Origin: Sphingobacteriaceae bacterium
Lineage (GTDB): Bacteria > Bacteroidota > Bacteroidia > B-17B0 > Aurantibacillaceae
NCBI GenBank assembly: GCA_002319075.1
Contig: NVQB01000001.1
Coordinates: 2,852,001 to 2,916,000, forward strand
Length of the DNA: 64,000 nt
Reading direction: 5' to 3'
Position numbers and translations under genes: made by a program. Positions within the stretch are counted from its first letter, which is position 1; each line of letters begins with the position of its first letter. This document shows positions 1 to 64,000 of this stretch, piece after piece. Below the pieces are notes generated by a model, which made no database searches, was not told where the DNA came from, and worked only from the letters and a program-made list of their open reading frames with translations.

Positions 1-1200
1 ACTTCCGTAACCTGTGCCTTGTTTATTAAAAAACACACTCCCACTGGTTGGTATTTTAATTGAGTTGGTACTACTTTGCTTAATGTCGACATCCTTAATG
101 TAAATTCTGGGAAGAGTTAAAACCTCAAGGTCGTATTTACCTACTATGTACTTTTCTGTCTTGCCAAAATCCTGGGCATTTAAGGTTTTCATGTCGTTGG
201 CTTTTCTAACGATGGTAGTTGGATAGTATTTATTTACAGCACCATCCAATTCTAATTTTAAGAAACCTTGAGGAGCGTCAATGGGAATAATATTATGTTT
301 GCCACGAATAATTGAGACATTCTTTTTTTCCTGTGGCGGCAGGGTATGAACCGTTATGTCATATTTAATATCCGGATCCAATACCAGTGTATCCGGATTG
401 CCGCGATGGTTAATGGTATGCAGGTAATTGTATTTTACGTTAGTACTTCCTGCTTCGTAAAAAGTCATGTCCACATCCGTTTCAGAAGGATTTTTTACAA
501 TGTCGAGAAGATCTACTTCTACGGTAGTTTGGGATAGAGCTTCTGTAATAACGAGTTTTAAAACATCTTTAAAATTGGCTTCATTGCTTACATCATAAAA
601 CTTTCCCATGCAGCCAAAAACATCAGCAAACTTTACATCCAGGCCAACTCCAATTACAAAAGGCCGAATAAAAATTCCTTTTTTCTGAAGATCGATACTT
701 ACCTGGCAGGGGTTGCCACCACACTCTTCAATGCCATCGGTAATTAGGATAACGATATTGCGGCAGTTGCTGCAAGGTGTAAAATCATTCACGCACTCGC
801 CAAGAGAGTAGGCAATTGGCGTGGTTCCAAGAGGTTCCAGCTTTTGAATGCGTTGTTTGATTTTTACAGAATTCGTTTTTGCCTCCGCAAATGGAACTTC
901 GAGCTTACTGTCTTTGCAGTTACGCTCAGGTTTAAAAAAAGTGGTATGTCCGTAACAGCGAAGAGCGAGTTGTAAATTTGGTTCGTTTTTCAGACTGTCT
1001 AAAAAGTCGCCCATTACTCTTTTTGCCACTTCTATTTTGATGTTGCTATTCCAGGGAGCGTACATGCTGTAGGAATCATCGAAAATAAAGAGAATACGGT
1101 TGGTAATTTGCGAGCGAGATGCAAGACTAAAAAGAACCAGGATACAAGAAAATACCAGTTTTAATGGTTTAATTTTTAGTTTTGAATAGCAGTTCATCAT
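1..1200 (-). CDS. vWA-domain exported protein, C-terminus cut by window edge
   Basis: The minus-strand frame is open from two adjacent ATGs (1200 and 1197) to base 1, giving 400 codons with no stop, so the C-terminus lies outside the window. A hydrophobic N-terminus (about residues 12-30) suggests a signal peptide or anchor. It runs straight into a von Willebrand A domain: the MIDAS motif DDSYS follows the beta strand RILFIF, with later vWA strands at IVILITDGIEECGG. Residues beyond about 200 form a beta-rich region resembling repeated Ig-like or carboxypeptidase-regulatory modules. vWA domains bind metal-dependent protein partners. The partner is unknown here. It follows the transketolase gene on the same strand after a 70-base gap, which suggests co-orientation rather than shared function. 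Domain confidence is high, role unknown. Confidence 0.8.
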   Translation of the reverse strand, partial: MMNCYSKLKIKPLKLVFSCILVLFSLASRSQITNRILFIFDDSYSMYAPWNSNIKIEVAKRVMGDFLDSLKNEPNLQLALRCYGHTTFFKPERNCKDSKLEVPFAEAKTNSVKIKQRIQKLEPLGTTPIAYSLGECVNDFTPCSNCRNIVILITDGIEECGGNPCQVSIDLQKKGIFIRPFVIGVGLDVKFADVFGCMGKFYDVSNEANFKDVLKLVITEALSQTTVEVDLLDIVKNPSETDVDMTFYEAGSTNVKYNYLHTINHRGNPDTLVLDPDIKYDITVHTLPPQEKKNVSIIRGKHNIIPIDAPQGFLKLELDGAVNKYYPTTIVRKANDMKTLNAQDFGKTEKYIVGKYDLEVLTLPRIYIKDVDIKQSSTNSIKIPTSGSVFFNKQGTGYGS

Positions 1201-1270
1201 CAGAGCATAAATTTAAACTGCAGATCTTTTAGTTCTGCTTTATTAAAAACTAAACACTAACAACTAAACG

Positions 1271-2119
1271 CTAATAATCCACTCCGGTTACAAGCAATTG
1301 TTCTAAAGCTTTGCTCAATTGCTCGTCATTAGGCGCAGAACCGTGCCATTTATGTGTTCCCATCATAAAGTCAACGCCCATTCCCATTTCTGTTTTCATG
1401 AGGATCATTACCGGTTTCCCTTTTCCTAAATGCGATTTTGCAGTGTTTAGAGAGTCAATAACGGCTTGAAGGTCATTACCGTTGTTGTTCTCAAGAACCG
1501 TCCAGCCAAAAGCTTCAAATTTTGCTTTTAAATTCCCTAAAGAAAGCACGGTATCAACGTCGCCATCAATCTGGCGGCCATTATAATCTACAGTAGCAAT
1601 ATAATTGTCTACTTTATTGGCAGAAGCATACATAGCAGCTTCCCAGATCTGCCCTTCCTGTAACTCGCCATCACCATGTAAACTGTAGATGATGGAATTA
1701 TCTTTGTTTAATTTTTTTGCCAAAGCAGCGCCAATAGCTACACTCATGCCTTGTCCTAAAGAACCGCTGGCCACACGTACTCCGGGCAAACCTTCGTGCG
1801 TAGTAGGATGCCCCTGCAAGCGAGAGTTTAGCTTACGAAATGTTTTTAATTCTTCAACCGGAAAATACCCGGTGCGGGCTAAAACACTATAAAAAACCGG
1901 ACTAATATGCCCGTTGCTTAAAAAGAAAAGATCTTCATTTTTGCCATCCATTGTGAAATTAGAAGGCATATGTTTTAAAACGCTTCCATAAAGAGCTACT
2001 AAGTATTCAACACAGCCAAGAGATCCCCCCGGATGCCCGGAATTAACCGCATGCACCATTCTTACAATATCTCTGCGAACTTGTCCGCTCAGTTTTTTTA
2101 GTTCTTCTATGTTGCTCAT
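1271..2119 (-). CDS. Transketolase, N-terminal (TPP-binding) subunit
   Basis: This 282-residue protein is the N-terminal half of a split transketolase, which binds the thiamine pyrophosphate diphosphate and works with a separate C-terminal subunit in the non-oxidative pentose phosphate pathway. Visible motifs are the substrate loop SGHPGGSLG (about residues 27-35), the TPP/Mg motif beginning GDGELQEGQIWEA at 149 and its distal DYNG at 178-181. A longer reading from an ATG at 2170 would add 17 poorly conserved residues. I chose 2119 because the family starts about here and a TANNTTTG box at 2159-2166 would place the transcript start downstream of 2170. The C-terminal subunit is not adjacent: the next gene on this strand is the vWA protein, and upstream is the divergent ychF. 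Confidence 0.92.
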   Translation of the reverse strand: MSNIEELKKLSGQVRRDIVRMVHAVNSGHPGGSLGCVEYLVALYGSVLKHMPSNFTMDGKNEDLFFLSNGHISPVFYSVLARTGYFPVEELKTFRKLNSRLQGHPTTHEGLPGVRVASGSLGQGMSVAIGAALAKKLNKDNSIIYSLHGDGELQEGQIWEAAMYASANKVDNYIATVDYNGRQIDGDVDTVLSLGNLKAKFEAFGWTVLENNNGNDLQAVIDSLNTAKSHLGKGKPVMILMKTEMGMGVDFMMGTHKWHGSAPNDEQLSKALEQLLVTGVDY

Positions 2120-2158
2120 TATTACGTTTTTTGGCAGGGAAGTGGTCTTCCGAGGCGG

Positions 2159-2166
2159 CAAAAATA
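2159..2166 (-). promoter_or_regulatory. -7 promoter box for transketolase gene
   Basis: On the minus strand this reads TATTTTTG, a match to the Bacteroidota -7 consensus TANNTTTG. It lies about 39 bases before the chosen ATG at 2119. I see no good -33 TTTG at the usual 17-23 base spacing, so support is a single element plus position. Confidence 0.4.
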
Positions 2167-2270
2167 GCATTTGATGGCGGCTTATAAGGGGGAATGTTAA
2201 TAATAATCAGGCGATGTTAAAAACTATGATTTTTTACAAATAAATCCATTTTATTGCCTCTTTTGATTAG

Positions 2271-2278
2271 TATATTTG
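2271..2278 (+). promoter_or_regulatory. -7 promoter box for ychF
   Basis: The plus strand reads TATATTTG, an exact TANNTTTG match, 35 bases before the ychF ATG. A TTG at 2254-2256 is only 14 bases upstream, closer than the usual -33 spacing, so the -33 element is uncertain. Confidence 0.45.
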
Positions 2279-2313
2279 CGTTTTTATTAAAAACAGGTAA
2301 TATATTGTAATTT

Positions 2314-3414
2314 ATGGCTTTGAAATGTGGGATTGTTGGTTTGCCTAACGTAGGTAAATCTACTTTGTTTAATTGTTTAAGTAATGCTCAGGCACAGGCG
2401 GCAAATTTTCCGTTTTGTACCATTGAACCAAACGTTGGAACTACAACGGTTCCTGATGAGCGTTTGAATAAACTTTCTGAATTAGTTAAGCCTCAAAATA
2501 TTGTTCCAACTACTGTTGAGATCGTTGATATTGCCGGTTTGGTAAAAGGAGCCAGCAAAGGCGAGGGTTTAGGAAATAAGTTTTTAGGAAATATCAGGGA
2601 ATGTAACGCGATCTTACACGTTTTACGTTGTTTTGACGATGATAATGTTGTTCACGTTGACGGAAAAGTAAATCCTGTAAGTGACAAAGAAATTATTGAT
2701 GCAGAACTACAACTTAAAGATCTTGAAAGTGTAGATGCAAAAATGAAAAAATTTGAAAAACTTGCAAAAACAGGCACCGACAAAGAAGCGGTAAGGATTT
2801 TTGCAACACTTACAAAAATAAAAACGGCTTTAGAAAGCGGCCAATCGGCGCGCACAGCCAATCTTGAAGAAACAGAATTACCTTATATTGCAGATTTACA
2901 CTTACTCACGATTAAGCCGGTAATGTATGTTTGTAACGTTGATGAAGCTTCTGCTAAAACAGGAAATAAACACGTAGATGCGGTTAGAGAAGCAGTAAAA
3001 AACGAAGATGCAGAGATTTTGATTATCACTGCGCAAATGGAAAGTGAGATTGCAGCTTTAGAAACTTACGAAGAAAAACAAATGTTTCTTGCTGAAATGG
3101 GGCTTGACGAGCCAGGTGTAAATAAATTAATCAAGTCGGCGTATAAACTTTTAAAATTAGATACGTATTTCACAGCAGGTGTAAAAGAAGTTAGAGCATG
3201 GACTATTACCAAAGGTATGAAAGCGCCTCAGGCAGCTGGAGTAATTCATACCGATTTTGAAAAAGGATTTATTAAAGCGGAAGTGATTGGTTACAATGAT
3301 TTTGTGACTTTAGGATCTGAGGCGGCGTGCAGAGAAGTTGGAAAATTACGCATTGAAGGAAAAGAGTACGTGGTGAATGATGGCGATGTGATGCATTTCC
3401 GTTTCAACGTTTAA
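2314..3414 (+). CDS. ychF: Redox-regulated/ribosome-binding ATPase YchF (Obg family)
   Basis: YchF is a cytosolic Obg-family P-loop protein that prefers ATP over GTP and binds ribosomes. The 366-residue length is normal. The Walker A motif GLPNVGKS is at residues 9-16, followed by the family signature NFPFCTIEPN and the DIAG G3 motif. A coiled-coil insertion spans roughly 130-200, and a TGS domain occupies about the last 85 residues, ending at a typical terminal MHFRFNV. It is divergent from the transketolase gene and followed on the same strand by the TIGR00266 protein after about 150 bases, so it is probably monocistronic or loosely linked. The start is the first ATG after a TANNTTTG box. 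No anomalies seen. Confidence 0.97.
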   Translation: MALKCGIVGLPNVGKSTLFNCLSNAQAQAANFPFCTIEPNVGTTTVPDERLNKLSELVKPQNIVPTTVEIVDIAGLVKGASKGEGLGNKFLGNIRECNAILHVLRCFDDDNVVHVDGKVNPVSDKEIIDAELQLKDLESVDAKMKKFEKLAKTGTDKEAVRIFATLTKIKTALESGQSARTANLEETELPYIADLHLLTIKPVMYVCNVDEASAKTGNKHVDAVREAVKNEDAEILIITAQMESEIAALETYEEKQMFLAEMGLDEPGVNKLIKSAYKLLKLDTYFTAGVKEVRAWTITKGMKAPQAAGVIHTDFEKGFIKAEVIGYNDFVTLGSEAACREVGKLRIEGKEYVVNDGDVMHFRFNV

Positions 3415-3562
3415 CGTTTCTTGTTTGTAGTTTTCTGGTTTTTGTAGTTAAACAAACATGAATAAAGCTTTATAAAATAACAAATAAACCGCTGATCCCA
3501 TTTCGTATTCTTAGAATGACATTTATAATACTTTTAAATTAAAATTTTAAAAAGAAAATACT

Positions 3563-4345
3563 ATGAATAATCATGAAATCGATTACCAATTGCATGGAGA
3601 GGAAATGCAATGTGTAGAAATTGAATTAGATCCACAAGAGGCAGTTATTGCAGAACCAGGAAGTTTTATGATGATGACGGATGGCATCAGTATGGAAACT
3701 TTGTTTGGTGACGGAAATAATACGGGCTTTATGAGCAAATTATTTACGGCAGGAAAACGTTTGTTGACAGGAGAGAATTTATTCATGACTGTTTACACAA
3801 ATAACTCACAACAAAAGCGTCACGTTTCTTTTGCAGCGCCCTATGCCGGAAAAATAATTCCTATGGATCTTTCAGGTTTGGGCGGAAAAATCATTTGTCA
3901 GAAAGACAGTTTCTTATGCGCTGCTAAAGGCGTTGCTGTGGGAATTGAATTTCAAAGAAAACTTGGAACAGGGTTATTCGGTGGTGAAGGTTTCATCATG
4001 CAAAAATTAGAAGGTGACGGAATGGCTTTTGTTCACAGTGGTGGACATGTGATAGAAAAAAATCTTCACAGCGGAGAGATTTTAAAAGTGGATACAGGGT
4101 GTATTGTTGCCTTTACAAGCAGCGTGCATTACGATATTCAGTTTGTAGGAGGTATTAAAAATACTTTATTCGGCGGAGAAGGAATGTTCTATGCGACTTT
4201 AAGCGGACCAGGAAAAGTTTGGATCCAAACATTGCCTATCAGCCGTTTAGCTGGAAGAATTTTAGCTTACGGTGGAGGAAGAAGAAAAGAAGAAGGAAGC
4301 ATCTTGGGAGGCTTAGGTAACATTCTCGACGGAGACGGACTATAA
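3563..4345 (+). CDS. TIGR00266/AIM24 family protein
   Basis: The 260-residue protein is a member of the TIGR00266 (AIM24-like) family: beta-rich, glycine-rich, with no signal peptide or membrane segment. Recognisable family features are the early AEPGSFMMMTDGI stretch, repeated FGGEGF/FGGEGMF turns in the second half, and a glycine-rich tail ending GGLGNILDGDGL. The fold is a double-psi-like beta repeat related to mitochondrial AIM24. The bacterial function is not established. Neighbours ychF and parE are housekeeping genes and give no functional hint. A T-rich/AT-rich 100-base spacer separates it from parE. Confidence 0.88.
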   Translation: MNNHEIDYQLHGEEMQCVEIELDPQEAVIAEPGSFMMMTDGISMETLFGDGNNTGFMSKLFTAGKRLLTGENLFMTVYTNNSQQKRHVSFAAPYAGKIIPMDLSGLGGKIICQKDSFLCAAKGVAVGIEFQRKLGTGLFGGEGFIMQKLEGDGMAFVHSGGHVIEKNLHSGEILKVDTGCIVAFTSSVHYDIQFVGGIKNTLFGGEGMFYATLSGPGKVWIQTLPISRLAGRILAYGGGRRKEEGSILGGLGNILDGDGL

Positions 4346-4444
4346 CCACTAAGTCACTGAGTTGACTAAGAGTCACTAAGTTGGCAGGAGAAGTGGGCAG
4401 TTTAAATAGGAAATAATTAAAATTAAAAGAAACTCGAAGTAAAT

Positions 4445-6304
4445 ATGGCTAAGTCGAATTACACGGAAGACAATATACGATCACTCGATTGGAAAGAGCA
4501 TATTCGTACACGTCCAGGTATGTACATTGGTAAGTTAGGCGATGGTAGCGCTTTTGATGATGGAATCTATGTTCTCTTAAAAGAGGTGATGGATAATTCC
4601 ATTGACGAATTTATGATGGGCGAAGGAAACCGCATTGACATTGTTGTGAAAGAAGGAGTAGTTTCCATTCGTGACTTTGGTCGGGGTATTCCTTTAGGGA
4701 AAGTAGTTGAGGTAGTTTCTAAAATGAACACCGGTGGGAAATACGATAGCGAGGCGTTTAAAAAATCTATCGGATTAAATGGAGTAGGAACCAAGGCTGT
4801 AAATGCTTTGTCCATTAATTTTAAGGTTACGGCTTACCGTGACGGACAATCTAAAACTGCTGAATTCAGTAAAGGAGAGTTAGTGAAAGAACACAAACTT
4901 GTTGCGGCTCCTGGTGAGAAAAACGGAACTTATGTTGAGTTTCGTCCGGATGACTCCATCTTTAAAAAATATCATTTTGTACACGAGTACATAGACAAAA
5001 TGATCTGGAACTACGCTTTCTTAAATACTGGATTAACTTTAACCCTTAACGGACAACTTTATAAATCAGATAATGGGTTAAAAGATTTATTAGAGAAAAA
5101 CATTACTGGTGAAACACTTTACCCTATCATTCACTTGAGAGGAGAAGACATTGAGTTAGCCATGACTCATAGCAACGAGCACTTTAGTGAAGAATATTAC
5201 AGTTATGTGAATGGTCAGTATACTACTCAAGGTGGAACCCATCTTGCAGCTTTCAGAGAGGCCGTAGTAAAAACTGTACGTGAATTCTACAAAAAAGAAT
5301 TTGATCATTCCGATGTGCGCAAATCAATTGTTGCAGCCATTGCAATAAAAGTTCAGGAACCTGTATTTGAATCGCAAACTAAAACAAAATTGGGCTCCAG
5401 TGAAATCGCACCGGGCGGACAAAGTATCCGTGGATTTATTGGTGATTTTATCAAACAACAATTAGATAATTACCTGCATAAAAATCCGGATGTTGCCAAA
5501 GCCATTGAAGCAAAAATTTTAGCAAACGAACGCGAACGTAAAGAGCTTTCGGGTATTCAGAAATTGGCCCGTGAGCGCGCGAAAAAATCATCTTTACATA
5601 ATAAAAAATTGCGCGATTGCAGAACGCATTTAGACGATACTAAAGATGTACGTCGTTTAGAAACCACTCTCTTTATCTGTGAGGGAGATTCGGCAAGTGG
5701 ATCTATTACTAAAACACGCGATGTAAATACGCAGGCTGTATTTAGTTTAAAAGGTAAACCTTTAAATTGTTTTGGTCTTGGTAAAAAAGTAGTTTACGAA
5801 AACGAAGAATTTAATTTATTGCAGTCTGCTTTAAACATCGAAGACGGCTTAGATGAGTTACGTTATAATAATGTGGTTATTGCTACGGATGCCGATGTGG
5901 ACGGTATGCACATTCGTTTATTACTGCTGACTTTCTTCTTACAGTTTTTTCCTGACCTTGTAAAAAGCAATCACGTAAAGATTTTACAGACACCTTTGTT
6001 CCGTGTTCGTAATAAAAAAGAAACCGCTTATTGTTATAGTGATGAAGAACGTAAAGCGGCCATTGCAAAATTAGGTCCAAAGCCTGAGATTACGCGCTTT
6101 AAAGGTTTAGGCGAGATTTCTCCCGATGAGTTTAAACACTTTATTGGAAAAGACATTCGTTTGGAACCTGTATTGTTAGATCAGAAAGCCAGTATAAATG
6201 AGCTGTTGAATTACTACATGGGTAAGAATACTCAGACGCGACAAGATTTTATTATCGATAATTTACGGGTTGAAAAAGATACTGAGAAAGAACTGGTGAG
6301 TTAG
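4445..6304 (+). CDS. parE: DNA topoisomerase IV subunit B (ParE)
   Basis: This is the ATPase subunit of a type IIA topoisomerase, which drives strand passage for chromosome decatenation. At 619 residues it is the short ParE form typical of Bacteroidota rather than GyrB. The GHKL ATPase motifs are [10 protein letters not shown] (47-56), DFGRGIP (77-83) and [14 protein letters not shown] (110-123). The transducer lysine motif QTKTKLG is at 311-317. The TOPRIM motifs are EGDSASG (413-419) and DADVDG (482-487). Its partner parC lies 4.9 kb downstream on the same strand, separated by three lipoprotein genes and two minus-strand genes, so the two subunits are near but not adjacent. Assignment to ParE over GyrB rests on length and this proximity. 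Confidence 0.95.
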
Positions 6305-6392
6305 CTTGTTAATAGATTTTAACGATCTACAGCGTTTTAGATGCCTAAAAAGTTAGTATTTAGTTAAAGCAAGTTAATTTGGTAAAAAACAA

Positions 6393-6400
6393 TATCTTTG
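6393..6400 (+). promoter_or_regulatory. -7 promoter box for lipoprotein gene at 6448
   Basis: The sequence TATCTTTG matches TANNTTTG exactly, 47 bases before the ATG of the LPP20-like lipoprotein. The nearest TTTG (6378-6381) is 11 bases away, too close for a standard -33 element. Confidence 0.4.
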
Positions 6401-6447
6401 GCACAATAGATGAATTTCCTTAAATAAATCAAACAAAAATAGAAATC

Positions 6448-7029
6448 ATGATTAAAACATCACACTTACTTTTAATTCCGGCTGTTGCAGTTTTAACGCT
6501 CGCTGGTTGTAAATCAAAAAAAACAACTCCGGTTCAAAAAGAAACAGGAGCAGTAGAAATTACCGTACCTTTTAGTGGTAAAGAATTTCGTAGCGATGAA
6601 AATGCTTTCAGAGCTAAACAAGTGGGAAAGTCTCCTGACATTGCAACAGCTAAAAAAATTGCTTTTCAAAATGCAAGAGCTGAAATGGCTGGCAATATTA
6701 ATGCTACAGTAAAAAGAGTAACAGATCAATATACAAATCAACGTACCGTTGGCAACACTCAGGAATTCGAAAATAAATTCGAAGAATTATCACGCGAGGT
6801 GGTAAATCTTGAAATGTCTAACGTAAAAGAAATCGGCGAAAAAATCTTTAAAGAGTCAGACGGATCTTATACTTATTGGATTGCTATCGAAGCCGATAAA
6901 AAAGCAGTTTTTGATAAATTGGATGCTAAAATTTCAAGTGATGCAAAATTGAAATTGGATTATGACAAACAAAAATTCCAACAGATTTTCGATGCTGAAA
7001 TGAAAAAATTAGCAGACGAAGGTAAATAA
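6448..7029 (+). CDS. LPP20-like lipoprotein (193 aa)
   Basis: The protein has a lipoprotein signal peptide with lipobox LAGC and predicted lipidated Cys21, so it should sit in the outer or inner membrane facing the periplasm. The mature part resembles the LPP20 domain: a short alpha/beta unit (roughly 45-150) in which an N-terminal strand is followed by a helix of the type ATAKKIAFQNARAEMA, also seen in the 472-residue protein two genes downstream. LPP20 is named after a Helicobacter antigen and its biochemical role is unknown. A strong terminator hairpin follows 14 bases after the stop, so this gene may be transcribed more than its two neighbours. Family confidence is moderate, function unknown. 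Confidence 0.8.
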   Translation: MIKTSHLLLIPAVAVLTLAGCKSKKTTPVQKETGAVEITVPFSGKEFRSDENAFRAKQVGKSPDIATAKKIAFQNARAEMAGNINATVKRVTDQYTNQRTVGNTQEFENKFEELSREVVNLEMSNVKEIGEKIFKESDGSYTYWIAIEADKKAVFDKLDAKISSDAKLKLDYDKQKFQQIFDAEMKKLADEGK

Positions 7030-7043
7030 TCACACTCCTATTT

Positions 7044-7077
7044 AAGAGCATCTTTTTTCAGGGATGCTCTTTTTTTT
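7044..7077 (+). terminator. Intrinsic terminator overlapping the next gene's ATG
   Basis: A perfect 9-bp stem (AAGAGCATC at 7044-7052 against GATGCTCTT at 7063-7071) with a 10-base loop is followed by a run of T to 7077. It ends transcription from the 6448 lipoprotein gene. The distal arm contains the only early ATG (7064) of the next open frame. Confidence 0.85.
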
Positions 7078-7087
7078 AACCCTTCAC

Positions 7088-8440
7088 TTGAGAATACTAT
7101 CACACATATTTATTTTGCTTGTAGTTTTTTTTGTGTCCTGCACAGGCTCCAAAAAATACTTTAAAGCTGCTGAGAAACTTGAGAAACAGGGTCTTGTGAA
7201 TGAAGCTGCGCAGTATTACCTGGAGGCTTTGCAACGCAAGCCGTCAAGTGTAGACGCGAGACTTAAATTAAAAGAAGTTGGGCAGAAGCATCTTTCCACT
7301 TTGGCGTCTGAATTTTTCCGTAATTATAATACACAACAAACAGAAGCTTCTTTAGAGTCTTTTGAAAAGCTTAAGGACTTTAATTCTAAAGCCAGTGCAT
7401 TAAATGTGCAACTCGAGTACCCAAAAACATACGAGGAAGACTATCAAAAAACGGTAGAAACCTATTGTCTGAAAAACTATAATCAAACGGTTATTCTCGT
7501 TAACCAGAAAAAGTATTCGGAGGCGATGAGCTACATTGGTCGCGTAAAAAAATACAATGCCGGCTATAAAAATTTAAAACAGCTGGAAGTAGTAGCATAT
7601 TGCGAACCGCTGTATCAAAGTGCTATTAATAACCTGGAGAGCAAAAATTACTCAGGAGCACTTGGAATATTAACTAACATTCAATCCAAGACGGAAAATT
7701 ATAAAGATTCACGCGATCTTCTGGAACTGGCAACCGCTCAGCAAACCAAAACGTTTATCTTGTTTGAGCCTAAGACCACCCAGGATAAAAATGAAAATGA
7801 TGTACGCCTTTACCTGTTTGATAATTTTAGCCAGGCGGCACTGCAAAAATTAAATTCTGTAAAAATCATTAACAACACTCCTTTTCAGAATGCGCCCAGC
7901 ACAATCGACTTAAATAACAGCATGAATATTGATTTGATTCAGGCTATACGCAAGGCAACCGCTGCTGATTATTTTTATGTGTTCGATGTTTCCAACCGAA
8001 GTGAATTTAATTCAGGTTTGAAAAAACAATCGTCCACAGGTTATCAGGAAACGCAGAAAAGGATCAATGATACGACTGTAGTAACGGAGTATGTTGCGTT
8101 TGCTTACAATAATGTAAAAGCTCAGCGCGCTTTTTCGTATGATTATAAATACAAAGTAATAAACGCTTACACCAACCAGATTGTTTCCTCTCAAACACAA
8201 ACTATTAAGAGTCAGGACGCCGTGGAGTACCAGGAATTTGCGAAGAAATTTACAGGGAATATAAAAACTTTGTATCCGTATAATCCAAAACAGATTGCGC
8301 CTGCGCTTCAATACAATCCCAATAACTGGCGAAATTTTTTTAGTGCACGCAACACTTTAAAGACTTTTGAGGAACTAAAAAACGAAGTCTATTCGCAAAA
8401 CGTAAATCTTTTTATCAGTACGGCTGGTACCATGAAATAA
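7088..8440 (+). CDS. Lipoprotein with helical TPR-like N-terminal region
   Basis: The open frame reaches back to an ATG at 7064, but that ATG is inside the terminator stem. An in-frame TTG at 7088 gives a compact lipoprotein signal peptide with lipobox FVSC (Cys18 from the TTG). I prefer 7088, giving 450 residues, but this is not proven. Residues about 25-210 are helical and resemble tetratricopeptide repeats (for example AAEKLEKQGLVNEAAQYYLEALQRKP). The second half is beta-rich and unassigned, with YFYVFDVSNRSEF and later tyrosine-rich strands. The gene sits 6 bases before the next lipoprotein gene, so the two are surely co-transcribed. A periplasmic or outer-membrane scaffold is plausible, but no known family is recognised. 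Confidence 0.8.
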   Translation: MRILSHIFILLVVFFVSCTGSKKYFKAAEKLEKQGLVNEAAQYYLEALQRKPSSVDARLKLKEVGQKHLSTLASEFFRNYNTQQTEASLESFEKLKDFNSKASALNVQLEYPKTYEEDYQKTVETYCLKNYNQTVILVNQKKYSEAMSYIGRVKKYNAGYKNLKQLEVVAYCEPLYQSAINNLESKNYSGALGILTNIQSKTENYKDSRDLLELATAQQTKTFILFEPKTTQDKNENDVRLYLFDNFSQAALQKLNSVKIINNTPFQNAPSTIDLNNSMNIDLIQAIRKATAADYFYVFDVSNRSEFNSGLKKQSSTGYQETQKRINDTTVVTEYVAFAYNNVKAQRAFSYDYKYKVINAYTNQIVSSQTQTIKSQDAVEYQEFAKKFTGNIKTLYPYNPKQIAPALQYNPNNWRNFFSARNTLKTFEELKNEVYSQNVNLFISTAGTMK

Positions 8441-8446
8441 TAAAGG

Positions 8447-9865
8447 ATGATTAGAAATTTTTGCTACATAACTGCCGTAATTTTCTTGCTGCTTTCCTGC
8501 AAAGCAAAGCAGGTTGCTGCTCCTGCCGCTACGGTAGCAGAAGTTAAGCCAGCGCCGGTGTGGGTGAGTAGTCGCCCCAACAACGGTTTTAAATATGTAG
8601 GAGTTGGTTTTGCTGACAAATCAAAGGGAGGCAATTACCAAATGGAGGCAAAGAAGAATGCTTTGTACGATCTTGCTTCTGAAATTAAAGTAGATATTTC
8701 GAGCAACTCCGTTTTATATACAGTGCAAAACAATAACAGCTTTAATGAGAACTTTAATTCACTCATAAAGCTTTCCAACAGCGATAATATTGAAGGTTAT
8801 TCTCTTGTAGATTCATACGAAAATGACAAACAATATTGGGTTTATTATATTCTTGATAAAGCAGAATATGCCGATTTAAAAGCAAAGAAGAAACAGCAAA
8901 TTGTTACAAAGGCTTCCAACCTTATTGCTGCGAGTTTTTATGATGAAAAAAATAAAGATTTTTCTTCTTCCTTAAAGAAGCGTATTCAGGCTTTTGGCGT
9001 ACTAACACCTTACCTGAGCGAAGAAATTACTTTTGATCCTGCGCAAACAAACGGTATTAAAAATGTATTTGATCTTACAAATCTTATTCAAACGCAGCTA
9101 CAGACTATCACTGTAATGACTCAGAAAGTTATGCCGGTATTAAAACCTTACCAACTCGTTTACAATCCACTGATTTACAACTTGGAATTAAAAACAAAAA
9201 CACCGTTACAGAATTTCCCCTTGCTTGTTTCAAGTGACGAGGATAAAATTAACGTCAACGAAAAAACTTCCACAAATAATTCGGGAGAGGTTCAAATCAA
9301 AATAAATTCTGTTGAACCATTAAACCAGGTTGTCGCATTTTCTTTGAGTCCGGATATTACAACACTGATGGGTACTGACTCTGTTGGTGCCGCGGGAGTG
9401 CGTTTACTCAAACAATTTGTTCAGACATCTACCTTAAAAGTGAATGCGAATGTTGCTAACATTACTATTTATGTAAAATCTGTAGAAAATAATTTTGGCA
9501 AGGCCACAGGCTTAAATTCTATAGAAACTTTTATAAAACAAAAATTCAACGGACAAGAAGTAAGACTTGTAGATAGACCTGAAGAAGCAGATTACCTTAT
9601 TGAATCGCTCGCAGAGACAAAAGAAGACATTAGCAGCGCCATTCTCACACAAAATTATAGCATTAAATTGGTTGCTTTAATAATTGATCTGCAATTAAAA
9701 AACAGGGCAACAAATGAGGTGCTTTTTAAAACTCAGGTGAACGATGTATACGGATACGCAAACAGTTTAGATAACGCCGGCTTAAACGCATACTCTAATC
9801 CAAAAATCAGCGCAAAGCTTGCCGAATCACTCTTCTTTTTGAAGCGTAAGATTTTGGTTTATTAG
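8447..9865 (+). CDS. LPP20-domain lipoprotein (472 aa)
   Basis: A lipoprotein signal peptide ends at LLLSC with lipidated Cys18. Residues about 38-140 (from PVWVSSRPNNGFKYVGVGFA through the following helix) look like an LPP20-type domain, related to the protein encoded at 6448. The remainder includes a long beta-rich section and a C-terminal part (about 340-472) with strands of the kind YLIESLAETKED. The gene follows its neighbour by 6 bases. The set of small LPP20 lipoprotein, helical lipoprotein and large LPP20 lipoprotein suggests an envelope complex. The stop lies 2 bases from the convergent ORF6N remnant. Function unknown. Confidence 0.82.
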   Translation: MIRNFCYITAVIFLLLSCKAKQVAAPAATVAEVKPAPVWVSSRPNNGFKYVGVGFADKSKGGNYQMEAKKNALYDLASEIKVDISSNSVLYTVQNNNSFNENFNSLIKLSNSDNIEGYSLVDSYENDKQYWVYYILDKAEYADLKAKKKQQIVTKASNLIAASFYDEKNKDFSSSLKKRIQAFGVLTPYLSEEITFDPAQTNGIKNVFDLTNLIQTQLQTITVMTQKVMPVLKPYQLVYNPLIYNLELKTKTPLQNFPLLVSSDEDKINVNEKTSTNNSGEVQIKINSVEPLNQVVAFSLSPDITTLMGTDSVGAAGVRLLKQFVQTSTLKVNANVANITIYVKSVENNFGKATGLNSIETFIKQKFNGQEVRLVDRPEEADYLIESLAETKEDISSAILTQNYSIKLVALIIDLQLKNRATNEVLFKTQVNDVYGYANSLDNAGLNAYSNPKISAKLAESLFFLKRKILVY

Positions 9866-9867
9866 AA

Positions 9868-10248
9868 TTATTCTGTGATTTTATGACCGATCTTTTCTCT
9901 TTTTTCCAGACTCTCTTTCTTTTCCAGGAGTTCATCAATGTAGGAGAATACTAGTTCTATATTTTTAGTATTATTTTCTGTTTTATTCCGAAGACCTTCT
10001 ACCGCCATTTGTAGTTCCATATTATCCAGCAAATTTTGCCTGATCCTATTGAAAATCCTCATGATTTCTATGTTTACAGACATGGCTTTATCACTTTTTA
10101 AGACACTGGATAGCATGGCCACTCCTTGCTCAGAGAAAGCCATAGGCAAGTATCTATCACCACCCCAACTTGAGGTTACAAATTGTGACCTCAAAATTTC
10201 AAATTCCTCTTTTTCAAGTTCGAACATAAATTCTTTGGGAAAACGTTC
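9868..10248 (-). pseudogene. ORF6N-domain protein, 5' truncated
   Basis: The reading frame matches the C-terminal part of ORF6N (KilA-N-related) proteins, which are common in Bacteroidota prophage and mobile contexts. The hallmark segment [22 protein letters not shown] is intact in two pieces ([10 protein letters not shown] then [10 protein letters not shown]), followed by a coiled coil. Complete proteins begin about 65-70 residues earlier with the DNA-binding ORF6N core. Here codons before the first ATG (10227) still encode ERFPKEF, which belongs to the domain, but two TAA codons (10249-10254) precede it. I find no core homology in any frame up to 10420. The ATG at 10227 could still yield 119 residues. 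Most likely a decayed remnant lacking the DNA-binding half. Confidence 0.8.
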
Positions 10249-10423
10249 TTATTATCCGGACAATTCATGAAAATTAATTGAAGATCAGCTGACTGACAAT
10301 CTGCGCATTATTTAAAATAATTATTCAAAGTAATTTGCATTTGAAATAGTAGGATATTTTTACAATAACTTAAACTAAAGAGAATAGGCAAACTGTTTTT
10401 TATTGTTAGAACGCTTACTTTTA
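10249..10423. other. AT-rich gap with no recognisable gene
   Basis: This stretch lies between the breakpoint of the ORF6N remnant and the stop of the next minus-strand gene. It is very AT-rich, carries no open frame worth calling, and shows no convincing hairpin or repeat. The missing ORF6N core is not found here. Confidence 0.5.
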
Positions 10424-11005
10424 TTATCCTTGTTTGATATAAGGCGCCCGAAATTGTTTTTTTATCTTTTTGCAGATCAAATGAATGTTCAGCTCCGTTC
10501 CGAAAGTAACAATGCCATCGCCGCTAACGTCTGCAAAGGGTCCTACGGCTCCAAGATCCAGCTGAAAAATAAATCCCGGATTAAAGTACCAACTATCTTT
10601 AACATTTTCTGTTTTCAGGGCAGGGTTTACAATGTAACCTCGTTCATGCAAAAAAATAACTTTTACACCTGCATAAATCTCCACATGCAACTTTTTATAT
10701 TTCAGGAGACGGTACTGCACGTTAAAGGAGGCACCTAAAAAAGGAACCACAGGTCTGTAAAAAACCTCCATCATCAGCCGCCCTCTTGTAAATTTTTCGG
10801 GATGTTTTTCTTCTTCCTCTGACCATTCATGACTTTCGCCAACTAAACGAAAACGTGGTGAAATGTATCTGAAATTAAGGATCGGAAATCTTTTAAAGTC
10901 ATAATAACTTACTCCGGCCTCCATTTTCCAGGGTCCCTCGATAACTTCCTGGGAAGAAGAACATAGGGTGATACATGAAAAACTAATCAGGAACAGTAAC
11001 TTCAT
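10424..11005 (-). CDS. Small exported protein, possibly beta-barrel
   Basis: I do not recognise this 193-residue protein. From the ATG at 11005 it starts with a signal peptide (MKLLFLISFSCITLCSSSQ) and then shows alternating hydrophobic/polar strands with many aromatic residues, for example VSYYDFKRFPILNFRYISPRF and YKKLHVEIYAGVKVIFLHERG when split. This pattern fits a small outer-membrane beta-barrel or an outer-membrane-facing protein. An earlier ATG at 11044 would place 13 extra residues before the signal peptide, so 11005 is preferred. It stands alone between the ORF6N remnant and the divergent parC. No function is claimed. Confidence 0.65.
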   Translation of the reverse strand: MKLLFLISFSCITLCSSSQEVIEGPWKMEAGVSYYDFKRFPILNFRYISPRFRLVGESHEWSEEEEKHPEKFTRGRLMMEVFYRPVVPFLGASFNVQYRLLKYKKLHVEIYAGVKVIFLHERGYIVNPALKTENVKDSWYFNPGFIFQLDLGAVGPFADVSGDGIVTFGTELNIHLICKKIKKQFRAPYIKQG

Positions 11006-11190
11006 CAAAATGTTTGGCAGGCACGACAGGGTTTGAAGGATCAATTGCGTGTCGTGGTATAACGGTGATAAGCCCAGTTTAGTATAAAAAGCACCCTATT
11101 ACCCGCTTTTCACCTCCATTTTGTGGATATTTCCCCGGTATTTTAGCCTGAAACCCCATTTTTCACCCTTAGTTTTTGTTTTTCGAAGCT

Positions 11191-11198
11191 TATATTTG
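11191..11198 (+). promoter_or_regulatory. -7 promoter box for parC
   Basis: TATATTTG matches TANNTTTG and ends 23 bases before the parC ATG. A TTTG at 11175-11178 is 12 bases away, shorter than the normal -33 spacing. Confidence 0.45.
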
Positions 11199-11221
11199 CA
11201 CTTTATATTTTTGTACAAACT

Positions 11222-13867
11222 ATGAGTGACATTTTTGAAGGAGCGGATAACGAGAATCATCATGAGGTAGATAACATTACCCACGTAAGTGGCATGTTTA
11301 AAAACTGGTTCATTGATTATGCGTCGTACGTAATTCTTGAGCGTGCGGTTCCGGCTATGGAAGACGGTTTAAAACCGGTTCAGAGACGAATTTTGCATAG
11401 CATGTGGGAGTTGGAGGATGGTAGGTACAACAAGGTGGCTAACCTGATTGGGAATACCATGAAGTATCACCCACATGGCGACGCCAGTATTGGCGATGCT
11501 TTGGTGGCTATTGGGCAAAAGGACCTTTTAATTGACATGCAGGGTAACTGGGGTAACATTTTAACCGGAGATAGCGCCGCTGCTCCACGTTATATTGAGG
11601 CCCGTTTATCAAAGTTTGGTCAGGAAGTTATTTTTAATCCAAAAACAACCAACTGGGGAATGAGTTACGATGGCCGTAACAAAGAGCCTATCACACTTCC
11701 TGTCAAATTTCCGTTAGTGCTTGCTCATGGCGTAGAAGGGATTGCTGTTGGTTTGGCTACCAAAATATTGCCGCACAATTTTAACGAATTAATTGACGCT
11801 TCTATCCAGATTCTTCGTGGAAAAAAGGCTGTTATTTTTCCGGATTTTATTACCGGCGGAATTGCCGACTTTAGCGATTATAAAGACGGATTGCGTGGTG
11901 GAAAAGTTAAAATCCGCGCTCGCATAAAAGAACTTAATGCTAAAACACTCATCATTTCTGAAATTCCTTTTGGAACTACAACCGGAACTTTAATCGATTC
12001 GATACTTGCGGCCAACGAAAAAGGGAAAATCAAGATTAAAAAAGTTGAAGACAATACTTCAGAGAATGTAGAGATTTTAATTCATCTGCAACCTGGTATT
12101 TCTCCTGATAAAACCATTGATGCGCTTTACGCTTTCACAAATTGCGAAATGGGCATTTCTCCAAATGCCTGTATCATTGAGCATGAGAAGCCTCGTTTTG
12201 TTGGGGTTAGCGAGATCTTAAAGATTTCCACACACCAAACACTCGAATTATTAAGACGTGAATTAGAAATCGAGCAAAAAGAACTCGAGGAAAAATGGCA
12301 CTTCGCGTCGCTGGAAAAAATATTTATTAAAGAAGAGATGTATATCGACTTTAAGAAATACTCTAATAAAGAAACTTTATACGACTACTTATACGAGCGC
12401 TTTAAACCGCACAAACGTAAACTCATTCGTGAAATTGTAGACGAAGATCTTCAGCGTTTAACGCAGATCCCGATGATACGTATTACCCGTTTTGACAGTA
12501 TTAAAGCGGAAGAACAAATGAAAGAACTGGATGCAAAAATAGCTACAGTAAAACATCATTTGGCAAACATGACGGATTTTGCAGTGGAATACTTCAAAAA
12601 TCTTAAAAAGAAATACGGTGTAGGAAGAGAGCGCAAAACAGAAACCAAACAGTTAGAAACCATTATCGCAACGCAGGTCGTAATGGCTAATGAAAAACTC
12701 TACATGAATCGTGCGGAAGGTTTTGTGGGGACGAGTTTGAAAAAGGATGAGTTTGTTACCGACTGTTCTGATCTTGACGATATTATTGCCTTTACGAAAG
12801 AGGGAAAAATGAAAGTTTTTAAAGTGTCTGATAAAACTTTTGTTGGAAAAGACATCGTGCACATCGCTATCTTTAAAAAGAACGATGAGCGTACAACTTA
12901 CAATATGATTTATCGCGACGGACCTAAAGGCATTACCTTTATGAAACGTTTTAATGTAACAGGGGTTACACGCGAAAAGGAATATGATCTTACCAAAGGA
13001 ACGCCCGGTTCAAACGTGTATTGGTTTACCGTAAATCCAAATGGTGAAAGTGAAAAAGTAATAGTTCACTTACGTGCCGTAGCAGGCTTGCGTAAACTTG
13101 AAATTGATGTTGATTTTGGAGAGATGGAAATTAAGGCGCGTGGTTCTGTTGGAAACATTGTAACGAAATACACAGTTAATAAAGTAACTCTGAAAGAAAA
13201 AGGAGTTTCCACTTTAGAAGGAGAAGATTATTGGTTTGATGAGGGCACGCATCGCCTGAATAAAGAAGAGCGCGGAACTTATATTGGTAAATTTAGCGGC
13301 GATGATAAGATCTTAACGGTTACCAGCAAAGGATTTTATAAGCTTTATACTTACGATGTTTTAAATCATTTTGATGACGACATCATTATGATTGAAAAAT
13401 ACAATCCTCATGTTACTTTAACTTGTATTTACTACGACGGTGTAAGCAAAGCATATTTCACCAAACGTTTTGAACCGGAAGTAACGACTAACAAAACACT
13501 TATTATTACTGAAAATGAAGCTTCACGTATTGAACTCATAACCGGACAAATTCTTCCAGTAGTAGAAGTAAAATTCGCGAAAGAAAAAGGGAATGAAATT
13601 CCGGATGAAACTTTAAATATGGTAGAGTTTAGCCCGATGGTAAACATGAAGGCCAAAGGAAAAAAATTAAGCTCTTACAAGGTGAAAGAAATTAGTTTAA
13701 GAGAACCTGAAGAAATAAAATTGGCGCGTAAATTTTTAAAAGCGGATGAAAGTGATAAAACGGGATTATCTCCGATGGAACTTCACCGCAGGGCAATGGA
13801 TAAGCTGAATAAAGATAACGCGAAGGATTTTTTGGATGGTGATGGCCAGATAACTTTTGAATTTTAG
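11222..13867 (+). CDS. parC: DNA topoisomerase IV subunit A (ParC)
   Basis: This is the DNA-cleaving subunit that pairs with ParE. The winged-helix region carries the quinolone-determining stretch HPHGDASIGDAL (83-94), and the catalytic tyrosine is Tyr124 in AAPRYIEARLS. A coiled-coil arm follows at about 330-460, and a C-terminal beta-pinwheel-like DNA-wrapping domain occupies roughly 500-800. The 881-residue length is typical of Bacteroidota ParC, which has a longer C-terminal part than the enterobacterial protein. The start ATG follows a -7 box. A terminator 80 bases after the stop isolates it from the next gene. Confidence 0.95.
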   Translation: MSDIFEGADNENHHEVDNITHVSGMFKNWFIDYASYVILERAVPAMEDGLKPVQRRILHSMWELEDGRYNKVANLIGNTMKYHPHGDASIGDALVAIGQKDLLIDMQGNWGNILTGDSAAAPRYIEARLSKFGQEVIFNPKTTNWGMSYDGRNKEPITLPVKFPLVLAHGVEGIAVGLATKILPHNFNELIDASIQILRGKKAVIFPDFITGGIADFSDYKDGLRGGKVKIRARIKELNAKTLIISEIPFGTTTGTLIDSILAANEKGKIKIKKVEDNTSENVEILIHLQPGISPDKTIDALYAFTNCEMGISPNACIIEHEKPRFVGVSEILKISTHQTLELLRRELEIEQKELEEKWHFASLEKIFIKEEMYIDFKKYSNKETLYDYLYERFKPHKRKLIREIVDEDLQRLTQIPMIRITRFDSIKAEEQMKELDAKIATVKHHLANMTDFAVEYFKNLKKKYGVGRERKTETKQLETIIATQVVMANEKLYMNRAEGFVGTSLKKDEFVTDCSDLDDIIAFTKEGKMKVFKVSDKTFVGKDIVHIAIFKKNDERTTYNMIYRDGPKGITFMKRFNVTGVTREKEYDLTKGTPGSNVYWFTVNPNGESEKVIVHLRAVAGLRKLEIDVDFGEMEIKARGSVGNIVTKYTVNKVTLKEKGVSTLEGEDYWFDEGTHRLNKEERGTYIGKFSGDDKILTVTSKGFYKLYTYDVLNHFDDDIIMIEKYNPHVTLTCIYYDGVSKAYFTKRFEPEVTTNKTLIITENEASRIELITGQILPVVEVKFAKEKGNEIPDETLNMVEFSPMVNMKAKGKKLSSYKVKEISLREPEEIKLARKFLKADESDKTGLSPMELHRRAMDKLNKDNAKDFLDGDGQITFEF

Positions 13868-13948
13868 TGAAGTCAATTGTTATAGTTAATTGTTTATAGT
13901 AGAAAGTTTGCAATGAGGGTATTTTCGACCTGCTTAATTGTCAATAAT

Positions 13949-13981
13949 AAAAAAATGCTCCGCTTAGCGGGGCATTTTTTT
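13949..13981 (+). terminator. Intrinsic terminator after parC
   Basis: A 9-bp stem, ATGCTCCGC (13955-13963) against GCGGGGCAT (13967-13975) with one G-T wobble and a 3-base loop, is followed by seven T. An A-run before the stem would also let it act on the opposite strand. Confidence 0.85.
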
Positions 13982-14010
13982 ATTACTTTTAAGTATCAAT
14001 CACACACACT

Positions 14011-14391
14011 ATGAAGTATTATTTTAGAATCGCAACGCTGCTCTGCTTAAGTCTGAGTGCTTGTAAGAAAGACAGAACCTGCAGTTGTTCTATCACTTCA
14101 ACTGGCTCAACTATTACGCATAGCCAGACTGCAGGTAATGTTATTAATATACCTCCTTTACCTCCAGTAGTCATTGTGGCGGCTACCGACACCACTTTTA
14201 CAACGCCATTCGTTTATTACAGTACTACAAAATCAAACTACGATAAGGTGTCAAAAAAATCTATGCGCGCAAATTGTGCAAGTTCTTCTGAAGAAGATCT
14301 TAAAGACGGTTCTACGCTCATTACTCCAGGTACCTCGACTGTAACTACTACCAGGTCTGGGAAAAGAGTGTATGACTGCAGTATAGAATAG
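14011..14391 (+). CDS. Small threonine/serine-rich lipoprotein
   Basis: The 126-residue product has a lipoprotein signal peptide with lipobox LSAC (Cys18) followed directly by KKDRTCSCS, a common pattern in Bacteroidota outer-membrane lipoproteins. The mature part is rich in Thr and Ser with six cysteines in total and has no recognised domain. A near-match -7 box TACTTTTA sits at 13983-13990, partly inside the preceding terminator tail, 20 bases before the ATG. The following T9SS protein gene starts 52 bases after the stop and may be co-transcribed. Function unknown. Confidence 0.72.
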   Translation: MKYYFRIATLLCLSLSACKKDRTCSCSITSTGSTITHSQTAGNVINIPPLPPVVIVAATDTTFTTPFVYYSTTKSNYDKVSKKSMRANCASSSEEDLKDGSTLITPGTSTVTTTRSGKRVYDCSIE

Positions 14392-14443
14392 ATTGAGTTA
14401 AAATTGGCACAATACTTGTCAATCTTTAATTAATTCTTTACCC

Positions 14444-16246
14444 ATGAAAAATAAAATCTCCATTTTAGTCGCAATATTTCTAACTTCCATTGCGTATTCG
14501 CAATGCCCGACGATTACTGTTCCTTCATCATTTACACTCACCAATTGTCAAGGAGGTAACACAATTTCTGCAACCTCAAATTACTCTGCAAATATTAGTT
14601 CGCGTTGGATTGGTCCTGGGAACATACCAATTGCCAGTTTAGGGACTGCAACCTCGGTTGTTTACCTTAACGCAGCAGAAATTTATACAGTAGAATTTAC
14701 AGATAACTCAAGCAATTGCATTGTTACGGAAACAGTCGCGGTATGGGACGTTTTCCAAAAACCCTCTTTTAATTTAAGCGCAGGCAATTTTTCTTTGCTT
14801 TGCACCTCTTCACAAATTACAGTTAATTTTATTAACGGGTCAACCTTTCCTATACCGGGAGGGCCGATATCTTACACTTTCATTTGTCCGGCATGCTCCA
14901 CTGTTTTTCCTAACAATGTCCTTTCAACTCAATCAACTTATACAATTGCAACTTGTGGGATTTACGAAGCAATAATTCGAGATAATGCTAATCTTTGCGA
15001 TGCATCCTACAGGTTCTCCATTGCTTGCTCTACCTTGAATCCTACACCTCTGCTAGTTTCAGGTAACACTACTGTTTGTTCTGGATCAAGTGTTACTTAC
15101 ACTTCAACCGGAACAAACCACCTTTGGAACACAGGCGCTACAAGTTCCACTATAAACGTTATTCCAGCAACAAATGTTGCCTATTCAGTTTCAGGAAACG
15201 ACATAAATGGTTGTCCGAGTACTGGAAGTGTTGCCGTTACCGTAAATACAACCTGCACAGATGTGTGGCCCGGCGATGCAAATAGCGATGGAATTGTGGA
15301 TAATGTGGACGTCTTTGAAATTGGTTTGGCTATGAGCTCAACGGGCCCAGCGAGATCACCAGGAGGAAATGCCTATACTAGTCAATTTGCTAACAACTGG
15401 ACAGGAACAATTAGCACGGGTAAAAATCGTAGTCATGCAGATTGTGACGGTAATGGGTTAATTGATTTGAATGATACACTTGCCATCTTCACTAATTTTT
15501 TACTTCCTCACGCCTTTAAATCAACTTTATCAGCTGGTAATAATCCAGACCTTTCTATTTCCGCTAATCCTGTAGTTAGCAGAGGCGCCTGGAATAAAGC
15601 AACCATTAGTCTTGGCGATAATACAAATTCTATTTCTCAAATTCTTGGTCTTGCTTTCACTCTCAATTACGATGCATCCATGATTGAAACAGATTCACTT
15701 TATCTTACTTATCTGCCCTCTTTCTTAAATAGCAACGGACAGAATGTTCAATTCAGGAAAAAGTTTTTTGGCAATGGCAAGATGTATGGCACAAGTGTCC
15801 GCGCCAACGGCACTAACGTAAATGGCAATGGCGCCATCGCTGAACTCTATTTTAAAGTAAAATCGGGCATTGCAGAGAATTCAGTTATCAACTTTTCTTT
15901 GTCAGATGTGCAGAAAATAAATTCTTCAGGCAATAAAACTTTGCTTAGTTCAGGAAATTTAAGCGTCTTGGTGGATGCTAATGCAGTAGGACTTTCGAAA
16001 GAAAATGCAATTGAGATAAACGTTTCTTTTTTTCCAAATCCCACTGTAAATGAAGTCACTCTGGTAAGTAATTCTAATACACAAGTCGCTTATAAGATTT
16101 TCGCAATAAGCGGTAAGGAAGTTTTGGAAGGGCAATTCAAATCTTCTGTAAAAATAGATCTAACAGCAGTTGTAAGTGGGAGCTACTTTGTGGAATTCGA
16201 ACAACATGGCATTAAAGCTTATAAAAAGCTAATCATTGCCAGATAA
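14444..16246 (+). CDS. T9SS-secreted protein with dockerin-like repeats and sorting domain
   Basis: The 600-residue protein is predicted to be secreted. A signal peptide ends near Gln20. Residues 20-275 contain two or three cysteine-bearing Ig/PKD-like modules. Residues about 277-351 hold two calcium-binding EF-like loops, GDANSDGIVDNVDVFE and DCDGNGLIDLNDTLAIF, spaced as in a type I dockerin. Residues about 365-510 form a beta-sandwich resembling a cohesin-type fold. The last 75 residues are a T9SS type A sorting domain with VSFFPNPTVNEVTL and terminal KKLIIAR. The C-terminal signal would be cleaved and the protein attached to the cell surface. Its stop abuts the convergent gap stop without a single spacer base. 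Binding partner and activity unknown. Confidence 0.88.
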   Translation: MKNKISILVAIFLTSIAYSQCPTITVPSSFTLTNCQGGNTISATSNYSANISSRWIGPGNIPIASLGTATSVVYLNAAEIYTVEFTDNSSNCIVTETVAVWDVFQKPSFNLSAGNFSLLCTSSQITVNFINGSTFPIPGGPISYTFICPACSTVFPNNVLSTQSTYTIATCGIYEAIIRDNANLCDASYRFSIACSTLNPTPLLVSGNTTVCSGSSVTYTSTGTNHLWNTGATSSTINVIPATNVAYSVSGNDINGCPSTGSVAVTVNTTCTDVWPGDANSDGIVDNVDVFEIGLAMSSTGPARSPGGNAYTSQFANNWTGTISTGKNRSHADCDGNGLIDLNDTLAIFTNFLLPHAFKSTLSAGNNPDLSISANPVVSRGAWNKATISLGDNTNSISQILGLAFTLNYDASMIETDSLYLTYLPSFLNSNGQNVQFRKKFFGNGKMYGTSVRANGTNVNGNGAIAELYFKVKSGIAENSVINFSLSDVQKINSSGNKTLLSSGNLSVLVDANAVGLSKENAIEINVSFFPNPTVNEVTLVSNSNTQVAYKIFAISGKEVLEGQFKSSVKIDLTAVVSGSYFVEFEQHGIKAYKKLIIAR

Positions 16247-17239
16247 TTATTTTCCCATGCGAAGTGCCAAATCAACCAGGCGATTACTATATCCCCATTC
16301 GTTATCGTACCAACCGATTATTTTTACGAGGTCGCCCACAACACTTGTAAATTCAGAATCGTAGACAACGCTGTGCGGGTTACCGATTACATCGATCCCT
16401 ACTATGGGATCTTCTGTATATTCTAAAATACCTTTTAAATCGCCTTGAGACGCAGCTTTAAAAGCTTGATTAATTTCTTCAACTGTAGGCGTGTTTTTTA
16501 AATGACAGGTAATGTCTGTTAAAGAGCCATCAGGCACCGGGACGCGGATACCGCAGCCACCAATTTTACCTTCGAAGTGAGGAAATATTTTTGTGATTGC
16601 TTTTGCTGCTCCCGTTGAGGTGGGAATAATGCTTAGAGCTGCAGCTCTTGCTCTTCGTAAATCTTTATGCGGCGCATCGTGTATGCGTTGATCGCTGGTG
16701 TAAGAGTGGACAGTGGTTATGTAAGCTTGTTCAATGCCAAATTGCTCCAGCACTTTAAGCATGGGAGCTGCAGAGTTGGTGGTACAACTTGCATTAGAGA
16801 TAATCACATCATCATCACTCAAAATAGAATCGTTAACACCTAACACTACAGTTTTAATGTCATCGTCTTTTGGTGGAGCAGAAAGAATTACTTTTTTTGC
16901 TCCTGCTTTTAGATGGCCTCCAGCACTTGCTTTGTCTAAGAAATGCCCGGTACTTTCAATTACAATGTCGATGCCTAATTCTTTCCAGGGAAGTTCTTCC
17001 GGATTTTTTTTGGAGACTATCTGAATGCGCTTGCCATTTACAATCATCACATTTCCTTCTGTTTTTATTTCTCCCGGAAAAGCGCGGTGTACCGAATCGT
17101 ATTTTAACAAATGCGCTAAGGTAGCAGTATCTGTAATGTCGTTGATGGCAACAATTTCTATTGCGGGATTGTTGATGCAGTTACGCAGGAACACTCTACC
17201 TATTCGGCCAAAGCCATTGATGGCAATTTTAATGCTCAT
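16247..17239 (-). CDS. gap: Glyceraldehyde-3-phosphate dehydrogenase, type I
   Basis: GAPDH converts glyceraldehyde 3-phosphate, phosphate and NAD+ to 1,3-bisphosphoglycerate in the cytosol. The N-terminal Rossmann motif is INGFGRIGR (7-15). The catalytic cysteine is Cys152 in SNASCTTN, and the base histidine is His178 in TTVHSYT. The C-terminus carries WYDNEWGYSNR. The 330-residue length is normal. The ATG overlaps the last 4 bases of the upstream WG-like gene (ATGA), so the two are translationally coupled. No regulator gene is nearby. Confidence 0.97.
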   Translation of the reverse strand: MSIKIAINGFGRIGRVFLRNCINNPAIEIVAINDITDTATLAHLLKYDSVHRAFPGEIKTEGNVMIVNGKRIQIVSKKNPEELPWKELGIDIVIESTGHFLDKASAGGHLKAGAKKVILSAPPKDDDIKTVVLGVNDSILSDDDVIISNASCTTNSAAPMLKVLEQFGIEQAYITTVHSYTSDQRIHDAPHKDLRRARAAALSIIPTSTGAAKAITKIFPHFEGKIGGCGIRVPVPDGSLTDITCHLKNTPTVEEINQAFKAASQGDLKGILEYTEDPIVGIDVIGNPHSVVYDSEFTSVVGDLVKIIGWYDNEWGYSNRLVDLALRMGK

Positions 17240-18141
17240 GGTTGTATTTTTGTTTTAATATTGGTGTTGAGGTCGTAAGAATACCAATCATTTTTTTGAT
17301 GAACTAATATAATATCGTGATCATAAAATTTTATTTCCTCTGCATGAATGGTTTTTTCTTCCTTAGTTTTAATATTATAAAGCACGTAATATTCTTTGGG
17401 TTCAAATATTTTATGAATTAAAAAATTCCTGGTTGCCATATCAATGTGCCGAAATGTGCCGATAATTTTTTTACCGGTATAATCAAAAACCTCGTCCTCT
17501 GCGTTAAAGCGAACACCGGCGCTGCAAGCTACCAGTAACGAGTCATTCGTATTCATTTTGATAATAGAATAGCGATGCGGAATAATTTCTTCTTCGCGCT
17601 CGTTCATTAATCCCGCAAGCACAATATCTCCTTCGTTGATTATAGATGTCTGGTAGAATTTTTTGTCTGCAGCAAATCCAATTTCATGATAACCCTTAAA
17701 TGTGAGTTGCTGGAAATTTTTGTACACCAGGTTTTTTTTGCCTTTCATGGTCACTGTAAAATACTGGCGATTGTCGTTGTAGGCTTTTACAACATTTTTA
17801 TTGAGGGCGAATACGCTAAAAGTATCCTTAGCGGTGTTTCGGATAATCAGTCTTTCATTTTTCTTATTCAGGTAATTGCAAGCGTAGGTGGTGGTGGTAA
17901 CCTTAATAAATTTATTAGCAGAAGCTGTTTTAGTTTTAAAACAGGCGAGACAAACCTGAGCTGTAGAATCAAAATTAAAAATAGTATCATACACAGGTTT
18001 AATAATGATCCTGTTATCGCCGTCGTTAGAAGGTTGCCAGATACCCCATTTTCCATTTTCGCGAAAAGGTGAGGTTTGAGAAAAAAAAGACAAGGTAAAC
18101 CCAGCAAGTAGGGTTAAAAATATGTGGTGCCGGGCTTTCAA
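17236..18141 (-). CDS. Exported WG-repeat-like protein
   Basis: A signal peptide (about residues 1-22) precedes a motif typical of WG repeats, RENGKWGIWQPSNDG, then a series of beta strands with repeated YxxFTVT and FIYDYTGKK-like units. I class it as a WG-repeat-like exported protein, which may form a propeller or beta-solenoid. The biochemical role is unknown. The start is TTG: no ATG, GTG or other plausible start lies before the signal peptide in this frame. A -7 box ends 5 bases upstream of the TTG, consistent with a leaderless message. The stop overlaps the gap ATG by 4 bases, an odd pairing of an envelope protein with a glycolytic enzyme. Confidence 0.75.
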   Translation of the reverse strand: MKARHHIFLTLLAGFTLSFFSQTSPFRENGKWGIWQPSNDGDNRIIIKPVYDTIFNFDSTAQVCLACFKTKTASANKFIKVTTTTYACNYLNKKNERLIIRNTAKDTFSVFALNKNVVKAYNDNRQYFTVTMKGKKNLVYKNFQQLTFKGYHEIGFAADKKFYQTSIINEGDIVLAGLMNEREEEIIPHRYSIIKMNTNDSLLVACSAGVRFNAEDEVFDYTGKKIIGTFRHIDMATRNFLIHKIFEPKEYYVLYNIKTKEEKTIHAEEIKFYDHDIILVHQKNDWYSYDLNTNIKTKIQP

Positions 18142-18146
18142 GGAAA

Positions 18147-18154
18147 CAAACGTA
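18147..18154 (-). promoter_or_regulatory. -7 promoter box for the WG-like gene and gap
   Basis: The minus strand reads TACGTTTG, an exact TANNTTTG match that ends only 5 bases before the TTG start at 18141. No clear -33 element is seen. The position implies a message with almost no leader. Confidence 0.4.
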
Positions 18155-18306
18155 AAAGTAAGTAAAAATCGATTTTTTTCATAGATTAAAAATATAAATT
18201 ACCGTTCACCGACTTGAGGATACCATCCACCGCCATCTGTTTAAATCTGGCCTAAAGCCTATTGTGGAGCAGGAAATCCGGATGTAATTTTACAAAAAAA
18301 TTAGTA

Positions 18307-19128
18307 ATGGAAGACTTAAACAAACGGACAGTGGAGGGTGATTTAGACGAAAACACTTTTCAGGAGATGGAGAAGATCAATCGTCGCGGAAAGATTATGG
18401 GAGGCTTGTTAATTGTGGCTATTGGCTCTTTATTCCTGGCGCGCGAGCTGGGTGTTGAAATACCTTTTTGGGTGTTGTCATGGAAAATGCTTCTCATTGC
18501 ACTGGGACTGTTAACAGCGGTAAAACACAAATTTTTAAATCCGGGTTGGCTTCTATTAGTGGGAGTGGGTGGTGTGTTCTTGCTTACCGATATATATCCG
18601 GATATGAAAATAAAACCTTTGCTTTGGCCAATTATCATTATTCTTTTCGGATTAGCCATTATGTTCAAGCCACGTAAAAAGCGAGCCGAACATTGCAGAA
18701 ACCAATGGCGCAAATACCAGAATAGACATTTCAGAAAGAATCATAATCTACAGGAAGAGTTTAATAAAAAAGAAGAGCCAAATAAGGAAGATTTTATCGA
18801 ATCAGTTTGTATCATGGCAGGAGCAAAAAGAATGATTGTTTCCAAAAATTTTAAGGGTGGTGAAGTGGTCAATGTGTTCGGTGGCTCTGAGCTTAACCTG
18901 AGCCAGGCCGATTTCGAAGGAACGGCGAATTTGGAAGTGACACAGGTTTTTGGCGGTACAAAGATTATTGTACCCAGCAATTGGGAAATTAGGTCTGAAA
19001 TGGTAACAATTCTTGGAAACGTTGAGGATCGCCGATCTGCCCAACCGCATCTGGATAAAGATCTAAAAAAGGTATTACTACTCACCGGTACAACTGTTTT
19101 CGGTGGTGTGGATATAAGAAGTTTTTAA
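18307..19128 (+). CDS. LiaF-like membrane protein
   Basis: The 273-residue protein has an acidic cytosolic N-terminus, then about four membrane segments between residues 30 and 120 (for example GGLLIVAIGSLFLAREL and LLWPIIIILFGLAIMF) in the pattern of the LiaI/LiaF transmembrane region. The C-terminal soluble part (about 165-273) contains FGGSELNLSQADF and VFGGTKIIVP, the beta-strand repeats of the LiaF C-terminal domain. In Firmicutes LiaF restrains an envelope-stress two-component system. Here the LytS/LytT pair two genes on makes a comparable sensing role plausible, but that is inference. I start at 18307 rather than an upstream ATG at 18262, because the family has no extension there. Confidence 0.85.
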   Translation: MEDLNKRTVEGDLDENTFQEMEKINRRGKIMGGLLIVAIGSLFLARELGVEIPFWVLSWKMLLIALGLLTAVKHKFLNPGWLLLVGVGGVFLLTDIYPDMKIKPLLWPIIIILFGLAIMFKPRKKRAEHCRNQWRKYQNRHFRKNHNLQEEFNKKEEPNKEDFIESVCIMAGAKRMIVSKNFKGGEVVNVFGGSELNLSQADFEGTANLEVTQVFGGTKIIVPSNWEIRSEMVTILGNVEDRRSAQPHLDKDLKKVLLLTGTTVFGGVDIRSF

Positions 19129-19190
19129 AATATAAATTAACCCACGGGATCCCGGTAAATATCGGCAACTCCTGTACAAACTATAGAATC

Positions 19191-19538
19191 ATGGAAAAAT
19201 ATCTGGCAAAACTCATGTTCAACATTAACATCGATAATGGCAACGATGAATCGCAATTCGACGAACAAATCAGAATTATTGAATCTCAAAACATCGAAAG
19301 TGCTTTTTATAAAGCCCGGGTTATTGGAAAGAAAGAAGAAGAAACATTTATGAATTCTGACAATCAGCTCGTAAGCTGGCAGTTTATAGACGTTTCAGAA
19401 GTATATCCTTTGCAGGAAGTGAAAGATGGCGAACAAATTTATTCCAATTCGCACAAGATTAAAGACACTGGATCTTTTATAAAATTTATTCGTCAAAAGT
19501 CTATGGAGATTCAGGCAAAAAACCTAACATTTGCCTAA
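19191..19538 (+). CDS. DUF4288-like protein
   Basis: The 115-residue cytosolic protein has the look of DUF4288: an opening strand KYLAKLMFNI, then ESAFYKARVIGKKEEE and a terminal strand pair around WQFIDVSEVYPL. No catalytic motif is visible and the role is unknown. It lies 62 bases after the LiaF-like gene and 6 bases before the histidine kinase gene, so it is likely co-transcribed with a two-component system. It could be a regulator or accessory subunit of that system, though this is only a guess from context. Confidence 0.7.
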   Translation: MEKYLAKLMFNINIDNGNDESQFDEQIRIIESQNIESAFYKARVIGKKEEETFMNSDNQLVSWQFIDVSEVYPLQEVKDGEQIYSNSHKIKDTGSFIKFIRQKSMEIQAKNLTFA

Positions 19539-19544
19539 ACCTTT

Positions 19545-20594
19545 TTGAAAGAACAATTTCCATATTCTCGCGGTAAACTTCTGTTGGGCTGCATCGTTTG
19601 GGGGCTTTTTTTTACAGTCATCCAGATGCTTGTACTTCACAGACTTGAAATCAGCTGGCGCCTGTCGTTTATAGACTCCTTTATTTCATGCACTTTAATA
19701 GCGCTGGTGAGTTATAGTTCGGTTGGCTTTTTCAGATTTTACCAGCCTGTAAAAAGCAGCCGCGTTTATAGGTTAATTTATACCATCACCGGTGCTGTAA
19801 TCTATTGTGTAGCTTTAAGTTTTGCATTAAACTGGATACTCCCAAAAGAGATCGCGTATTTAGAATTTCTTGAGCGCTCAATGCCATTGAGATTTATAAG
19901 TGGCCTGATGGTTATTAGCTTTATCTCTTTGTTAAATTGGATGTACAATCTTTTGAACGACCAGAAAGAGCAGGAACAAAGAAAGACAGAGGCAGAACAA
20001 TTGGTGAAAGACGCTGAACTGGTAAAACTTCGTCAGCAATTACAGCCCCATTTTTTATTCAACAGTTTAAATTCAATAAGTGCTCTTGCAGGATCTAAGC
20101 CCGATGAAGCCCGGAAAATGATTCAACAACTCTCTGATTTTTTGCGGGGGACTTTAAAAAAGGATGAGCAGAAAGTAGTTTCGTTAAAGGAAGAAATGCA
20201 ACATCTTAATTTATATCTTGAAATTGAAAAGGTACGTTTTGGCCACCGTTTAAGTGTTGAACAACAGGTAGCGGATGAGGTTCTGGGAGATATGATTCCT
20301 CCATTATTATTACAACCTATTGTTGAAAACGCTATCAAATTCGGGCTTTACGGCACCATAGAAGATATTACTGTGACGGTTTCGGGTCGTTCAGAACAAG
20401 GGTATTTATTTGTGGAAGTTAAAAATCCTTTTGATGCTGAAACACAAACAGCCGCGCGTGGCACAGGATTTGGGCTCAGTTCTATCCAGCGCCGATTGTT
20501 TTTATTATATGGAAGGAATGATCTTTTATCTACTGAAAAGAAAGAAAGTATATTTATTACCAGGCTAAAAATTCCTCAACTCCAGTTAAACTAA
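19545..20594 (+). CDS. LytS-type sensor histidine kinase
   Basis: The 349-residue membrane kinase has four transmembrane segments in residues 11-132, with no large extracellular sensor domain. A short coiled coil (about 138-162) leads to the LytS-type His_kinase domain with QPHFLFNSLN (phospho-acceptor His169) and the ATPase N-box QPIVENAIKFG (Asn262). The G-box GTGFGLSSIQRRL is near the end. The start codon is TTG: no ATG before Met28 is available, and Met28 would cut the first membrane segment. The response regulator begins 9 bases after the stop. The input probably comes from the membrane itself or from the LiaF-like protein. Confidence 0.9.
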   Translation: MKEQFPYSRGKLLLGCIVWGLFFTVIQMLVLHRLEISWRLSFIDSFISCTLIALVSYSSVGFFRFYQPVKSSRVYRLIYTITGAVIYCVALSFALNWILPKEIAYLEFLERSMPLRFISGLMVISFISLLNWMYNLLNDQKEQEQRKTEAEQLVKDAELVKLRQQLQPHFLFNSLNSISALAGSKPDEARKMIQQLSDFLRGTLKKDEQKVVSLKEEMQHLNLYLEIEKVRFGHRLSVEQQVADEVLGDMIPPLLLQPIVENAIKFGLYGTIEDITVTVSGRSEQGYLFVEVKNPFDAETQTAARGTGFGLSSIQRRLFLLYGRNDLLSTEKKESIFITRLKIPQLQLN

Positions 20595-20603
20595 CATTTC
20601 GAA

Positions 20604-21350
20604 ATGAAAAAAATTGTAATTATAGATGATGAACCGCTGGCACGAAGTATTGTTGTAGAGTATTTGCAAAATCATCCGGATGTGGAAGTAGTTTCGGAAT
20701 GCAATAATGGTTATGAAGGAGTAAAGGCCATTCTGCAGCATAAGCCAGACCTGATTTTTCTCGATATACAAATGCCAAAGATCAATGGTTTTGAAATGCT
20801 GGAATTGTTAGACACTCTTCCTCCGGTAATTTTTGCAACAGCTTTCGACGAGTATGCCATCAAAGCATTTGAGGCAAACGCAGTCGATTACCTTTTAAAG
20901 CCTTTTAGCAAAGAGCGTTTTAATACAGCTATTTCAAAATGGTTGACAAAAAGTAAAGACGAAAAAACTCCGGATAAAGGCATGCAAAATCTTTTAGAGA
21001 ATAGCGAAAAACAAGCGGATGAAAAAAATCGTATTGTCGTAAAAACCAATTCTGAAATAAGTATTGTGCCCGTAACGGATGTTCACTACATTGAGGCATA
21101 CGACGATTACGTAAAAATATTTACAAAAGACACTTATTTTCTTAAAAAGAAAACGATGAACTATTATGAGCAGGTGTTAGATCCATTGCAGTTCTTCAGA
21201 GTTCACCGATCGTTCATAATAAACCTGCAACAGCTTACGCGCATCGAGCCACTTGAAAAAAACTCTTACATAGCGCTTCTTAAATCCGGTAAAAAAATTC
21301 CTTTAAGTCGTCCGGGCTATTATAAACTAAAAGAAAAATTGGGAATTTAA
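20604..21350 (+). CDS. LytTR-family response regulator
   Basis: The 248-residue cytosolic regulator has an N-terminal receiver domain with acidic pair Asp8-Asp9, phosphoacceptor Asp54 in IFLDIQMP, and a conserved Lys in YLLKPF. A LytTR DNA-binding domain follows from about residue 145, containing FFRVHRSFIINL and the terminal GKKIPLSR. It should bind direct repeats upstream of target promoters. It is the cognate partner of the LytS-type kinase encoded just upstream. The stop is 11 bases from the convergent hydrolase stop. Targets cannot be read from this window. Confidence 0.93.
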   Translation: MKKIVIIDDEPLARSIVVEYLQNHPDVEVVSECNNGYEGVKAILQHKPDLIFLDIQMPKINGFEMLELLDTLPPVIFATAFDEYAIKAFEANAVDYLLKPFSKERFNTAISKWLTKSKDEKTPDKGMQNLLENSEKQADEKNRIVVKTNSEISIVPVTDVHYIEAYDDYVKIFTKDTYFLKKKTMNYYEQVLDPLQFFRVHRSFIINLQQLTRIEPLEKNSYIALLKSGKKIPLSRPGYYKLKEKLGI

Positions 21351-21361
21351 TTTTGAGATCC

Positions 21362-22318
21362 TTAGTTGGTTGTATCCCTTTCTTTCATGAATAAGCTAAC
21401 ATCGTCTGTCCATTTAACCTTATATTTTTTAAGATAATTTTCGTGTCCTGCCAAAGGATAAGTACAAAGTTTTTTAGGACCTTTCAGATTTTTATAGATT
21501 TCATCGATTTCTTTTCTGGAGACATCCATGTCTTTCTCTCCGAACATTAGCAAGGTGGGGCAGGAGATGTATTTAGCGTACTCTTGTGGGTTGTGTCTGA
21601 AAGCGTTAAAGTTATTTTCAAGGCCACCCCAAAAAACGAGCAAATGCGCCATCGGGAAAGAGGGCACTTTTAATATATCAAAACGTGCTTTCACAGTTTT
21701 GAGCATCGTTCCAAAAGGGCATTCAACTAATACGCCTTTAACAGATAGTGAATAGTCTTTCTGAGCCTTCATAATTGCTGCTGCTCCCATGGATGTTCCG
21801 AACAGGAAAATATTTTTTTCACCCTGCTGTTTTATGTAATCGAAAGATTCCTTCACTTGCAGTGCTTCATAAAACCCGATGGTTGTTTGATTTCCCTCAG
21901 ATGCCCCGGAGCCCATAAAATCAAGCACAAGGGCGTTATAACCAAGCTTTAAAAACACTTCAGCTTTATCAAGCATAGAGCTTTTGTTTCCTCCGTAGCC
22001 ATGAAAAATAATAATTGTGCCTTTGCTGGAGTCGGTTTTCATTAGCCAACCTTCCACGTTTTTATTGCTTTGAATCTTAACTGTTTCAAATGACCGCGAG
22101 GGAAAAAATGTATTTGCAGGCCGGGGGTTGTTTACGCCAAAGGCGAGTGTTTTTATTTTTTCCGCAAAGCTTATTTGGTCTGGTTTAGATGTCTTGCGGG
22201 AAATCGAAGGATCGTAGTGCGTAAATTTGTAAGCGTGAAAGGCTGCTACAACATTCATCAGAACGACAATTGCAATCAGTAGCCTGAATATATTCTTGCG
22301 GACGGTTTTTCGGGACAT
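21362..22318 (-). CDS. Membrane-anchored alpha/beta hydrolase
   Basis: A serine hydrolase-fold protein with an N-terminal membrane anchor (LLIAIVVLMNVVAAFHAY). The nucleophile elbow is GTSMG. The oxyanion region is FHGYGGNKSS. The acid is in FGEKDMD and the base His in LAGHENY. Its closest relatives by pattern are the BAAT/dienelactone-hydrolase-like and YjbP-type esterases, but the substrate is unknown. The ATG at 22318 begins with KTVRKN before the anchor. A second ATG at 22348 would add 10 residues, and both are possible. The active site faces the periplasm if the basic N-terminus stays inside. Confidence 0.85.
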   Translation of the reverse strand: MSRKTVRKNIFRLLIAIVVLMNVVAAFHAYKFTHYDPSISRKTSKPDQISFAEKIKTLAFGVNNPRPANTFFPSRSFETVKIQSNKNVEGWLMKTDSSKGTIIIFHGYGGNKSSMLDKAEVFLKLGYNALVLDFMGSGASEGNQTTIGFYEALQVKESFDYIKQQGEKNIFLFGTSMGAAAIMKAQKDYSLSVKGVLVECPFGTMLKTVKARFDILKVPSFPMAHLLVFWGGLENNFNAFRHNPQEYAKYISCPTLLMFGEKDMDVSRKEIDEIYKNLKGPKKLCTYPLAGHENYLKKYKVKWTDDVSLFMKERDTTN

Positions 22319-22397
22319 GTAAAAGCAATAACGCGGTATTTGTTGCATTTAGTATAGAATTTTAAAAATTTGGGATAACATATACTTAATGTTCTCT

Positions 22398-22405
22398 TAT
22401 CTTTG
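22398..22405 (+). promoter_or_regulatory. -7 promoter box for ppa
   Basis: TATCTTTG matches TANNTTTG and ends 28 bases before the ppa ATG. The TTTG at 22369-22372 is 25 bases upstream, slightly longer than the usual spacing. Confidence 0.42.
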
Positions 22406-22433
22406 ATGCTGTAAATTTACCCAGTATAAAAAA

Positions 22434-23069
22434 ATGAAAGTACAGTTATTTAAGCCTCATCCCTGGCATGGAATTCCAATAGGAGAAAACTGCCCATCGA
22501 TTGTAACAGCCTATATAGAAATGGTTCCGGCTGACACGGTGAAATATGAAATTGATAAATTAACGGGTTATAGAAAAGTAGATCGTCCACAAAAGTTTTC
22601 GAACTATGTTCCGGCTCTTTATGGGTTTGTTCCACAAACTTTTTGTGATGAAGAAGTAAGAGCGTATGCGGAGCTAATGTCGGGAAAGAAAGTGGATAGG
22701 GGAGATGGAGATCCTTTGGATATTTGTGTTTTAACTGAACGCAACATTACAAGTGGAGACATTATTCTCGAAGCTATACCTATCGGAGGTTTTAGAATGT
22801 TAGATTCGGGCGAAGCAGATGATAAAATTATTGCTGTTTTAAAACAAGATGAAATTTATGGTAATCTGAAAGATGTGGCAGACTGTCCTGCAACTCTTAT
22901 TAACCGTTTAAAACATTATTTTCTTACTTACAAAAATATGCCCGGACAAGAAAACAAAGCGGTAGAGATTACTCATACCTATGGCGCAAAGGAAGCGCAG
23001 GAAGTTATTTTACGAAGCATCAAAGATTACAACAACAAATACAAATCGCATTTGGAGATTGGCGTTTAA
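22434..23069 (+). CDS. ppa: Inorganic pyrophosphatase
   Basis: This is a family I soluble pyrophosphatase that hydrolyses PPi to phosphate, using several Mg ions. The metal-binding motif GDGDPLDICV is at 90-99 (Asp91, Asp93 and Asp96). Other active-site features are an early tyrosine-containing strand KYEIDKLTGYRKVDR and YKNMPG toward the C-terminus. The 211-residue length is on the large side for bacterial family I. It is monocistronic, with no close partner gene, followed by 187 bases before the convergent galE. Confidence 0.93.
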   Translation: MKVQLFKPHPWHGIPIGENCPSIVTAYIEMVPADTVKYEIDKLTGYRKVDRPQKFSNYVPALYGFVPQTFCDEEVRAYAELMSGKKVDRGDGDPLDICVLTERNITSGDIILEAIPIGGFRMLDSGEADDKIIAVLKQDEIYGNLKDVADCPATLINRLKHYFLTYKNMPGQENKAVEITHTYGAKEAQEVILRSIKDYNNKYKSHLEIGV

Positions 23070-23256
23070 GGTCCAAGTCCTCAGATGATGTGGATTTACA
23101 TAGAGGAGTGCAGGTGCATTGATCTCTGGTTTAAAACGAGTCTGATAAGTTTAGAAAGTAAAGATTTTTAGGGATATAGTTACAGGAGAATTGCTCAGAT
23201 AGGGAGTTTACTGACGTTAAAGCTTATCTGTACATTCGGTAAAGTCTCTGGCAACC
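23070..23256. other. Convergent spacer between ppa and galE
   Basis: No open frame of note and no clear hairpin plus T-run. I see nothing in it beyond ordinary AT-rich spacer. It is the longest gap at a convergent junction in the window. Confidence 0.5.
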
Positions 23257-24276
23257 TTACGAGTCGAGATGCTGTTGCCATTTCCACGCGCTTAGCATCA
23301 TATCATCCAACGAAAATTCAGGCTGCCATCCTAACTCTTTTTTGGAATAAGTGTTGTCAGCATACACCGAAATAACGTCACCAGGGCGTCTGGGGCCAAT
23401 TTTATAATCTAATTTTTTACCAGAAACTTTTTCAAACGAACGAATTGCTTCTAAAACACTAACACCATTTCCGGTGCCCAGATTAAATAAAGAAGTAGCG
23501 TTTTTATTTTTTCCTTCTACAAGATAGTTAAGAGCTTTTACATGCGCGTCTGCAATGTCGCTCACATGAATGTAGTCGCGTATACAAGAGCCATCCCGGG
23601 TATCGTAATCATCTCCGAAAACTGTCAGACTGTTTTTGCCAACTGCAGTTTGTGTGATGATAGGAACTAAATTATTTGGTTTTGCTATTGGAAATTCGCC
23701 GATTTTACCGCTAATGTGTGCACCTACAGGATTAAAGTATCTAAGAAGTACTGCGTTAAATCCGGGAGTTGCTTTGCAGAAAAAAGTAATGAGTTCTTCA
23801 CCTATTTGTTTTGTGTGAGCATAGGGACTTTCCGCTTGTTTCATCGGGGTGCTTTCCGTTACTGGTAATTCATCAGAATTTCCATATACAGAACAGGAGG
23901 AAGAAAAAATAAAATTTTTAATTTTCTTTTCCGCTGCAAATTTCAGCATGTTTATCAACGAGGAATTATTGTTCTGGTAATAAGATAAGGGGTCGGAAAC
24001 CGAATTAGGAACTGACTTAAAAGCAGCAAAATGTATGATGCCTATGATGTCTGGAATTTTTGAAAGCTCTTCAAAAACCTTTTTTTCGTCACAAAGGTCA
24101 ATATCTATAAATTCAAATCCCCTGTTGGTTATGCTTTTTACTTTGTTATACGAATCAGGATTTGAATTTGAAAAATTATCTACTGAAACCACGCGGTAAT
24201 TGGTTTTGTTCAATAATTCAATTAATGTGTGTGAGCCTATGTAGCCCGCTCCGCCTGTAACTATAATGCTTTGCAT
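23257..24276 (-). CDS. galE: UDP-glucose 4-epimerase
   Basis: GalE interconverts UDP-glucose and UDP-galactose with bound NAD+. The Rossmann motif GGAGYIGSH is at residues 8-16. The catalytic pair is in the SDR pattern YAHTK, with the preceding Ser in SSSCSVYG. The C-terminal SYS-like region contains RPGDV. The start at 24276 (MQSIIVTGG) is preferred over 24282, because a -7 box lies only 6 bases upstream of it. Its position next to the glycan cluster suggests it supplies UDP-galactose for surface polysaccharide, in addition to core metabolism. Confidence 0.93.
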   Translation of the reverse strand: MQSIIVTGGAGYIGSHTLIELLNKTNYRVVSVDNFSNSNPDSYNKVKSITNRGFEFIDIDLCDEKKVFEELSKIPDIIGIIHFAAFKSVPNSVSDPLSYYQNNNSSLINMLKFAAEKKIKNFIFSSSCSVYGNSDELPVTESTPMKQAESPYAHTKQIGEELITFFCKATPGFNAVLLRYFNPVGAHISGKIGEFPIAKPNNLVPIITQTAVGKNSLTVFGDDYDTRDGSCIRDYIHVSDIADAHVKALNYLVEGKNKNATSLFNLGTGNGVSVLEAIRSFEKVSGKKLDYKIGPRRPGDVISVYADNTYSKKELGWQPEFSLDDMMLSAWKWQQHLDS

Positions 24277-24282
24277 AAGCAT

Positions 24283-24290
24283 TAAAGATA
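24283..24290 (-). promoter_or_regulatory. -7-like promoter box for galE
   Basis: The minus strand reads TATCTTTA, one base off TANNTTTG. It ends 6 bases before the ATG at 24276 and touches the alternative ATG at 24282. This supports 24276 as start and a leaderless message. Confidence 0.35.
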
Positions 24291-24409
24291 AATAAAATTT
24301 TGTAAAGCTTCAGAATAATTAATACTTTTATTTTTTTCAAAACCTTCTTTTTATCCTACCGACAACAATCCGGTGTCGACGAATTCAAAAAGATAGTTGA
24401 ATCGATAAT

Positions 24410-25411
24410 ATGAGACTGCTCAGGAACTTTTTATTTAAAACACTTTATTGGTTTAAGATCGGCAATTATTTACTTAGCAGAAATAGAAAGCGGGGACAAA
24501 TACCTGTTTTGGTTTTTCATAAAATCATTCCTGAATACGATGGCATTTGGCCAGGCATTCATCCCAAACTCTTTGAAGAGATGATCCTGCTTCTTAAGAA
24601 GCACTACACTATTTTGCCTTTGCATTATTTGCATAGCAGGCCGGAAACCGATTTCAGCAGAGCTTGTTTCATAACCTTTGATGATGGTTACAAAGATTAC
24701 CTGGATTATGCTTATCCTATCTTAAAAAGACATAATGCACACTCCACTCTTTTTGTATTGCCATACAATCTTTCTAATCACGGGCATATCTGGACCTCTA
24801 CTATTATTTATTTTGTGAAACACTACTGGTTTTCCGAAATCAGGGATTTCTTTTTTCAACATGGCCAAAAAATCAATTTTCGCGATAAATTCAATGACTT
24901 TTATTTAAACCTTACCATTACAAAACATCTTTGTCAGTTACGTCAGGTAGAACGCCAGGTGATTATTGATACTTTACAAAAAAAGTTCGAACAGGATAAC
25001 CGCATTATTGAAAAAGAACTGTTGAGTTTTGATGAATTAAGGAAACTTGATTCTGAGTTTGTAAGTGTTGCCTCGCACAGTCTTACACATCCGAGTTTTA
25101 TTTTAGAATCGGATGAAACTTTTATTGATTATGAGATGCGGGAATCCAAGATGAGTATTGAGCGCGAACTAAAATTAGAAGCCTCCTCTTTCGCTTTTCC
25201 TTTCGCTCGTCACAACGAGTTATCTTTAGATACGGTGAAAAAATACTATAAAATGTGCTTTACAAAGATCAACGACCTGGTAGATTTGAATCGTTTAAAG
25301 AAGGATAAAAATTATTACTACGATCTTCCCAGATTTAATATTCACCAGGATAGCGCGGAGGAATTATTTTTGCTCATTAACGGCTTTCATAATAAAATCA
25401 AAGGTCAATAA
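24410..25411 (+). CDS. Polysaccharide deacetylase (NodB domain)
   Basis: The 333-residue enzyme is a carbohydrate esterase 4 member that removes N- or O-acetyl groups from glycans. Motif 1 is FITFDDGYKDYLDYA (Asp-Asp with the metal-binding acidic residue). Motif 2 is SHSLTHPSF, supplying two metal histidines. A short hydrophobic N-terminus may be an uncleaved anchor. The C-terminal part (about 200-333) has YDLPRFNIHQDS, typical of bacterial glycan-locus deacetylases. It is the only plus-strand gene at this end of the cluster, apart from the polytopic membrane protein. Its stop overlaps the convergent methyltransferase stop by 7 bases. The exact substrate is unknown. Confidence 0.88.
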   Translation: MRLLRNFLFKTLYWFKIGNYLLSRNRKRGQIPVLVFHKIIPEYDGIWPGIHPKLFEEMILLLKKHYTILPLHYLHSRPETDFSRACFITFDDGYKDYLDYAYPILKRHNAHSTLFVLPYNLSNHGHIWTSTIIYFVKHYWFSEIRDFFFQHGQKINFRDKFNDFYLNLTITKHLCQLRQVERQVIIDTLQKKFEQDNRIIEKELLSFDELRKLDSEFVSVASHSLTHPSFILESDETFIDYEMRESKMSIERELKLEASSFAFPFARHNELSLDTVKKYYKMCFTKINDLVDLNRLKKDKNYYYDLPRFNIHQDSAEELFLLINGFHNKIKGQ

Positions 25412-26166
25412 TCCTTTATGGCGGTTGCAAAAATCCAGTCTTCAAGGTTAGTGTTTTCTCTTTTTTCGCCGCTTTTTGTAAAAAATTCAATTTCGGTAAA
25501 CCCTGCTTCGTCTAGTTGAGTTCTTAAATAAGCGGGAGATGTGTAAAATGTCTGTAAGCTGTAATCGTGCGCTGAATCGTTGATGATTGCAAAATCTTTT
25601 TCAAAAATTTCTTTAGACTTTAATTTTCTACCAAGAAAAGGTAATAATTTCAAGAAGGTTTTAATGTTAATAACGATGGAATTTGATTTATTCAGCCAGG
25701 GCTTCACGTTAAATGTCGGGTGATTTTTGTTGTGCGTGGAGAAAAAGAAAATACCTTTTGGTTTTAAAACTCTAAACACTTCACTAAGTATTTTTTTTCG
25801 CCCGTCAGCATCCACATAATCGATGCCATTGAAAGAAAAATTAACGAAGTCAAAAGTACTGTCTTTAAACGTTGATAAATCTCTGGCGTCCATTACGAGG
25901 CTTTCGATCGTGAAAAGCTTATTGACTTCTTTTACAAAATTAGCCGAATAATCAATGCCGGTGTACTTTTTGCAGAGTGGATAAAGAAATCTCGTAGTTC
26001 TTCCGCCTCCAATGCCAATGTCGAGCACAGTCCCTTCTTTCAAAACTTCACCATGCTTTTCAAAAATAAACTTTTCTACCGGAACGAGAGCGTTTAAATT
26101 TTTATACCAATTCACAACTTGTTTCGAGTTGTAAACCTCCAGGTTATTATCCTTTATCTTTTGCAT
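25405..26166 (-). CDS. SAM-dependent methyltransferase, class I
   Basis: The 253-residue protein has the SAM motif I TVLDIGIGGGRTTRFL, followed by an acidic strand end (GIDYS) and the region DFVNFSFNGIDYV. This fits Methyltransf_11/25-type enzymes. The context is a glycan cluster, so an O-methylation of a sugar or lipid intermediate is plausible. Its start overlaps the upstream gene by 13 bases. No unusual residues are seen. Substrate not identifiable. Confidence 0.83.
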   Translation of the reverse strand: MQKIKDNNLEVYNSKQVVNWYKNLNALVPVEKFIFEKHGEVLKEGTVLDIGIGGGRTTRFLYPLCKKYTGIDYSANFVKEVNKLFTIESLVMDARDLSTFKDSTFDFVNFSFNGIDYVDADGRKKILSEVFRVLKPKGIFFFSTHNKNHPTFNVKPWLNKSNSIVINIKTFLKLLPFLGRKLKSKEIFEKDFAIINDSAHDYSLQTFYTSPAYLRTQLDEAGFTEIEFFTKSGEKRENTNLEDWIFATAIKDY

Positions 26167-26894
26167 GTTGCTATTATTTTGAGAAGGAGGTTTTTGTAAA
26201 TAACACCGGTGTACTCTTGTACTTTTAATTTTGTGAATTGCTCTTTAAATGCATTGATATTTAAAAGTACTTTGTCGCTTTGGCCCTCGTACCAGCCTCC
26301 AAAATCATAAAACTTAACATCCAGTTTCTTAAATTCAAGAATATCGAGCCAATGCAGGGCTCTGTGTGCTTTCCCGCTGTTTGATGAGTTTATGCCAGGT
26401 GTCTGGTCAGTTTGGAAGGAACTAAGATTAGTTGCTCTTTCTTTTGTAACTCTGTAAAAATTGATATAAATAAATTTGTTTTCCTGTTTGATGTAAGAAA
26501 TAGCAAGAATTCCATTTTTGTTGTAAGCTTTTAAACGGAACCTTTCTGCTAAACGGATGTTTTTTTTTGAAGCAAAAGCATCGAAAAGGTCCATAAAATT
26601 TTTAAGCTCTTTCTCGGGAAGATTAAATATGACTTTGTGTTCAAAGTTCTGATTGCCGATAAATGAATTAATCTCAGATACAGTTCTGTGGTAAATCGTT
26701 TCGCGAATACGATCTTGAGATTGTGAAAGATCTATCAACAACGTATAAAATTCATTTAAAACATGTGCGTAATTTTTCGGGGATTGAATGCAGTAAATAA
26801 TATCCGCGGTGTTCTCAATCTTGTCGGTCAAAAAATATTCGTTGACAGAAAAAATAAGCCTTTTATAGCGAATATGATTTATATTTTTAATCAA
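26154..26894 (-). CDS. Uncharacterised acyltransferase-like protein (FemAB/GNAT fold?)
   Basis: I do not recognise this 246-residue protein with certainty. The C-terminal section YDFGGWYEGQSDK... ending in IDLNAFKEQF-like residues resembles the FemAB/GNAT-type patterns seen in cell-wall or lipid aminoacyl/acetyltransferases. The earlier part has a RIRETIYHRTV helix, typical of none. The start is TTG at 26894, overlapping the stop of the upstream glycosyltransferase by 4 bases (TTGA). No ATG is available near the N-terminus. Located between a glycosyltransferase and a methyltransferase, it may add an acyl group to the glycan, but this is inference. Confidence 0.55.
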   Translation of the reverse strand: MIKNINHIRYKRLIFSVNEYFLTDKIENTADIIYCIQSPKNYAHVLNEFYTLLIDLSQSQDRIRETIYHRTVSEINSFIGNQNFEHKVIFNLPEKELKNFMDLFDAFASKKNIRLAERFRLKAYNKNGILAISYIKQENKFIYINFYRVTKERATNLSSFQTDQTPGINSSNSGKAHRALHWLDILEFKKLDVKFYDFGGWYEGQSDKVLLNINAFKEQFTKLKVQEYTGVIYKNLLLKIIATCKR

Positions 26895-28147
26895 GCGTCG
26901 TGAGTCAGTTTTTTATAAATGCTTGTGTATTTTTGCACAGCCATTTTTGTATCGAAGTGATCCAGGGCTATTTTGCGGTATACACCTGGAGTTTTTTCGA
27001 GCTTTAAATAATTTTCACAAGCCCGCGCATATTCCTTGCTTGTAAAATCATTTAATAAGATTCCACCTTTGTGTTTATTGAAATACAGATCATTGTCGCC
27101 AATGCCTGCATTTGTAATTATGGGTAAATCCATTGCCCAGCATTCAGCCATTTTAGTGGGAGAAGAAGCAATCTTAGAATAAGAAGGTTTTATAAAAAAA
27201 ATAGCGGCTTTTGCCAGGGCCAGGTAGCCAGGAACGTCCTTATGAGAACTACTGGTTGAAAAAATAAACGATTTATCTTCCTCCGAATAAGCACTCAAAA
27301 CTTTTTGAAGTTCCTTAGCATCCTTTGTAAGTATCACTAATTTTAGATGCGGGATACTTTTTTTCCATTCAATCATGCAATCGATCATTTCTTTGGTGTA
27401 ATACCAGGTGCCAATTGAACCGGTGTAAATAAAGAGCACATCGTTACTTTGTGTTTTTGGAAAAGAAATTTCTGTTTTATGTTCTTTGCTGAAGATCTGC
27501 ATATCTGCACAACAAGGAATAACGCTTGTTTTTTTATTAATAAAATCGCTGCTGTAAGTTTTTCCGAGTTCGGCCACCGCAGCATTGGTAAGCGAAACGA
27601 TCGCATCGGAACGCTTTATAAACTCTTGTTCTTTTTTCTTAAAATAGGAATAAAAGAAGCGCTGAATGAAATTGTTTTTTTTCCAGATGCCGCCATCGAT
27701 ACGTTCATCGGCCCAAAATCCCCGCATATCGAAGATAAAAGGAATGTTGTGTTTTTTTCGTAATGACAATCCAATAAGTGATGCCAGGTAACTTCTGCAA
27801 TGAACCAGGCTTATTTTTTTATCCTTGCTTATTTTGCTGGCAAGACTTCGAATTTTTCGCACGTACTCTAATCGCGAAAGTGTTCCTCCAGCTTCATCAT
27901 ATAAAATATACTCCCATTGAATGGGTAAGTTTTTTATGAGTGATAAGATTGTGTGTTGTTCTTTTTCGAGCCTGTCCTTTTTTTCGCATGATAGAATATG
28001 GATGTAAAAACCTTGAGAGGCAATTCCACATAAATACGGTAAAATCTGCGATTGCCCAAGTGGATCGCTGAGTCCGTCGAATGTGATATAGAGAGTGTTT
28101 TTGTGCAATGGCTTTAATTCGTTAAATTTATCAGAGAAAATGGACAT
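26891..28147 (-). CDS. GT-B glycosyltransferase, family 4-like
   Basis: The 418-residue protein has a GT-B fold: an N-terminal Rossmann half (YITFDGLSDPLGQSQILPYL) and a C-terminal half with FIYTGSIGTWYYTKEM and the donor-binding region SPTKMAECWAMDLPII. The acceptor and the sugar are unknown. It begins at ATG 28147, and its first 8 bases are shared with the start of a plus-strand gene. The gene runs into a methyltransferase/acyl-type pair downstream, forming a three-gene minus-strand unit. Confidence 0.85.
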   Translation of the reverse strand: MSIFSDKFNELKPLHKNTLYITFDGLSDPLGQSQILPYLCGIASQGFYIHILSCEKKDRLEKEQHTILSLIKNLPIQWEYILYDEAGGTLSRLEYVRKIRSLASKISKDKKISLVHCRSYLASLIGLSLRKKHNIPFIFDMRGFWADERIDGGIWKKNNFIQRFFYSYFKKKEQEFIKRSDAIVSLTNAAVAELGKTYSSDFINKKTSVIPCCADMQIFSKEHKTEISFPKTQSNDVLFIYTGSIGTWYYTKEMIDCMIEWKKSIPHLKLVILTKDAKELQKVLSAYSEEDKSFIFSTSSSHKDVPGYLALAKAAIFFIKPSYSKIASSPTKMAECWAMDLPIITNAGIGDNDLYFNKHKGGILLNDFTSKEYARACENYLKLEKTPGVYRKIALDHFDTKMAVQKYTSIYKKLTHDA

Positions 28148-29486
28148 TTTTGACCTTATATTACCACCGCTCTACTTAATTCTTGTTCTGTATTTCGCTC
28201 ATAAATTTACATTAAAACGCATTAGAAAAGAGCCGATTTACAAATATTTTATGCGCGGTTTGTTGCTCAAAATCTTTGGTGCAATTTGTCTGGGGCTGGT
28301 TTATTTTTTCTATTACACCGGTGGCGACACTGTAAATTATCACTATACGGCCTCAGCTCTTATTACTCTTCTTTTTGAGCGGCCTTATGACTTTATGTAC
28401 ATCTATTTTGACGAGCCATTAGTTTCGGAGTTTTACCTGATGAATTCGAATTATGATTTTACGTATTGGGTAAATGATTCTTATGCGTTCTTTGTTTCCA
28501 AGTGTTTTGTTCCTGTTATTTTGCTCTGTGGAAAAAGCTATATGGCTAGTGCTATTGTCATCGCGTCGCTTTGTTATCTTGGAGTCTGGCGGTTGTTCCT
28601 GGTGTTTGTAAGAGAGTTTCCCCATCTTGAGAAGCAATTAACCTGGTCTGTATTATACGTGCCTTCTGTTATTTTTTGGGGAAGCGGAATTATGAAAGAC
28701 AGCGTAACGTTCTCTGCAACTTGTTTCTACGTACATGGATTTTACTGGTTTTTCACACAGCGTAGATGGAGAATTAAATACCTGGTTTCTCTCATTATGG
28801 GAGTTTATTTTTTATTATCTATTAAGCCCTATATACTTTTTGCCTTACTGCCGGGGTCAATTCTGTGGTTTGTGTCTCTTAGGGTAACACGTATAAAAAA
28901 TAATTTTGTGAGGATTATGATTACGCCTACGCTCCTGGCTTTGGGTATAGGAATTGCCTTGTATACCCTGGAGCAACTGGGAGATTCATTGGGCGTTTAT
29001 TCCCTTGAAAAAGTTATTAAAACGGCTTCCGGCGCCCAGCAGGATCTTAAGCAAAGTTATTATGGAGGAAACACTTTTAATATAGGAGACTATGAACCTA
29101 CTGTAGCCGGCATGCTTTCTGTTGCGCATAAAGCGATTTTTGCAACGCTCTTCCGTCCTACACTTATCGATGTGAGAAATTTTGTGATGGGTGTTTGTGC
29201 AATTGAAAATACGTTTATTCTTGTCTTTACCGTTTACCTTATTATCCGGTTAAGAGTTTTTCGTTTTTTCAGTCTTATTACTTCACATCCTTTGTTGATG
29301 TTCTCTTTTATTTTTTCGATCTTTTTCGCATTTTCCGTGGGTGTATCCATTTCAAATTTTGGAACGCTGGTAAGGCTTAAGATCCCCTGTATTCCTTTCT
29401 ATCTTTCTAGTCTGGTTATTTTGAATAGCATGGTGGAAAGTAAAATTCAGCAAAAAGTTAAGCGCATAAAGATGCTGCCAACCTAG
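28140..29486 (+). CDS. Polytopic membrane protein (possible glycan polymerase or flippase-type)
   Basis: The 448-residue protein (from ATG 28140) has about ten hydrophobic segments and short loops. The first segment starts at residue 5. A longer loop around residues 70-135 is rich in Tyr, Phe and Asp, including TGGDTVNYHY and NYDFTYWVND. Sequence does not match known Wzx or Wzy motifs that I can see, but topology and context in a glycan cluster would fit a polymerase-like protein. Upstream ATG at 28095 would add 15 residues that are not membrane-like. The start overlaps the divergent glycosyltransferase start by 8 bases. Function not established. Confidence 0.6.
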   Translation: MDIFDLILPPLYLILVLYFAHKFTLKRIRKEPIYKYFMRGLLLKIFGAICLGLVYFFYYTGGDTVNYHYTASALITLLFERPYDFMYIYFDEPLVSEFYLMNSNYDFTYWVNDSYAFFVSKCFVPVILLCGKSYMASAIVIASLCYLGVWRLFLVFVREFPHLEKQLTWSVLYVPSVIFWGSGIMKDSVTFSATCFYVHGFYWFFTQRRWRIKYLVSLIMGVYFLLSIKPYILFALLPGSILWFVSLRVTRIKNNFVRIMITPTLLALGIGIALYTLEQLGDSLGVYSLEKVIKTASGAQQDLKQSYYGGNTFNIGDYEPTVAGMLSVAHKAIFATLFRPTLIDVRNFVMGVCAIENTFILVFTVYLIIRLRVFRFFSLITSHPLLMFSFIFSIFFAFSVGVSISNFGTLVRLKIPCIPFYLSSLVILNSMVESKIQQKVKRIKMLPT

Positions 29487-29487
29487 A

Positions 29488-31392
29488 TCAATTCATCCAC
29501 TTTTTATACCACATCTGGAACATCAATAAGTACCAGATTTTTTGCCCTAATTCTTTTTTTCCGTCGTAAAAATTCTTAAGTAGTTGAGAAACGTAAGATG
29601 CATGAAAAACTCCGGACCGGTTTATTTGTTCGGGACTTAAATATTCTGTGACCAAAGGTTTAAGCTCTTTACAAAGCCAATTCTCAAGCGGAATAGCAAA
29701 GCCCATTTTTGGTCTGTCGAGCATTTTTTTCGGAACGTATTTGTGGGTTATTTCCCGGAGAATATATTTCTTAATGCCTTTGTGGTATTTGAAATCATCA
29801 GGCAACTGTGCAGCATACTCTATGATGCGATGATCAAGAAAGGGCTCTCTTCCTTCTAGTCCAAATGCCATGGTAGCACGATCCACTTTCTGAAGAATAT
29901 CATCCAGCATGTAAGTCTGATAATCGATAGCCATCATATAAGAAAGATCAGTGTAAAATTCTTTTTTAAGTTCCTGTGCATGGTAGGCTGTGTTTAACGC
30001 TTGGTAAGGATGAGAGATCAAATTCTTAAACTCCTTTTCAGAATATTGCGTACTCATGCTAAACATAAATTTTTCAGCAGAAGGATCTCTGAGAAGCATT
30101 TTAAGTTTCTCGTACCGGTTTGCAAAATTATAGCGTTTACCTACCACAGGTAATTTTTCAGCAGATATTTTTGACATAATTCCTGCAGATAAATTTCTGA
30201 GTGGAGCGGGAATCTGGTTTAGAAATTTTCCCTGCTTTAATAAAAAGTCGTATCGGTTGTAGCCTGCAAAAACTTCGTCGCCCCCGTCTGCACTTAATAC
30301 CACTTTTACTTTGTCACGCGAAAGTTTGCTCACCAACATTGTAGGAATGGCGCTTTGATCGCCAAAAGGCTCGTCGTAAATAGAAGTCAGGTAAGGAATT
30401 AAGTCAAGCGCATCTTTTTCTTCGCAATAAATTTCCGTATGATCTGTGCCCAGGTAGTTTGCTGTTTCTTTAGCGTAGGGTGCTTCATTAAGGGAAGAAT
30501 CTTTAATGCCAATTGTAAAGGTTTGTAATTTTTTGGAACTCCCAGCCATCAATAGTGCTGTTAAACAAGTACTGTCATAACCTCCACTTAAAAATACGCC
30601 CACTGGAACGTCACTTACCATGCGGTACCTGAAGGCTGACATTAAAATATCTTCTGTTTGGGTTTTTGCGTCTTCGAAAGATATGTTAAGTTTCGGTTTA
30701 TTATAAGCGTTGTAAACATTCCAATACTGGTGTTCGCTGATGGTTATTTTTTCAGGATTTATTTTTAAATAATGTCCGGCTTTTAATTTATAACAATGAT
30801 TAAAAATGCAATAAGGAGTTGGTACGTTCCCATGCTGAGCAAATGCTGCAACGGCGTCGAGATTTAGTTCTTTCTTGAAGCCGGGGTGTTGATGAAAAGC
30901 TTTGAGCTCTGAAGCAAAAAGAAATAAATTATTTGCAAAATAATAGAAGAAAGGTTTTACACCAGCCCGGTCGCGCGCGCAATAAATTTCATTTTTTGCA
31001 GAATCATAAATCACAAATACAAACATGCCAATGAATTTTTCCAGGCAGTTTATTCCCCAAGCGTCAAAAGCCTGGAGTATGACTTCAGTATCTGAATCGC
31101 TTTGAAAAAAATTTCCGTTTTGCTGAAGTTCTTTTTTTATCTCCTTGTAGTTATATATTTCGCCGTTAAAAGTGATGTGCAGGTTTTTATGCTGCATGGG
31201 TTGGCTCCCGTTATTACTTAGATCGATGATTGAAAGACGGCGGTGAGCTAAACCCAGCTGGAAATTACCTTTTTCCTGCAGGAAAGTTCCTGACCCATCT
31301 GGACCTCTGTGTGCGAGCGTATCAGACATTTTAGTGAGAATGTCTGGTGTAGATTTTTTATTAAAATCTATAAATCCTGCAATGCCGCACAT
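29488..31392 (-). CDS. asnB: Asparagine synthase (glutamine-hydrolysing), glycan-locus type
   Basis: The 634-residue protein has an N-terminal class II glutaminase with Cys2 (MCGIAGF) and AHRGPDGSG. A C-terminal AsnB ATP-pyrophosphatase domain contains the loop VFLSGGYDSTCL and later PFLDHRIIEYA. It forms asparagine or a related amide from glutamine. Members of this size are frequent in Bacteroidota capsule and exopolysaccharide loci, where amide formation on uronic acids has been proposed. It is followed 46 bases upstream by the transglutaminase-like gene. The stop is 1 base from the convergent membrane-protein stop. Confidence 0.92.
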   Translation of the reverse strand: MCGIAGFIDFNKKSTPDILTKMSDTLAHRGPDGSGTFLQEKGNFQLGLAHRRLSIIDLSNNGSQPMQHKNLHITFNGEIYNYKEIKKELQQNGNFFQSDSDTEVILQAFDAWGINCLEKFIGMFVFVIYDSAKNEIYCARDRAGVKPFFYYFANNLFLFASELKAFHQHPGFKKELNLDAVAAFAQHGNVPTPYCIFNHCYKLKAGHYLKINPEKITISEHQYWNVYNAYNKPKLNISFEDAKTQTEDILMSAFRYRMVSDVPVGVFLSGGYDSTCLTALLMAGSSKKLQTFTIGIKDSSLNEAPYAKETANYLGTDHTEIYCEEKDALDLIPYLTSIYDEPFGDQSAIPTMLVSKLSRDKVKVVLSADGGDEVFAGYNRYDFLLKQGKFLNQIPAPLRNLSAGIMSKISAEKLPVVGKRYNFANRYEKLKMLLRDPSAEKFMFSMSTQYSEKEFKNLISHPYQALNTAYHAQELKKEFYTDLSYMMAIDYQTYMLDDILQKVDRATMAFGLEGREPFLDHRIIEYAAQLPDDFKYHKGIKKYILREITHKYVPKKMLDRPKMGFAIPLENWLCKELKPLVTEYLSPEQINRSGVFHASYVSQLLKNFYDGKKELGQKIWYLLMFQMWYKKWMN

Positions 31393-31438
31393 ACTATAAA
31401 TTCAGAATTTTGGAATTGTTTTTAATGGCTACCAATGG

Positions 31439-32305
31439 CTATTTTGCTAAAATAAGGGTATCTTCTTTTTCTTCCTGAAACTCCTTTTGTTTCGTGCCAA
31501 AGTGAGCTTTTGCATAGAGGGAAATTAGTAGCAAGCCCAAACAAACAGGCAATAAGTAGGTGCAAACATTCATTGTTTGATGCAAAAGTTTCATGTTTTT
31601 TGCAGGAAGTTTATTCACTTCGCCATAGGAATGTCTTTCTAAAATTTTATCAAATAACGGTCTTGGTAAACGTTTTTCGTAAGCCTTATAGAGCAAATCC
31701 TTTTTTGTGAGATAATAATCAAGGCTCATGTGACTATCTTCGATTACTCCCCAATCTGGTTCAATGCTAACATCGTAAAGGTGCCAGCCTCCCTGGTAAT
31801 GTACCTCACACAAATAGTGACCCGGACCCTCGTCAAATCCAAGTCCAACACTCCGCACGTTAATACCTTTCTTTTTAAGTATTTCCATAAAGACAGAGGT
31901 TTGCTGACTGCAAATGGCTTCAGAATGATTCAGGATATCATCAGATATCACTATAAAAGAAATGTGCGACCAAAGCGTTTTTCCAACTAACCAGGCTATC
32001 CAGTTTTCAGAAAATGAATATTTGAGATCTTCGTGGTAAAAACGTTTTTTAATAATTTCGCTTAAATTCAACGCGTACTCTGTTGTATCAAATGAAACAG
32101 TTGTTTTATTTTTTTCATAAGTGGCATCAGCGTAGGCAATCAGTTGATTTAAAGTAGAAAATTTTTTCAGCTCCGCCGAATATTTTTCATTTTTAGATCT
32201 GTTGGGTTCGGCAGGCGTCCATAATTTAGCAAGAAGTGGAATCAGGCTTAGGGCAAATAAAACAAGGACTAATCTTTGTTTATGAGATCTTGAAAGTTGT
32301 AACAT
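31439..32305 (-). CDS. Membrane-bound transglutaminase-like protein
   Basis: From the ATG at 32305 (a GTG at 32332 would add 9 residues) the 288-residue protein has an N-terminal hydrophobic anchor and a second hydrophobic segment near residue 255. Between them lies a transglutaminase-like (papain-fold) core. The catalytic Cys is in AICSQQTSVFMEIL, His in GPGHYLCEVHY and Asp in HLYDVSIEPDWG. Such proteins act as proteases, amidases or dedicated peptide-bond enzymes. The partner here is unknown. It sits between a glycosyltransferase and the asparagine synthase, so it may modify a glycan or amide group formed by the latter. That is inference. Confidence 0.75.
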   Translation of the reverse strand: MLQLSRSHKQRLVLVLFALSLIPLLAKLWTPAEPNRSKNEKYSAELKKFSTLNQLIAYADATYEKNKTTVSFDTTEYALNLSEIIKKRFYHEDLKYSFSENWIAWLVGKTLWSHISFIVISDDILNHSEAICSQQTSVFMEILKKKGINVRSVGLGFDEGPGHYLCEVHYQGGWHLYDVSIEPDWGVIEDSHMSLDYYLTKKDLLYKAYEKRLPRPLFDKILERHSYGEVNKLPAKNMKLLHQTMNVCTYLLPVCLGLLLISLYAKAHFGTKQKEFQEEKEDTLILAK

Positions 32306-32445
32306 GTGTCTAGATAGTTCAACAAATAGCACTAAGGTTTCTTATGAAATAACAAGGTGCAATATACTACAATTATTTGACTTACAGGGTCTTAATTTGC
32401 ATTTAAGCATGTTGGCAAAAACAAAAGAATCTGAAAAATTGGCGA

Positions 32446-33273
32446 TTAACCCTTTAAAAGTACCTGCGAAATAACCTTAATTGCCAGACGAAAATTTTTT
32501 ATCAATAAAGACTCTGTGAAACTAATACGAAATGTTTTGAGCTTTAACGCTAATGCGTAACGTGATGGTACAAGTTTGTTTTCTACAACAAGTGCGTAAA
32601 AAAGCACAAGGTCTCTTATGTTTTTCGGACTTATATTTTTAGACATGCTTTTTGAGTGGATGCGGTATTTCAATTTACAATTGCCGTTAACCTGAATTCC
32701 TTTTCCAAGTTTATTTAATTGTAATAGAAAAAAGCGATCTGCAGAATTCGATAATTTTTCCTCGAACAGAATTCCCCGCTCTTTAAACTCCTTTCGGATG
32801 AGGTAATTTGAGGGACAAGAGCAATAATTTGACTTATAGGTGCAAATCTCAAGTTCAACATCGTCGCAAACGGGTGCATACTCTATCCCAAGCTCTTCTC
32901 CTTTTTCATTGATTAAACTTGCGGCCGAACAAGCAAATAGAATTTCTTTATTTTTATCAAGCTCCTCAACCCGTTGCTTAATAAAATCTTTGTCGAGCAC
33001 ATCATCGGCATCCACAAATAAATAATAATCGCCTGAAGCTACCGCGCAACCTTTATTGCGGGCTGCAGACACGCCCTTATTTTTTTGGAACAGGTAAGTT
33101 AAGTTTTCAGCTTTAAATTCATTTACAAGTTCTTTGCTGGCATCTGTACTTCCATCATCTACTACAATAATTTCATAATTACTATACGACTGTTCTTGTA
33201 TTGACTTTAACGTATCAACGATAAAAGAGGAGGCATTATAACAAGGTATGATAATGCTTACTTTACCTTGCAT
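32446..33273 (-). CDS. Glycosyltransferase family 2 (GT-A)
   Basis: The 275-residue inverting-type GT-A enzyme has the family 2 opening VSIIIPCYNASSF, the nucleotide-binding segment EIIVVDDGSTD and the metal-binding DxD in LFVDADDVLD. It transfers a sugar from a nucleotide donor to a lipid-linked or growing glycan. No transmembrane helices are obvious. The start overlaps the upstream methyltransferase by 16 bases. A 140-base gap follows before the transglutaminase-like gene. Confidence 0.9.
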   Translation of the reverse strand: MQGKVSIIIPCYNASSFIVDTLKSIQEQSYSNYEIIVVDDGSTDASKELVNEFKAENLTYLFQKNKGVSAARNKGCAVASGDYYLFVDADDVLDKDFIKQRVEELDKNKEILFACSAASLINEKGEELGIEYAPVCDDVELEICTYKSNYCSCPSNYLIRKEFKERGILFEEKLSNSADRFFLLQLNKLGKGIQVNGNCKLKYRIHSKSMSKNISPKNIRDLVLFYALVVENKLVPSRYALALKLKTFRISFTESLLIKNFRLAIKVISQVLLKG

Positions 33274-34010
33274 ATTGCGAAGAAGGTTTTACATGTTTTA
33301 ATTTCAGACAGATCAGAAACGAGTTCGTAATCTTCTTCTGTTGGATACATAGGAATGCCTGATAGCGCCCTCATAACGTAGTCCTGAAATGCCAGGGGAA
33401 GTTTTCTTATACCCCTCAGGTAAAAAAACCTTTCTGTAAGTTGCGCAAGTTTTGCTCCCAGACTTTTACGGTGTTTGTAGCGCGTGTATTGTTGTCCCAG
33501 TATAGTTACCTGAGGATAAACAGAATTAAGAACGGCTTGTAATTCTTCGTAGTTCCACTCCTGTGTATGAAAAGGATTTTTGGCCGAGCCTTCGGGAGTA
33601 TTGATAGTTCTGTTAGGCGTTGATAAAAAAATAATTCCCCCGGTTTTAATAGTGCGTTTGAATTCTTTCAGAACCTCCAGGTAGTGGGTTGTGTGCTCAA
33701 TCGTTTCAAAAGAAACGATGGTGTCAAAATAAGTATCCTCAAAAGGAAGAGCCGTAGCATCTGCCTGAATAAAATTTAAATTATTGCGCTTAAAGCTTTT
33801 TTTACATTGCTTAATAGCTTCTTCAGAAATATCTGCTCCCGTAACCTGCAATCCATGGGAAGCCATTCTGTCTGCTCCAAATCCCGATCCACAAGCGATG
33901 TCCAATGCCACAACTGGGGTTCGAATATATTCGAAAACCATATTGTAACGGTGAACATGTTCACCCCACCAGGGATTGTCTACGCTATTTTCTTGTCTCT
34001 CTGAAGACAT
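33258..34010 (-). CDS. SAM-dependent methyltransferase, class I
   Basis: The 250-residue protein has motif I VVALDIACGSGFGADRMAS, with the acidic strand end GADIS and post-motif VSFETIEH. The fold is Methyltransf_11-like. It probably acts on a sugar or lipid in the glycan pathway. Its ATG overlaps the upstream gene's stop by one base (TAATG), consistent with coupling. Substrate unknown. Confidence 0.85.
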   Translation of the reverse strand: MSSERQENSVDNPWWGEHVHRYNMVFEYIRTPVVALDIACGSGFGADRMASHGLQVTGADISEEAIKQCKKSFKRNNLNFIQADATALPFEDTYFDTIVSFETIEHTTHYLEVLKEFKRTIKTGGIIFLSTPNRTINTPEGSAKNPFHTQEWNYEELQAVLNSVYPQVTILGQQYTRYKHRKSLGAKLAQLTERFFYLRGIRKLPLAFQDYVMRALSGIPMYPTEEDYELVSDLSEIKTCKTFFAICKVK

Positions 34011-35104
34011 TATTGTAATAATAAGTTTAAGTGTTTATTTATAGTTTCGGGCGATTTATTGAATCGGTTAAAAACAGTCTCTTTTAATTTATCTCCCATC
34101 AACGGGGAACTTTTTCCGTCGTAAATTTCTTCAAGGCAGGTAATCATGCCAGGCAGAGGATTTTCACGATTAACCATGTATCCGTTTTCTGTGTTCACTA
34201 TATAATCTGAAAAATCACCCACGCCTTCGCAAACAATTACTTTTTTAGAGAAAATTGCCGCCTCTTTCACGGTATTACTGCTGGCTTCCGTGTAGGATGG
34301 ATGAATTAAAATATCACAAGCGGAAACATAATTCATAACGTTTGTGGTATAACCGATAAAAAAAACATTTTTTTCAAGCTTTTCATCTGCTACTATTTGT
34401 TTGCAGAAGTCTAGTTCAGGTCCCGCATCCAAGGCTAATAATTTTACATCTTTCCCTTGTTTTACCAATGCACCAACGGCTTTGATAGCAAGATCGTTTC
34501 TTTTTAAGTTTACAAATCTGCCACATAACAACACTAGCAGTTTTGAAGGGAATTTGGTCTTTATTTCGTTTGATTGTATTGTAGTAGTGGCAAATTTAGT
34601 AAAATCATAAACATAAGGAACAAGCTTCACTTTTTCCGGCTTCACTTTTTCTTCAAACACCATATGGTTATAAATAACAGACGAAGGAACAACAATTTTC
34701 TTTGCTAAAAAATTTATGACCCTGTCGAAAAAATTAGACATTTTATTTTGCTCTATCAGATGATGCCGGTATGCCACCACTTTAGATTTCATAAAATATT
34801 GCGCTACTACCGCAATGATATTAGCCTGCTGCAAATGCGATTGCACAGCGGTAATATTATGCGAGTTACAAAATCTGATGAGGTAACGGACATGTTTTAA
34901 ATAATACAAAAAGGGTCTCTTCTTTTCGATGTTGTAGGAATGAACTTCCACATTATTTTTTTCAAGAAGCTGGTGAAGATCACCTTTTTTGTCATGCGTC
35001 AACAAGAACACCTTATGTCCACGAGAGGCGAATTCACAGGCCAGCGTTTCGGTGGCATTACTGCGATTGTTGGATGGATAATATATCAGTAGAGTTTCAG
35101 GCAT
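34010..35104 (-). CDS. GT-B glycosyltransferase, family 4-like
   Basis: The 364-residue protein from ATG 35104 has the GT-B layout. Its N-terminus MPETLLIYYPSNNRSNATE is characteristic of the lipid/glycan-binding half. The C-terminal half holds the nucleotide-sugar site SYTEASSNTVKEAAIFSKK and a conserved Gly-rich strand LLVLLCGRFV. A longer reading from 35170 would add 22 residues from within the preceding gene. I chose the shorter start because it has the expected family N-terminus. It overlaps the upstream methyltransferase by 8 bases. Confidence 0.86.
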   Translation of the reverse strand: MPETLLIYYPSNNRSNATETLACEFASRGHKVFLLTHDKKGDLHQLLEKNNVEVHSYNIEKKRPFLYYLKHVRYLIRFCNSHNITAVQSHLQQANIIAVVAQYFMKSKVVAYRHHLIEQNKMSNFFDRVINFLAKKIVVPSSVIYNHMVFEEKVKPEKVKLVPYVYDFTKFATTTIQSNEIKTKFPSKLLVLLCGRFVNLKRNDLAIKAVGALVKQGKDVKLLALDAGPELDFCKQIVADEKLEKNVFFIGYTTNVMNYVSACDILIHPSYTEASSNTVKEAAIFSKKVIVCEGVGDFSDYIVNTENGYMVNRENPLPGMITCLEEIYDGKSSPLMGDKLKETVFNRFNKSPETINKHLNLLLQ

Positions 35105-35816
35105 TTTCTTTTTTGCACCAATGTCTTTGTAAACCAAATTCGTATTCAGATTCCAGTACCGAGAATCCACAGGTTTTTATCAGGGCTTTCATCTCTACCC
35201 TGTCAAACTCGGTAATGTGATCAGCATCTGTGTAGATGAGATCCAGGTGAAGATCCTGGCGGTAATGATTCATATACGTTTTATCGAAATCGGGAACTTC
35301 AATATACATATAATTGATAAAAGGTTTGATACACAAGATCATTTTTTCAGGATCTTCAATGTGCTCGAGAATATGAGAGAGAATTAAAACGTCAAATGAT
35401 ACAGAATTTTTGGCTAAATAACTTTCTATGTCGCTATGAATAAATACAAGATTGTCTTTTTTAAATCTTTTATTAGCGCTTTCTATTGCCTCCCTGTCAT
35501 AATCAATTCCCACTACATTTTTTGCTTTCGTGGCGATGGTTGCAGTAATCTGACCTGCGTGGCACCCCATATCAAGTACCGAATCGCTTTCTTTTATCAA
35601 ACCTAATATGTGAGCATTCGATATTTTCCGGAGAGGATGATTTTCTGTGCTGTAGTAGTCAAAAGATTTTTCATGCGCCAGTCTCTCGAAGATCCATTCC
35701 AGATTTAAAAACAATTTAAATTTTGAAGTACTGCTTAAGAATGGAAGTTTGCTCAACCTGTAAATAAAGGAGAGCAACAGATTACTGTTTTTCTTTCTGG
35801 CTAGTTTTATTCCCAT
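35097..35816 (-). CDS. SAM-dependent methyltransferase, class I
   Basis: The 239-residue protein has SAM motif I DSVLDMGCHAGQITATIA, the acidic GIDYD end and LSHILEHIEDPEKM. It is a Methyltransf_11/23-type enzyme without membrane segments. The basic N-terminus (KLARKKNSNLLLS) may contact membrane or lipid-linked acceptor. It lies 2 bases downstream of the FkbM gene's stop and is probably coupled to it. Substrate unknown. Confidence 0.84.
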   Translation of the reverse strand: MGIKLARKKNSNLLLSFIYRLSKLPFLSSTSKFKLFLNLEWIFERLAHEKSFDYYSTENHPLRKISNAHILGLIKESDSVLDMGCHAGQITATIATKAKNVVGIDYDREAIESANKRFKKDNLVFIHSDIESYLAKNSVSFDVLILSHILEHIEDPEKMILCIKPFINYMYIEVPDFDKTYMNHYRQDLHLDLIYTDADHITEFDRVEMKALIKTCGFSVLESEYEFGLQRHWCKKENA

Positions 35817-35818
35817 TT

Positions 35819-36583
35819 TTAATTTTTTGGTAAAAGCTGCACGTCAAATAAGTCGGCCTGGGAACAGAATTCTTCCTTACTCATGTGTTTTGATTTAAAG
35901 AGAATGTCATAATTTATGGCCCTTACAAAATCATAGATTTCCTGTAAAGATGAATTAAAGTTTGATAAAGCATTAGGATGTAAAGCAAGGTTTACTATTG
36001 GCCTGTCCTTTTTAAGTGTTTCCGCGGAGCCTAATAATACAAAGTATTCGGCACCCTCAGCGTCAATTTTTAAGAAATTTACTTTTTGTATAGAATTTTC
36101 ACTCACAAAAGTATCTACGGAAGTTACATCTACCTCGATTCCCGAAATAGTATGGTCGCGTTGTACGGCTGATAAACTATTAGCAGCATCAATGTCTACA
36201 TCTGACACGTTAAAAGTAGCTTTTCCTTTTTTATCTGATACGGCTGCCTGAACAGGCTTTGCAATATGCCCAATTGAATTGAGTGCAATGGTTTTCTGAA
36301 GAATGCTAAACGTAAATGGAGTTGGTTCAAAAGAAAATACCTTACCGCCAGGGCCTGTGAGATCTGAAAAAAGTTTTGTCATTAAACCAATTTGCGCACC
36401 AATGTCAAATATCACGTCATTTTTCTTTATCGTTTTTTTGAAAAATGAAACATTGTCGGTTTCATAATCTTTTTCGTAATACCTGTAAAAACGAAAGGGA
36501 AGTTTAACGGTAATTCCGGAAATTACTGTCTGCACGCCGTTTCGGTAGATAACTTCCAGAAGTTTGTAAATTAATTTTTTCAT
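35819..36583 (-). CDS. FkbM-family methyltransferase
   Basis: The 254-residue protein carries the FkbM-type SAM motif VIFDIGAQIGLMTKL and the signature FLKIDAEGAEYFVLLG. FkbM enzymes O-methylate hydroxyls on polyketides and also on sugars in surface glycan loci. Here the context argues for a sugar. The ATG overlaps the preceding glycosyltransferase stop (ATGA, 4 bases), so they are translationally coupled. No abnormal residue seen. Confidence 0.88.
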   Translation of the reverse strand: MKKLIYKLLEVIYRNGVQTVISGITVKLPFRFYRYYEKDYETDNVSFFKKTIKKNDVIFDIGAQIGLMTKLFSDLTGPGGKVFSFEPTPFTFSILQKTIALNSIGHIAKPVQAAVSDKKGKATFNVSDVDIDAANSLSAVQRDHTISGIEVDVTSVDTFVSENSIQKVNFLKIDAEGAEYFVLLGSAETLKKDRPIVNLALHPNALSNFNSSLQEIYDFVRAINYDILFKSKHMSKEEFCSQADLFDVQLLPKN

Positions 36584-37647
36584 TTTACCAGTTCGTCAAA
36601 TGTTTTCCTGTAATGTTCAATGGCATTCACTTCAGTAAATTTTTCCGCAGCTTGTTTTTCTTTAACAGAAATTTCTTGTTTCTCAAGCAAAGATAATCCA
36701 AAGAACCAGATAATTTTTTTAGCTAAGTCTTCAGAGGATAAATTTATTATTAAATCCGGATTTACTCCTTTTAAAATTTGTTTGGTGCCGGTGTAATTTG
36801 ATACTATAATGGGAAGTCCCGCATGCATCGCTTCAATCGTAGAGGTTGGAAAAGCGTCTCCACGGGCAACGTGAATATTCAGATCGCTGTTTTTTATGTA
36901 ACTGTCTATATCAGATTGATGACCTAAAAAGAATATGGTTTTCAGATCTTCGGGGTTAAATTTTCTGGTTAAACTCTTTATGTCCTCTTCACTCCAATCG
37001 CCTACAATGTAATACTTTAAACCGGGAAGGGTTTTTTTTGCCTGTAAGAAGGCTTCTACCATTATATCAAGACCCTTGTAGTAAATGCGTGCCGCACTTG
37101 GTCCGGAAGCGATGCTGATAAGGTTAAAACCTTTAAACTCAGGTTCAATTGCACGTAAACTATGAACTCTGCCAGTTGATGGGCCGAGAAAAGTGCAAAG
37201 TAATTTTGTTTTAATGTCAGGTCTCAGTGTCTGAATAATTTCGCGGATCATTTCACCTTCACAAAAAATAGCGTCGTAATTATTTAACAACCACTTGTGC
37301 ATTATTCTACTGTAAAAAGGAATTTGTTTCGCCAGCATAAAATAAGGAAGCTGGTTTCCCATGTGTGAGATTATTTTTAAATGCTTTGGAAGGACACCGA
37401 GTTTCCGTGCTATAATTGGACTAAAATGCAGACCGTCGACAAGAATAAATTCAAAGCCGGAATATTTTTTGTAGTTCAGTGCGTTTTTAATCCAGGCGTA
37501 CAAGTTCTTAAGTGCGCCAAAGCCTTGATCTTGCCATCGTAAGTCATCATCCACGGGCTTTGAAATAACGCCTAAAGAATGTGCCAAAGTCTTGTGCATG
37601 AAGTGCGGTCCAGGACGACCGTGAAGATATAGTATGCGTGTGTTCAA
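36580..37647 (-). CDS. GT-B glycosyltransferase
   Basis: The 355-residue protein begins with RILYLHGRPGPHFMHK, an unusual N-terminal glycan-binding loop, and has a GT-B C-terminal domain with VARGDAFPTSTIEAMHAG, the nucleotide-sugar segment of family 4. The start is TTG at 37647: no ATG precedes the conserved N-terminal strand and the upstream stop is 1 base away. It is coupled by a 4-base overlap to the FkbM gene. Donor and acceptor unknown. Confidence 0.83.
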   Translation of the reverse strand: MNTRILYLHGRPGPHFMHKTLAHSLGVISKPVDDDLRWQDQGFGALKNLYAWIKNALNYKKYSGFEFILVDGLHFSPIIARKLGVLPKHLKIISHMGNQLPYFMLAKQIPFYSRIMHKWLLNNYDAIFCEGEMIREIIQTLRPDIKTKLLCTFLGPSTGRVHSLRAIEPEFKGFNLISIASGPSAARIYYKGLDIMVEAFLQAKKTLPGLKYYIVGDWSEEDIKSLTRKFNPEDLKTIFFLGHQSDIDSYIKNSDLNIHVARGDAFPTSTIEAMHAGLPIIVSNYTGTKQILKGVNPDLIINLSSEDLAKKIIWFFGLSLLEKQEISVKEKQAAEKFTEVNAIEHYRKTFDELVK

Positions 37648-37648
37648 A

Positions 37649-38797
37649 TTAATTTAAAATTTTGTTGTAAACAGACTCCAGTTTTTTCAGACTCTCTGAA
37701 AAATTATATTCCGAAACTACTGTCTTTCTTGCCTCTTGACCCAGTGCGTTTGAAATTGCGGGATTCGTGACGAGGTAACGGATTTTATCAGCAAGGTCGG
37801 AAGAATTACTTTTTTTAAATACAAGTCCGTTTTTTGCATCAGTAATAATTGAGGTTAGTTCTGGAATATCCGACACAATAACCGGTAACGCCATGGCCAT
37901 TTTTTCTAACAGTGAAAGAGGAAGGCCTTCTTTATGGGAAGGAAAAACTGCAAGGTTTGCTTTTTGTAAGAGAATTCGCGGATCTGAGATCGCGCCGGTA
38001 AATTCTATGTCTTCCATGCAATCAAGTTGCCGGGCAAGTTTTTGAATTTTACCATTTAAACCATCAGGTCCCGCTATGTAAAGTTTTTTGTCGGTAATAT
38101 CTGATAAGGAAGCCCATGATTTAACTAAAGTTTCATGCCCTTTTATTTCTTCGATGCGCGATATATAGACTACTACAAGGCCCTCAGGTTTAGTTGTGTT
38201 TTCCTTCCTCTGGAAAAAATCAACATTCACGCCATTTAAAATAGTGTGAATAGGTGTTTTTTTGGAGATGATGCTTCTTTGATAAAGCGATTTTTTAATT
38301 TCCTCTGAAACAGCAATAATATGAAAGCCCTTGTATAATTTTCGAAAAACCACCGATAATACAGTGCTTTTTATAATGCCTAAATCTTTTTTTCCAATTC
38401 TTAGGAGATGATCTGTAAAGAGACAAGGAACTTTGAGATCAAGAAAGTTGCGGAGAATTAATTCACGGGGACTGGTATGAAAATGAATTAGCTTCGGATT
38501 TATTTTCGTGATTAACTCGTTGATGGATTGAAAATGTTTAAAGCTTTCTTTTTTTCTTGTGATAAAACGCAGGTATCCCGTGATAGAATAGTCGTTGTCA
38601 AATTCAAAATTAAAATAGTAAAGTTCTATTTTTGGATTTAGCGGCACCACTTTAAAAATAGATTTTTCGGGATCAAAGAGATTCAGAGAAATAAAAGAAA
38701 CGGAATACTTTTCCGGATCAAGTGCGTTTGCGCAATCCACGGCAACCTTTTCACTTCCTCCAATGTTAAGTGAATTAATTATATAAAGTATTTTGAT
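37649..38797 (-). CDS. GT-B glycosyltransferase, family 4, with non-canonical start
   Basis: The family N-terminal strand and loop, KILYIINSLNIGGSEKV, is encoded from about 38794 downwards, but no ATG, GTG or TTG exists in frame between the upstream TGA at 38827-38825 and a GTG at 38740, which lies beyond that strand. The codon exactly where the initiator belongs (38797-38795) reads ATC. Counting from it gives 382 residues. The rest is normal: the C-terminal half shows FPSHKEGLPLSLLEKMA, the donor-binding signature of family 4. Either ATC is used, or the start was mutated from ATG. A GTG start would lose the first strand and the glycine loop. Confidence in the enzyme class is high, in the start low. 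Confidence 0.8.
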   Translation of the reverse strand: MKILYIINSLNIGGSEKVAVDCANALDPEKYSVSFISLNLFDPEKSIFKVVPLNPKIELYYFNFEFDNDYSITGYLRFITRKKESFKHFQSINELITKINPKLIHFHTSPRELILRNFLDLKVPCLFTDHLLRIGKKDLGIIKSTVLSVVFRKLYKGFHIIAVSEEIKKSLYQRSIISKKTPIHTILNGVNVDFFQRKENTTKPEGLVVVYISRIEEIKGHETLVKSWASLSDITDKKLYIAGPDGLNGKIQKLARQLDCMEDIEFTGAISDPRILLQKANLAVFPSHKEGLPLSLLEKMAMALPVIVSDIPELTSIITDAKNGLVFKKSNSSDLADKIRYLVTNPAISNALGQEARKTVVSEYNFSESLKKLESVYNKILN

Positions 38798-38817
38798 TTT
38801 AGTTTCCAGTGTAAAAG

Positions 38818-39732
38818 TTATTTTTCAAAAATACCAATGATCGTATGTCCTTTGATCCTTTTTCTGAACTTTTTTACTAAAGGTCTGAACAAAACTTGTA
38901 TTCCCGTTTTCCAGATCAGCTTCATTAAAAATTCATTTTTAAAAACAAATTTTCCAAGAGTATTATAAATAACTACGTCAATATGATTATCCTGCAAAGG
39001 TTCCGTCATAATCTTACGAAGCTTTAAGTCGTAGAGCCTCGAAATACCCAGCAAAGACTTTTCATCAAAAAGATTGACGTGATGCGGCGGCATATTCAAG
39101 TATTTACTGGGGTGAATATTAGATTTAAACAAGGCGCCGTTATTGGGAACAGCGATGATCAGCAATCCTCCTTTTTTTAATGCTTTTACAGAATCGGTCA
39201 TTGCAGAATGAATGGCAGAAATGTGTTCCATCACCTGAAAAGAACAAACAACGTCGTAACTGTTTGCTTTGTTAGCCACATGATGTTCTAATAATTCATT
39301 TGTCAAATGAATCCCTCGTAGTTTGGCTTTTTCAATGGCTAAAGGATTTAGCTCCAAACCTACATAGGAAATATTTTTTAAAGCTTTAAGCTTTTGAAGG
39401 AACACACCGTCTCCAGGGCCAATTTCAAGCAAGGATTTGCCGGATTCTATCCATCCCGCCACCGCCAGATGTTCCCAGCGGTCGACACTATAGTACCAAT
39501 CTTTTAATGAAAGCTTTTCATAAAATGCAGCATCGCCGTCAAGATTAAAAGGATAGTAGAAGCGGAGACTGGTTAAAGGGCATTCACATAAATAAATAGT
39601 CTCAATATCTCTAAAACTGGAAGAAATATCGAGGTCATAAATCTTTTTGTAGGCAACAACTATCTCCGAAGTTTTAACGGTGGAAATAATTGTTGCTTCA
39701 CTAGAAGTATCAAATGGAGAATAAGCCTGCAT
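38818..39732 (-). CDS. SAM-dependent methyltransferase with N-terminal extension
   Basis: The 304-residue protein has SAM motif I KSLLEIGPGDGVFLQKLKAL at about residue 98, with the acidic GLELN end and FQVMEHISAIHSA. The first 95 residues are a separate region rich in aromatic residues (FYYPFNLDGDAAFYEK), resembling zinc-free versions of the N-terminal part of glycan-locus methyltransferases. It lies 4 bases after the Wzt-like gene stop, so it belongs to the same transcript. Target unknown. Confidence 0.83.
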   Translation of the reverse strand: MQAYSPFDTSSEATIISTVKTSEIVVAYKKIYDLDISSSFRDIETIYLCECPLTSLRFYYPFNLDGDAAFYEKLSLKDWYYSVDRWEHLAVAGWIESGKSLLEIGPGDGVFLQKLKALKNISYVGLELNPLAIEKAKLRGIHLTNELLEHHVANKANSYDVVCSFQVMEHISAIHSAMTDSVKALKKGGLLIIAVPNNGALFKSNIHPSKYLNMPPHHVNLFDEKSLLGISRLYDLKLRKIMTEPLQDNHIDVVIYNTLGKFVFKNEFLMKLIWKTGIQVLFRPLVKKFRKRIKGHTIIGIFEK

Positions 39733-39736
39733 ATAT

Positions 39737-40954
39737 TTAATCGATGGCTGTTACTTTCCAGCCTACGTTTTTATAAAACACTTTGTTCAGTTCGGGTTTT
39801 GGAAATTCGGGCGCATGCGATTCGGCTCCGCGGTCTACGCGAATAACGCAACATTCTTTTAGCACCTCAAAATCGTTGTGCTCGTTTCCTAGATAGAGAT
39901 CAACAAGATAATCACCAGCCATTAAATTTATTTCGGGAAAACTTATTTCAAACATGCCTGAGTTAAGGCTTTCAGAAATCACATTTCCAACGTAATGCTT
40001 ATTATTTACTGCAATAAGGGATGTGCCGGTGTAGTCCTTAATTACAATACCCAATACCGGATAATGCAAAGGTTCTTTTGTTTTGAAGTAAGCTCTGAAT
40101 TTCAGATCATCTCCCATATGAACCGAATCACTCAAAACATTATTACTGGTTAATTCGAGCTTATAAATATTTTTATTTTTTATGTGCAATTGTCCGTTTT
40201 GAAAGTGCGCTAGCTCCGCAAGTTCGGAAGTATAGTGTTTGATGGTTTCATCCATGGTATCATCTGCGCCAACCTTGCCTTTACTTAAAAATATGCCGCG
40301 CCTGCAAAGTTCTTTCACCGCGCTCATATTATGACTCACAAATAAAATCGTACGCCCATCCCTACTCACATCTTCCATTTTATTGAGACATTTTTTCTGA
40401 AATTCAGCATCCCCAACGGCTAGCACTTCATCAATAATTAATATCTCTGGCTCCAGGAAAGCGGCAACTGCAAAAGCAAGTCTTAGCTGCATTCCGCTAC
40501 TATAATGCTTTAGCGGCGTATTTAAAAATCTTTCTACACCCGAAAAGTCAACTATAGCGTCGAGCTGTTTTTCTATTTCGACGCGTTTCATCCCAAGAAT
40601 ACTTCCGTTTAAAAAAATATTTTCGCGACCGCTAAGTTCCGGATGAAATCCTGTTCCAACCTCTAATAACGATGCAATACGCCCTCTTGAGATAATGCTT
40701 CCGGAAGTAGGAGGAGTGATTTTACTGAGTATTTTCAGCAAGGTGGATTTACCGGCGCCGTTTTTTCCAATAATGCCGATAGTGTCGCCGGGCATCACAT
40801 CGAAACTCACATCGTCTAAGGCCCAAAATTCTTCTTTGTTCGAGGAAGGTTTTAAAAAAGAAAAAAGATTTTCTCTTAAGCTCAAATAAGGCTTTGTATT
40901 CCCATGAATCTGGTATTTTTTACTGATCCTTTTTATTTCGAGAATTGGTTTCAA
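39737..40954 (-). CDS. ABC transporter ATPase, Wzt type with C-terminal substrate domain
   Basis: The 405-residue ATPase powers export of surface polysaccharide. Walker A is GIIGKNGAGKSTLL, the ABC signature YSSGMQLRLAFA and Walker B ILIIDEVLAVGD. Beyond residue 245 is a beta-rich domain of about 155 residues, in the position of the Wzt carbohydrate-binding domain that recognises the capped glycan end. The start is TTG at 40954, and no ATG is available. No Wzm-type permease is adjacent: upstream on the same strand is the acyltransferase gene and the rest of the cluster has no suitable membrane protein. The permease must lie elsewhere. Named by pattern as TagH/Wzt-like. Confidence 0.9.
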   Translation of the reverse strand: MKPILEIKRISKKYQIHGNTKPYLSLRENLFSFLKPSSNKEEFWALDDVSFDVMPGDTIGIIGKNGAGKSTLLKILSKITPPTSGSIISRGRIASLLEVGTGFHPELSGRENIFLNGSILGMKRVEIEKQLDAIVDFSGVERFLNTPLKHYSSGMQLRLAFAVAAFLEPEILIIDEVLAVGDAEFQKKCLNKMEDVSRDGRTILFVSHNMSAVKELCRRGIFLSKGKVGADDTMDETIKHYTSELAELAHFQNGQLHIKNKNIYKLELTSNNVLSDSVHMGDDLKFRAYFKTKEPLHYPVLGIVIKDYTGTSLIAVNNKHYVGNVISESLNSGMFEISFPEINLMAGDYLVDLYLGNEHNDFEVLKECCVIRVDRGAESHAPEFPKPELNKVFYKNVGWKVTAID

Positions 40955-41050
40955 CGCGGTAAATATACATAAAAGAAGGGATTTTGCAGTAAAGATCTTC
41001 GGTAGTTGGGCGGTCTTAAGTCCTTAACTAACAAGGCTTACGAAGCGGCA

Positions 41051-42145
41051 CTAAATTTTAGAATACTGAAACTTATTTTTAAGCCGTAAAATTGGCTTTT
41101 CAATGAAATACCACGAAACTACTGCCATCAGGTAGGTTATAAGCAGTTCGAAAAGGAATAATGGTATGGCATTGACCTGTAGTTTAAAATGATAAACGCA
41201 AGACGCGGTAATTCCGAAAACAAGTGCGTGATAGAGGTAAATACCGTAACTGATTTTTCCGGTAAATTGCAGAAAACGCATCCTGAAGACCAGATGGATA
41301 AAGCTAGTGGAGTTTTCCCGGGAAACAAACCAGATTAAGAAATAAGAAACAACGACTGCCACAACAGATAAAGTTGCCTTCGCGATCGCGAGAAATTTTG
41401 AATTCACAAAATCTATGTTGTTTGTTATAACTACAGCCACAAGTAAACATATAGAAGGGATGAAGATTTTCCACGGGAAATATTTCTGGTCAAAAAACGC
41501 TTTCTCTAAGCTTAAAAATCCAAGAAAAGATCCAGCCATTAAGGCATCCAGATTGCCAGCCAACGAGAGTTGTAATAGTTGACTCGTAAATTCATTATAA
41601 AAAAAGGAAAGTAAAATGATTTTATAAAGCAAGCAGGCAACACCAATGAAAATGATGAGCCATCTTATTTTTTGTGTCGGGATTATTAAGATAAGCAGGG
41701 GCCAGAACACATAAAAAATTTCTTCCGAGGAGAGAGACCAGGTATGATTCATAATGCCGTTGCAATAGTCTGGTAACACATTATTGGAAATTGTAAAATT
41801 TTGAAGGTAAATTAAAAAGAGGGGTAGTTTGCTGAGGTCGGCATTTACAAGCATGCCCCAGACCACCGAAATAAGTAAAGCGAGATAGTAGATAGGAAAA
41901 ATGCGTAAAGCCCTTTTCAGATAAAATGTTTTTAGAAAATCCGGAGAGTTTTTTTCCTGGATAAGGATGCGGGTGATTAAAAAGCCAGATAGTACAAAAA
42001 ACATAGGAACTCCAATCCACAAAGCGCTAAAGATTGGAAACATGGAATGAAAACACAAAATAAAAATGGCGGCTAATCCCCTGAAACCATCTAAGGTGCT
42101 AAAATACTCAGACTTTAGTGTATGGTTCTGTTCAGAATGACTCAT
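41051..42145 (-). CDS. Acyltransferase family 3 membrane protein
   Basis: The 364-residue protein has about ten membrane helices typical of the OatA/acyltransferase-3 family, which move acyl (often acetyl) groups across the membrane onto polysaccharides or peptidoglycan. Conserved family points visible are the early LDGFRGLAAIFILCFH motif (with the catalytic His) and FVLSGFLIT. No C-terminal SGNH domain is present. Located 16 bases downstream of the DUF4476 gene stop and just upstream of Wzt, it could acetylate the exported glycan. Confidence 0.9.
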   Translation of the reverse strand: MSHSEQNHTLKSEYFSTLDGFRGLAAIFILCFHSMFPIFSALWIGVPMFFVLSGFLITRILIQEKNSPDFLKTFYLKRALRIFPIYYLALLISVVWGMLVNADLSKLPLFLIYLQNFTISNNVLPDYCNGIMNHTWSLSSEEIFYVFWPLLILIIPTQKIRWLIIFIGVACLLYKIILLSFFYNEFTSQLLQLSLAGNLDALMAGSFLGFLSLEKAFFDQKYFPWKIFIPSICLLVAVVITNNIDFVNSKFLAIAKATLSVVAVVVSYFLIWFVSRENSTSFIHLVFRMRFLQFTGKISYGIYLYHALVFGITASCVYHFKLQVNAIPLFLFELLITYLMAVVSWYFIEKPILRLKNKFQYSKI

Positions 42146-42160
42146 TTATGCGGATGAAAA

Positions 42161-43255
42161 TTATTGCGTTTGTTTGTCGAGAAAATCTTTTAGTTCGCTT
42201 TTGGTTTGATTGTAAGAGAAAACTTCAGCCACATTCATAAACGTTGATTTTTCAACACAATTAAAATAAAGCAGTTTTGCGGCATCGAGTTTTTCGCGGT
42301 CATGAATAAATTTGCTAAGAATTAAAGTTACCTGGCCCGTAGAATAACAAAGATCAGCATAGCCTTTTTTTAAGGCTTCAAACCTTTCAGAGTCTGTATT
42401 GTAACTGGCTAAACGTTCAACATAGCGGGTGATAAGCATTTCAGATGCAGCCACGCTGCACTTGTTGTTACCTGATTGTTTCATTTCCCCGGGATTATTG
42501 AGAAAATCGTTTAGGGTTTTTATCGAAGACTCGAACCTGAAACTTTTTTCGAGGTTTTTTTTATTTGCCGGATCAGTTATATGAGGATAGGCAATGCGGA
42601 TCAGTTTCAGTTTTTCAATCTCATAATCGATATAATTTAAAAACGAGCCCAGTTGAGCAACACTCATGCAATTATTTCGGCAAACTGTTTCAACAACGTT
42701 AAATTTTTGATCCTGAACCTGAGCTTTCGCTACCAGCAAAGCGGTGTACCCTATGTAACTGTCTGGCATTGCACTAGTGCAGCCGCCCGATTTTGGCACG
42801 TTATTAAAGTAAATTGCTTTACCATCTTTAATCTCGCAAAAATGTTCGTAGATGCCTTTTTTAAGAACAGGCATGGTGTCTACAATTGGCTTGGCTGGAA
42901 CGATCGGATTAGGTAAAGGAATAATATCGTACACACCTGCAAAATTCATTTTAAGCGTTACATCATTAAATTCAACTTTGTAATTAAATTCTTTGTTTTT
43001 ACACGCAACTCCCTGCTCAAGCAGGTAAAGTGTGGACGATATTTTTTTCTTGTTTTCAAATTCGAGCTCAATAACCAAAGTATCTTTGGTAATTTTCTCC
43101 ATGTAGAGATTGGCTTGCGGCACCGTATTCCATGTTTTTCCAGCGCTTGTTACTTTAAAGGTCTTACCGTTAATGGAAGTTAGATTTACGTTATTTTGAG
43201 CGCACAAAAAGCCGGCTACTAATAAAAAAGTAAATAGAAAATAAGGTTTACGCAT
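42161..43255 (-). CDS. DUF4476-domain exported protein
   Basis: From ATG 43255, the 364-residue protein has a signal peptide (FLFTFLLVAGFLCAQ) and two C-terminal helical units of the DUF4476 kind, each with a conserved motif pair (SVAQLGSFLNYIDYE and STGQVTLILSKF). Residues 20-170 are a beta-rich N-terminal part with several cysteines. DUF4476 is common in Bacteroidota but has no known role. A longer start at 43303 would lie inside uvrC. The chosen start overlaps the uvrC stop by 8 bases. Confidence 0.8.
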   Translation of the reverse strand: MRKPYFLFTFLLVAGFLCAQNNVNLTSINGKTFKVTSAGKTWNTVPQANLYMEKITKDTLVIELEFENKKKISSTLYLLEQGVACKNKEFNYKVEFNDVTLKMNFAGVYDIIPLPNPIVPAKPIVDTMPVLKKGIYEHFCEIKDGKAIYFNNVPKSGGCTSAMPDSYIGYTALLVAKAQVQDQKFNVVETVCRNNCMSVAQLGSFLNYIDYEIEKLKLIRIAYPHITDPANKKNLEKSFRFESSIKTLNDFLNNPGEMKQSGNNKCSVAASEMLITRYVERLASYNTDSERFEALKKGYADLCYSTGQVTLILSKFIHDREKLDAAKLLYFNCVEKSTFMNVAEVFSYNQTKSELKDFLDKQTQ

Positions 43256-45086
43256 GAGATATACTGTCCTGTGAGTTTTCTGCAGGCTTATGAAAAAAAT
43301 CATAAACCAATTTTGCTTTTGAGTTACCTATAACTTTTTCTAACTCTTCAAGCGTAGCTTCTTTTATGAATTTTACGCTTTTCAATTCTACTAAAAGTCG
43401 TTCAGCTGTTTTATCGCTGATCCCTCTGATCTCATTGAGCTCAGTTTTAAAAGTTTCGCGGCTTCGTTTATTCCTGTGATGCGTGATTCCGAAACGGTGA
43501 GCTTCGTCTCTGATTTGTTGAATGATGCGTAAAGTTTCGCTGCGTTTATCGAGGTACAAAGGAAGAGGATCACCTGGAAAATATATTTCTTCCAGGCGTT
43601 TGGCAATACCTATTACCGCTACTTTTCCCATGAGATTTAATTTTCTTAAACTATGAATCGCAGCGCCAAGCTGGCCTTTACCACCGTCGATAACTATTAA
43701 CTGGGGCATGGGCAAATTTTCTTCCAGCACACGTGAGTATCTTCTGAAAATGACTTCTTCCATAGTAGCGAAATCGTCGGGACCCACAACCGTTTTTACA
43801 TTAAAATGGCGGTATTCTTTTTTGGCTGGTTTGCCGTCAATAAAAACAGGCATTGCGCTTACTGCGTGTTCACCACCGATATTACTATTGTCAAATCCTT
43901 CAATACGACGCGGCTGTTCTCTCATGCGTAAATCTTTCATCATCTGGTTCATGATGCGATCGGTATGCCTGTCGGGATCTGTTAATGCCAGTTGATTTTC
44001 ACGCTCTTGTTTATACATTAAGGCGTTTTTGTAGCAAAGGTCTAACAATTGTTTTTTATCCCCGATTTTTGGAATAACATATTCGCAGCCCGGAAGTTCG
44101 ATAGCCGGTGCAAATGGCACAAGTATTTCTTTGCTGTTGCTGTTAAATCGGGTTCTGAATTCAACCATCGCAAACAAAAGCATGTCCTCATCGCTTTCTT
44201 CAATTTTCTTCTTTAATTCGAGTGTCTGCGCATGAATGATGGCACCACTGATGATTTTAAAATAATGTACATAAGCGTTTTTTTCATCACTTATAATATT
44301 GATTACGTCGGTATTTGTTATCGAAGGATGTACAATGGTAGATTTACTTTGGTAAGCGCTTAAAATATCAATCTTGTTTTTTAAGATGTCTGCTTTTTCA
44401 AATTCGTATTTTTCCGCAGCGCTGTTCATTTTTTCTTTCAGATCGCGCAATGCAAAACCAATGTCGCCCTTAATAATCTGGCGAATCTCCGTAATATTTT
44501 GGTCGTACTCGGCAACATCTTGTTTGTTCACGCAGGGTGCTTTGCATCGGCCGATGTGAAATTCCAAACAAGCACGAAATTTCCCTTTGTCTATATTCTC
44601 CTGCGTAAGCTGGTAGCTGCATGTGCGCAAGGGATAAGTCTGACGAATGAGATCGAGTAAAGTGTGCATAAGTTTAACGGAAGCATACGGTCCGAAATAT
44701 TCACTGCCGTCTTTAATTTGTTTACGTGTATAAAACAAACGTGGAAAACGCTCATTCTTAAGGATAATCCAGGGATAAGTTTTATCGTCACGTAAATTAA
44801 TGTTGTAACGCGGTTTTAAACTTTTAATGAGATTGTTTTCCAGTAACAACGCATCCAGCTCATTATTAACTTTAACTGTTTTGATCTCATGAATTTTACT
44901 TACCATCACACGAAGCCTGCTGCTATCGTGGTCTTTAGTGAAATAAGAAGTAACCCTTTTTTTAAGGTTTTTTGCCTTACCAACATAGAGAAGCACATTT
45001 TCGTGGTCGTAGTATTGATAAACTCCCGGCGAATCGGGTAAGGTTTTTATCACGTTGCGAATATGCTCTGAAAAGTCCTCTGACAT
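43248..45086 (-). CDS. uvrC: Excinuclease ABC subunit C
   Basis: UvrC makes both incisions in nucleotide excision repair with UvrA and UvrB. The N-terminal GIY-YIG nuclease has SPGVYQYYD and YVGKAKNLKKRV. The UvrB-interacting UVR region with paired helices appears at about 200-240. The C-terminal RNase H-like nuclease contains IVIDGGKGQLGAA. A helix-hairpin-helix pair ends the protein (GISDKTAERLL). The 612-residue length is normal. A -7 box sits 4 bases before the ATG, implying a nearly leaderless message. Confidence 0.95.
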   Translation of the reverse strand: MSEDFSEHIRNVIKTLPDSPGVYQYYDHENVLLYVGKAKNLKKRVTSYFTKDHDSSRLRVMVSKIHEIKTVKVNNELDALLLENNLIKSLKPRYNINLRDDKTYPWIILKNERFPRLFYTRKQIKDGSEYFGPYASVKLMHTLLDLIRQTYPLRTCSYQLTQENIDKGKFRACLEFHIGRCKAPCVNKQDVAEYDQNITEIRQIIKGDIGFALRDLKEKMNSAAEKYEFEKADILKNKIDILSAYQSKSTIVHPSITNTDVINIISDEKNAYVHYFKIISGAIIHAQTLELKKKIEESDEDMLLFAMVEFRTRFNSNSKEILVPFAPAIELPGCEYVIPKIGDKKQLLDLCYKNALMYKQERENQLALTDPDRHTDRIMNQMMKDLRMREQPRRIEGFDNSNIGGEHAVSAMPVFIDGKPAKKEYRHFNVKTVVGPDDFATMEEVIFRRYSRVLEENLPMPQLIVIDGGKGQLGAAIHSLRKLNLMGKVAVIGIAKRLEEIYFPGDPLPLYLDKRSETLRIIQQIRDEAHRFGITHHRNKRSRETFKTELNEIRGISDKTAERLLVELKSVKFIKEATLEELEKVIGNSKAKLVYDFFHKPAENSQDSISHA

Positions 45087-45090
45087 GGTG

Positions 45091-45125
45091 CAAAGTTAGG
45101 GTTAATAAAGGGAAAAATATACAAA
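45091..45125 (-). promoter_or_regulatory. Promoter of uvrC
   Basis: On the minus strand the -33 element TTTG (45125-45122) and the -7 box TAACTTTG (45098-45091) are separated by 23 bases, at the long end of the accepted Bacteroidota spacing. The box ends 4 bases before the uvrC ATG. Confidence 0.5.
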
Positions 45126-45158
45126 TAAATGTTGACCATTTTTAACTCAGCGCTCCTC

Positions 45159-45183
45159 AGATGCCCTCGCAAGGCATCTTTTA
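45159..45183 (+). other. Terminator-like hairpin between divergent genes
   Basis: AGATGCC (45159-45165) pairs with GGCATCT (45173-45179) across a 7-base loop and is followed by three to four T on the plus strand. No plus-strand gene lies upstream of it. It may stop antisense transcription or be incidental. Confidence 0.35.
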
Positions 45184-45292
45184 AAAGACTAGTTTCCACG
45201 CATGTGTTCCATTTTCCGTCGAACCTCTTACATTTTACATTTTCAGGAATATCTTCGTATCTTTCTCAAACACAACCCCAAAAAATAGACAC

Positions 45293-48097
45293 ATGAAAAA
45301 TTTAGGTTTAATGTTTGCCTGCTTTTTAATGAGCAGCAGCTTGCTATCACAAGTTTCTTTAAAACCAACGGATGCTCTGCCACTTGATCCAACGGTACGA
45401 ACAGGTGTATTGGCCAATGGCATGAAGTATTACATTAAATACAACGCGCGACCCGAAAAACGTGCAGAGTTACGCCTGGCAGTAAACGCCGGGAGTACAA
45501 TGGAAAATGATGATCAGCAGGGTTTGGCACATTTTGTAGAGCACATGGCTTTTAACGGTTCTAAAAATTTCAAAAAAAATGATCTTGTAAATTACCTTGA
45601 AGGAATTGGTACCAAATTTGGACCGGATCTCAATGCTTATACGAGTTTCGATGAAACAGTTTATATGTTGCAAATTCCTACCGACAACCAGGAAATTTAT
45701 AAAAAAGGATTTTTAATTCTGGAAGACTGGGCACACAACTTAAGTTTTGATAGTGTTGAAGTTGAAAAAGAAAGAGGTGTGGTCATGGAAGAATGGCGCC
45801 TTGGTCAGGGGGCGTTTGAACGCATGAGCAGAAAATACTGGCCGGTGATGTTCAAAGATTCGCGTTACGCAGAGCGGTTCCCGATTGGTAAACCAGAGAT
45901 TCTCAAGAATTGTAAACAAAGCTTATTGAGAGATTTTTACCAGCAATGGTACCGTCCGGATTTACAGGCTATTATAGTTGTGGGAGACATAGATTTAGAT
46001 GCGACAGAGAAATTAGTAAAAGAACAATTCTCTAAAATTCCTGCATCAAAAAATCCTAAACCAATTCAGTCATGGCAAGTGCCTGATCAAAAAGATTTAC
46101 GTGTAAGTGTAGTAAGCGATAAAGAGTCGCCCTACAATGTTTTACAAATGATGTACTTCGATAAAGCAAAAAAAATACATAGTTACGACGACTACCGTGA
46201 ACACTTAAAACGAGAGCTGTTCAATGGTATGATATCGGCCCGTTTAAACGAGCTTACAAAGAAACCGAATGCCAGTATTTTGTATGCGGGAGCAGGCTAT
46301 TATGGCTCTGTAAGAAATAAAGATGCCTATACCTCTTTCGCTTTATTTCCGAATGGCAAAGTGGAAGAAGCGATCTTAACAGTTACACTTGAAAATGAAC
46401 GGGTTAAACGTTATGGCTTTACATCAACGGAGTTCGAGCGGAGAAAAAAACAAATGCTAACGGAGTTTGAACAAAACTATAATGAGCGCGACAAGACAGA
46501 ATCAAAAGAATTGGTTTCTGAATTCGTACAATTGTTTTTAGAGACTGAAGCAGCGCCAGGAATAGACAATGAATACCAATATGTAAAAACCTTGCTTCCC
46601 ACAATAACGCTGGAGGAAGTGAACATACAGGGACAGCAGTGGATTCGCCCTAATGGGGAAAACGCCATGCTCGTGTTGATGATGACTGAAAATGAAAAAA
46701 ATCCAATCATATCAGATGAGTCTGCTAAGACTGCATTTAGCAAGGCTGAGAAACAAACGTCCATTGGGAAGTATGAAGACAAAGTGATAACAACCCCGTT
46801 CATCACATCCAACCCGTCTCCGCAAAGAGTTTTTAAAACGGTAGATAAAGGTCAGGGTATTACAGAATGGACCCTGGGTAACGGTGCGCGTATTTTATTG
46901 AAGCCTACAAATTTTAAGGCAGATGAAGTACTATTTTCGGCGCATAGCTGGGGAGGAACAAATTTGTATTCAGATAAAGATTACAGATCGGCCGATGCCA
47001 GTAACGCTGTTCAGGAACAAATGGGCTTTGGTAAGTTTGATGCCACGGCACTTGAAAAATATTTGCAGGATAAAACAGCTTCCCTTTACGCAGGCGTGGG
47101 ACCTTATAATGAGGTTTTAAACGGAAGAAGTAGTAAGAAAGATATTGAAACATTGTTGCAGTTGGTTTATGCTGACTTTACCATGGCAAGAAAAGATTCA
47201 TCTGCTTTTGTCGCCTGGATCCAGCAACAAAAAGGATTTATTCAAAACGCTTCAGCCGATCCAGGTAAAATCTTCGGCGACTCAGTCAATTATATCATGT
47301 CAGGCTACCACCCGCGTGCAAAACCAGAAACAGAGCAAACTGTCAGCGAAGTAGATCTTGACCGTACTTTTCAAATTTATAAGGAGAGATTTTTAGATCC
47401 AAGTGATTTTGTATTTACCATGGTTGGAAATTTCAGCTTAGATTCTTTAAAACCTTTAGTAGAAAAATATATCGGTGGAATTTCTGCGCCTATAAAACAC
47501 GAAGCCCGTAAAGACCTTCAAATGAAAGCTCCAAAAGGAAACTTAACCAAAACTTTCTATAAGGGACACGAGCCACGCACCAGTGTGCGCCTTATGTGGA
47601 ACGGGGAAAGTCCTTACAGCAGAAAGAACCGTTTTGAAGCTCGTGCTTTAACCAACTTGCTGAACATTACTCTGCGCGAAAACTTGAGAGAAGATAAAGG
47701 TGGAGTTTATGGCGTAGGCATCTATGCGCAGTTAGAAGATTTTCCTAAGGGAACGTACAAAATTACTTGTCAGTTTTCATGCGCTCCCGACAATACAGAA
47801 AAATTAATTGCCGCAGCAAAAGAGGAAATAGAAAATGCAAAGAAAAACGGTTGCAACGAGATCAATCTTGGAAAAATTAAGGAAACACTTTTAAAAGAAC
47901 GGGAAGTGCAACTCAAAGAAAACAATTTTTGGTTAGGCTATATTTCAAGTGCGGATATCTACAATGAGCAGCTCAGTGATATAGATCAATATAATAACTG
48001 GGTGAATGCACTGAAAAGCGATGATTTTAAAAGACTTGCGAATCTTTATTTCAATGAGAGTAGCTTTAAACGTTTTGTTTTAAATCCTGAAAAATAA
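45293..48097 (+). CDS. M16 (pitrilysin/insulinase) family zinc peptidase
   Basis: The 934-residue exported peptidase has a signal peptide (about residues 1-19) and a zinc motif of the inverted HxxEH kind, AHFVEHMAFNGS (His80, Glu83, His84), with the distal glutamate in EVEKERGVVMEEW. The length holds two M16 halves, the second (from about residue 500) lacking the metal site, as in the two-domain pitrilysin type. It should degrade peptides in the periplasm. A TATCTTTC sequence (45258-45265), one base off the -7 consensus, sits 27 bases before the ATG. The next gene starts 7 bases after the stop. Confidence 0.93.
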   Translation: MKNLGLMFACFLMSSSLLSQVSLKPTDALPLDPTVRTGVLANGMKYYIKYNARPEKRAELRLAVNAGSTMENDDQQGLAHFVEHMAFNGSKNFKKNDLVNYLEGIGTKFGPDLNAYTSFDETVYMLQIPTDNQEIYKKGFLILEDWAHNLSFDSVEVEKERGVVMEEWRLGQGAFERMSRKYWPVMFKDSRYAERFPIGKPEILKNCKQSLLRDFYQQWYRPDLQAIIVVGDIDLDATEKLVKEQFSKIPASKNPKPIQSWQVPDQKDLRVSVVSDKESPYNVLQMMYFDKAKKIHSYDDYREHLKRELFNGMISARLNELTKKPNASILYAGAGYYGSVRNKDAYTSFALFPNGKVEEAILTVTLENERVKRYGFTSTEFERRKKQMLTEFEQNYNERDKTESKELVSEFVQLFLETEAAPGIDNEYQYVKTLLPTITLEEVNIQGQQWIRPNGENAMLVLMMTENEKNPIISDESAKTAFSKAEKQTSIGKYEDKVITTPFITSNPSPQRVFKTVDKGQGITEWTLGNGARILLKPTNFKADEVLFSAHSWGGTNLYSDKDYRSADASNAVQEQMGFGKFDATALEKYLQDKTASLYAGVGPYNEVLNGRSSKKDIETLLQLVYADFTMARKDSSAFVAWIQQQKGFIQNASADPGKIFGDSVNYIMSGYHPRAKPETEQTVSEVDLDRTFQIYKERFLDPSDFVFTMVGNFSLDSLKPLVEKYIGGISAPIKHEARKDLQMKAPKGNLTKTFYKGHEPRTSVRLMWNGESPYSRKNRFEARALTNLLNITLRENLREDKGGVYGVGIYAQLEDFPKGTYKITCQFSCAPDNTEKLIAAAKEEIENAKKNGCNEINLGKIKETLLKEREVQLKENNFWLGYISSADIYNEQLSDIDQYNNWVNALKSDDFKRLANLYFNESSFKRFVLNPEK

Positions 48098-48104
48098 ATT
48101 TCTG

Positions 48105-48794
48105 ATGAAAAAAACCGCATGGATCCTGTTAATCCTTTTTGTCAACGCCAGTGTGGATGCACAAAATGGAACAGACATACTTAAATCTGCTCACAAGAAG
48201 TATTACCAGGGTCCTTGTAAAATTTATACTTTCTCCCAAAAGAATACGCACTATAAAAACGATAGCATTTCCGGGCATTCAGAATGGCATGAAGCCATTG
48301 AATTTCCCGATAAATTTAGAATCGATTTTGGGGATCGTAAAAGCGGAAACTTTGTGATTTTTAAAAACGACAGCGTATTTAATTACAAGAAAGGAAATTT
48401 GATTAGTACAAGAGCAGACTCCAGCACCCTTCTATTGTTGCTTGGCGGAATGTTTTACAGAAAGCCTGACGATGTTTTCGCTCGAATTCGTGCGGCCAAT
48501 TACAATACAAAAGTCCTTTCTGTGCAAAAATGGAACGGCCAGGACACCTATGTTATTGGTGCTAAAGAAAAGGACTTAAGGTCTAACCAGGTTTGGATCG
48601 ATAAAAAAACTTTACGGGTGATGCGCATTATCGAAAAGATGAACGAGGAAGATACGATGGATATGCGTTTCGAAGCCCATCAGGATTGGTGCAAAGGCTA
48701 TGTGGAGACCAAAGTATCTTTCCGCCGCAACGGCGTCTTAGAACAAGTAGAAGAGTATTTTGATATTAAGGTTGCAGATAAATTTCCTGAGTAA
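48105..48794 (+). CDS. LolA-like exported protein
   Basis: The 229-residue product has a signal peptide (WILLILFVNASVDAQ) and the strand-rich, half-barrel layout of LolA/LolB-fold proteins, including IDFGDRKSGNFVIFKNDSVF and QVWIDKKTLRVMRI. These bind lipid or lipoprotein acyl chains in the periplasm. It has none of the LolA-specific residues that I can name, so treat the assignment as fold-level. It directly follows the M16 peptidase and is probably co-transcribed with it. Confidence 0.65.
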   Translation: MKKTAWILLILFVNASVDAQNGTDILKSAHKKYYQGPCKIYTFSQKNTHYKNDSISGHSEWHEAIEFPDKFRIDFGDRKSGNFVIFKNDSVFNYKKGNLISTRADSSTLLLLLGGMFYRKPDDVFARIRAANYNTKVLSVQKWNGQDTYVIGAKEKDLRSNQVWIDKKTLRVMRIIEKMNEEDTMDMRFEAHQDWCKGYVETKVSFRRNGVLEQVEEYFDIKVADKFPE

Positions 48795-48857
48795 CCAGTA
48801 CTGCCGACATTTTGCATAATTAAACATTTAAATTCCTGATAATAGCAATTGGCATAG

Positions 48858-48865
48858 TACCTTTG
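48858..48865 (+). promoter_or_regulatory. -7 promoter box for the FUSC gene
   Basis: TACCTTTG is an exact TANNTTTG match that ends 5 bases before the ATG at 48871, again implying a leaderless message. No -33 TTG is found within 17-23 bases. Confidence 0.4.
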
Positions 48866-48870
48866 CCCAA

Positions 48871-51063
48871 ATGCGTTTTAAACCCATAAAGCAATTCAAT
48901 GCCATCCTCACACAGGAATACTTTGAACCTACTATCAGCTGGGCTTTCAGAGTGGTACTTGCTTTAAACGTGCCTTTGATTGTACTCTCTCTGTGGAAAG
49001 GTTTTTCGTTCGAAGTAACATGGGCAGCCTTTGGTGGCTATATGATTTCACTCACAGACTACAGAGGGCTGCATTATAAAAAAATTGTGATCCAAAGTCT
49101 TGAAACTGTTTTAATTTTTATAAGTGCCATGCTGGGCATGTACGTGGCAGATTCTATGGTGCTATCGCTGCTCTGTATGTTTTTTGTTGGCATGTTTGCG
49201 GCTTTGGTTCGCAATTGGAGCGATTATGGTTCGAGCATAGGAGTAGCAGTTGGTTTTTTCTTTTTATTCGGACTCTCCTTTCCTGCACCGTTCCAGGAGT
49301 CATTACTTTCGGGCTTGTATCTTCTGGCAGGAGCAGGCTGGGCGATCATCATTACTTTGTTTTCTTTCCCCTTTCGTCCTTTAAATCCGGTAAAGCGTTC
49401 AGTTGCTAAGATCTGGAAGGCCAATACAGAATTGCTGGATGTCATCATTGAAGAACTGTCTTCGAAAGAAAATTTAGCGGGAGAAATTACCAAGAAGGAA
49501 ATGGCTGTTAGATCTTCCATCAACGAGTCGATGGATCTTTTCGCAAGACGTGAGAAAGAAGCAAAAGTTAAGGCACAGCATTACGATATTATGATTGATC
49601 TGCGCCGGAGTTCTGCTTTATACAGTGCCGCGCTCATTTCACTTTATGAAGAACTAAGCAGCATTCATAAATCTACGTTCCAAAACATTAAAGACAGTAC
49701 TTTGTATAAAACGCTTTCGGCTTTTGCGCAGGCGAGCGCGCGGCTTTCAATTCTAATATATACTTCTCGTCCCGAAGATCTTACGCTTGCTAAAGTGCGC
49801 ATTAAAAGGTGCGAAATTGCTATTGAACTTTTTAAGGAAGCCATTAAAGATTTAAATACAAATCCTGCTGAACAAAGAGCTCTTAAGCACTTTACCGACA
49901 CACTCGACAAAGCGTACAACGATATGCAGGTTACTATTGCATTGATTGAAACGAAATTAAATTTAAAGAAAAGTGACTACTTCGAAAGTTATAAATTGAG
50001 TTACACCAATTTTATGGCAGGGGTAGATAAATGGATCTTTCTTGATTTTTTAAAGAGCCTTGTCAATTTTAATTCCGATCAGTTTAAATACGCTTTGAGG
50101 GTTTCAATCGGACTTTGTATTGCCGTTTTCATTTTTAAATTCTTTCACATCGATCATGGATATTGGATTGCGCTGACGATGATTATAGTGATTCAGCCGT
50201 ATTACGGAGCCACACGGAAAAAAGGTACCGAAAGAATTATTGGGACACTGGCTGGCGTGATTTTAGGGGGACTTATCATGCTTCTTCCTCTACCACATGA
50301 AGCTTTCGTTATTTTGCTGGTTTTTGTTTCTTTTTTTGTTGCTTATTTTTTACGTAACAATTATAAAGTAGGTGTGTTTTTTGTAACAATCATGATGGTA
50401 GTGCTGATGCAAATTTCTCAGCGCGGATCTTTGGAACTTATTGGGTGGAGAATTATCTCTACTTTGGTGGGCGCTGTTATGGCGGTGATTGCTGGATATG
50501 CTTTCTGGCCTGTGTGGGAGAAGAAACGTTTCCCGCCATTAATGAAAGACGCTTTGCTTCAAACAAAAAATTATTTACGCCAGGTAATCCGTTATTATCA
50601 AAAAGACTTGGCTGCGAATGAGAATTGGTTTCTTAACCGGCGTCTCGCTGAAGCTGCCAACAATCTTGTTTTTTCGAGTGTGGAAAGAATGTATGAAGAG
50701 CCAAAGCACATACAAGATAAAGTAGATATTTATTTTGCAATGGTAGGTGTAAATGTGCGTATGACCAGGGAGATCACATCAGTGGCACTTTCCATTCACG
50801 AAACTAAAAATCTTATTACTGTAAAATCTTTGTCAGAATTTTACGGGGAAACAGAAAAAATAATAGATCAAATCATTACTTATTTTTCCGGGGAAGAAAT
50901 TCAAGTGCAACATCTCGATTTTGCGGCATTGAAAAAAAGTCTCGATTCGCATGAATTTCAATCTACCGAGCAGCTTCAATTTATAAAAATGGAATTTGAA
51001 AAAATTATTTTTGAGTTAGAAGCCATCGCAAAACTACTGCCCGTTAGAAAAGCGATTTCTTAA
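48871..51063 (+). CDS. FUSC-family inner membrane protein (YccS/YhfK-like)
   Basis: The 730-residue protein has two blocks of membrane helices (about residues 25-165 and 405-545), each followed by a long soluble helical domain. This is the FUSC/aromatic-acid-exporter layout. The second block contains WIALTMIIVIQPYYGATRKKG and RIIGTLAGVILGGL, the conserved FUSC core. Family members export aromatic acids or other small molecules, and the substrate here is unknown. Its stop overlaps the convergent phytochrome stop in TTAA (4 bases). Transcription has no separate terminator visible. Confidence 0.88.
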   Translation: MRFKPIKQFNAILTQEYFEPTISWAFRVVLALNVPLIVLSLWKGFSFEVTWAAFGGYMISLTDYRGLHYKKIVIQSLETVLIFISAMLGMYVADSMVLSLLCMFFVGMFAALVRNWSDYGSSIGVAVGFFFLFGLSFPAPFQESLLSGLYLLAGAGWAIIITLFSFPFRPLNPVKRSVAKIWKANTELLDVIIEELSSKENLAGEITKKEMAVRSSINESMDLFARREKEAKVKAQHYDIMIDLRRSSALYSAALISLYEELSSIHKSTFQNIKDSTLYKTLSAFAQASARLSILIYTSRPEDLTLAKVRIKRCEIAIELFKEAIKDLNTNPAEQRALKHFTDTLDKAYNDMQVTIALIETKLNLKKSDYFESYKLSYTNFMAGVDKWIFLDFLKSLVNFNSDQFKYALRVSIGLCIAVFIFKFFHIDHGYWIALTMIIVIQPYYGATRKKGTERIIGTLAGVILGGLIMLLPLPHEAFVILLVFVSFFVAYFLRNNYKVGVFFVTIMMVVLMQISQRGSLELIGWRIISTLVGAVMAVIAGYAFWPVWEKKRFPPLMKDALLQTKNYLRQVIRYYQKDLAANENWFLNRRLAEAANNLVFSSVERMYEEPKHIQDKVDIYFAMVGVNVRMTREITSVALSIHETKNLITVKSLSEFYGETEKIIDQIITYFSGEEIQVQHLDFAALKKSLDSHEFQSTEQLQFIKMEFEKIIFELEAIAKLLPVRKAIS

Positions 51064-53330
51064 ACCACAGGAAAGTAAAGGTTAAAAACAGAACCCACGT
51101 TCACTTCGCCTTCAGCAGTAATGTGACCACTGTGATTTTCCATTATTTTTTTACAGATCGCGAGACCAATGCCGGTACCCGTGTATTTTTTCGCACTATG
51201 AAGGCGTTTAAACACGTTAAAAATTGTTTGCGAATGATCGTTGTTAAATCCAATTCCATTGTCGCTGAAACTTACTTTATAATAGGTTCTACCCATCTCA
51301 AGACCTTGTATGTCTGATTCTACCTGTTCCTGGGTGGAAGTAATTTTTATATGCGGCCGAATGTCTGCTTTTGAAAACTTTAAAGAATTACGTATTAAAT
51401 TCAGAAAAAGCTGGTGCAGTTGAAAGGAGATACCATTCACTTCGGGTAAGTCAGAAAACTCTACTTCCGCTGTTATTTCTTGTAATTCTTCTTTCAATTC
51501 ATCCTGAACATTTTTTAGTAAACCATTAAGATCTACTTTAGAGAAAGCATCACTGGTGTCTCTTAGCTGCGAATAAGACATCAGATCATTTAAGAGTGTT
51601 TGCATGCGGCTGGCAGCATCATTCATTTTTTGCACAGACCCCATGGCAAATTCAGAAAGATTATGATTGTCGTCTTCAAGTATTTTGGAAGCGAAAACCT
51701 GAATTTTTCTAAGAGGCTCTTTTAAATCATGGTTACTGATCCAGTTAATATTTTCAAGTTCAGAGTTTGCTTTCTGAAGCTTTTCACTGAGCTCACGGTA
51801 TTTGGTTTCTTCCCTGGTAAGATAAAGAACATAAGTTTGTTTTTGAAGGGCATGCGCAAATTTGGAAGCAGCAACTAATTCAGGTTCTTCCCACTCCTCA
51901 CTTTGATGTTTTGTTCTTTCCTTCCACAATTCAAAAGATTTACGGGGCGATAATCCTTTTTCATTTTTAATAATAGCCTTGTTTGGATCACCCGCCCAGT
52001 TTACGGTTTTCTGAACCTCTTGCCTGAACCAAATAATACTATCATTTATAGGATTACCAAGGGCGTGAAATAAAACTCCTGAGGCGCATTCACGTATTTT
52101 TTCAGCACGCGGATATTCTTCAATTAATTTAGACGTAATATAAACTCCCGTTTCATGCTTAGCGGCGATCCATTTTACAAGGCTACTTATCTCTTTTTCC
52201 GCAGGAATCTGTCCAAAAGAGCGGAGCATTCCTTCACTAATCAAAACCGCTCCCGAAGAATTTGTAATCTTAAGCAGGTCCTCATTCATCACGTGATGAA
52301 AATTACCAGAAGATACCTCCGGTATATTTCGCATAAGGTTCTCAAGACTATTTGCAATAGATTGAGAAAGGTCAAATTCTTCAGCGACTTCACGCACGTT
52401 TATTTGCGAAGTCAGAAAGTGACCTTGCAGTTGCGCCGCAAGGCGGGTATAATGCGGTAAATTTTTTGGCGAATAATGATGACAGGCAATCAAACCCCAC
52501 AATTTTTTATTGTGCATAAGCGAAATGGTCAGGGTAGCTCCAACACCAATGTTATGAAGGTATTCTATATGGATAGGAGAAACGCTTCGCAACACGGAAT
52601 TACTCAGGTCAAGATTTTTATCTTTAACGTCATCAATCGTAAAAATCGGAACCGGCGTGTAATTTACATCCACAATAATACGCATGAGATTACGCATGTA
52701 AAGTTCTCGTGCCTGCACAGGAATATCGGTATGCGGATAATGTAATCCAAAAAAAGACTCTAGGTCGTCGCGTTTACTTTCTGCAAATACTTCGCCGTTA
52801 TATTCTTTATCGAAACGATAAACCATTACACGGTCGTAGCCTGTAATACTTCTTGTTTCCTCGGCAATAATTTTACAAAGATCCTGCAAGGTTACCGATC
52901 TTTCGAGATGTGATACAAAACGTTTTGTCTGACTGTAAAGATCAGGCAGGGTTAAACTTCCATCTGGAAATGGTTCGAGATCAAGAATAAAATTTTCGCC
53001 ACTTTTATGAATCAAAGTGTTGTAGGGAATGCCATTCCAATTAAAAACATGGGGTTTAGAGGCGTCAGACAGAGGATCTGCAACATAATCTTTAAGTTTT
53101 TTTCCTTCATCGTCTCCGAAAACTTCTTCAAAAGATTTTCCTAAAAGATCAGTGTGTTTTATTCCCGTGAAATCGAAGCTGTTTGCGGTACAAAAATCTA
53201 TTTGGTAATTACTTTGTTTTACCGCTAATAAAAAACCATGTGGCTGTATGCTCCCTGGAATATGTATTGGCTCACTTTCGCAGTTTTGAAGGTTAACGAG
53301 ATCGCGGTTAACAATATCTTTTATCTTCAT
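51060..53330 (-). CDS. bphP: Bacteriophytochrome sensor histidine kinase
   Basis: The 756-residue photoreceptor binds biliverdin and switches between red and far-red forms. The chromophore cysteine is Cys17 in NCESEPIHIPGSIQPHG, as in DrBphP. The PAS domain spans about 20-125. The GAF domain (about 140-310) has TDIPVQAREL with Asp202 and IACHHYSP. The PHY domain (about 325-500) shows the tongue pieces WFRQEV and SPRKSFELW. The output is HisKA with His534 in SNHDLKEPL, then a HATPase with TGTGIGLAICKK. No PAS lies between PHY and kinase. The heme oxygenase stop is 7 bases upstream, so chromophore synthesis and receptor are co-expressed. No receiver is fused. Confidence 0.95.
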   Translation of the reverse strand: MKIKDIVNRDLVNLQNCESEPIHIPGSIQPHGFLLAVKQSNYQIDFCTANSFDFTGIKHTDLLGKSFEEVFGDDEGKKLKDYVADPLSDASKPHVFNWNGIPYNTLIHKSGENFILDLEPFPDGSLTLPDLYSQTKRFVSHLERSVTLQDLCKIIAEETRSITGYDRVMVYRFDKEYNGEVFAESKRDDLESFFGLHYPHTDIPVQARELYMRNLMRIIVDVNYTPVPIFTIDDVKDKNLDLSNSVLRSVSPIHIEYLHNIGVGATLTISLMHNKKLWGLIACHHYSPKNLPHYTRLAAQLQGHFLTSQINVREVAEEFDLSQSIANSLENLMRNIPEVSSGNFHHVMNEDLLKITNSSGAVLISEGMLRSFGQIPAEKEISSLVKWIAAKHETGVYITSKLIEEYPRAEKIRECASGVLFHALGNPINDSIIWFRQEVQKTVNWAGDPNKAIIKNEKGLSPRKSFELWKERTKHQSEEWEEPELVAASKFAHALQKQTYVLYLTREETKYRELSEKLQKANSELENINWISNHDLKEPLRKIQVFASKILEDDNHNLSEFAMGSVQKMNDAASRMQTLLNDLMSYSQLRDTSDAFSKVDLNGLLKNVQDELKEELQEITAEVEFSDLPEVNGISFQLHQLFLNLIRNSLKFSKADIRPHIKITSTQEQVESDIQGLEMGRTYYKVSFSDNGIGFNNDHSQTIFNVFKRLHSAKKYTGTGIGLAICKKIMENHSGHITAEGEVNVGSVFNLYFPVV

Positions 53331-53337
53331 ATAAATG

Positions 53338-53949
53338 TTAAGCGTTTAAAAGATCAAATAAGAGTTTAAATGTGTCGTCTGCCCCCTGAATTATTTCTTT
53401 TTGGTTCGAGGTCTTAAGCGCATAGTTGCAAAATTGCTCCATAAAAGCAGACCATAATTTACCGGTTTCTGCACCGTAACCATTAAAGTACGAAGCTCCT
53501 GATTCAGCCGTTAAACCTAAAGTGGAGCTGATGTTTTTATAGATAAATTTCCCACCTAAAGTAGATCCTTCTAACACATAAAATGCACCCATTAAATAAG
53601 AAGTAGAACGGGTCGCAACAAATCTGTTGAAGAGAGATTGTTTTTCCGGAACTTTTACGCCCAGAAATTTCAAATCTTTTTCGAGTAAGTTTGTTTTAAT
53701 GCGTTGATCAAGGTCTGAAAAATGCGGGTTGAGGATAGGAAAAATTTTTTTTTCAAAAGAAACCATTGCCAGGTACATTTTTTCAAGGTAGAGAGCATAG
53801 TCGCCAACAAGCAAGGTTTCACTCACAATAACTTTTGAAAGAGACGTCTCTTCTAATTTTTTATGAGCGGGTGATGTAACGGAGCGCAGATCCTTCAGAA
53901 AAGTATCCTTTTCGGTTGCCAGCGGCGTTTGCGTTGCATGAGGTTGCAT
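53338..53949 (-). CDS. Biliverdin-producing heme oxygenase (BphO-like)
   Basis: The 203-residue protein is an all-helical heme oxygenase that cleaves heme to biliverdin, CO and iron. The proximal ligand is His29 in TSPAHKKLEE. The conserved distal region is YLMGAFYVLEGSTLGGKFI, with the flexible glycine pair. The size matches bacterial HmuO/BphO enzymes. It lies 1 base downstream of the response regulator and 7 bases upstream of bphP, so it supplies the chromophore within the same operon. Confidence 0.93.
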   Translation of the reverse strand: MQPHATQTPLATEKDTFLKDLRSVTSPAHKKLEETSLSKVIVSETLLVGDYALYLEKMYLAMVSFEKKIFPILNPHFSDLDQRIKTNLLEKDLKFLGVKVPEKQSLFNRFVATRSTSYLMGAFYVLEGSTLGGKFIYKNISSTLGLTAESGASYFNGYGAETGKLWSAFMEQFCNYALKTSNQKEIIQGADDTFKLLFDLLNA

Positions 53950-53950
53950 A

Positions 53951-54385
53951 TCAGGAAGCTTTTAGAAAGAAATTTTCTTTGGCAGGCCTTTCATAAGTTT
54001 TCCAATCTATGCGAAGACAAGTTGCAAGTAGTTTTTTTAGATCCGAATATTTTCTGGGCTTATTTACATATAAACTAGCTCCATAGTGGTATGTGAGATC
54101 AATGTCTTCTTTGCTGGAAGATGTAGACAAAATAATTACTGGGAATCTTTTTAATTCATCGTGCGACTTTATTTCTTTGAGTGTTTCCCGGCCATCTTTG
54201 CCAGGCATATTCAAATCTAAAAAAATAACATTTGGGGTAGGTGGAGGGTTATTCAGAGAGTCGATGAGTTCCTGCCCGTCTTCCACTGCTTTTAAATTAT
54301 AATTATTATCACCTACCTCTTTCAGCGCTTGTTCAAAGATCATGATATCGTCTGCATCATCATCGGTATAAAAAATAGTACTCAT
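53951..54385 (-). CDS. Single-domain response regulator of the phytochrome operon
   Basis: The 144-residue protein is a stand-alone receiver, with acidic residues Asp8-Asp10, phosphoacceptor Asp57 in VIFLDLNMPG, and conserved Thr/Ser and Lys residues in ILSTSSSKEDI and NKPRKY. No output domain follows, as in Rcp1-type partners of phytochrome kinases. It opens the operon of three genes (receiver, heme oxygenase, BphP), separated by 1 and 7 bases. It probably takes phosphate from His534 of the kinase. The downstream target is not in the window. Confidence 0.92.
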   Translation of the reverse strand: MSTIFYTDDDADDIMIFEQALKEVGDNNYNLKAVEDGQELIDSLNNPPPTPNVIFLDLNMPGKDGRETLKEIKSHDELKRFPVIILSTSSSKEDIDLTYHYGASLYVNKPRKYSDLKKLLATCLRIDWKTYERPAKENFFLKAS

Positions 54386-54608
54386 TTTGTTGGATTTTAC
54401 TACAGCAAGTTAAGACTATTTTGTTAAATAAGACGCGTATGATTTGGACGATTAGAATTAATTAACTCCGAATGGCCCGACAGTAAAGGACCTTGAAATT
54501 TAAAAGAATAGAGTGGGGAAATAAATGGACATGTTTAAATTGAAGTGGGCTCTTTCAAAAATGATGCCACGCCGTTTAATCTTGTTTTTAATTGGTGAGC
54601 AGTAAGAT
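54386..54608. other. Intergenic region upstream of the phytochrome operon
   Basis: This gap separates the response regulator start from the stop of a T9SS protein on the same strand. I see no exact TANNTTTG box on the minus strand and no terminator. It may hold the operon promoter in a form I cannot recognise. Confidence 0.4.
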
Positions 54609-55658
54609 CTATTCAATTCTAAGATGAAAATTTTTCGTGTAGTTTTCAGAAGTCACCACGCACTGGTATAAACCAGTAGTTAACAGGCGGTTAGTATTGA
54701 TTTTAACGAGACTTGATTCTTTATCCGAATTTTGCTGTTCTGAATGTACAACTTTTCCAAAACGGTCTATGATAGAAATGTCAACCCTTCTGGGACTTCC
54801 CAAATCGATGGTAAACTCACCATTATTAGGATTCGGAAATAATTTAGAAACATCTTCTTGTTTTTTATTCATGGAAACAACAATCACTTTACTGTAAGAA
54901 ACGGTATTGTCATAATCAACTTGTTTTAAACGGTAGTAGTTATCTCCTTCCTGTGGAAAAAGATCATCGGTTTGATAAGTAAGTTTAGTGGAACTATTTC
55001 CGCCAATAGCTTTTGAATCTATTTTTCCAAGGCTTGTAAACAATGAACCATCTGTACTTCTTTCAATCTCAAAAAAACTATTATTCTTTTCACTTGCAGT
55101 AGCCCAATTAAATACAACCTGATTGTCTTGAAGTTGCCCCTCGAAGGTCAAAAGTTTTATTGAAAGTGGACTTGCCGTTATAGAGATGTTATCGATGATC
55201 ATTCCTGAATTAATAGTTAAACCACTGCCAGGTGAAAAACTTATAGTGTGAAGAGTGCTTGTGGCTACGAATACAAATCCGCTTGAAACCCAACCAAAGG
55301 ATGTATTTGTGCGGGTCACAGTACTTGAAAATGTGCCACCACTTACAACAACATCAACATTTGTAACACTCGGACTTCCGGCTACTGCCGTGGTGCGGCG
55401 GCTCGCATCGAAGGTTACGTAATAAGCGTCACCTATGGTTAAAGAAGACATTGACTGGCAAAGTCCTGCTGAAGCATCAACTTCTGAAACCGTGTTAAAA
55501 AGGTTAGATCCTCCATAAAATACTTCAGTCCCAGTTTCGGCGCTGCAGTTCCAATAAAGAGTGCCCCAGAAAAAAGTTCCATTGTTAATCATTTGTGCCT
55601 TTGTAATGGTTGTCAGAAAAGCTGATAGAATTACGAGGAAGAATAATTTTGTTTTCAT
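54609..55658 (-). CDS. T9SS-secreted protein with jelly-roll domain (copy 1)
   Basis: The 349-residue protein has a signal peptide ending near Ala21-Gln22, a beta jelly-roll-like N-terminal half (about 23-165) with NNGTFFWGTLYWNCS and VDASAGLCQSM, and then a C-terminal section SIKLLTFEGQLQDNQVVFNWATASEKNNSFFEIERS split here by family as a fibronectin-like linker. The last 80 residues are a T9SS type A sorting domain, DVSKLFPNPNNGEFTIDLG. It is a close paralogue of the gene upstream. The jelly roll resembles a carbohydrate-binding module, but no ligand is known. Exposed at the cell surface after T9SS export. Confidence 0.88.
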   Translation of the reverse strand: MKTKLFFLVILSAFLTTITKAQMINNGTFFWGTLYWNCSAETGTEVFYGGSNLFNTVSEVDASAGLCQSMSSLTIGDAYYVTFDASRRTTAVAGSPSVTNVDVVVSGGTFSSTVTRTNTSFGWVSSGFVFVATSTLHTISFSPGSGLTINSGMIIDNISITASPLSIKLLTFEGQLQDNQVVFNWATASEKNNSFFEIERSTDGSLFTSLGKIDSKAIGGNSSTKLTYQTDDLFPQEGDNYYRLKQVDYDNTVSYSKVIVVSMNKKQEDVSKLFPNPNNGEFTIDLGSPRRVDISIIDRFGKVVHSEQQNSDKESSLVKINTNRLLTTGLYQCVVTSENYTKNFHLRIE

Positions 55659-55776
55659 GTTACTTAAACTACGAGGTAAAAGTAAAATGAAGTCAATGGA
55701 TTTATTTTACATAACCCAGTCCTTTCTTACATATGTAAGGGGTTTATACTGATTACAGGTGTAAAACACGCAGGTT

Positions 55777-56817
55777 TTAGCGGATGATTAAGGGGAAGTT
55801 ATGGGCTGTAGAGTGTGTGGACACTAGGCAATGGTAATATCCAGGTGCTAATTTGTCCTGAAGATCTATTTTAACATTTTCTGCCTCTGAGGAGATGAAT
55901 TGCGTTTCAGAATGCACTAGCTCCTGTAGGGTAGTGTAGATGGATATACTGATTTTTCCGCTGATTTTAGCTGCGATGCTAAACGCGCCTGCATTTGGAT
56001 TGGGGTAAAGAGCCTTCTCTTTTGTCAAAGGTGCGCCAATGCTTATAATTTTACCGTTGGAAAAAGCCCCGTCAAAATCTACCTGCTTTAAACGGTAATA
56101 ACTAACACCGGTAAGCGGATTAAGATCTGTACTTGTGTAATGAAGCTTGGTAGCGCTGTTGCCATTACTGGCTTTTGTAGGAATTTGCTGCACATCAGAA
56201 AAGTCGCTACCGTTGGGGCTTTTTTCAATTATAAAATGAGAGTTGTTTTTTTCGGAGGCGGTAGACCAGGTAAAATCAACTTGTCCTTCTGAATAATAAG
56301 CATCAAAATGCAACAGTTCAATAGGTAAAGGACTGAAAGTAACAACAAAATTGTCCATGATCATACCGCATGTACTTCCTCCAAAACCAGAGCCGGCCGA
56401 AAAAGTAAGGGTGTGTGTAGCAGAGTTAGCTGTGAACAAAAAATAGTCACTGGTAAATCCAAAAGTGGTATTAGTGCGCGTAATAGTTGTTGAAAGAGCG
56501 CCACCACTAACATTTACGTCAATATTTGTAACCGAAGGACTGGGACAGCCTCCTGTTCTGCGGGAAGAACTAAAAGAAACAAGATAGGCGTTTCCTATAG
56601 TGAGGCCCGTTATAGTCTGACATAGTCCCGCCCCAGCATCCACTTCCACCACAGCATTAGAAGAGGAGCCACCATAGGTCGATTCTGTATTTACCTCTAC
56701 ACCGCATGCCCAGCCACTTGTGCCGGATGAAAAATCGCCGTTTGAAAGCACTTGCGAAAAACAGGTGTTTGAAAACAGACAACTTAGAACTGATAATAAA
56801 AGAAATTTTAGGTACAT
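55777..56817 (-). CDS. T9SS-secreted protein with jelly-roll domain (copy 2)
   Basis: The 346-residue paralogue of the previous gene starts at ATG 56817 (MYLKFLLLSVLSCLFSN signal peptide). An upstream extension to 57111 would run through the hppD terminator and coding region and is rejected. The N-terminal jelly roll (NGDFSSGTSGWACG, VDAGAGLCQTITG, SSRRTGG) matches copy 1 position by position, as do the PIELLHFDA linker and the T9SS sorting domain (ALYPNPNAGAFSIAA). A TATCTTTA box (56836-56843, minus) lies 18 bases before the ATG. Tandem duplication with divergence is evident. Confidence 0.88.
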   Translation of the reverse strand: MYLKFLLLSVLSCLFSNTCFSQVLSNGDFSSGTSGWACGVEVNTESTYGGSSSNAVVEVDAGAGLCQTITGLTIGNAYLVSFSSSRRTGGCPSPSVTNIDVNVSGGALSTTITRTNTTFGFTSDYFLFTANSATHTLTFSAGSGFGGSTCGMIMDNFVVTFSPLPIELLHFDAYYSEGQVDFTWSTASEKNNSHFIIEKSPNGSDFSDVQQIPTKASNGNSATKLHYTSTDLNPLTGVSYYRLKQVDFDGAFSNGKIISIGAPLTKEKALYPNPNAGAFSIAAKISGKISISIYTTLQELVHSETQFISSEAENVKIDLQDKLAPGYYHCLVSTHSTAHNFPLIIR

Positions 56818-56890
56818 GGACGTTTGGGTGAGCTGTAAAGATAGACATTTCCAGGAGGAATATCCGGAGAGAGTCAGGAAATAGAGCATA

Positions 56891-56920
56891 AAAAAAGGCA
56901 AACCTGAAGTTTGCCTTTTA
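56891..56920 (-). terminator. Intrinsic terminator of hppD
   Basis: A perfect 11-bp stem (AAAAGGCAAAC at 56893-56903 with GTTTGCCTTTT at 56909-56919) and 5-base loop lies 19 bases after the hppD stop on the minus strand. The A-rich flank gives the T-run in the RNA. It should keep hppD separate from the T9SS genes. Confidence 0.88.
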
Positions 56921-56938
56921 ATGTATTGAAAATGTAAG

Positions 56939-58102
56939 TTACAAAGTCCCTCTGAGAGCCTGTTCTCTTTCGATGGATTCGAATAAAGCTTTAAAGTTTC
57001 CTGCTCCAAACCCTTTAGCACCCATGCGTTGAATGATCTCGTAAAATAAAGTAGGACGATCCTCCACTGGTTTAGTGAAAATCTGAAGCAAATAGCCTTC
57101 TTCATCAGCATCTACCAGGATAGACAATTTTTGAAGTTCTTTAATATCTTCCTTCATAATATCCATATGTACACCTAAACGTCTTGGAATATCATCGTAG
57201 TATGCTTGCGGTGGCGGTGGTAAAAATTCAACACCACGCGCTTTTAATTCATGCACAGTTTTAATAATGTCGTCGGTAGCAAGCGCTAAATGCTGCACTC
57301 CCGGACCTTCATAAAAATCGATGTATTCTTCGATTTGTGATTTTTTCTTTCCTTCGGCAGGTTCGTTGATTGGAAATTTAATACGTCCGTTACCATTGCT
57401 CATTACTTTGCTCATAAGGGCAGAGTATTCGGTTGTAATTTGTTTGTCGTCGAAGCTAAGGAAGTTTACAAACCCCATTACTTTTTCATACCATTCAACT
57501 GTAGCATTCATTTGATTCCAGCCCACATTGCCAACCATGTGATCAATAAATTTTAATCCTACCGGCGTTGGGTTGTAATCACTTTTCCACTCTTTGTATC
57601 CTGGTAAAAATGCTCCCTTATAATTTTTACGTTCCACGAACATGTGTACGGTTTCGCCGTAAGTATAAATGCCAGAACGTACAACTTCGCCATGTTCATC
57701 TGTTTCTACAGTAGGCTCCATAAATGGTCTTGCACCACGCTTTACGGTTTCTTCAAACGATTTGCGTGCATCTTCAACCCATAACGCTGTTACTTTAACG
57801 CCATCACCGTGTTTTTTTACATGTTCTCCGATAGGAGATTCACTGTTTAACGCGGTAGTAAATACCAAACGAATTTTATCTTGTTTTAACACGTAAGAAG
57901 CTCGGTCTTTTAAACCCGTTTCCAATCCAGCATAAGCGTGTGATTGATATCCAAAAGCAGTTTTGTAATAGTGAGCTGCTTGTTTAGCATTTCCCACATA
58001 AAACTCTACGTAATCTGTTCCTAAAAGCGGAAGAAAATCCTGAGCGCCTTCAAATATTTTTTCTAAACCGTATTCTACGTTTTTTATTTCTCTAGTTGCC
58101 AT
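56939..58102 (-). CDS. hppD: 4-Hydroxyphenylpyruvate dioxygenase
   Basis: HPPD converts 4-hydroxyphenylpyruvate to homogentisate in tyrosine catabolism, using Fe(II) and O2. The 387-residue length and two vicinal-oxygen-chelate halves are typical. Iron ligands are in the C-terminal half: His in LKFIDHMVGNV, His in PGVQHLALATDDI, and Glu in EEGYLLQIFTKP. The C-terminal gate helix GAGNFKALFESIEREQ is intact. No homogentisate dioxygenase or fumarylacetoacetase gene is adjacent, so the rest of the pathway is elsewhere. The leader is about 135 bases and carries two inverted repeats. Confidence 0.95.
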   Translation of the reverse strand: MATREIKNVEYGLEKIFEGAQDFLPLLGTDYVEFYVGNAKQAAHYYKTAFGYQSHAYAGLETGLKDRASYVLKQDKIRLVFTTALNSESPIGEHVKKHGDGVKVTALWVEDARKSFEETVKRGARPFMEPTVETDEHGEVVRSGIYTYGETVHMFVERKNYKGAFLPGYKEWKSDYNPTPVGLKFIDHMVGNVGWNQMNATVEWYEKVMGFVNFLSFDDKQITTEYSALMSKVMSNGNGRIKFPINEPAEGKKKSQIEEYIDFYEGPGVQHLALATDDIIKTVHELKARGVEFLPPPPQAYYDDIPRRLGVHMDIMKEDIKELQKLSILVDADEEGYLLQIFTKPVEDRPTLFYEIIQRMGAKGFGAGNFKALFESIEREQALRGTL

Positions 58103-58132
58103 TTTTTAATTTTTTAGAATGAATAAATTTTA

Positions 58133-58158
58133 TCTGATCTGCTGAAAACAGGATCAGA
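58133..58158 (-). promoter_or_regulatory. Hairpin 2 in the hppD leader
   Basis: TCTGATC (58133-58139) pairs with GATCAGA (58152-58158). Inside it a CTG/CAG pair closes a 4-base loop, leaving a 2-base bulge. It lies about 31-56 bases before the hppD ATG, in the transcribed leader. Could be a protein-binding site or an RNA hairpin. Confidence 0.5.
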
Positions 58159-58163
58159 ATTTT

Positions 58164-58187
58164 GTAAATAAGAAACATCTTATTTAC
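58164..58187 (-). promoter_or_regulatory. Perfect 9-bp inverted repeat in the hppD leader
   Basis: GTAAATAAG (58164-58172) and CTTATTTAC (58179-58187) form a perfect inverted repeat with a 6-base centre, 62-85 bases before the hppD ATG. An AT-rich dyad of this length is operator-like. It sits just beside hairpin 2. Confidence 0.55.
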
Positions 58188-58243
58188 TCCACATGGCCAT
58201 AGATTGCGCCCTTAATATTTTTCTTCTCGACATCAATGAATGT

Positions 58244-58275
58244 CAAAAATAACGATTTTAACAGAGAGTATCAAT
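58244..58275 (-). promoter_or_regulatory. Promoter of hppD
   Basis: On the minus strand a -33 element ATTG (58275-58272) lies 20 bases before the -7 box TATTTTTG (58251-58244), a TANNTTTG match. This predicts a leader of about 130-140 bases containing the two inverted repeats. Confidence 0.55.
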
Positions 58276-58322
58276 GCAATTGAAGGCAATTGGGCAAATA
58301 ATGCGTTAAAAAATCTAGTGTC

Positions 58323-58558
58323 AAAAACCAGCATACTTATTTTGATATCTTCAACCCCAAACGAGATGAGATTTTTCTAAAGATTATGCCAAAACATACC
58401 AAATAGTTAATCTTCCGGGGCAGGAAGTTCTTAAAGGAACTATTACTGGAAGAGAAACTCAAATTAATTTGGAGAATTTTCCCTATGGAATTTATATTCT
58501 AAAAGTATCTAATGAGAACTCAGAACGCTTCTTACGAATTATAAAAGAAACGCGTTAA
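58323..58558 (+). pseudogene. Orphan, frameshifted T9SS type A sorting domain
   Basis: One plus-strand frame (from about 58323) reads TYFDIFNPKRDEIFLKI, the start of a T9SS type A domain. The next frame (from about 58382) reads KTYQIVNLPGQEVLKG and then NFPYGIYILKVSN, ending with the stop at 58556-58558. The shift lies near 58380-58390. No upstream body of a secreted protein is found, and an in-frame TAA at 58299 closes the first frame. This is a leftover of a secreted-protein gene. Its tail overlaps the rimO stop by 4 bases. Confidence 0.8.
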
Positions 58559-59868
58559 ACCAGCTTCCCGTACAAATCGAAATCGCTTGCTTCGTAAATT
58601 TTTACGGTTGCGAAATCGCCAACGCGTAAGTAAGTATCGTTGTCAGCTTTTACCAGTACTTCGTTGTCAACATCAGGACTATCAAACTCTGTACGACCTA
58701 TAAAAAAGTCACCTTCTTTACGATCTACTAAAATTTTATAAGTCTGGTTTATTTTTTCCTGGTTAAGTTTATAAGAGATTTCTTGCTGAACAGCCATTAC
58801 AGCATCTGCGCGTTTGCGTTTCACTTTTTCAGAAACATCGTCTTTTAATAGATGCGCATGTGTATTTTCTTCGTGCGAGTAAGTGAAAATTCCAAGGCGT
58901 TCAAATTTTGTTTCTTCTACCCAGCGCAGCATTTCTTCGTGATCTTTTTCTGTTTCCCCCGGATAGCCCGCAATAAGAGTAGTTCTGATTGCAATGCCCG
59001 GAACTTTATCGCGGATTTTATTTACAACGTCGATTGTTTTTTGCTTGGTAATACCACGACGCATGCTTGTAAGCATGTTGTCACTGATGTGTTGCAAAGG
59101 CATATCGAGGTACTTGTTTACGTTGCTTTTTGCATTCATTACATCTAAAACCTCCATTGGAAAACCACTCGGAAAAGCATAGTGCAAACGGATCCAATCA
59201 ATACCTTCTACTTCACTCACTTTATCAATCAATTGAGCGAGCTCGCGTTTTTTGTAAATATCTAATCCGTAATAAGTAAGATCCTGTGCGATAAATAAAA
59301 GTTCTTTGGTGCCTTTGCTGGCGAGATTTTTTGCTCTTAATACCAGTTCTTCAACAGGAACGCTAATGTGTTTTCCACGCATCAAGGGAATAGCACAAAA
59401 ACTACAGGGTCTGTCGCAACCTTCACTTATTTTAAAATAAGCATAGTGCTGAGGTGTAGTTAACAAACGTTCTCCAACCAGTTCATGTTTGTAGTCAGCC
59501 TTAAGTGTTTTTAAAATCTTCGGTAATTCCCTCGTTCCAAAGTAAGCGTCTACTTCAGGGATTTCAATTTCCAGATCTTTTTTATAGCGTTCGCTCAAAC
59601 AACCGGTCACATACACTTTTTCAACCGCCCCTTGCTTTTTTGCTTCTACATAACGTAAAATAGTATCAATACTTTCTTGTTTTGCATTGTCAACAAAGCC
59701 ACAGGTGTTAATGATCACGATTTGGTGATCGTCACTTGTGCCTTCGTGTTCTACGTCAAACTTGTTGGCTTTGAGTTGACCCATTAGTACTTCACTGTCT
59801 ACAAGATTTTTACTGCAGCCCAGTGTTACTACATTTACTTTGTTCTTTTTAAGCGTTTTGGTTTTCAT
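58555..59868 (-). CDS. rimO: Ribosomal protein S12 methylthiotransferase RimO
   Basis: RimO adds a methylthio group to an aspartate of ribosomal protein S12 using radical SAM chemistry and two Fe-S clusters. From ATG 59868 the protein has 437 residues. The N-terminal UPF0004 domain begins VNVVTLGCSKNLVDSE. The radical SAM motif is ISEGCDRPCSFCAIP (CxxxCxxC), and a TRAM domain ends the protein. A longer reading to 60021 adds 51 non-conserved residues, and a -7 box 8 bases before 59868 argues against it. The stop overlaps the T9SS remnant. Confidence 0.94.
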   Translation of the reverse strand: MKTKTLKKNKVNVVTLGCSKNLVDSEVLMGQLKANKFDVEHEGTSDDHQIVIINTCGFVDNAKQESIDTILRYVEAKKQGAVEKVYVTGCLSERYKKDLEIEIPEVDAYFGTRELPKILKTLKADYKHELVGERLLTTPQHYAYFKISEGCDRPCSFCAIPLMRGKHISVPVEELVLRAKNLASKGTKELLFIAQDLTYYGLDIYKKRELAQLIDKVSEVEGIDWIRLHYAFPSGFPMEVLDVMNAKSNVNKYLDMPLQHISDNMLTSMRRGITKQKTIDVVNKIRDKVPGIAIRTTLIAGYPGETEKDHEEMLRWVEETKFERLGIFTYSHEENTHAHLLKDDVSEKVKRKRADAVMAVQQEISYKLNQEKINQTYKILVDRKEGDFFIGRTEFDSPDVDNEVLVKADNDTYLRVGDFATVKIYEASDFDLYGKLV

Positions 59869-59876
59869 GAAGGGGG

Positions 59877-59884
59877 CAAAGATA
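59877..59884 (-). promoter_or_regulatory. -7 promoter box for rimO
   Basis: The minus strand reads TATCTTTG (59884-59877), an exact match, ending 8 bases before the ATG at 59868. It supports that start. A CTTT at about 18 bases upstream is a weak -33 candidate. Confidence 0.42.
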
Positions 59885-60052
59885 CTGAATTTTTGTGTTA
59901 TTAAAGCCGGAATAGATGAGATAAGGGGCACCCGCACCCGGCGTTGCTTTCGGGGTAGCCTTGTTGGTAAGAAAATAGTGTTAAAAACAGCATTTATGCT
60001 CGTAAACAGCGGAAGAGGCACGAGTGTAATTATTGGAGCTACTGTTTGATTT

Positions 60053-60439
60053 CTAGGGCAGATAGTTTAAATACAGACCATTCTCTGTAAATAAACTATC
60101 ATATGAAATTTTTAATGTGTCTTTACCCAAAATAGAAAGTAAGTAGGGATATTTTTCTTTTAAAGGAAACAGGGTTTCATTATTTAAGAGGATATACCGT
60201 GCCAGTGGCAAGTCGTGTTTAAAATATGCCGATGCGGATTCATTAAGGATAATATTTCCCCTATCGCGCAAAGCGATGCATAATTTATCTTTTTTTATTT
60301 TTCTTGACAAATGATTATGCAGCTGAATTACACAAGCTTTGCAGGAAATATCGCCCGTTATAATAACATATTGTTTGTTTCTGTTTGTTGTAACCAGCGA
60401 CAGTATCATTGTAACTAATATAAGTTTGATCGCTGTCAT
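60053..60439 (-). CDS. Small exported or membrane protein with CxxC motif
   Basis: I do not recognise this 128-residue protein. It has a hydrophobic N-terminus (KLILVTMILSLVTT) and then a strand plus CxxC arrangement, VIITGDISCKACVIQLHNHL, like the active-site helix of a thioredoxin-type protein. The following residues do not complete a clear thioredoxin fold. A redox or metal-binding role is possible, but not shown. The ATG overlaps the upstream gene's stop by 1 base (TAATG), so the two are coupled. Confidence 0.55.
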   Translation of the reverse strand: MTAIKLILVTMILSLVTTNRNKQYVIITGDISCKACVIQLHNHLSRKIKKDKLCIALRDRGNIILNESASAYFKHDLPLARYILLNNETLFPLKEKYPYLLSILGKDTLKISYDSLFTENGLYLNYLP

Positions 60440-61608
60440 TACCTGATTTTAAAGTAAAGAACTCTTAAGCTTAGAGCCTTGCTGTTATGCTGGCTCATAT
60501 CAGCAAATTTCTGCAATGTTTGTGGAAACACGATTGACGAGCCACTCCAGAAAGTGTAAATGAGCTTCCCGTTTTCACAGCTGTATTTGCTTCCTGGGAA
60601 AAAATAAGGCCAGAGTTCTTCTTGGTTTATTGGTTCATCAAGTTTAAAATCAGATAGATCTTTTATCTGCGAAAGATGCCAGCCATCTTCTTTTTTTGTC
60701 CAGAGGTGATCAAAGAAGATCTGTCCCTTTTTTCCTGGAGCGCGGATGGAATTCCTTGTTAATCTTACAAATAAAGTGTTTTCGTCGATGTAATCAACCA
60801 TCCATATGCGATCGAGTGTATCGAGATAAGAGCGCATACTGTCGAGATACTCAACTACATGTATACCCATATTCTCTGGATTAAAACGTTTGGAAAAAAC
60901 CGCTGGATCAATCCCTCTGAACGATCCTTCCTTTAAATTAATGCTATCTTTTTGCTCATTGGAGTAAGAGTAAATCCGTAGTCGGTAACGGAAAGGATCG
61001 CAAATAACATAACCCTCATTTATGAAATCTATAAATTTATTCGGAGCAAGATGAGTTACGGCAATACCATCAAACGGAAGGGTAAAACACGTTTCTTCAT
61101 TTGTTTCTATATTGAAAGTAGAATACCCCGACGCCAGCTCTTCGTCAATTTTTAAGTGGTCATATATGCTGTAAAAATATAAAGTCTTTTCTCTCATGAA
61201 AATATTTTTGCCGTACTTCTCCTTTAAAACAAGATGTCTTTCAAAAATAAATTTCCCGTCCGTATAAGAGAACAGGAAAACATTGAATCGGTTGCGAACA
61301 ACAAGTTTACTACCTGAGAAATAATAGCCGCATTTATACGCGCTATTTAAATACCCTCTTTGGGTTTTATTTAAGAGTTTAAAAAGGTCGTATTCTACAG
61401 GCCCAGTTTTTTTTTGTGTAAACATTTTCACTTGCAACTGGTTAAACATAAATACCGTATCTCCACTAACAAAAGGATCGGTTGAAGATGAAAAGTATTC
61501 AGAAAAACCAATACCTGCGTAGGCAGCGATTTTTTCACAAATCAGATTTTGGCCGCGTACGGAAAAGCCATAAACTAGAATTGAAAGTGTAAATAATTGT
61601 CTAAGCAT
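60439..61608 (-). CDS. Exported protein, possibly beta-propeller
   Basis: The 389-residue protein has a signal peptide (LFTLSILVYGFSVRG) followed by many short beta strands with aromatic turns, such as DPFVSGDTVFMFNQLQ and DPFRYRLRIYSYS. The pattern resembles the 6-bladed propeller proteins of Bacteroidota that occur near CxxC proteins, though I cannot name the family. It is translationally coupled to the small CxxC gene downstream. A terminator just upstream separates it from the preceding small secreted protein. Role unknown. Confidence 0.6.
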   Translation of the reverse strand: MLRQLFTLSILVYGFSVRGQNLICEKIAAYAGIGFSEYFSSSTDPFVSGDTVFMFNQLQVKMFTQKKTGPVEYDLFKLLNKTQRGYLNSAYKCGYYFSGSKLVVRNRFNVFLFSYTDGKFIFERHLVLKEKYGKNIFMREKTLYFYSIYDHLKIDEELASGYSTFNIETNEETCFTLPFDGIAVTHLAPNKFIDFINEGYVICDPFRYRLRIYSYSNEQKDSINLKEGSFRGIDPAVFSKRFNPENMGIHVVEYLDSMRSYLDTLDRIWMVDYIDENTLFVRLTRNSIRAPGKKGQIFFDHLWTKKEDGWHLSQIKDLSDFKLDEPINQEELWPYFFPGSKYSCENGKLIYTFWSGSSIVFPQTLQKFADMSQHNSKALSLRVLYFKIR

Positions 61609-61612
61609 AATG

Positions 61613-61642
61613 AAAAAACCGGCCTCTCTATTTTGAGGCCGG
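61613..61642 (-). terminator. Intrinsic terminator after gene at 61651
   Basis: CCGGCCTC (61619-61626) and GAGGCCGG (61635-61642) form a perfect GC-rich 8-bp stem with an 8-base loop. On the minus strand the stem is followed by six T. It lies 9 bases after the stop of the small secreted protein. Confidence 0.87.
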
Positions 61643-61650
61643 AGTCGACG

Positions 61651-62112
61651 TTAGTTCGCAGTAATAGTGACGTTAAAATTGGTAGACCCAGGATTGGATT
61701 TACCCGTAGTACAGGTAAGAGTAATATAAATGGCGATAGTGCTATTGTCCGATAAAGTGGCCTGATAGTGTCTGATAGTCGAACCGTAAGGCTGACCATT
61801 CGGGATGTTGTTAGCCTCAACATCAATCATTAAGTCACTTAGTTTTGTGTCCTCAATGTTTTCAATTTCTAATTCACGGGCTGTTTTTCCTGCCGTAGCA
61901 CGCAGCCTACAGGAAACAAATCCCGGATTTTCGCAAGTCAAATTCCATGCCTCGGCGCCATTAGGATAGTAACCAAGAAAATCCTGTCTGATATCGGAAT
62001 AAAAACCGAATAGCCCGTTACTTCGGGAGACATTAACGATCCGTGGAACGTGGGCACAAGATGCGTACGCTAGCCCGATAATACAAAATAATAACAAAGC
62101 TGTTTTTTTCAT
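61651..62112 (-). CDS. Small secreted protein (153 aa)
   Basis: A signal peptide (LLLFCIIGLAYASC) is followed by a predicted compact beta-rich domain with three further cysteine positions in LTCENPGFVSCRL and TLTCTTGK. The product is unknown: no domain is recognised. It has its own promoter (62188-62217) and terminator, so it is a monocistronic unit, which suggests strong independent expression. A possible function in the periplasm or outside the cell cannot be named. Confidence 0.65.
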   Translation of the reverse strand: MKKTALLLFCIIGLAYASCAHVPRIVNVSRSNGLFGFYSDIRQDFLGYYPNGAEAWNLTCENPGFVSCRLRATAGKTARELEIENIEDTKLSDLMIDVEANNIPNGQPYGSTIRHYQATLSDNSTIAIYITLTCTTGKSNPGSTNFNVTITAN

Positions 62113-62187
62113 AAGTGTTTGTTTTAATTATACATATTTCTTTAAATTTATATGTAGACAAATTTTGCGCAATAAGCTCTACAGGCA

Positions 62188-62217
62188 CAAAATTAATTTA
62201 TAAGGAACAAATGTCAA
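62188..62217 (-). promoter_or_regulatory. Promoter of the small secreted protein gene
   Basis: The minus strand has GTTG (-33 element TTG at 62217-62215), a spacer of exactly 19 bases, and -7 box TAATTTTG (62195-62188), an exact consensus layout. It predicts a leader of about 70 bases. Confidence 0.65.
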
Positions 62218-62247
62218 CTACCTGATAGGGTAATTTTATATAATTCA

Positions 62248-62278
62248 TTTGAAATGATGCAACAAAATTTTATATTTA
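62248..62278 (+). promoter_or_regulatory. Promoter of the LuxR-type regulator gene
   Basis: TTTG (62248-62251) is followed after 19 bases by TATATTTA (62271-62278), one base off the TANNTTTG consensus. The layout places the transcript start a short distance before the ATG at 62306. It is divergent from the 62188-62217 promoter, 30 bases away. Confidence 0.6.
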
Positions 62279-62305
62279 TGTATTATAAAATGATACACTT
62301 TTTAT

Positions 62306-62977
62306 ATGTCCAGTAGCCCATCATCTGCAATAAAAATTATGCTCGCTGATGACCATGAAAAATTCAGGAGGAGTATGATAGAGGAACTCAGCCAACAAAG
62401 CGATCGTTTTAATTTTATTGGAGAAGCTTCACATGGCCTTGAACTATTAAGTCTCATGGAAAAAAATATTCCCGATGTAGTTCTTCTCGACCTGGAAATG
62501 CCTGTGCTCGATGGTTATAAAACAATGGGCCTTATAAAAGAAAGATTTCCTACAGTAAGAACAATCATTTTAAGTTCGCACTATAATGAATTTTATATAG
62601 CCAGGCTTATCATTTCAGGAGCTTCAGGCTATTTATCGAAACTGGCATCTATCGAAGATATTCTTAAAACGCTAAGGAGAGTATATGAAGACGGATTTTA
62701 TATTAGCGAAAAAATTTCGAGGATAATTTTTATGACCTTGCTGGACTCGAAAAAGCTCGCATACAGTGCGTCAGAAAAAATTTTAAAAGACCGCGAGGTA
62801 GAAGTCCTGAGAGAAATTTGCAATGGAAAAACCTACAAGGAGGCCGCAGGAAAATTGAATTTAAGTACTGATACAATTAAATTTTATATAAAAAATATTT
62901 ATAAAAAAACGCAAACCAATTCAATTGCGGCGCTTGTAAAGTATGCAGTAAAGACAGGTATAACCAATGTTTATTAA
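62306..62977 (+). CDS. NarL/FixJ (LuxR-type) response regulator
   Basis: The 223-residue protein has a receiver domain with the acidic pair Asp15-Asp16, phosphoacceptor Asp62 in VVLLDLEMPV, and a C-terminal LuxR helix-turn-helix (KDREVEVLREICNGKTYKEA and then KLNLSTDTIKFYIKNIYKK). It activates or represses transcription when phosphorylated. No kinase gene is next to it, so the partner is unlinked. The stop is 50 bases from the convergent priA stop. Confidence 0.92.
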   Translation: MSSSPSSAIKIMLADDHEKFRRSMIEELSQQSDRFNFIGEASHGLELLSLMEKNIPDVVLLDLEMPVLDGYKTMGLIKERFPTVRTIILSSHYNEFYIARLIISGASGYLSKLASIEDILKTLRRVYEDGFYISEKISRIIFMTLLDSKKLAYSASEKILKDREVEVLREICNGKTYKEAAGKLNLSTDTIKFYIKNIYKKTQTNSIAALVKYAVKTGITNVY

Positions 62978-63027
62978 CATTCATGGCCTTATTTTATTAA
63001 ACTTTGCCCCGTGCCAAAACAAAATAC

Positions 63028-64000
63028 CTAAACCGGATCTACATCAATAGAAACCCTATACCGCCAGTTCTTGTAGTTATTCTGAAGATCATTCAATGCG
63101 TTATAAATAGTTTGGCGAATAGAAATCGCAGCTTGTTGCCGCGATGTTTTTATAAGAATGTGTTTGTGGTACTGGTTTTTAATTTTCGAAATCAAAGGAA
63201 ACTCCGGACCTAAAAGCTGATCTCCAAAAGCCGGACGTAACAAGGCGAATAGCTCGTTAGATAAATGATTGACTTCATTCACATCTTTTGAAATCAGGGT
63301 CACTTCAAATAATCGGGTATAGGGCGGATAATTGAATTGTTTTCTTTCCGCTAAGGTCTCCTCAAAAAAAGAATGAATTCTGTTTTCTGTAATGTACTTA
63401 ATAACATGATGTTCAACTTGAGTAGTTTGGATAAACACTTTTCCTTTTTCGTTGTTTCTTCCCGCACGTCCTTTTACTTGCGTTAAAAGTTGAAAAGCTT
63501 TTTCGAAAGAACGAAAATCGGGAAAATTTAAAATAGAGTCGGCATTTAAAACACCAACCACAGAAACGTTATTAAAGTCTAAGCCTTTAGTCACCATCTG
63601 AGTTCCAATCAGAATATCAATGTTGCCACCTTCAAAATCGTCAATCAATTGTTTGTAAGCGTATTTACTCCGGGTACTATCCAGATCCATACGTGCAATC
63701 TTCGCGCTCGGGAAAAGGATTTCGATATCTTCCTCAATCTTCTCCGTGCCCATACCTTTGTAGTGTAACTGATTGCTTCCGCAGGCGGAACAGGTTTTTG
63801 GAGGCGTAACGGAATAACCACAATAATGACAGGTTAGTTTCTGACTGTGTTTATGATAGATAAGCGAAACATCACATTGCACGCAGTGCGGTACGTGTCC
63901 GCATTGTTTACATTCAGTATAAGGAGCAAAGCCTCTTCGGTTTTGAAATAAAATGATTTGTTGTTTTTTTGCAAGAGCTGCCTCAATAGCCTCAAACAAA
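63028..64000 (-). CDS. priA: Primosomal helicase PriA, C-terminal part (cut by window edge)
   Basis: The frame is open to the right edge of the window, so about 324 residues of the C-terminus are present and the N-terminus lies outside. They include a zinc region with four CxxC pairs (CKQC, CVQC, CHYC and CSAC), helicase motifs V and VI (IGTQMVTKGLDFNNV and LTQVKGRAGRN) and the C-terminal domain that contacts replication-fork DNA. PriA restarts stalled replication. Nothing is unusual in the visible part. Confidence 0.93.
   Translation of the reverse strand, partial: LFEAIEAALAKKQQIILFQNRRGFAPYTECKQCGHVPHCVQCDVSLIYHKHSQKLTCHYCGYSVTPPKTCSACGSNQLHYKGMGTEKIEEDIEILFPSAKIARMDLDSTRSKYAYKQLIDDFEGGNIDILIGTQMVTKGLDFNNVSVVGVLNADSILNFPDFRSFEKAFQLLTQVKGRAGRNNEKGKVFIQTTQVEHHVIKYITENRIHSFFEETLAERKQFNYPPYTRLFEVTLISKDVNEVNHLSNELFALLRPAFGDQLLGPEFPLISKIKNQYHKHILIKTSRQQAAISIRQTIYNALNDLQNNYKNWRYRVSIDVDPV

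Follow-up and report, generated by a model that had tools for sequence, protein, structure and literature searches.

A bacteriophytochrome two-component operon in a genome of the Bacteroidota

Results

A three-gene phytochrome operon

Positions 51060–54385 of the window (the whole 64,000-nucleotide stretch of DNA analysed) almost certainly hold a canonical bacteriophytochrome (BphP) two-component operon, bphR-bphO-bphP. Three minus-strand open reading frames, all intact, encode a receiver, a heme oxygenase (HO) and a PAS-GAF-PHY histidine kinase, with a gap of 1 base between receiver and HO (53950) and of 7 bases between HO and kinase (53331–53337). A sequence-only reading of this DNA had proposed such an operon in a bacterium whose other genes showed no sign of photosynthesis; the open reading frame coordinates bear out its same-strand trio and both gaps, and the sequence, whole-genome and comparative evidence agrees with the proposal. 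The order of the genes, their domains, the invariance of catalytic residues, the single copy and the co-divergence can be seen directly, whereas we infer the chromophore, photocycle, phosphotransfer and co-transcription of the three genes from what is known of the family. The features discussed below are as follows.

51060..53330, minus strand: bacteriophytochrome histidine kinase BphP, PAS-GAF-PHY-DHp-CA, 756 aa (Pfam, phmmer)
51729..51731, minus strand: His534 codon, predicted phospho-acceptor, in NHDLKEPLRKI with Asp at H+1, Glu at H+4 and Arg at H+7 (motif)
51933..52031, minus strand: PHY tongue, residues 434–466, from WFRQEV (434) to SPRKSF (461) (Arg463 and Ser465 in 42/42 relatives)
52725..52727, minus strand: Asp202 codon, GAF TDIP motif (Asp in 42/42 relatives)
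53280..53282, minus strand: Cys17 codon, predicted biliverdin attachment site (NCESEP context; Cys in 42/42 relatives)
53338..53949, minus strand: heme oxygenase BphO, 203 aa, proximal His29 codon at 53863–53865 (Pfam, alignment)
53951..54385, minus strand: stand-alone receiver, Rcp1/BphR-like, 144 aa, Asp57 phospho-acceptor codon at 54215–54217 (Pfam, relatives)

The gene order is conserved among relatives

Related loci numbered 134, of which 80 were kept. Gene order was compared in 42 loci, namely 41 of these together with L003, while the 39 that matched the kinase part only (L073–L111) were left out of the counts. Among the 80, the 41 full-length matches share 41–54% identity with BphP over the best segment. 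Neighbors were assigned by BLAST at 1e-4, with HO no more than 700 bases and the receiver no more than 1500 bases from BphP; gap lengths in the relatives depend on mechanically chosen starts. The sequence-only reading had suggested looking for conserved order in related genomes, and it was found: receiver-HO-BphP lies on one strand in 27 of the 42 loci, the same architecture occurring in Dyadobacter, Runella, Flavipsychrobacter and other Bacteroidota, although the counts lean to Dyadobacter because it supplies 24 of the loci. HO immediately precedes BphP in 37 of the 42, and three have no adjacent HO. Ten loci carry HO-BphP without a receiver, and no receiver-like frame was found in these on either strand of the fetched DNA.

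Pairwise distances of the three operon proteins are also correlated (r of 0.959, 0.961 and 0.933 over 30 rows), with none of 999 permutations as high. The value for BphP and its receiver is 0.961, to which shared species history adds.

BphP has the photosensory core and cysteine of a biliverdin-binding phytochrome

BphP contains a complete PAS-GAF-PHY photosensory core, each domain scoring above its Pfam cut-off (PHY 139.2 bits against 27, PAS_2 69.5 against 21.4, GAF 46.6 against 22.4). The top phmmer matches in the PDB are the bacteriophytochromes 8uph (residues 13–749) and 9ys3 (residues 14–749). With the NCBIfam equivalog model for bacphytchrmBphP, NF041576, the protein scores 330.7 bits, far below the curated cut-off of 1040.

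The predicted attachment site is the N-terminal Cys17, and the GAF domain lacks a phytobilin cysteine. Residue 253, beside His254, which we take to be the place of the cysteine in phytobilin-binding phytochromes, is Ile in BphP, and among the 42 relatives it is Ile in 33, Met in nine and Cys in none. Cyanobacterial Cph1 differs in both respects, its bilin cysteine presumably lying in the GAF domain. Asp202 of the DIP motif and Arg463 and Ser465 of the tongue PRxSF motif are present in BphP and in all 42 relatives, and Tyr171, His254, Tyr257 and His285 are equally invariant. Cys17, Asp202, WFRQEV and SPRKSF stand where the sequence-only reading had placed them, as does the proximal His29 of the HO. 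Residue 196, considered for its bearing on a Pr or Pfr ground state, is Leu in BphP; 24 of the 42 relatives have Gln there, the residue of the Pseudomonas aeruginosa phytochrome at what may be the equivalent position.

The heme oxygenase is the only one of its family in the genome

The second gene product matches the Pfam Heme_oxygenase family (PF01126) at 61.7 bits against a cut-off of 23, and no NCBIfam model. It combines a proximal histidine, His29, which aligns to residue 23 of HemO (1j77), with a glycine-rich distal helix (LEGSTLGG, residues 126–133). His29, Gly128 and Gly132 are invariant in the HOs of 39 of 39 relatives, and Ser129 is kept in 38 of the 39.

The two solved relatives that were found are the bacterial heme oxygenases HemO and pa-HO, and the heme oxygenases of their source bacteria serve iron uptake. 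By analogy with these roles, the enzyme might instead serve iron or heme use, leaving the phytochrome with little chromophore. This is highly improbable, given that the gene is the single match in the genome in a search restricted to PF01126, sits within a few bases of both neighbors (1 and 7), precedes BphP in most relatives (37/42) and has no conserved neighbor other than receivers.

The kinase module is probably bifunctional

The ATPase domain of BphP is clear (HATPase_c, 67.5 bits against a cut-off of 26.4). The HisKA score of 25.2 bits (E-value 1.8e-5) narrowly misses the cut-off of 26.9, so assignment as a HisKA-type kinase rests on that ATPase domain together with the motifs: a phospho-acceptor histidine, an acidic H+1 residue and an N-box. 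His534, Asp535, Glu538 and Arg541 are invariant in all 42 relatives, as are the N-box residues Asn644 and Asn648 and Asp690. The combination of Asp (H+1), Glu (H+4) and Arg (H+7) points to a bifunctional kinase/phosphatase as the most likely state of the module.

In the Deinococcus radiodurans phytochrome, DrBphP, H+1 is His and kinase activity is absent, and its phosphatase activity has been linked to Glu (H+4) and Arg (H+7) (PMC8292422). Since BphP and all 42 relatives have the same two residues, BphP could likewise be mainly a light-controlled phosphatase, with another kinase phosphorylating the receiver. We regard this as quite unlikely: where DrBphP has His, all 42 relatives share the Asp of BphP, and this residue and the equally invariant Asn644 and Asn648 are kinase-competent.

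A tree of kinase domains places 16 phytochromes (15 relatives and the window) on one side of a branch and 17 related kinases from the window's own genome on the other, with support of 100/99. The latter came from 17 of 18 fetched loci; L129, whose match contained a stop, yielded no kinase. A kinase domain swapped in from a local paralogue was also considered and is ruled out by this grouping with other phytochromes (100/99).

The receiver is a single domain of the Rcp1 type

Pfam finds Response_reg (65.5 bits against a cut-off of 30.2) as the sole domain of the receiver, with no output domain, in line with the earlier description. Asp9, Asp57, Thr88 and Lys109 are invariant in 29 of 29 receivers upstream of the relatives' BphP, giving the acidic pocket, phospho-acceptor Asp, Thr/Ser and Lys of a single-domain response regulator. 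Among solved structures, the receiver best matches the phytochrome response regulators RcpB (1k66), Rcp1 (1i3c) and RcpA (1k68), which with cyanobacterial Cph1 (2vea) likewise combine a phytochrome kinase and a small receiver of a single domain. In a receiver tree of 14 relatives, the window, the receiver of G083 and the second receiver of G007, no more than 35% of 200 bootstrap replicates unite the operon receivers, and two receivers that belong to other kinases of the genome are placed among them.

The phytochrome has many relatives in its own genome

Genome searches returned 75 matches to the receiver and 61 to the kinase, queries included. Because both have so many relatives, the signal need not be private: the phytochrome could feed a shared pool of stand-alone receivers, with the neighboring one as one of several partners. 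From the 61 matches we took the 19 closest kinases (above 95 bits), and from the 75 the 34 stand-alone receivers (open frame below 200 aa; of those with internal stops, 5412814, 4373090 and 312575 were dropped and the one-stop 3288095 and 149669 kept). Fifteen of these 19, a set that counts BphP itself, have one of the 34 receivers within 5 kb, compared with a mean of 1.1 and a highest value of 14 in 2000 rotations; that maximum probably reflects a near-zero shift in which the true pairs were preserved. The phytochrome is therefore one input among many. The H-D-x-x-E-P-x-R motif of BphP, which recurs in 14 of the 17 genome kinases of the tree above, and the 10 of 42 related loci that have no nearby receiver, also favor sharing. 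The distinct phytochrome kinase clade speaks against it, as does the co-divergence of BphP and receiver (r of 0.961, 30 rows), which fits a specific pair even though species history contributes. We consider sharing possible but doubtful, and favor the adjacent receiver as the likely first partner.

A broader proposal, somewhat less probable still, is that the operon feeds light signals into a phosphorelay with many branches, in which the 19 related kinases act on a common target, and that two species of the genus each gained the operon independently and connected it to this network. These kinases mostly share one DHp motif, in which a kinase-competent Asp at H+1 stands together with phosphatase residues of the DrBphP kind (H+4 and H+7). 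PHY is found in five of the 87 genomes of the family, where absence of a full-length BphP rests on the PHY search (the kinase search scored 26 candidates per genome), and in a tree of 24 of the 42 relatives and the window a genus-mate's phytochrome falls in another clade. Together these observations suggest transfer or loss. Patchy presence is also described for species related to Deinococcus radiodurans, with 13 BphPs in 12 species among 27 genomes examined (PMC8363230, PMC8292422).

BphP is the single PHY match in the genome. Photo_RC and PsaA_PsaB have no match there, and both searches were positive in a Synechococcus control. Rhodopsin families also gave no genome match, in one search without a positive control and in another in which 23 of 119 genomes from the class were positive. 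That no photosystem or rhodopsin family was found genome-wide upholds the earlier view of the host as non-photosynthetic, and phytochromes are well known from non-photosynthetic bacteria.

Proposed mechanism and comparison with known systems

By analogy with the family, HO would open heme to biliverdin, which would attach to Cys17 and occupy the GAF pocket. Red and far-red light would then toggle BphP between Pr and Pfr, and refolding of the PHY tongue would reset the histidine-kinase module. Kinase activity, probably together with phosphatase activity of the same module, would set phosphorylation of Asp57 on the adjacent receiver, which may work by protein–protein contact on a target encoded elsewhere. 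The unit had been called self-sufficient; this holds for chromophore supply and for a likely first phosphotransfer partner but not for output, as none is found in or beside the operon.

Comparable BphP operons have been published from Deinococcus and myxobacteria (PMC8363230, PMC6126659). D. radiodurans likewise groups these three components in a single operon (PMC8363230, PMC8292422), although as HO-BphP-receiver instead of receiver-HO-BphP. The myxobacterial operon of Stigmatella and Chondromyces likewise joins BphP, HO and a response regulator in a non-photosynthetic host, in another phylum (PMC6126659). Replacement of His289 by Thr (or Gly) is described mainly for myxobacterial BphPs (PMC6126659), whereas the window BphP keeps both histidines of IACHHYS (284 and 285), the match of either to His289 being an assumption. 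Phytochromes of Bacteroidota are treated by sequence alone in the parts available of PMC4422448 and PMC3570807, and the literature searched, in the portions accessible, yielded no experimental work on their receiver-HO-BphP operons.

The operon is real but ordinary, a gene set of a well-known kind that is intact here, and little in it would surprise a specialist. It adds a clean, complete, single-copy phytochrome set in Bacteroidota, which would make a simple knock-out system for light signalling in a non-photosynthetic bacterium. Its DHp residues offer a natural test of the H+1/H+4/H+7 rule for kinase versus phosphatase activity, as given in PMC8292422.

Surroundings of the operon

Neighbors were clustered over 16 loci (the window, G007, G083 and 13 others), using open reading frames of at least 100 aa from flanks that reached no further than about 6 kb; the thresholds were E 1e-10 and 50% coverage. 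No conserved output candidate was found beside the operon at this scale, from which short or fast-evolving neighbors would escape; besides the operon genes and an antisense group described below, only further receivers recur in at least three loci. The counts of sigma-70-like sites (12, with 10.3 expected) and of terminators (2, with 2.6 expected) are about what chance would give. The pattern TTTG-N(18-26)-TAnnTTTG, which we take to be the Bacteroidota-type promoter, does not occur near the operon and is found five times in the window against 6.95 expected.

Two minor observations concern the BphP gene itself. One recurring group in the clustering consists of three open reading frames antisense inside BphP, and the 3' end of the kinase gene overlaps a convergent FUSC-family gene (48871–51063, plus strand) by 4 bases.

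An intact receiver-HO-BphP operon

The genome, 5.65 Mb in two contigs and with a listed completeness of 99.98%, carries the window on its larger contig. The sequence-only reading had described a stand-alone receiver, a heme oxygenase (HO) and a bacteriophytochrome kinase (BphP) as adjoining same-strand genes with gaps of 1 and 7 bases; the open reading frames agree with this, and all the residues it named were found in place. The operon and its immediate neighbors are:

48871-51063, plus strand: gene for a FUSC/YccS-type membrane protein, convergent with BphP
51060-53330, minus strand: phytochrome kinase BphP, 756-residue frame
53338-53949, minus strand: heme oxygenase, 203-residue frame
53951-54385, minus strand: receiver, 144-residue frame
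54609-55658, minus strand: gene whose product has a T9SS sorting tail, 223 bases upstream of the operon and in the same direction

BphP matched PAS_2, GAF, PHY and HATPase_c above the Pfam cut-offs and HisKA narrowly below (25.2 bits against 26.9), and its best solved relatives, aligned over residues 13-749, are bacteriophytochromes. It scored 330.7 bits against the cut-off of 1040 of the NCBIfam BphP equivalog and is therefore filed only under the wider bacteriophytochrome family. HO scored 61.7 against a cut-off of 23 for PF01126, and none of the NCBIfam models matched it. At an E-value threshold of 0.1 just two solved relatives turned up: HemO (1j77), whose residue 23 aligns with His29, and pa-HO (1sk7). 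The closest solved relatives of the receiver are RcpB, Rcp1 and RcpA, of which RcpA and RcpB are named phytochrome response regulators and Rcp1 response regulator Rcp1.

At the downstream end, the BphP and FUSC/YccS-like genes overlap tail to tail by 4 bases, the palindrome TTAA at 51060-51063 supplying a TAA stop to both, so there is no space between them for a terminator. Upstream, the frame at 54609-55658 has a DUF642 match slightly below the Pfam cut-off and is one of two consecutive minus-strand frames (54609-57111) that are similar by eye. The other, as called at 55777-57111, overlaps its upstream neighbor (56939-58102), and its true start is probably further inside.

Gene order is conserved among relatives

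Species genomes yielded 80 retained loci, 41 of which match the whole BphP; with locus L003 from the genus-mate genome G007, this gave 42 relatives. The search for conserved order in related genomes, which the sequence-only reading had proposed, returned receiver-HO-BphP, in that order and on one strand, at 27 of the 42. HO and BphP occur without a nearby receiver at ten loci, where a search of both strands of the available DNA found no receiver-like frame. Two loci have receiver-BphP with HO convergent behind (in L064 and L065, HO overlaps the BphP end from the opposite strand rather than lying upstream), and three have no HO adjacent to BphP, one of them with a downstream receiver. HO thus lies directly upstream of BphP in 37/42. 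Dyadobacter supplies 24 of the 42 loci, judging by record titles, so these counts are not independent; records of Flavipsychrobacter, Runella, Flavobacterium, Flavisolibacter, Aquiflexum, Cognataquiflexum and Ferruginibacter show the full order too. Apart from its own three genes and additional receivers, no conserved gene family was found around the operon.

Across the 30 rows with all three genes, window included, pairwise distances correlate strongly (r = 0.959 for BphP-HO, 0.961 for BphP-receiver and 0.933 for HO-receiver; none of 999 permutations was as high), a correlation to which shared species history adds.

Conserved residues and the DHp motif

The window's three proteins carry every residue that is invariant among their relatives, and by this check the operon shows no sign of decay. 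In the alignment of BphP with its 42 relatives these are Cys17, Tyr171, Asp202, His254, Tyr257, His285, Arg463 and Ser465, together with the kinase residues His534, Asp535, Glu538, Asn648 and Asp690; His284 is retained in 41, and none has Cys at residue 253. The invariant residues are His29, Gly128 and Gly132 among 39 heme oxygenases, and Asp9, Asp10, Asp13, Asp57, Thr88, Ser89 and Lys109 among 29 receivers. Residue 196 of BphP, six residues before Asp202, is Gln in all 24 Dyadobacter relatives and Leu in the window and the other 18, a difference that may bear on the ground state. As in the established family, biliverdin would be supplied and then attached at Cys17, and Pr/Pfr switching would refold the tongue and so control the kinase.

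The DHp motif of BphP is HDLKEPLRKI. According to the available text of PMC8292422, an acidic residue at H+1 is linked to kinase activity, and Glu at H+4 with Arg at H+7 to phosphatase activity in DrBphP, which has His at H+1. The window's BphP combines all three features, as do 42/42 relatives and 14 of the 17 related kinases from its own genome. The same text describes H+4 Glu and H+7 Arg as less conserved in HisKA proteins with an acidic H+1, a trend from which this BphP family departs by keeping both. It also reports that introducing Glu at H+4 did not give Agp1 any net phosphatase activity, so the motif by itself is no proof of that activity. A bifunctional kinase/phosphatase would be the likeliest outcome for BphP; the sign of the light effect on its activity is not predictable from the motif.

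Distribution and history

PHY was detected in five of 87 genomes of the family and in two of 40 of the genus, own genome included. The other four positive family genomes all have HO upstream of BphP, preceded by a receiver in G007 and G083. In G086, receiver and HO form one unbroken 335-residue frame (L118:3742-4749); BphP on the same contig is divided into two frames, and the single receiver-HO frame may therefore stem from an error in the sequence, not from a true fusion. G073 has no receiver within its 3.6 kb contig.

The BphP of the genus-mate G007 is 45% identical to the window's and shares a clade (100/99) with those of Flavobacterium sp. 28A and Cytophaga sp. FL35, the window's falling in a different supported clade. 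In the whole-BphP tree the window is nearest Flavipsychrobacter (54%) and Dyadobacter, its exact placement being weakly supported (93/87); Runella is nearest in the kinase-domain (98/90) and receiver (83/67) trees. This pattern is most simply read as independent gain in the two species, with differential loss as a possible alternative. Extensive lateral transfer of phytochromes, with Bacteroidetes basal in trees of the photosensory part, is described in the portion available of PMC4422448. G007 also has, after its receiver-HO-BphP genes, a second stand-alone receiver (L120:7085-7468), which groups with receivers of other kinases in the window's genome (loci L122 and L127; 95/82), apart from the operon receivers.

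A known kind of operon in a genome without photosystem or rhodopsin matches

The window's genome has one PHY and one Heme_oxygenase (PF01126) match. Consistent with the earlier statement that its other genes give no sign of photosynthesis, it has no match to Photo_RC or PsaA_PsaB, both detected in a Synechococcus control, or to Bac_rhodopsin. The first Bac_rhodopsin search had no positive control; the family was found in 23 of 119 genomes of the class (own genome included in the 119), a genus-mate among them, and the search is thus able to detect it.

This kind of operon is already known, and the window adds one more example. Passages of the literature describe bphO-bphP-bphR in D. radiodurans, an arrangement that nine of the 13 bph operons in Deinococcus retain (PMC8363230), a three-gene myxobacterial operon in which a heme oxygenase and a response regulator accompany BphP (PMC6126659) and a four-gene version in M. 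macrosporus (PMC11832031). For Owenweeksia, also Bacteroidota, the available text of PMC3570807 records a gene for a bacteriophytochrome and proposes regulation by light, with no operon given. We found no publication on the receiver-HO-BphP order in Bacteroidota, a weak negative as most subscription journals lay outside the search.

Kinase and receiver paralogs

The phytochrome partner is AlgB in Pseudomonas and BphR in Deinococcus, as excerpts of PMC6932827 have it, and the window's operon resembles the BphR kind. Its genome holds 75 receiver and 61 kinase-domain matches, queries included. Among the 19 kinases closest to the BphP kinase domain, BphP counted in, 15 lie within 5 kb of one of 34 stand-alone receivers (chance expectation: mean 1.1, maximum 14 in 2000 rotations).

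The phytochrome kinase is a distinct lineage among local kinases, a branch with 100/99 support separating 16 phytochrome kinase domains from 17 local paralogs. Receivers are less clearly separated: the 16 phytochrome-linked ones form one group with two local receivers, L121_12 and L123_1 (98/96), and without these two they make up a single group in 35% of bootstrap trees. The local kinases nearest the phytochrome kinases are those of loci L121, L123 and L124 (99/96). Since L121 and L123 recur in both trees, kinase and receiver seem to have been inherited together as pairs. At about 3,185,000-3,314,600, the genome's contig C1 has a region with numerous relatives of the phytochrome pair, both histidine kinases and stand-alone receivers.
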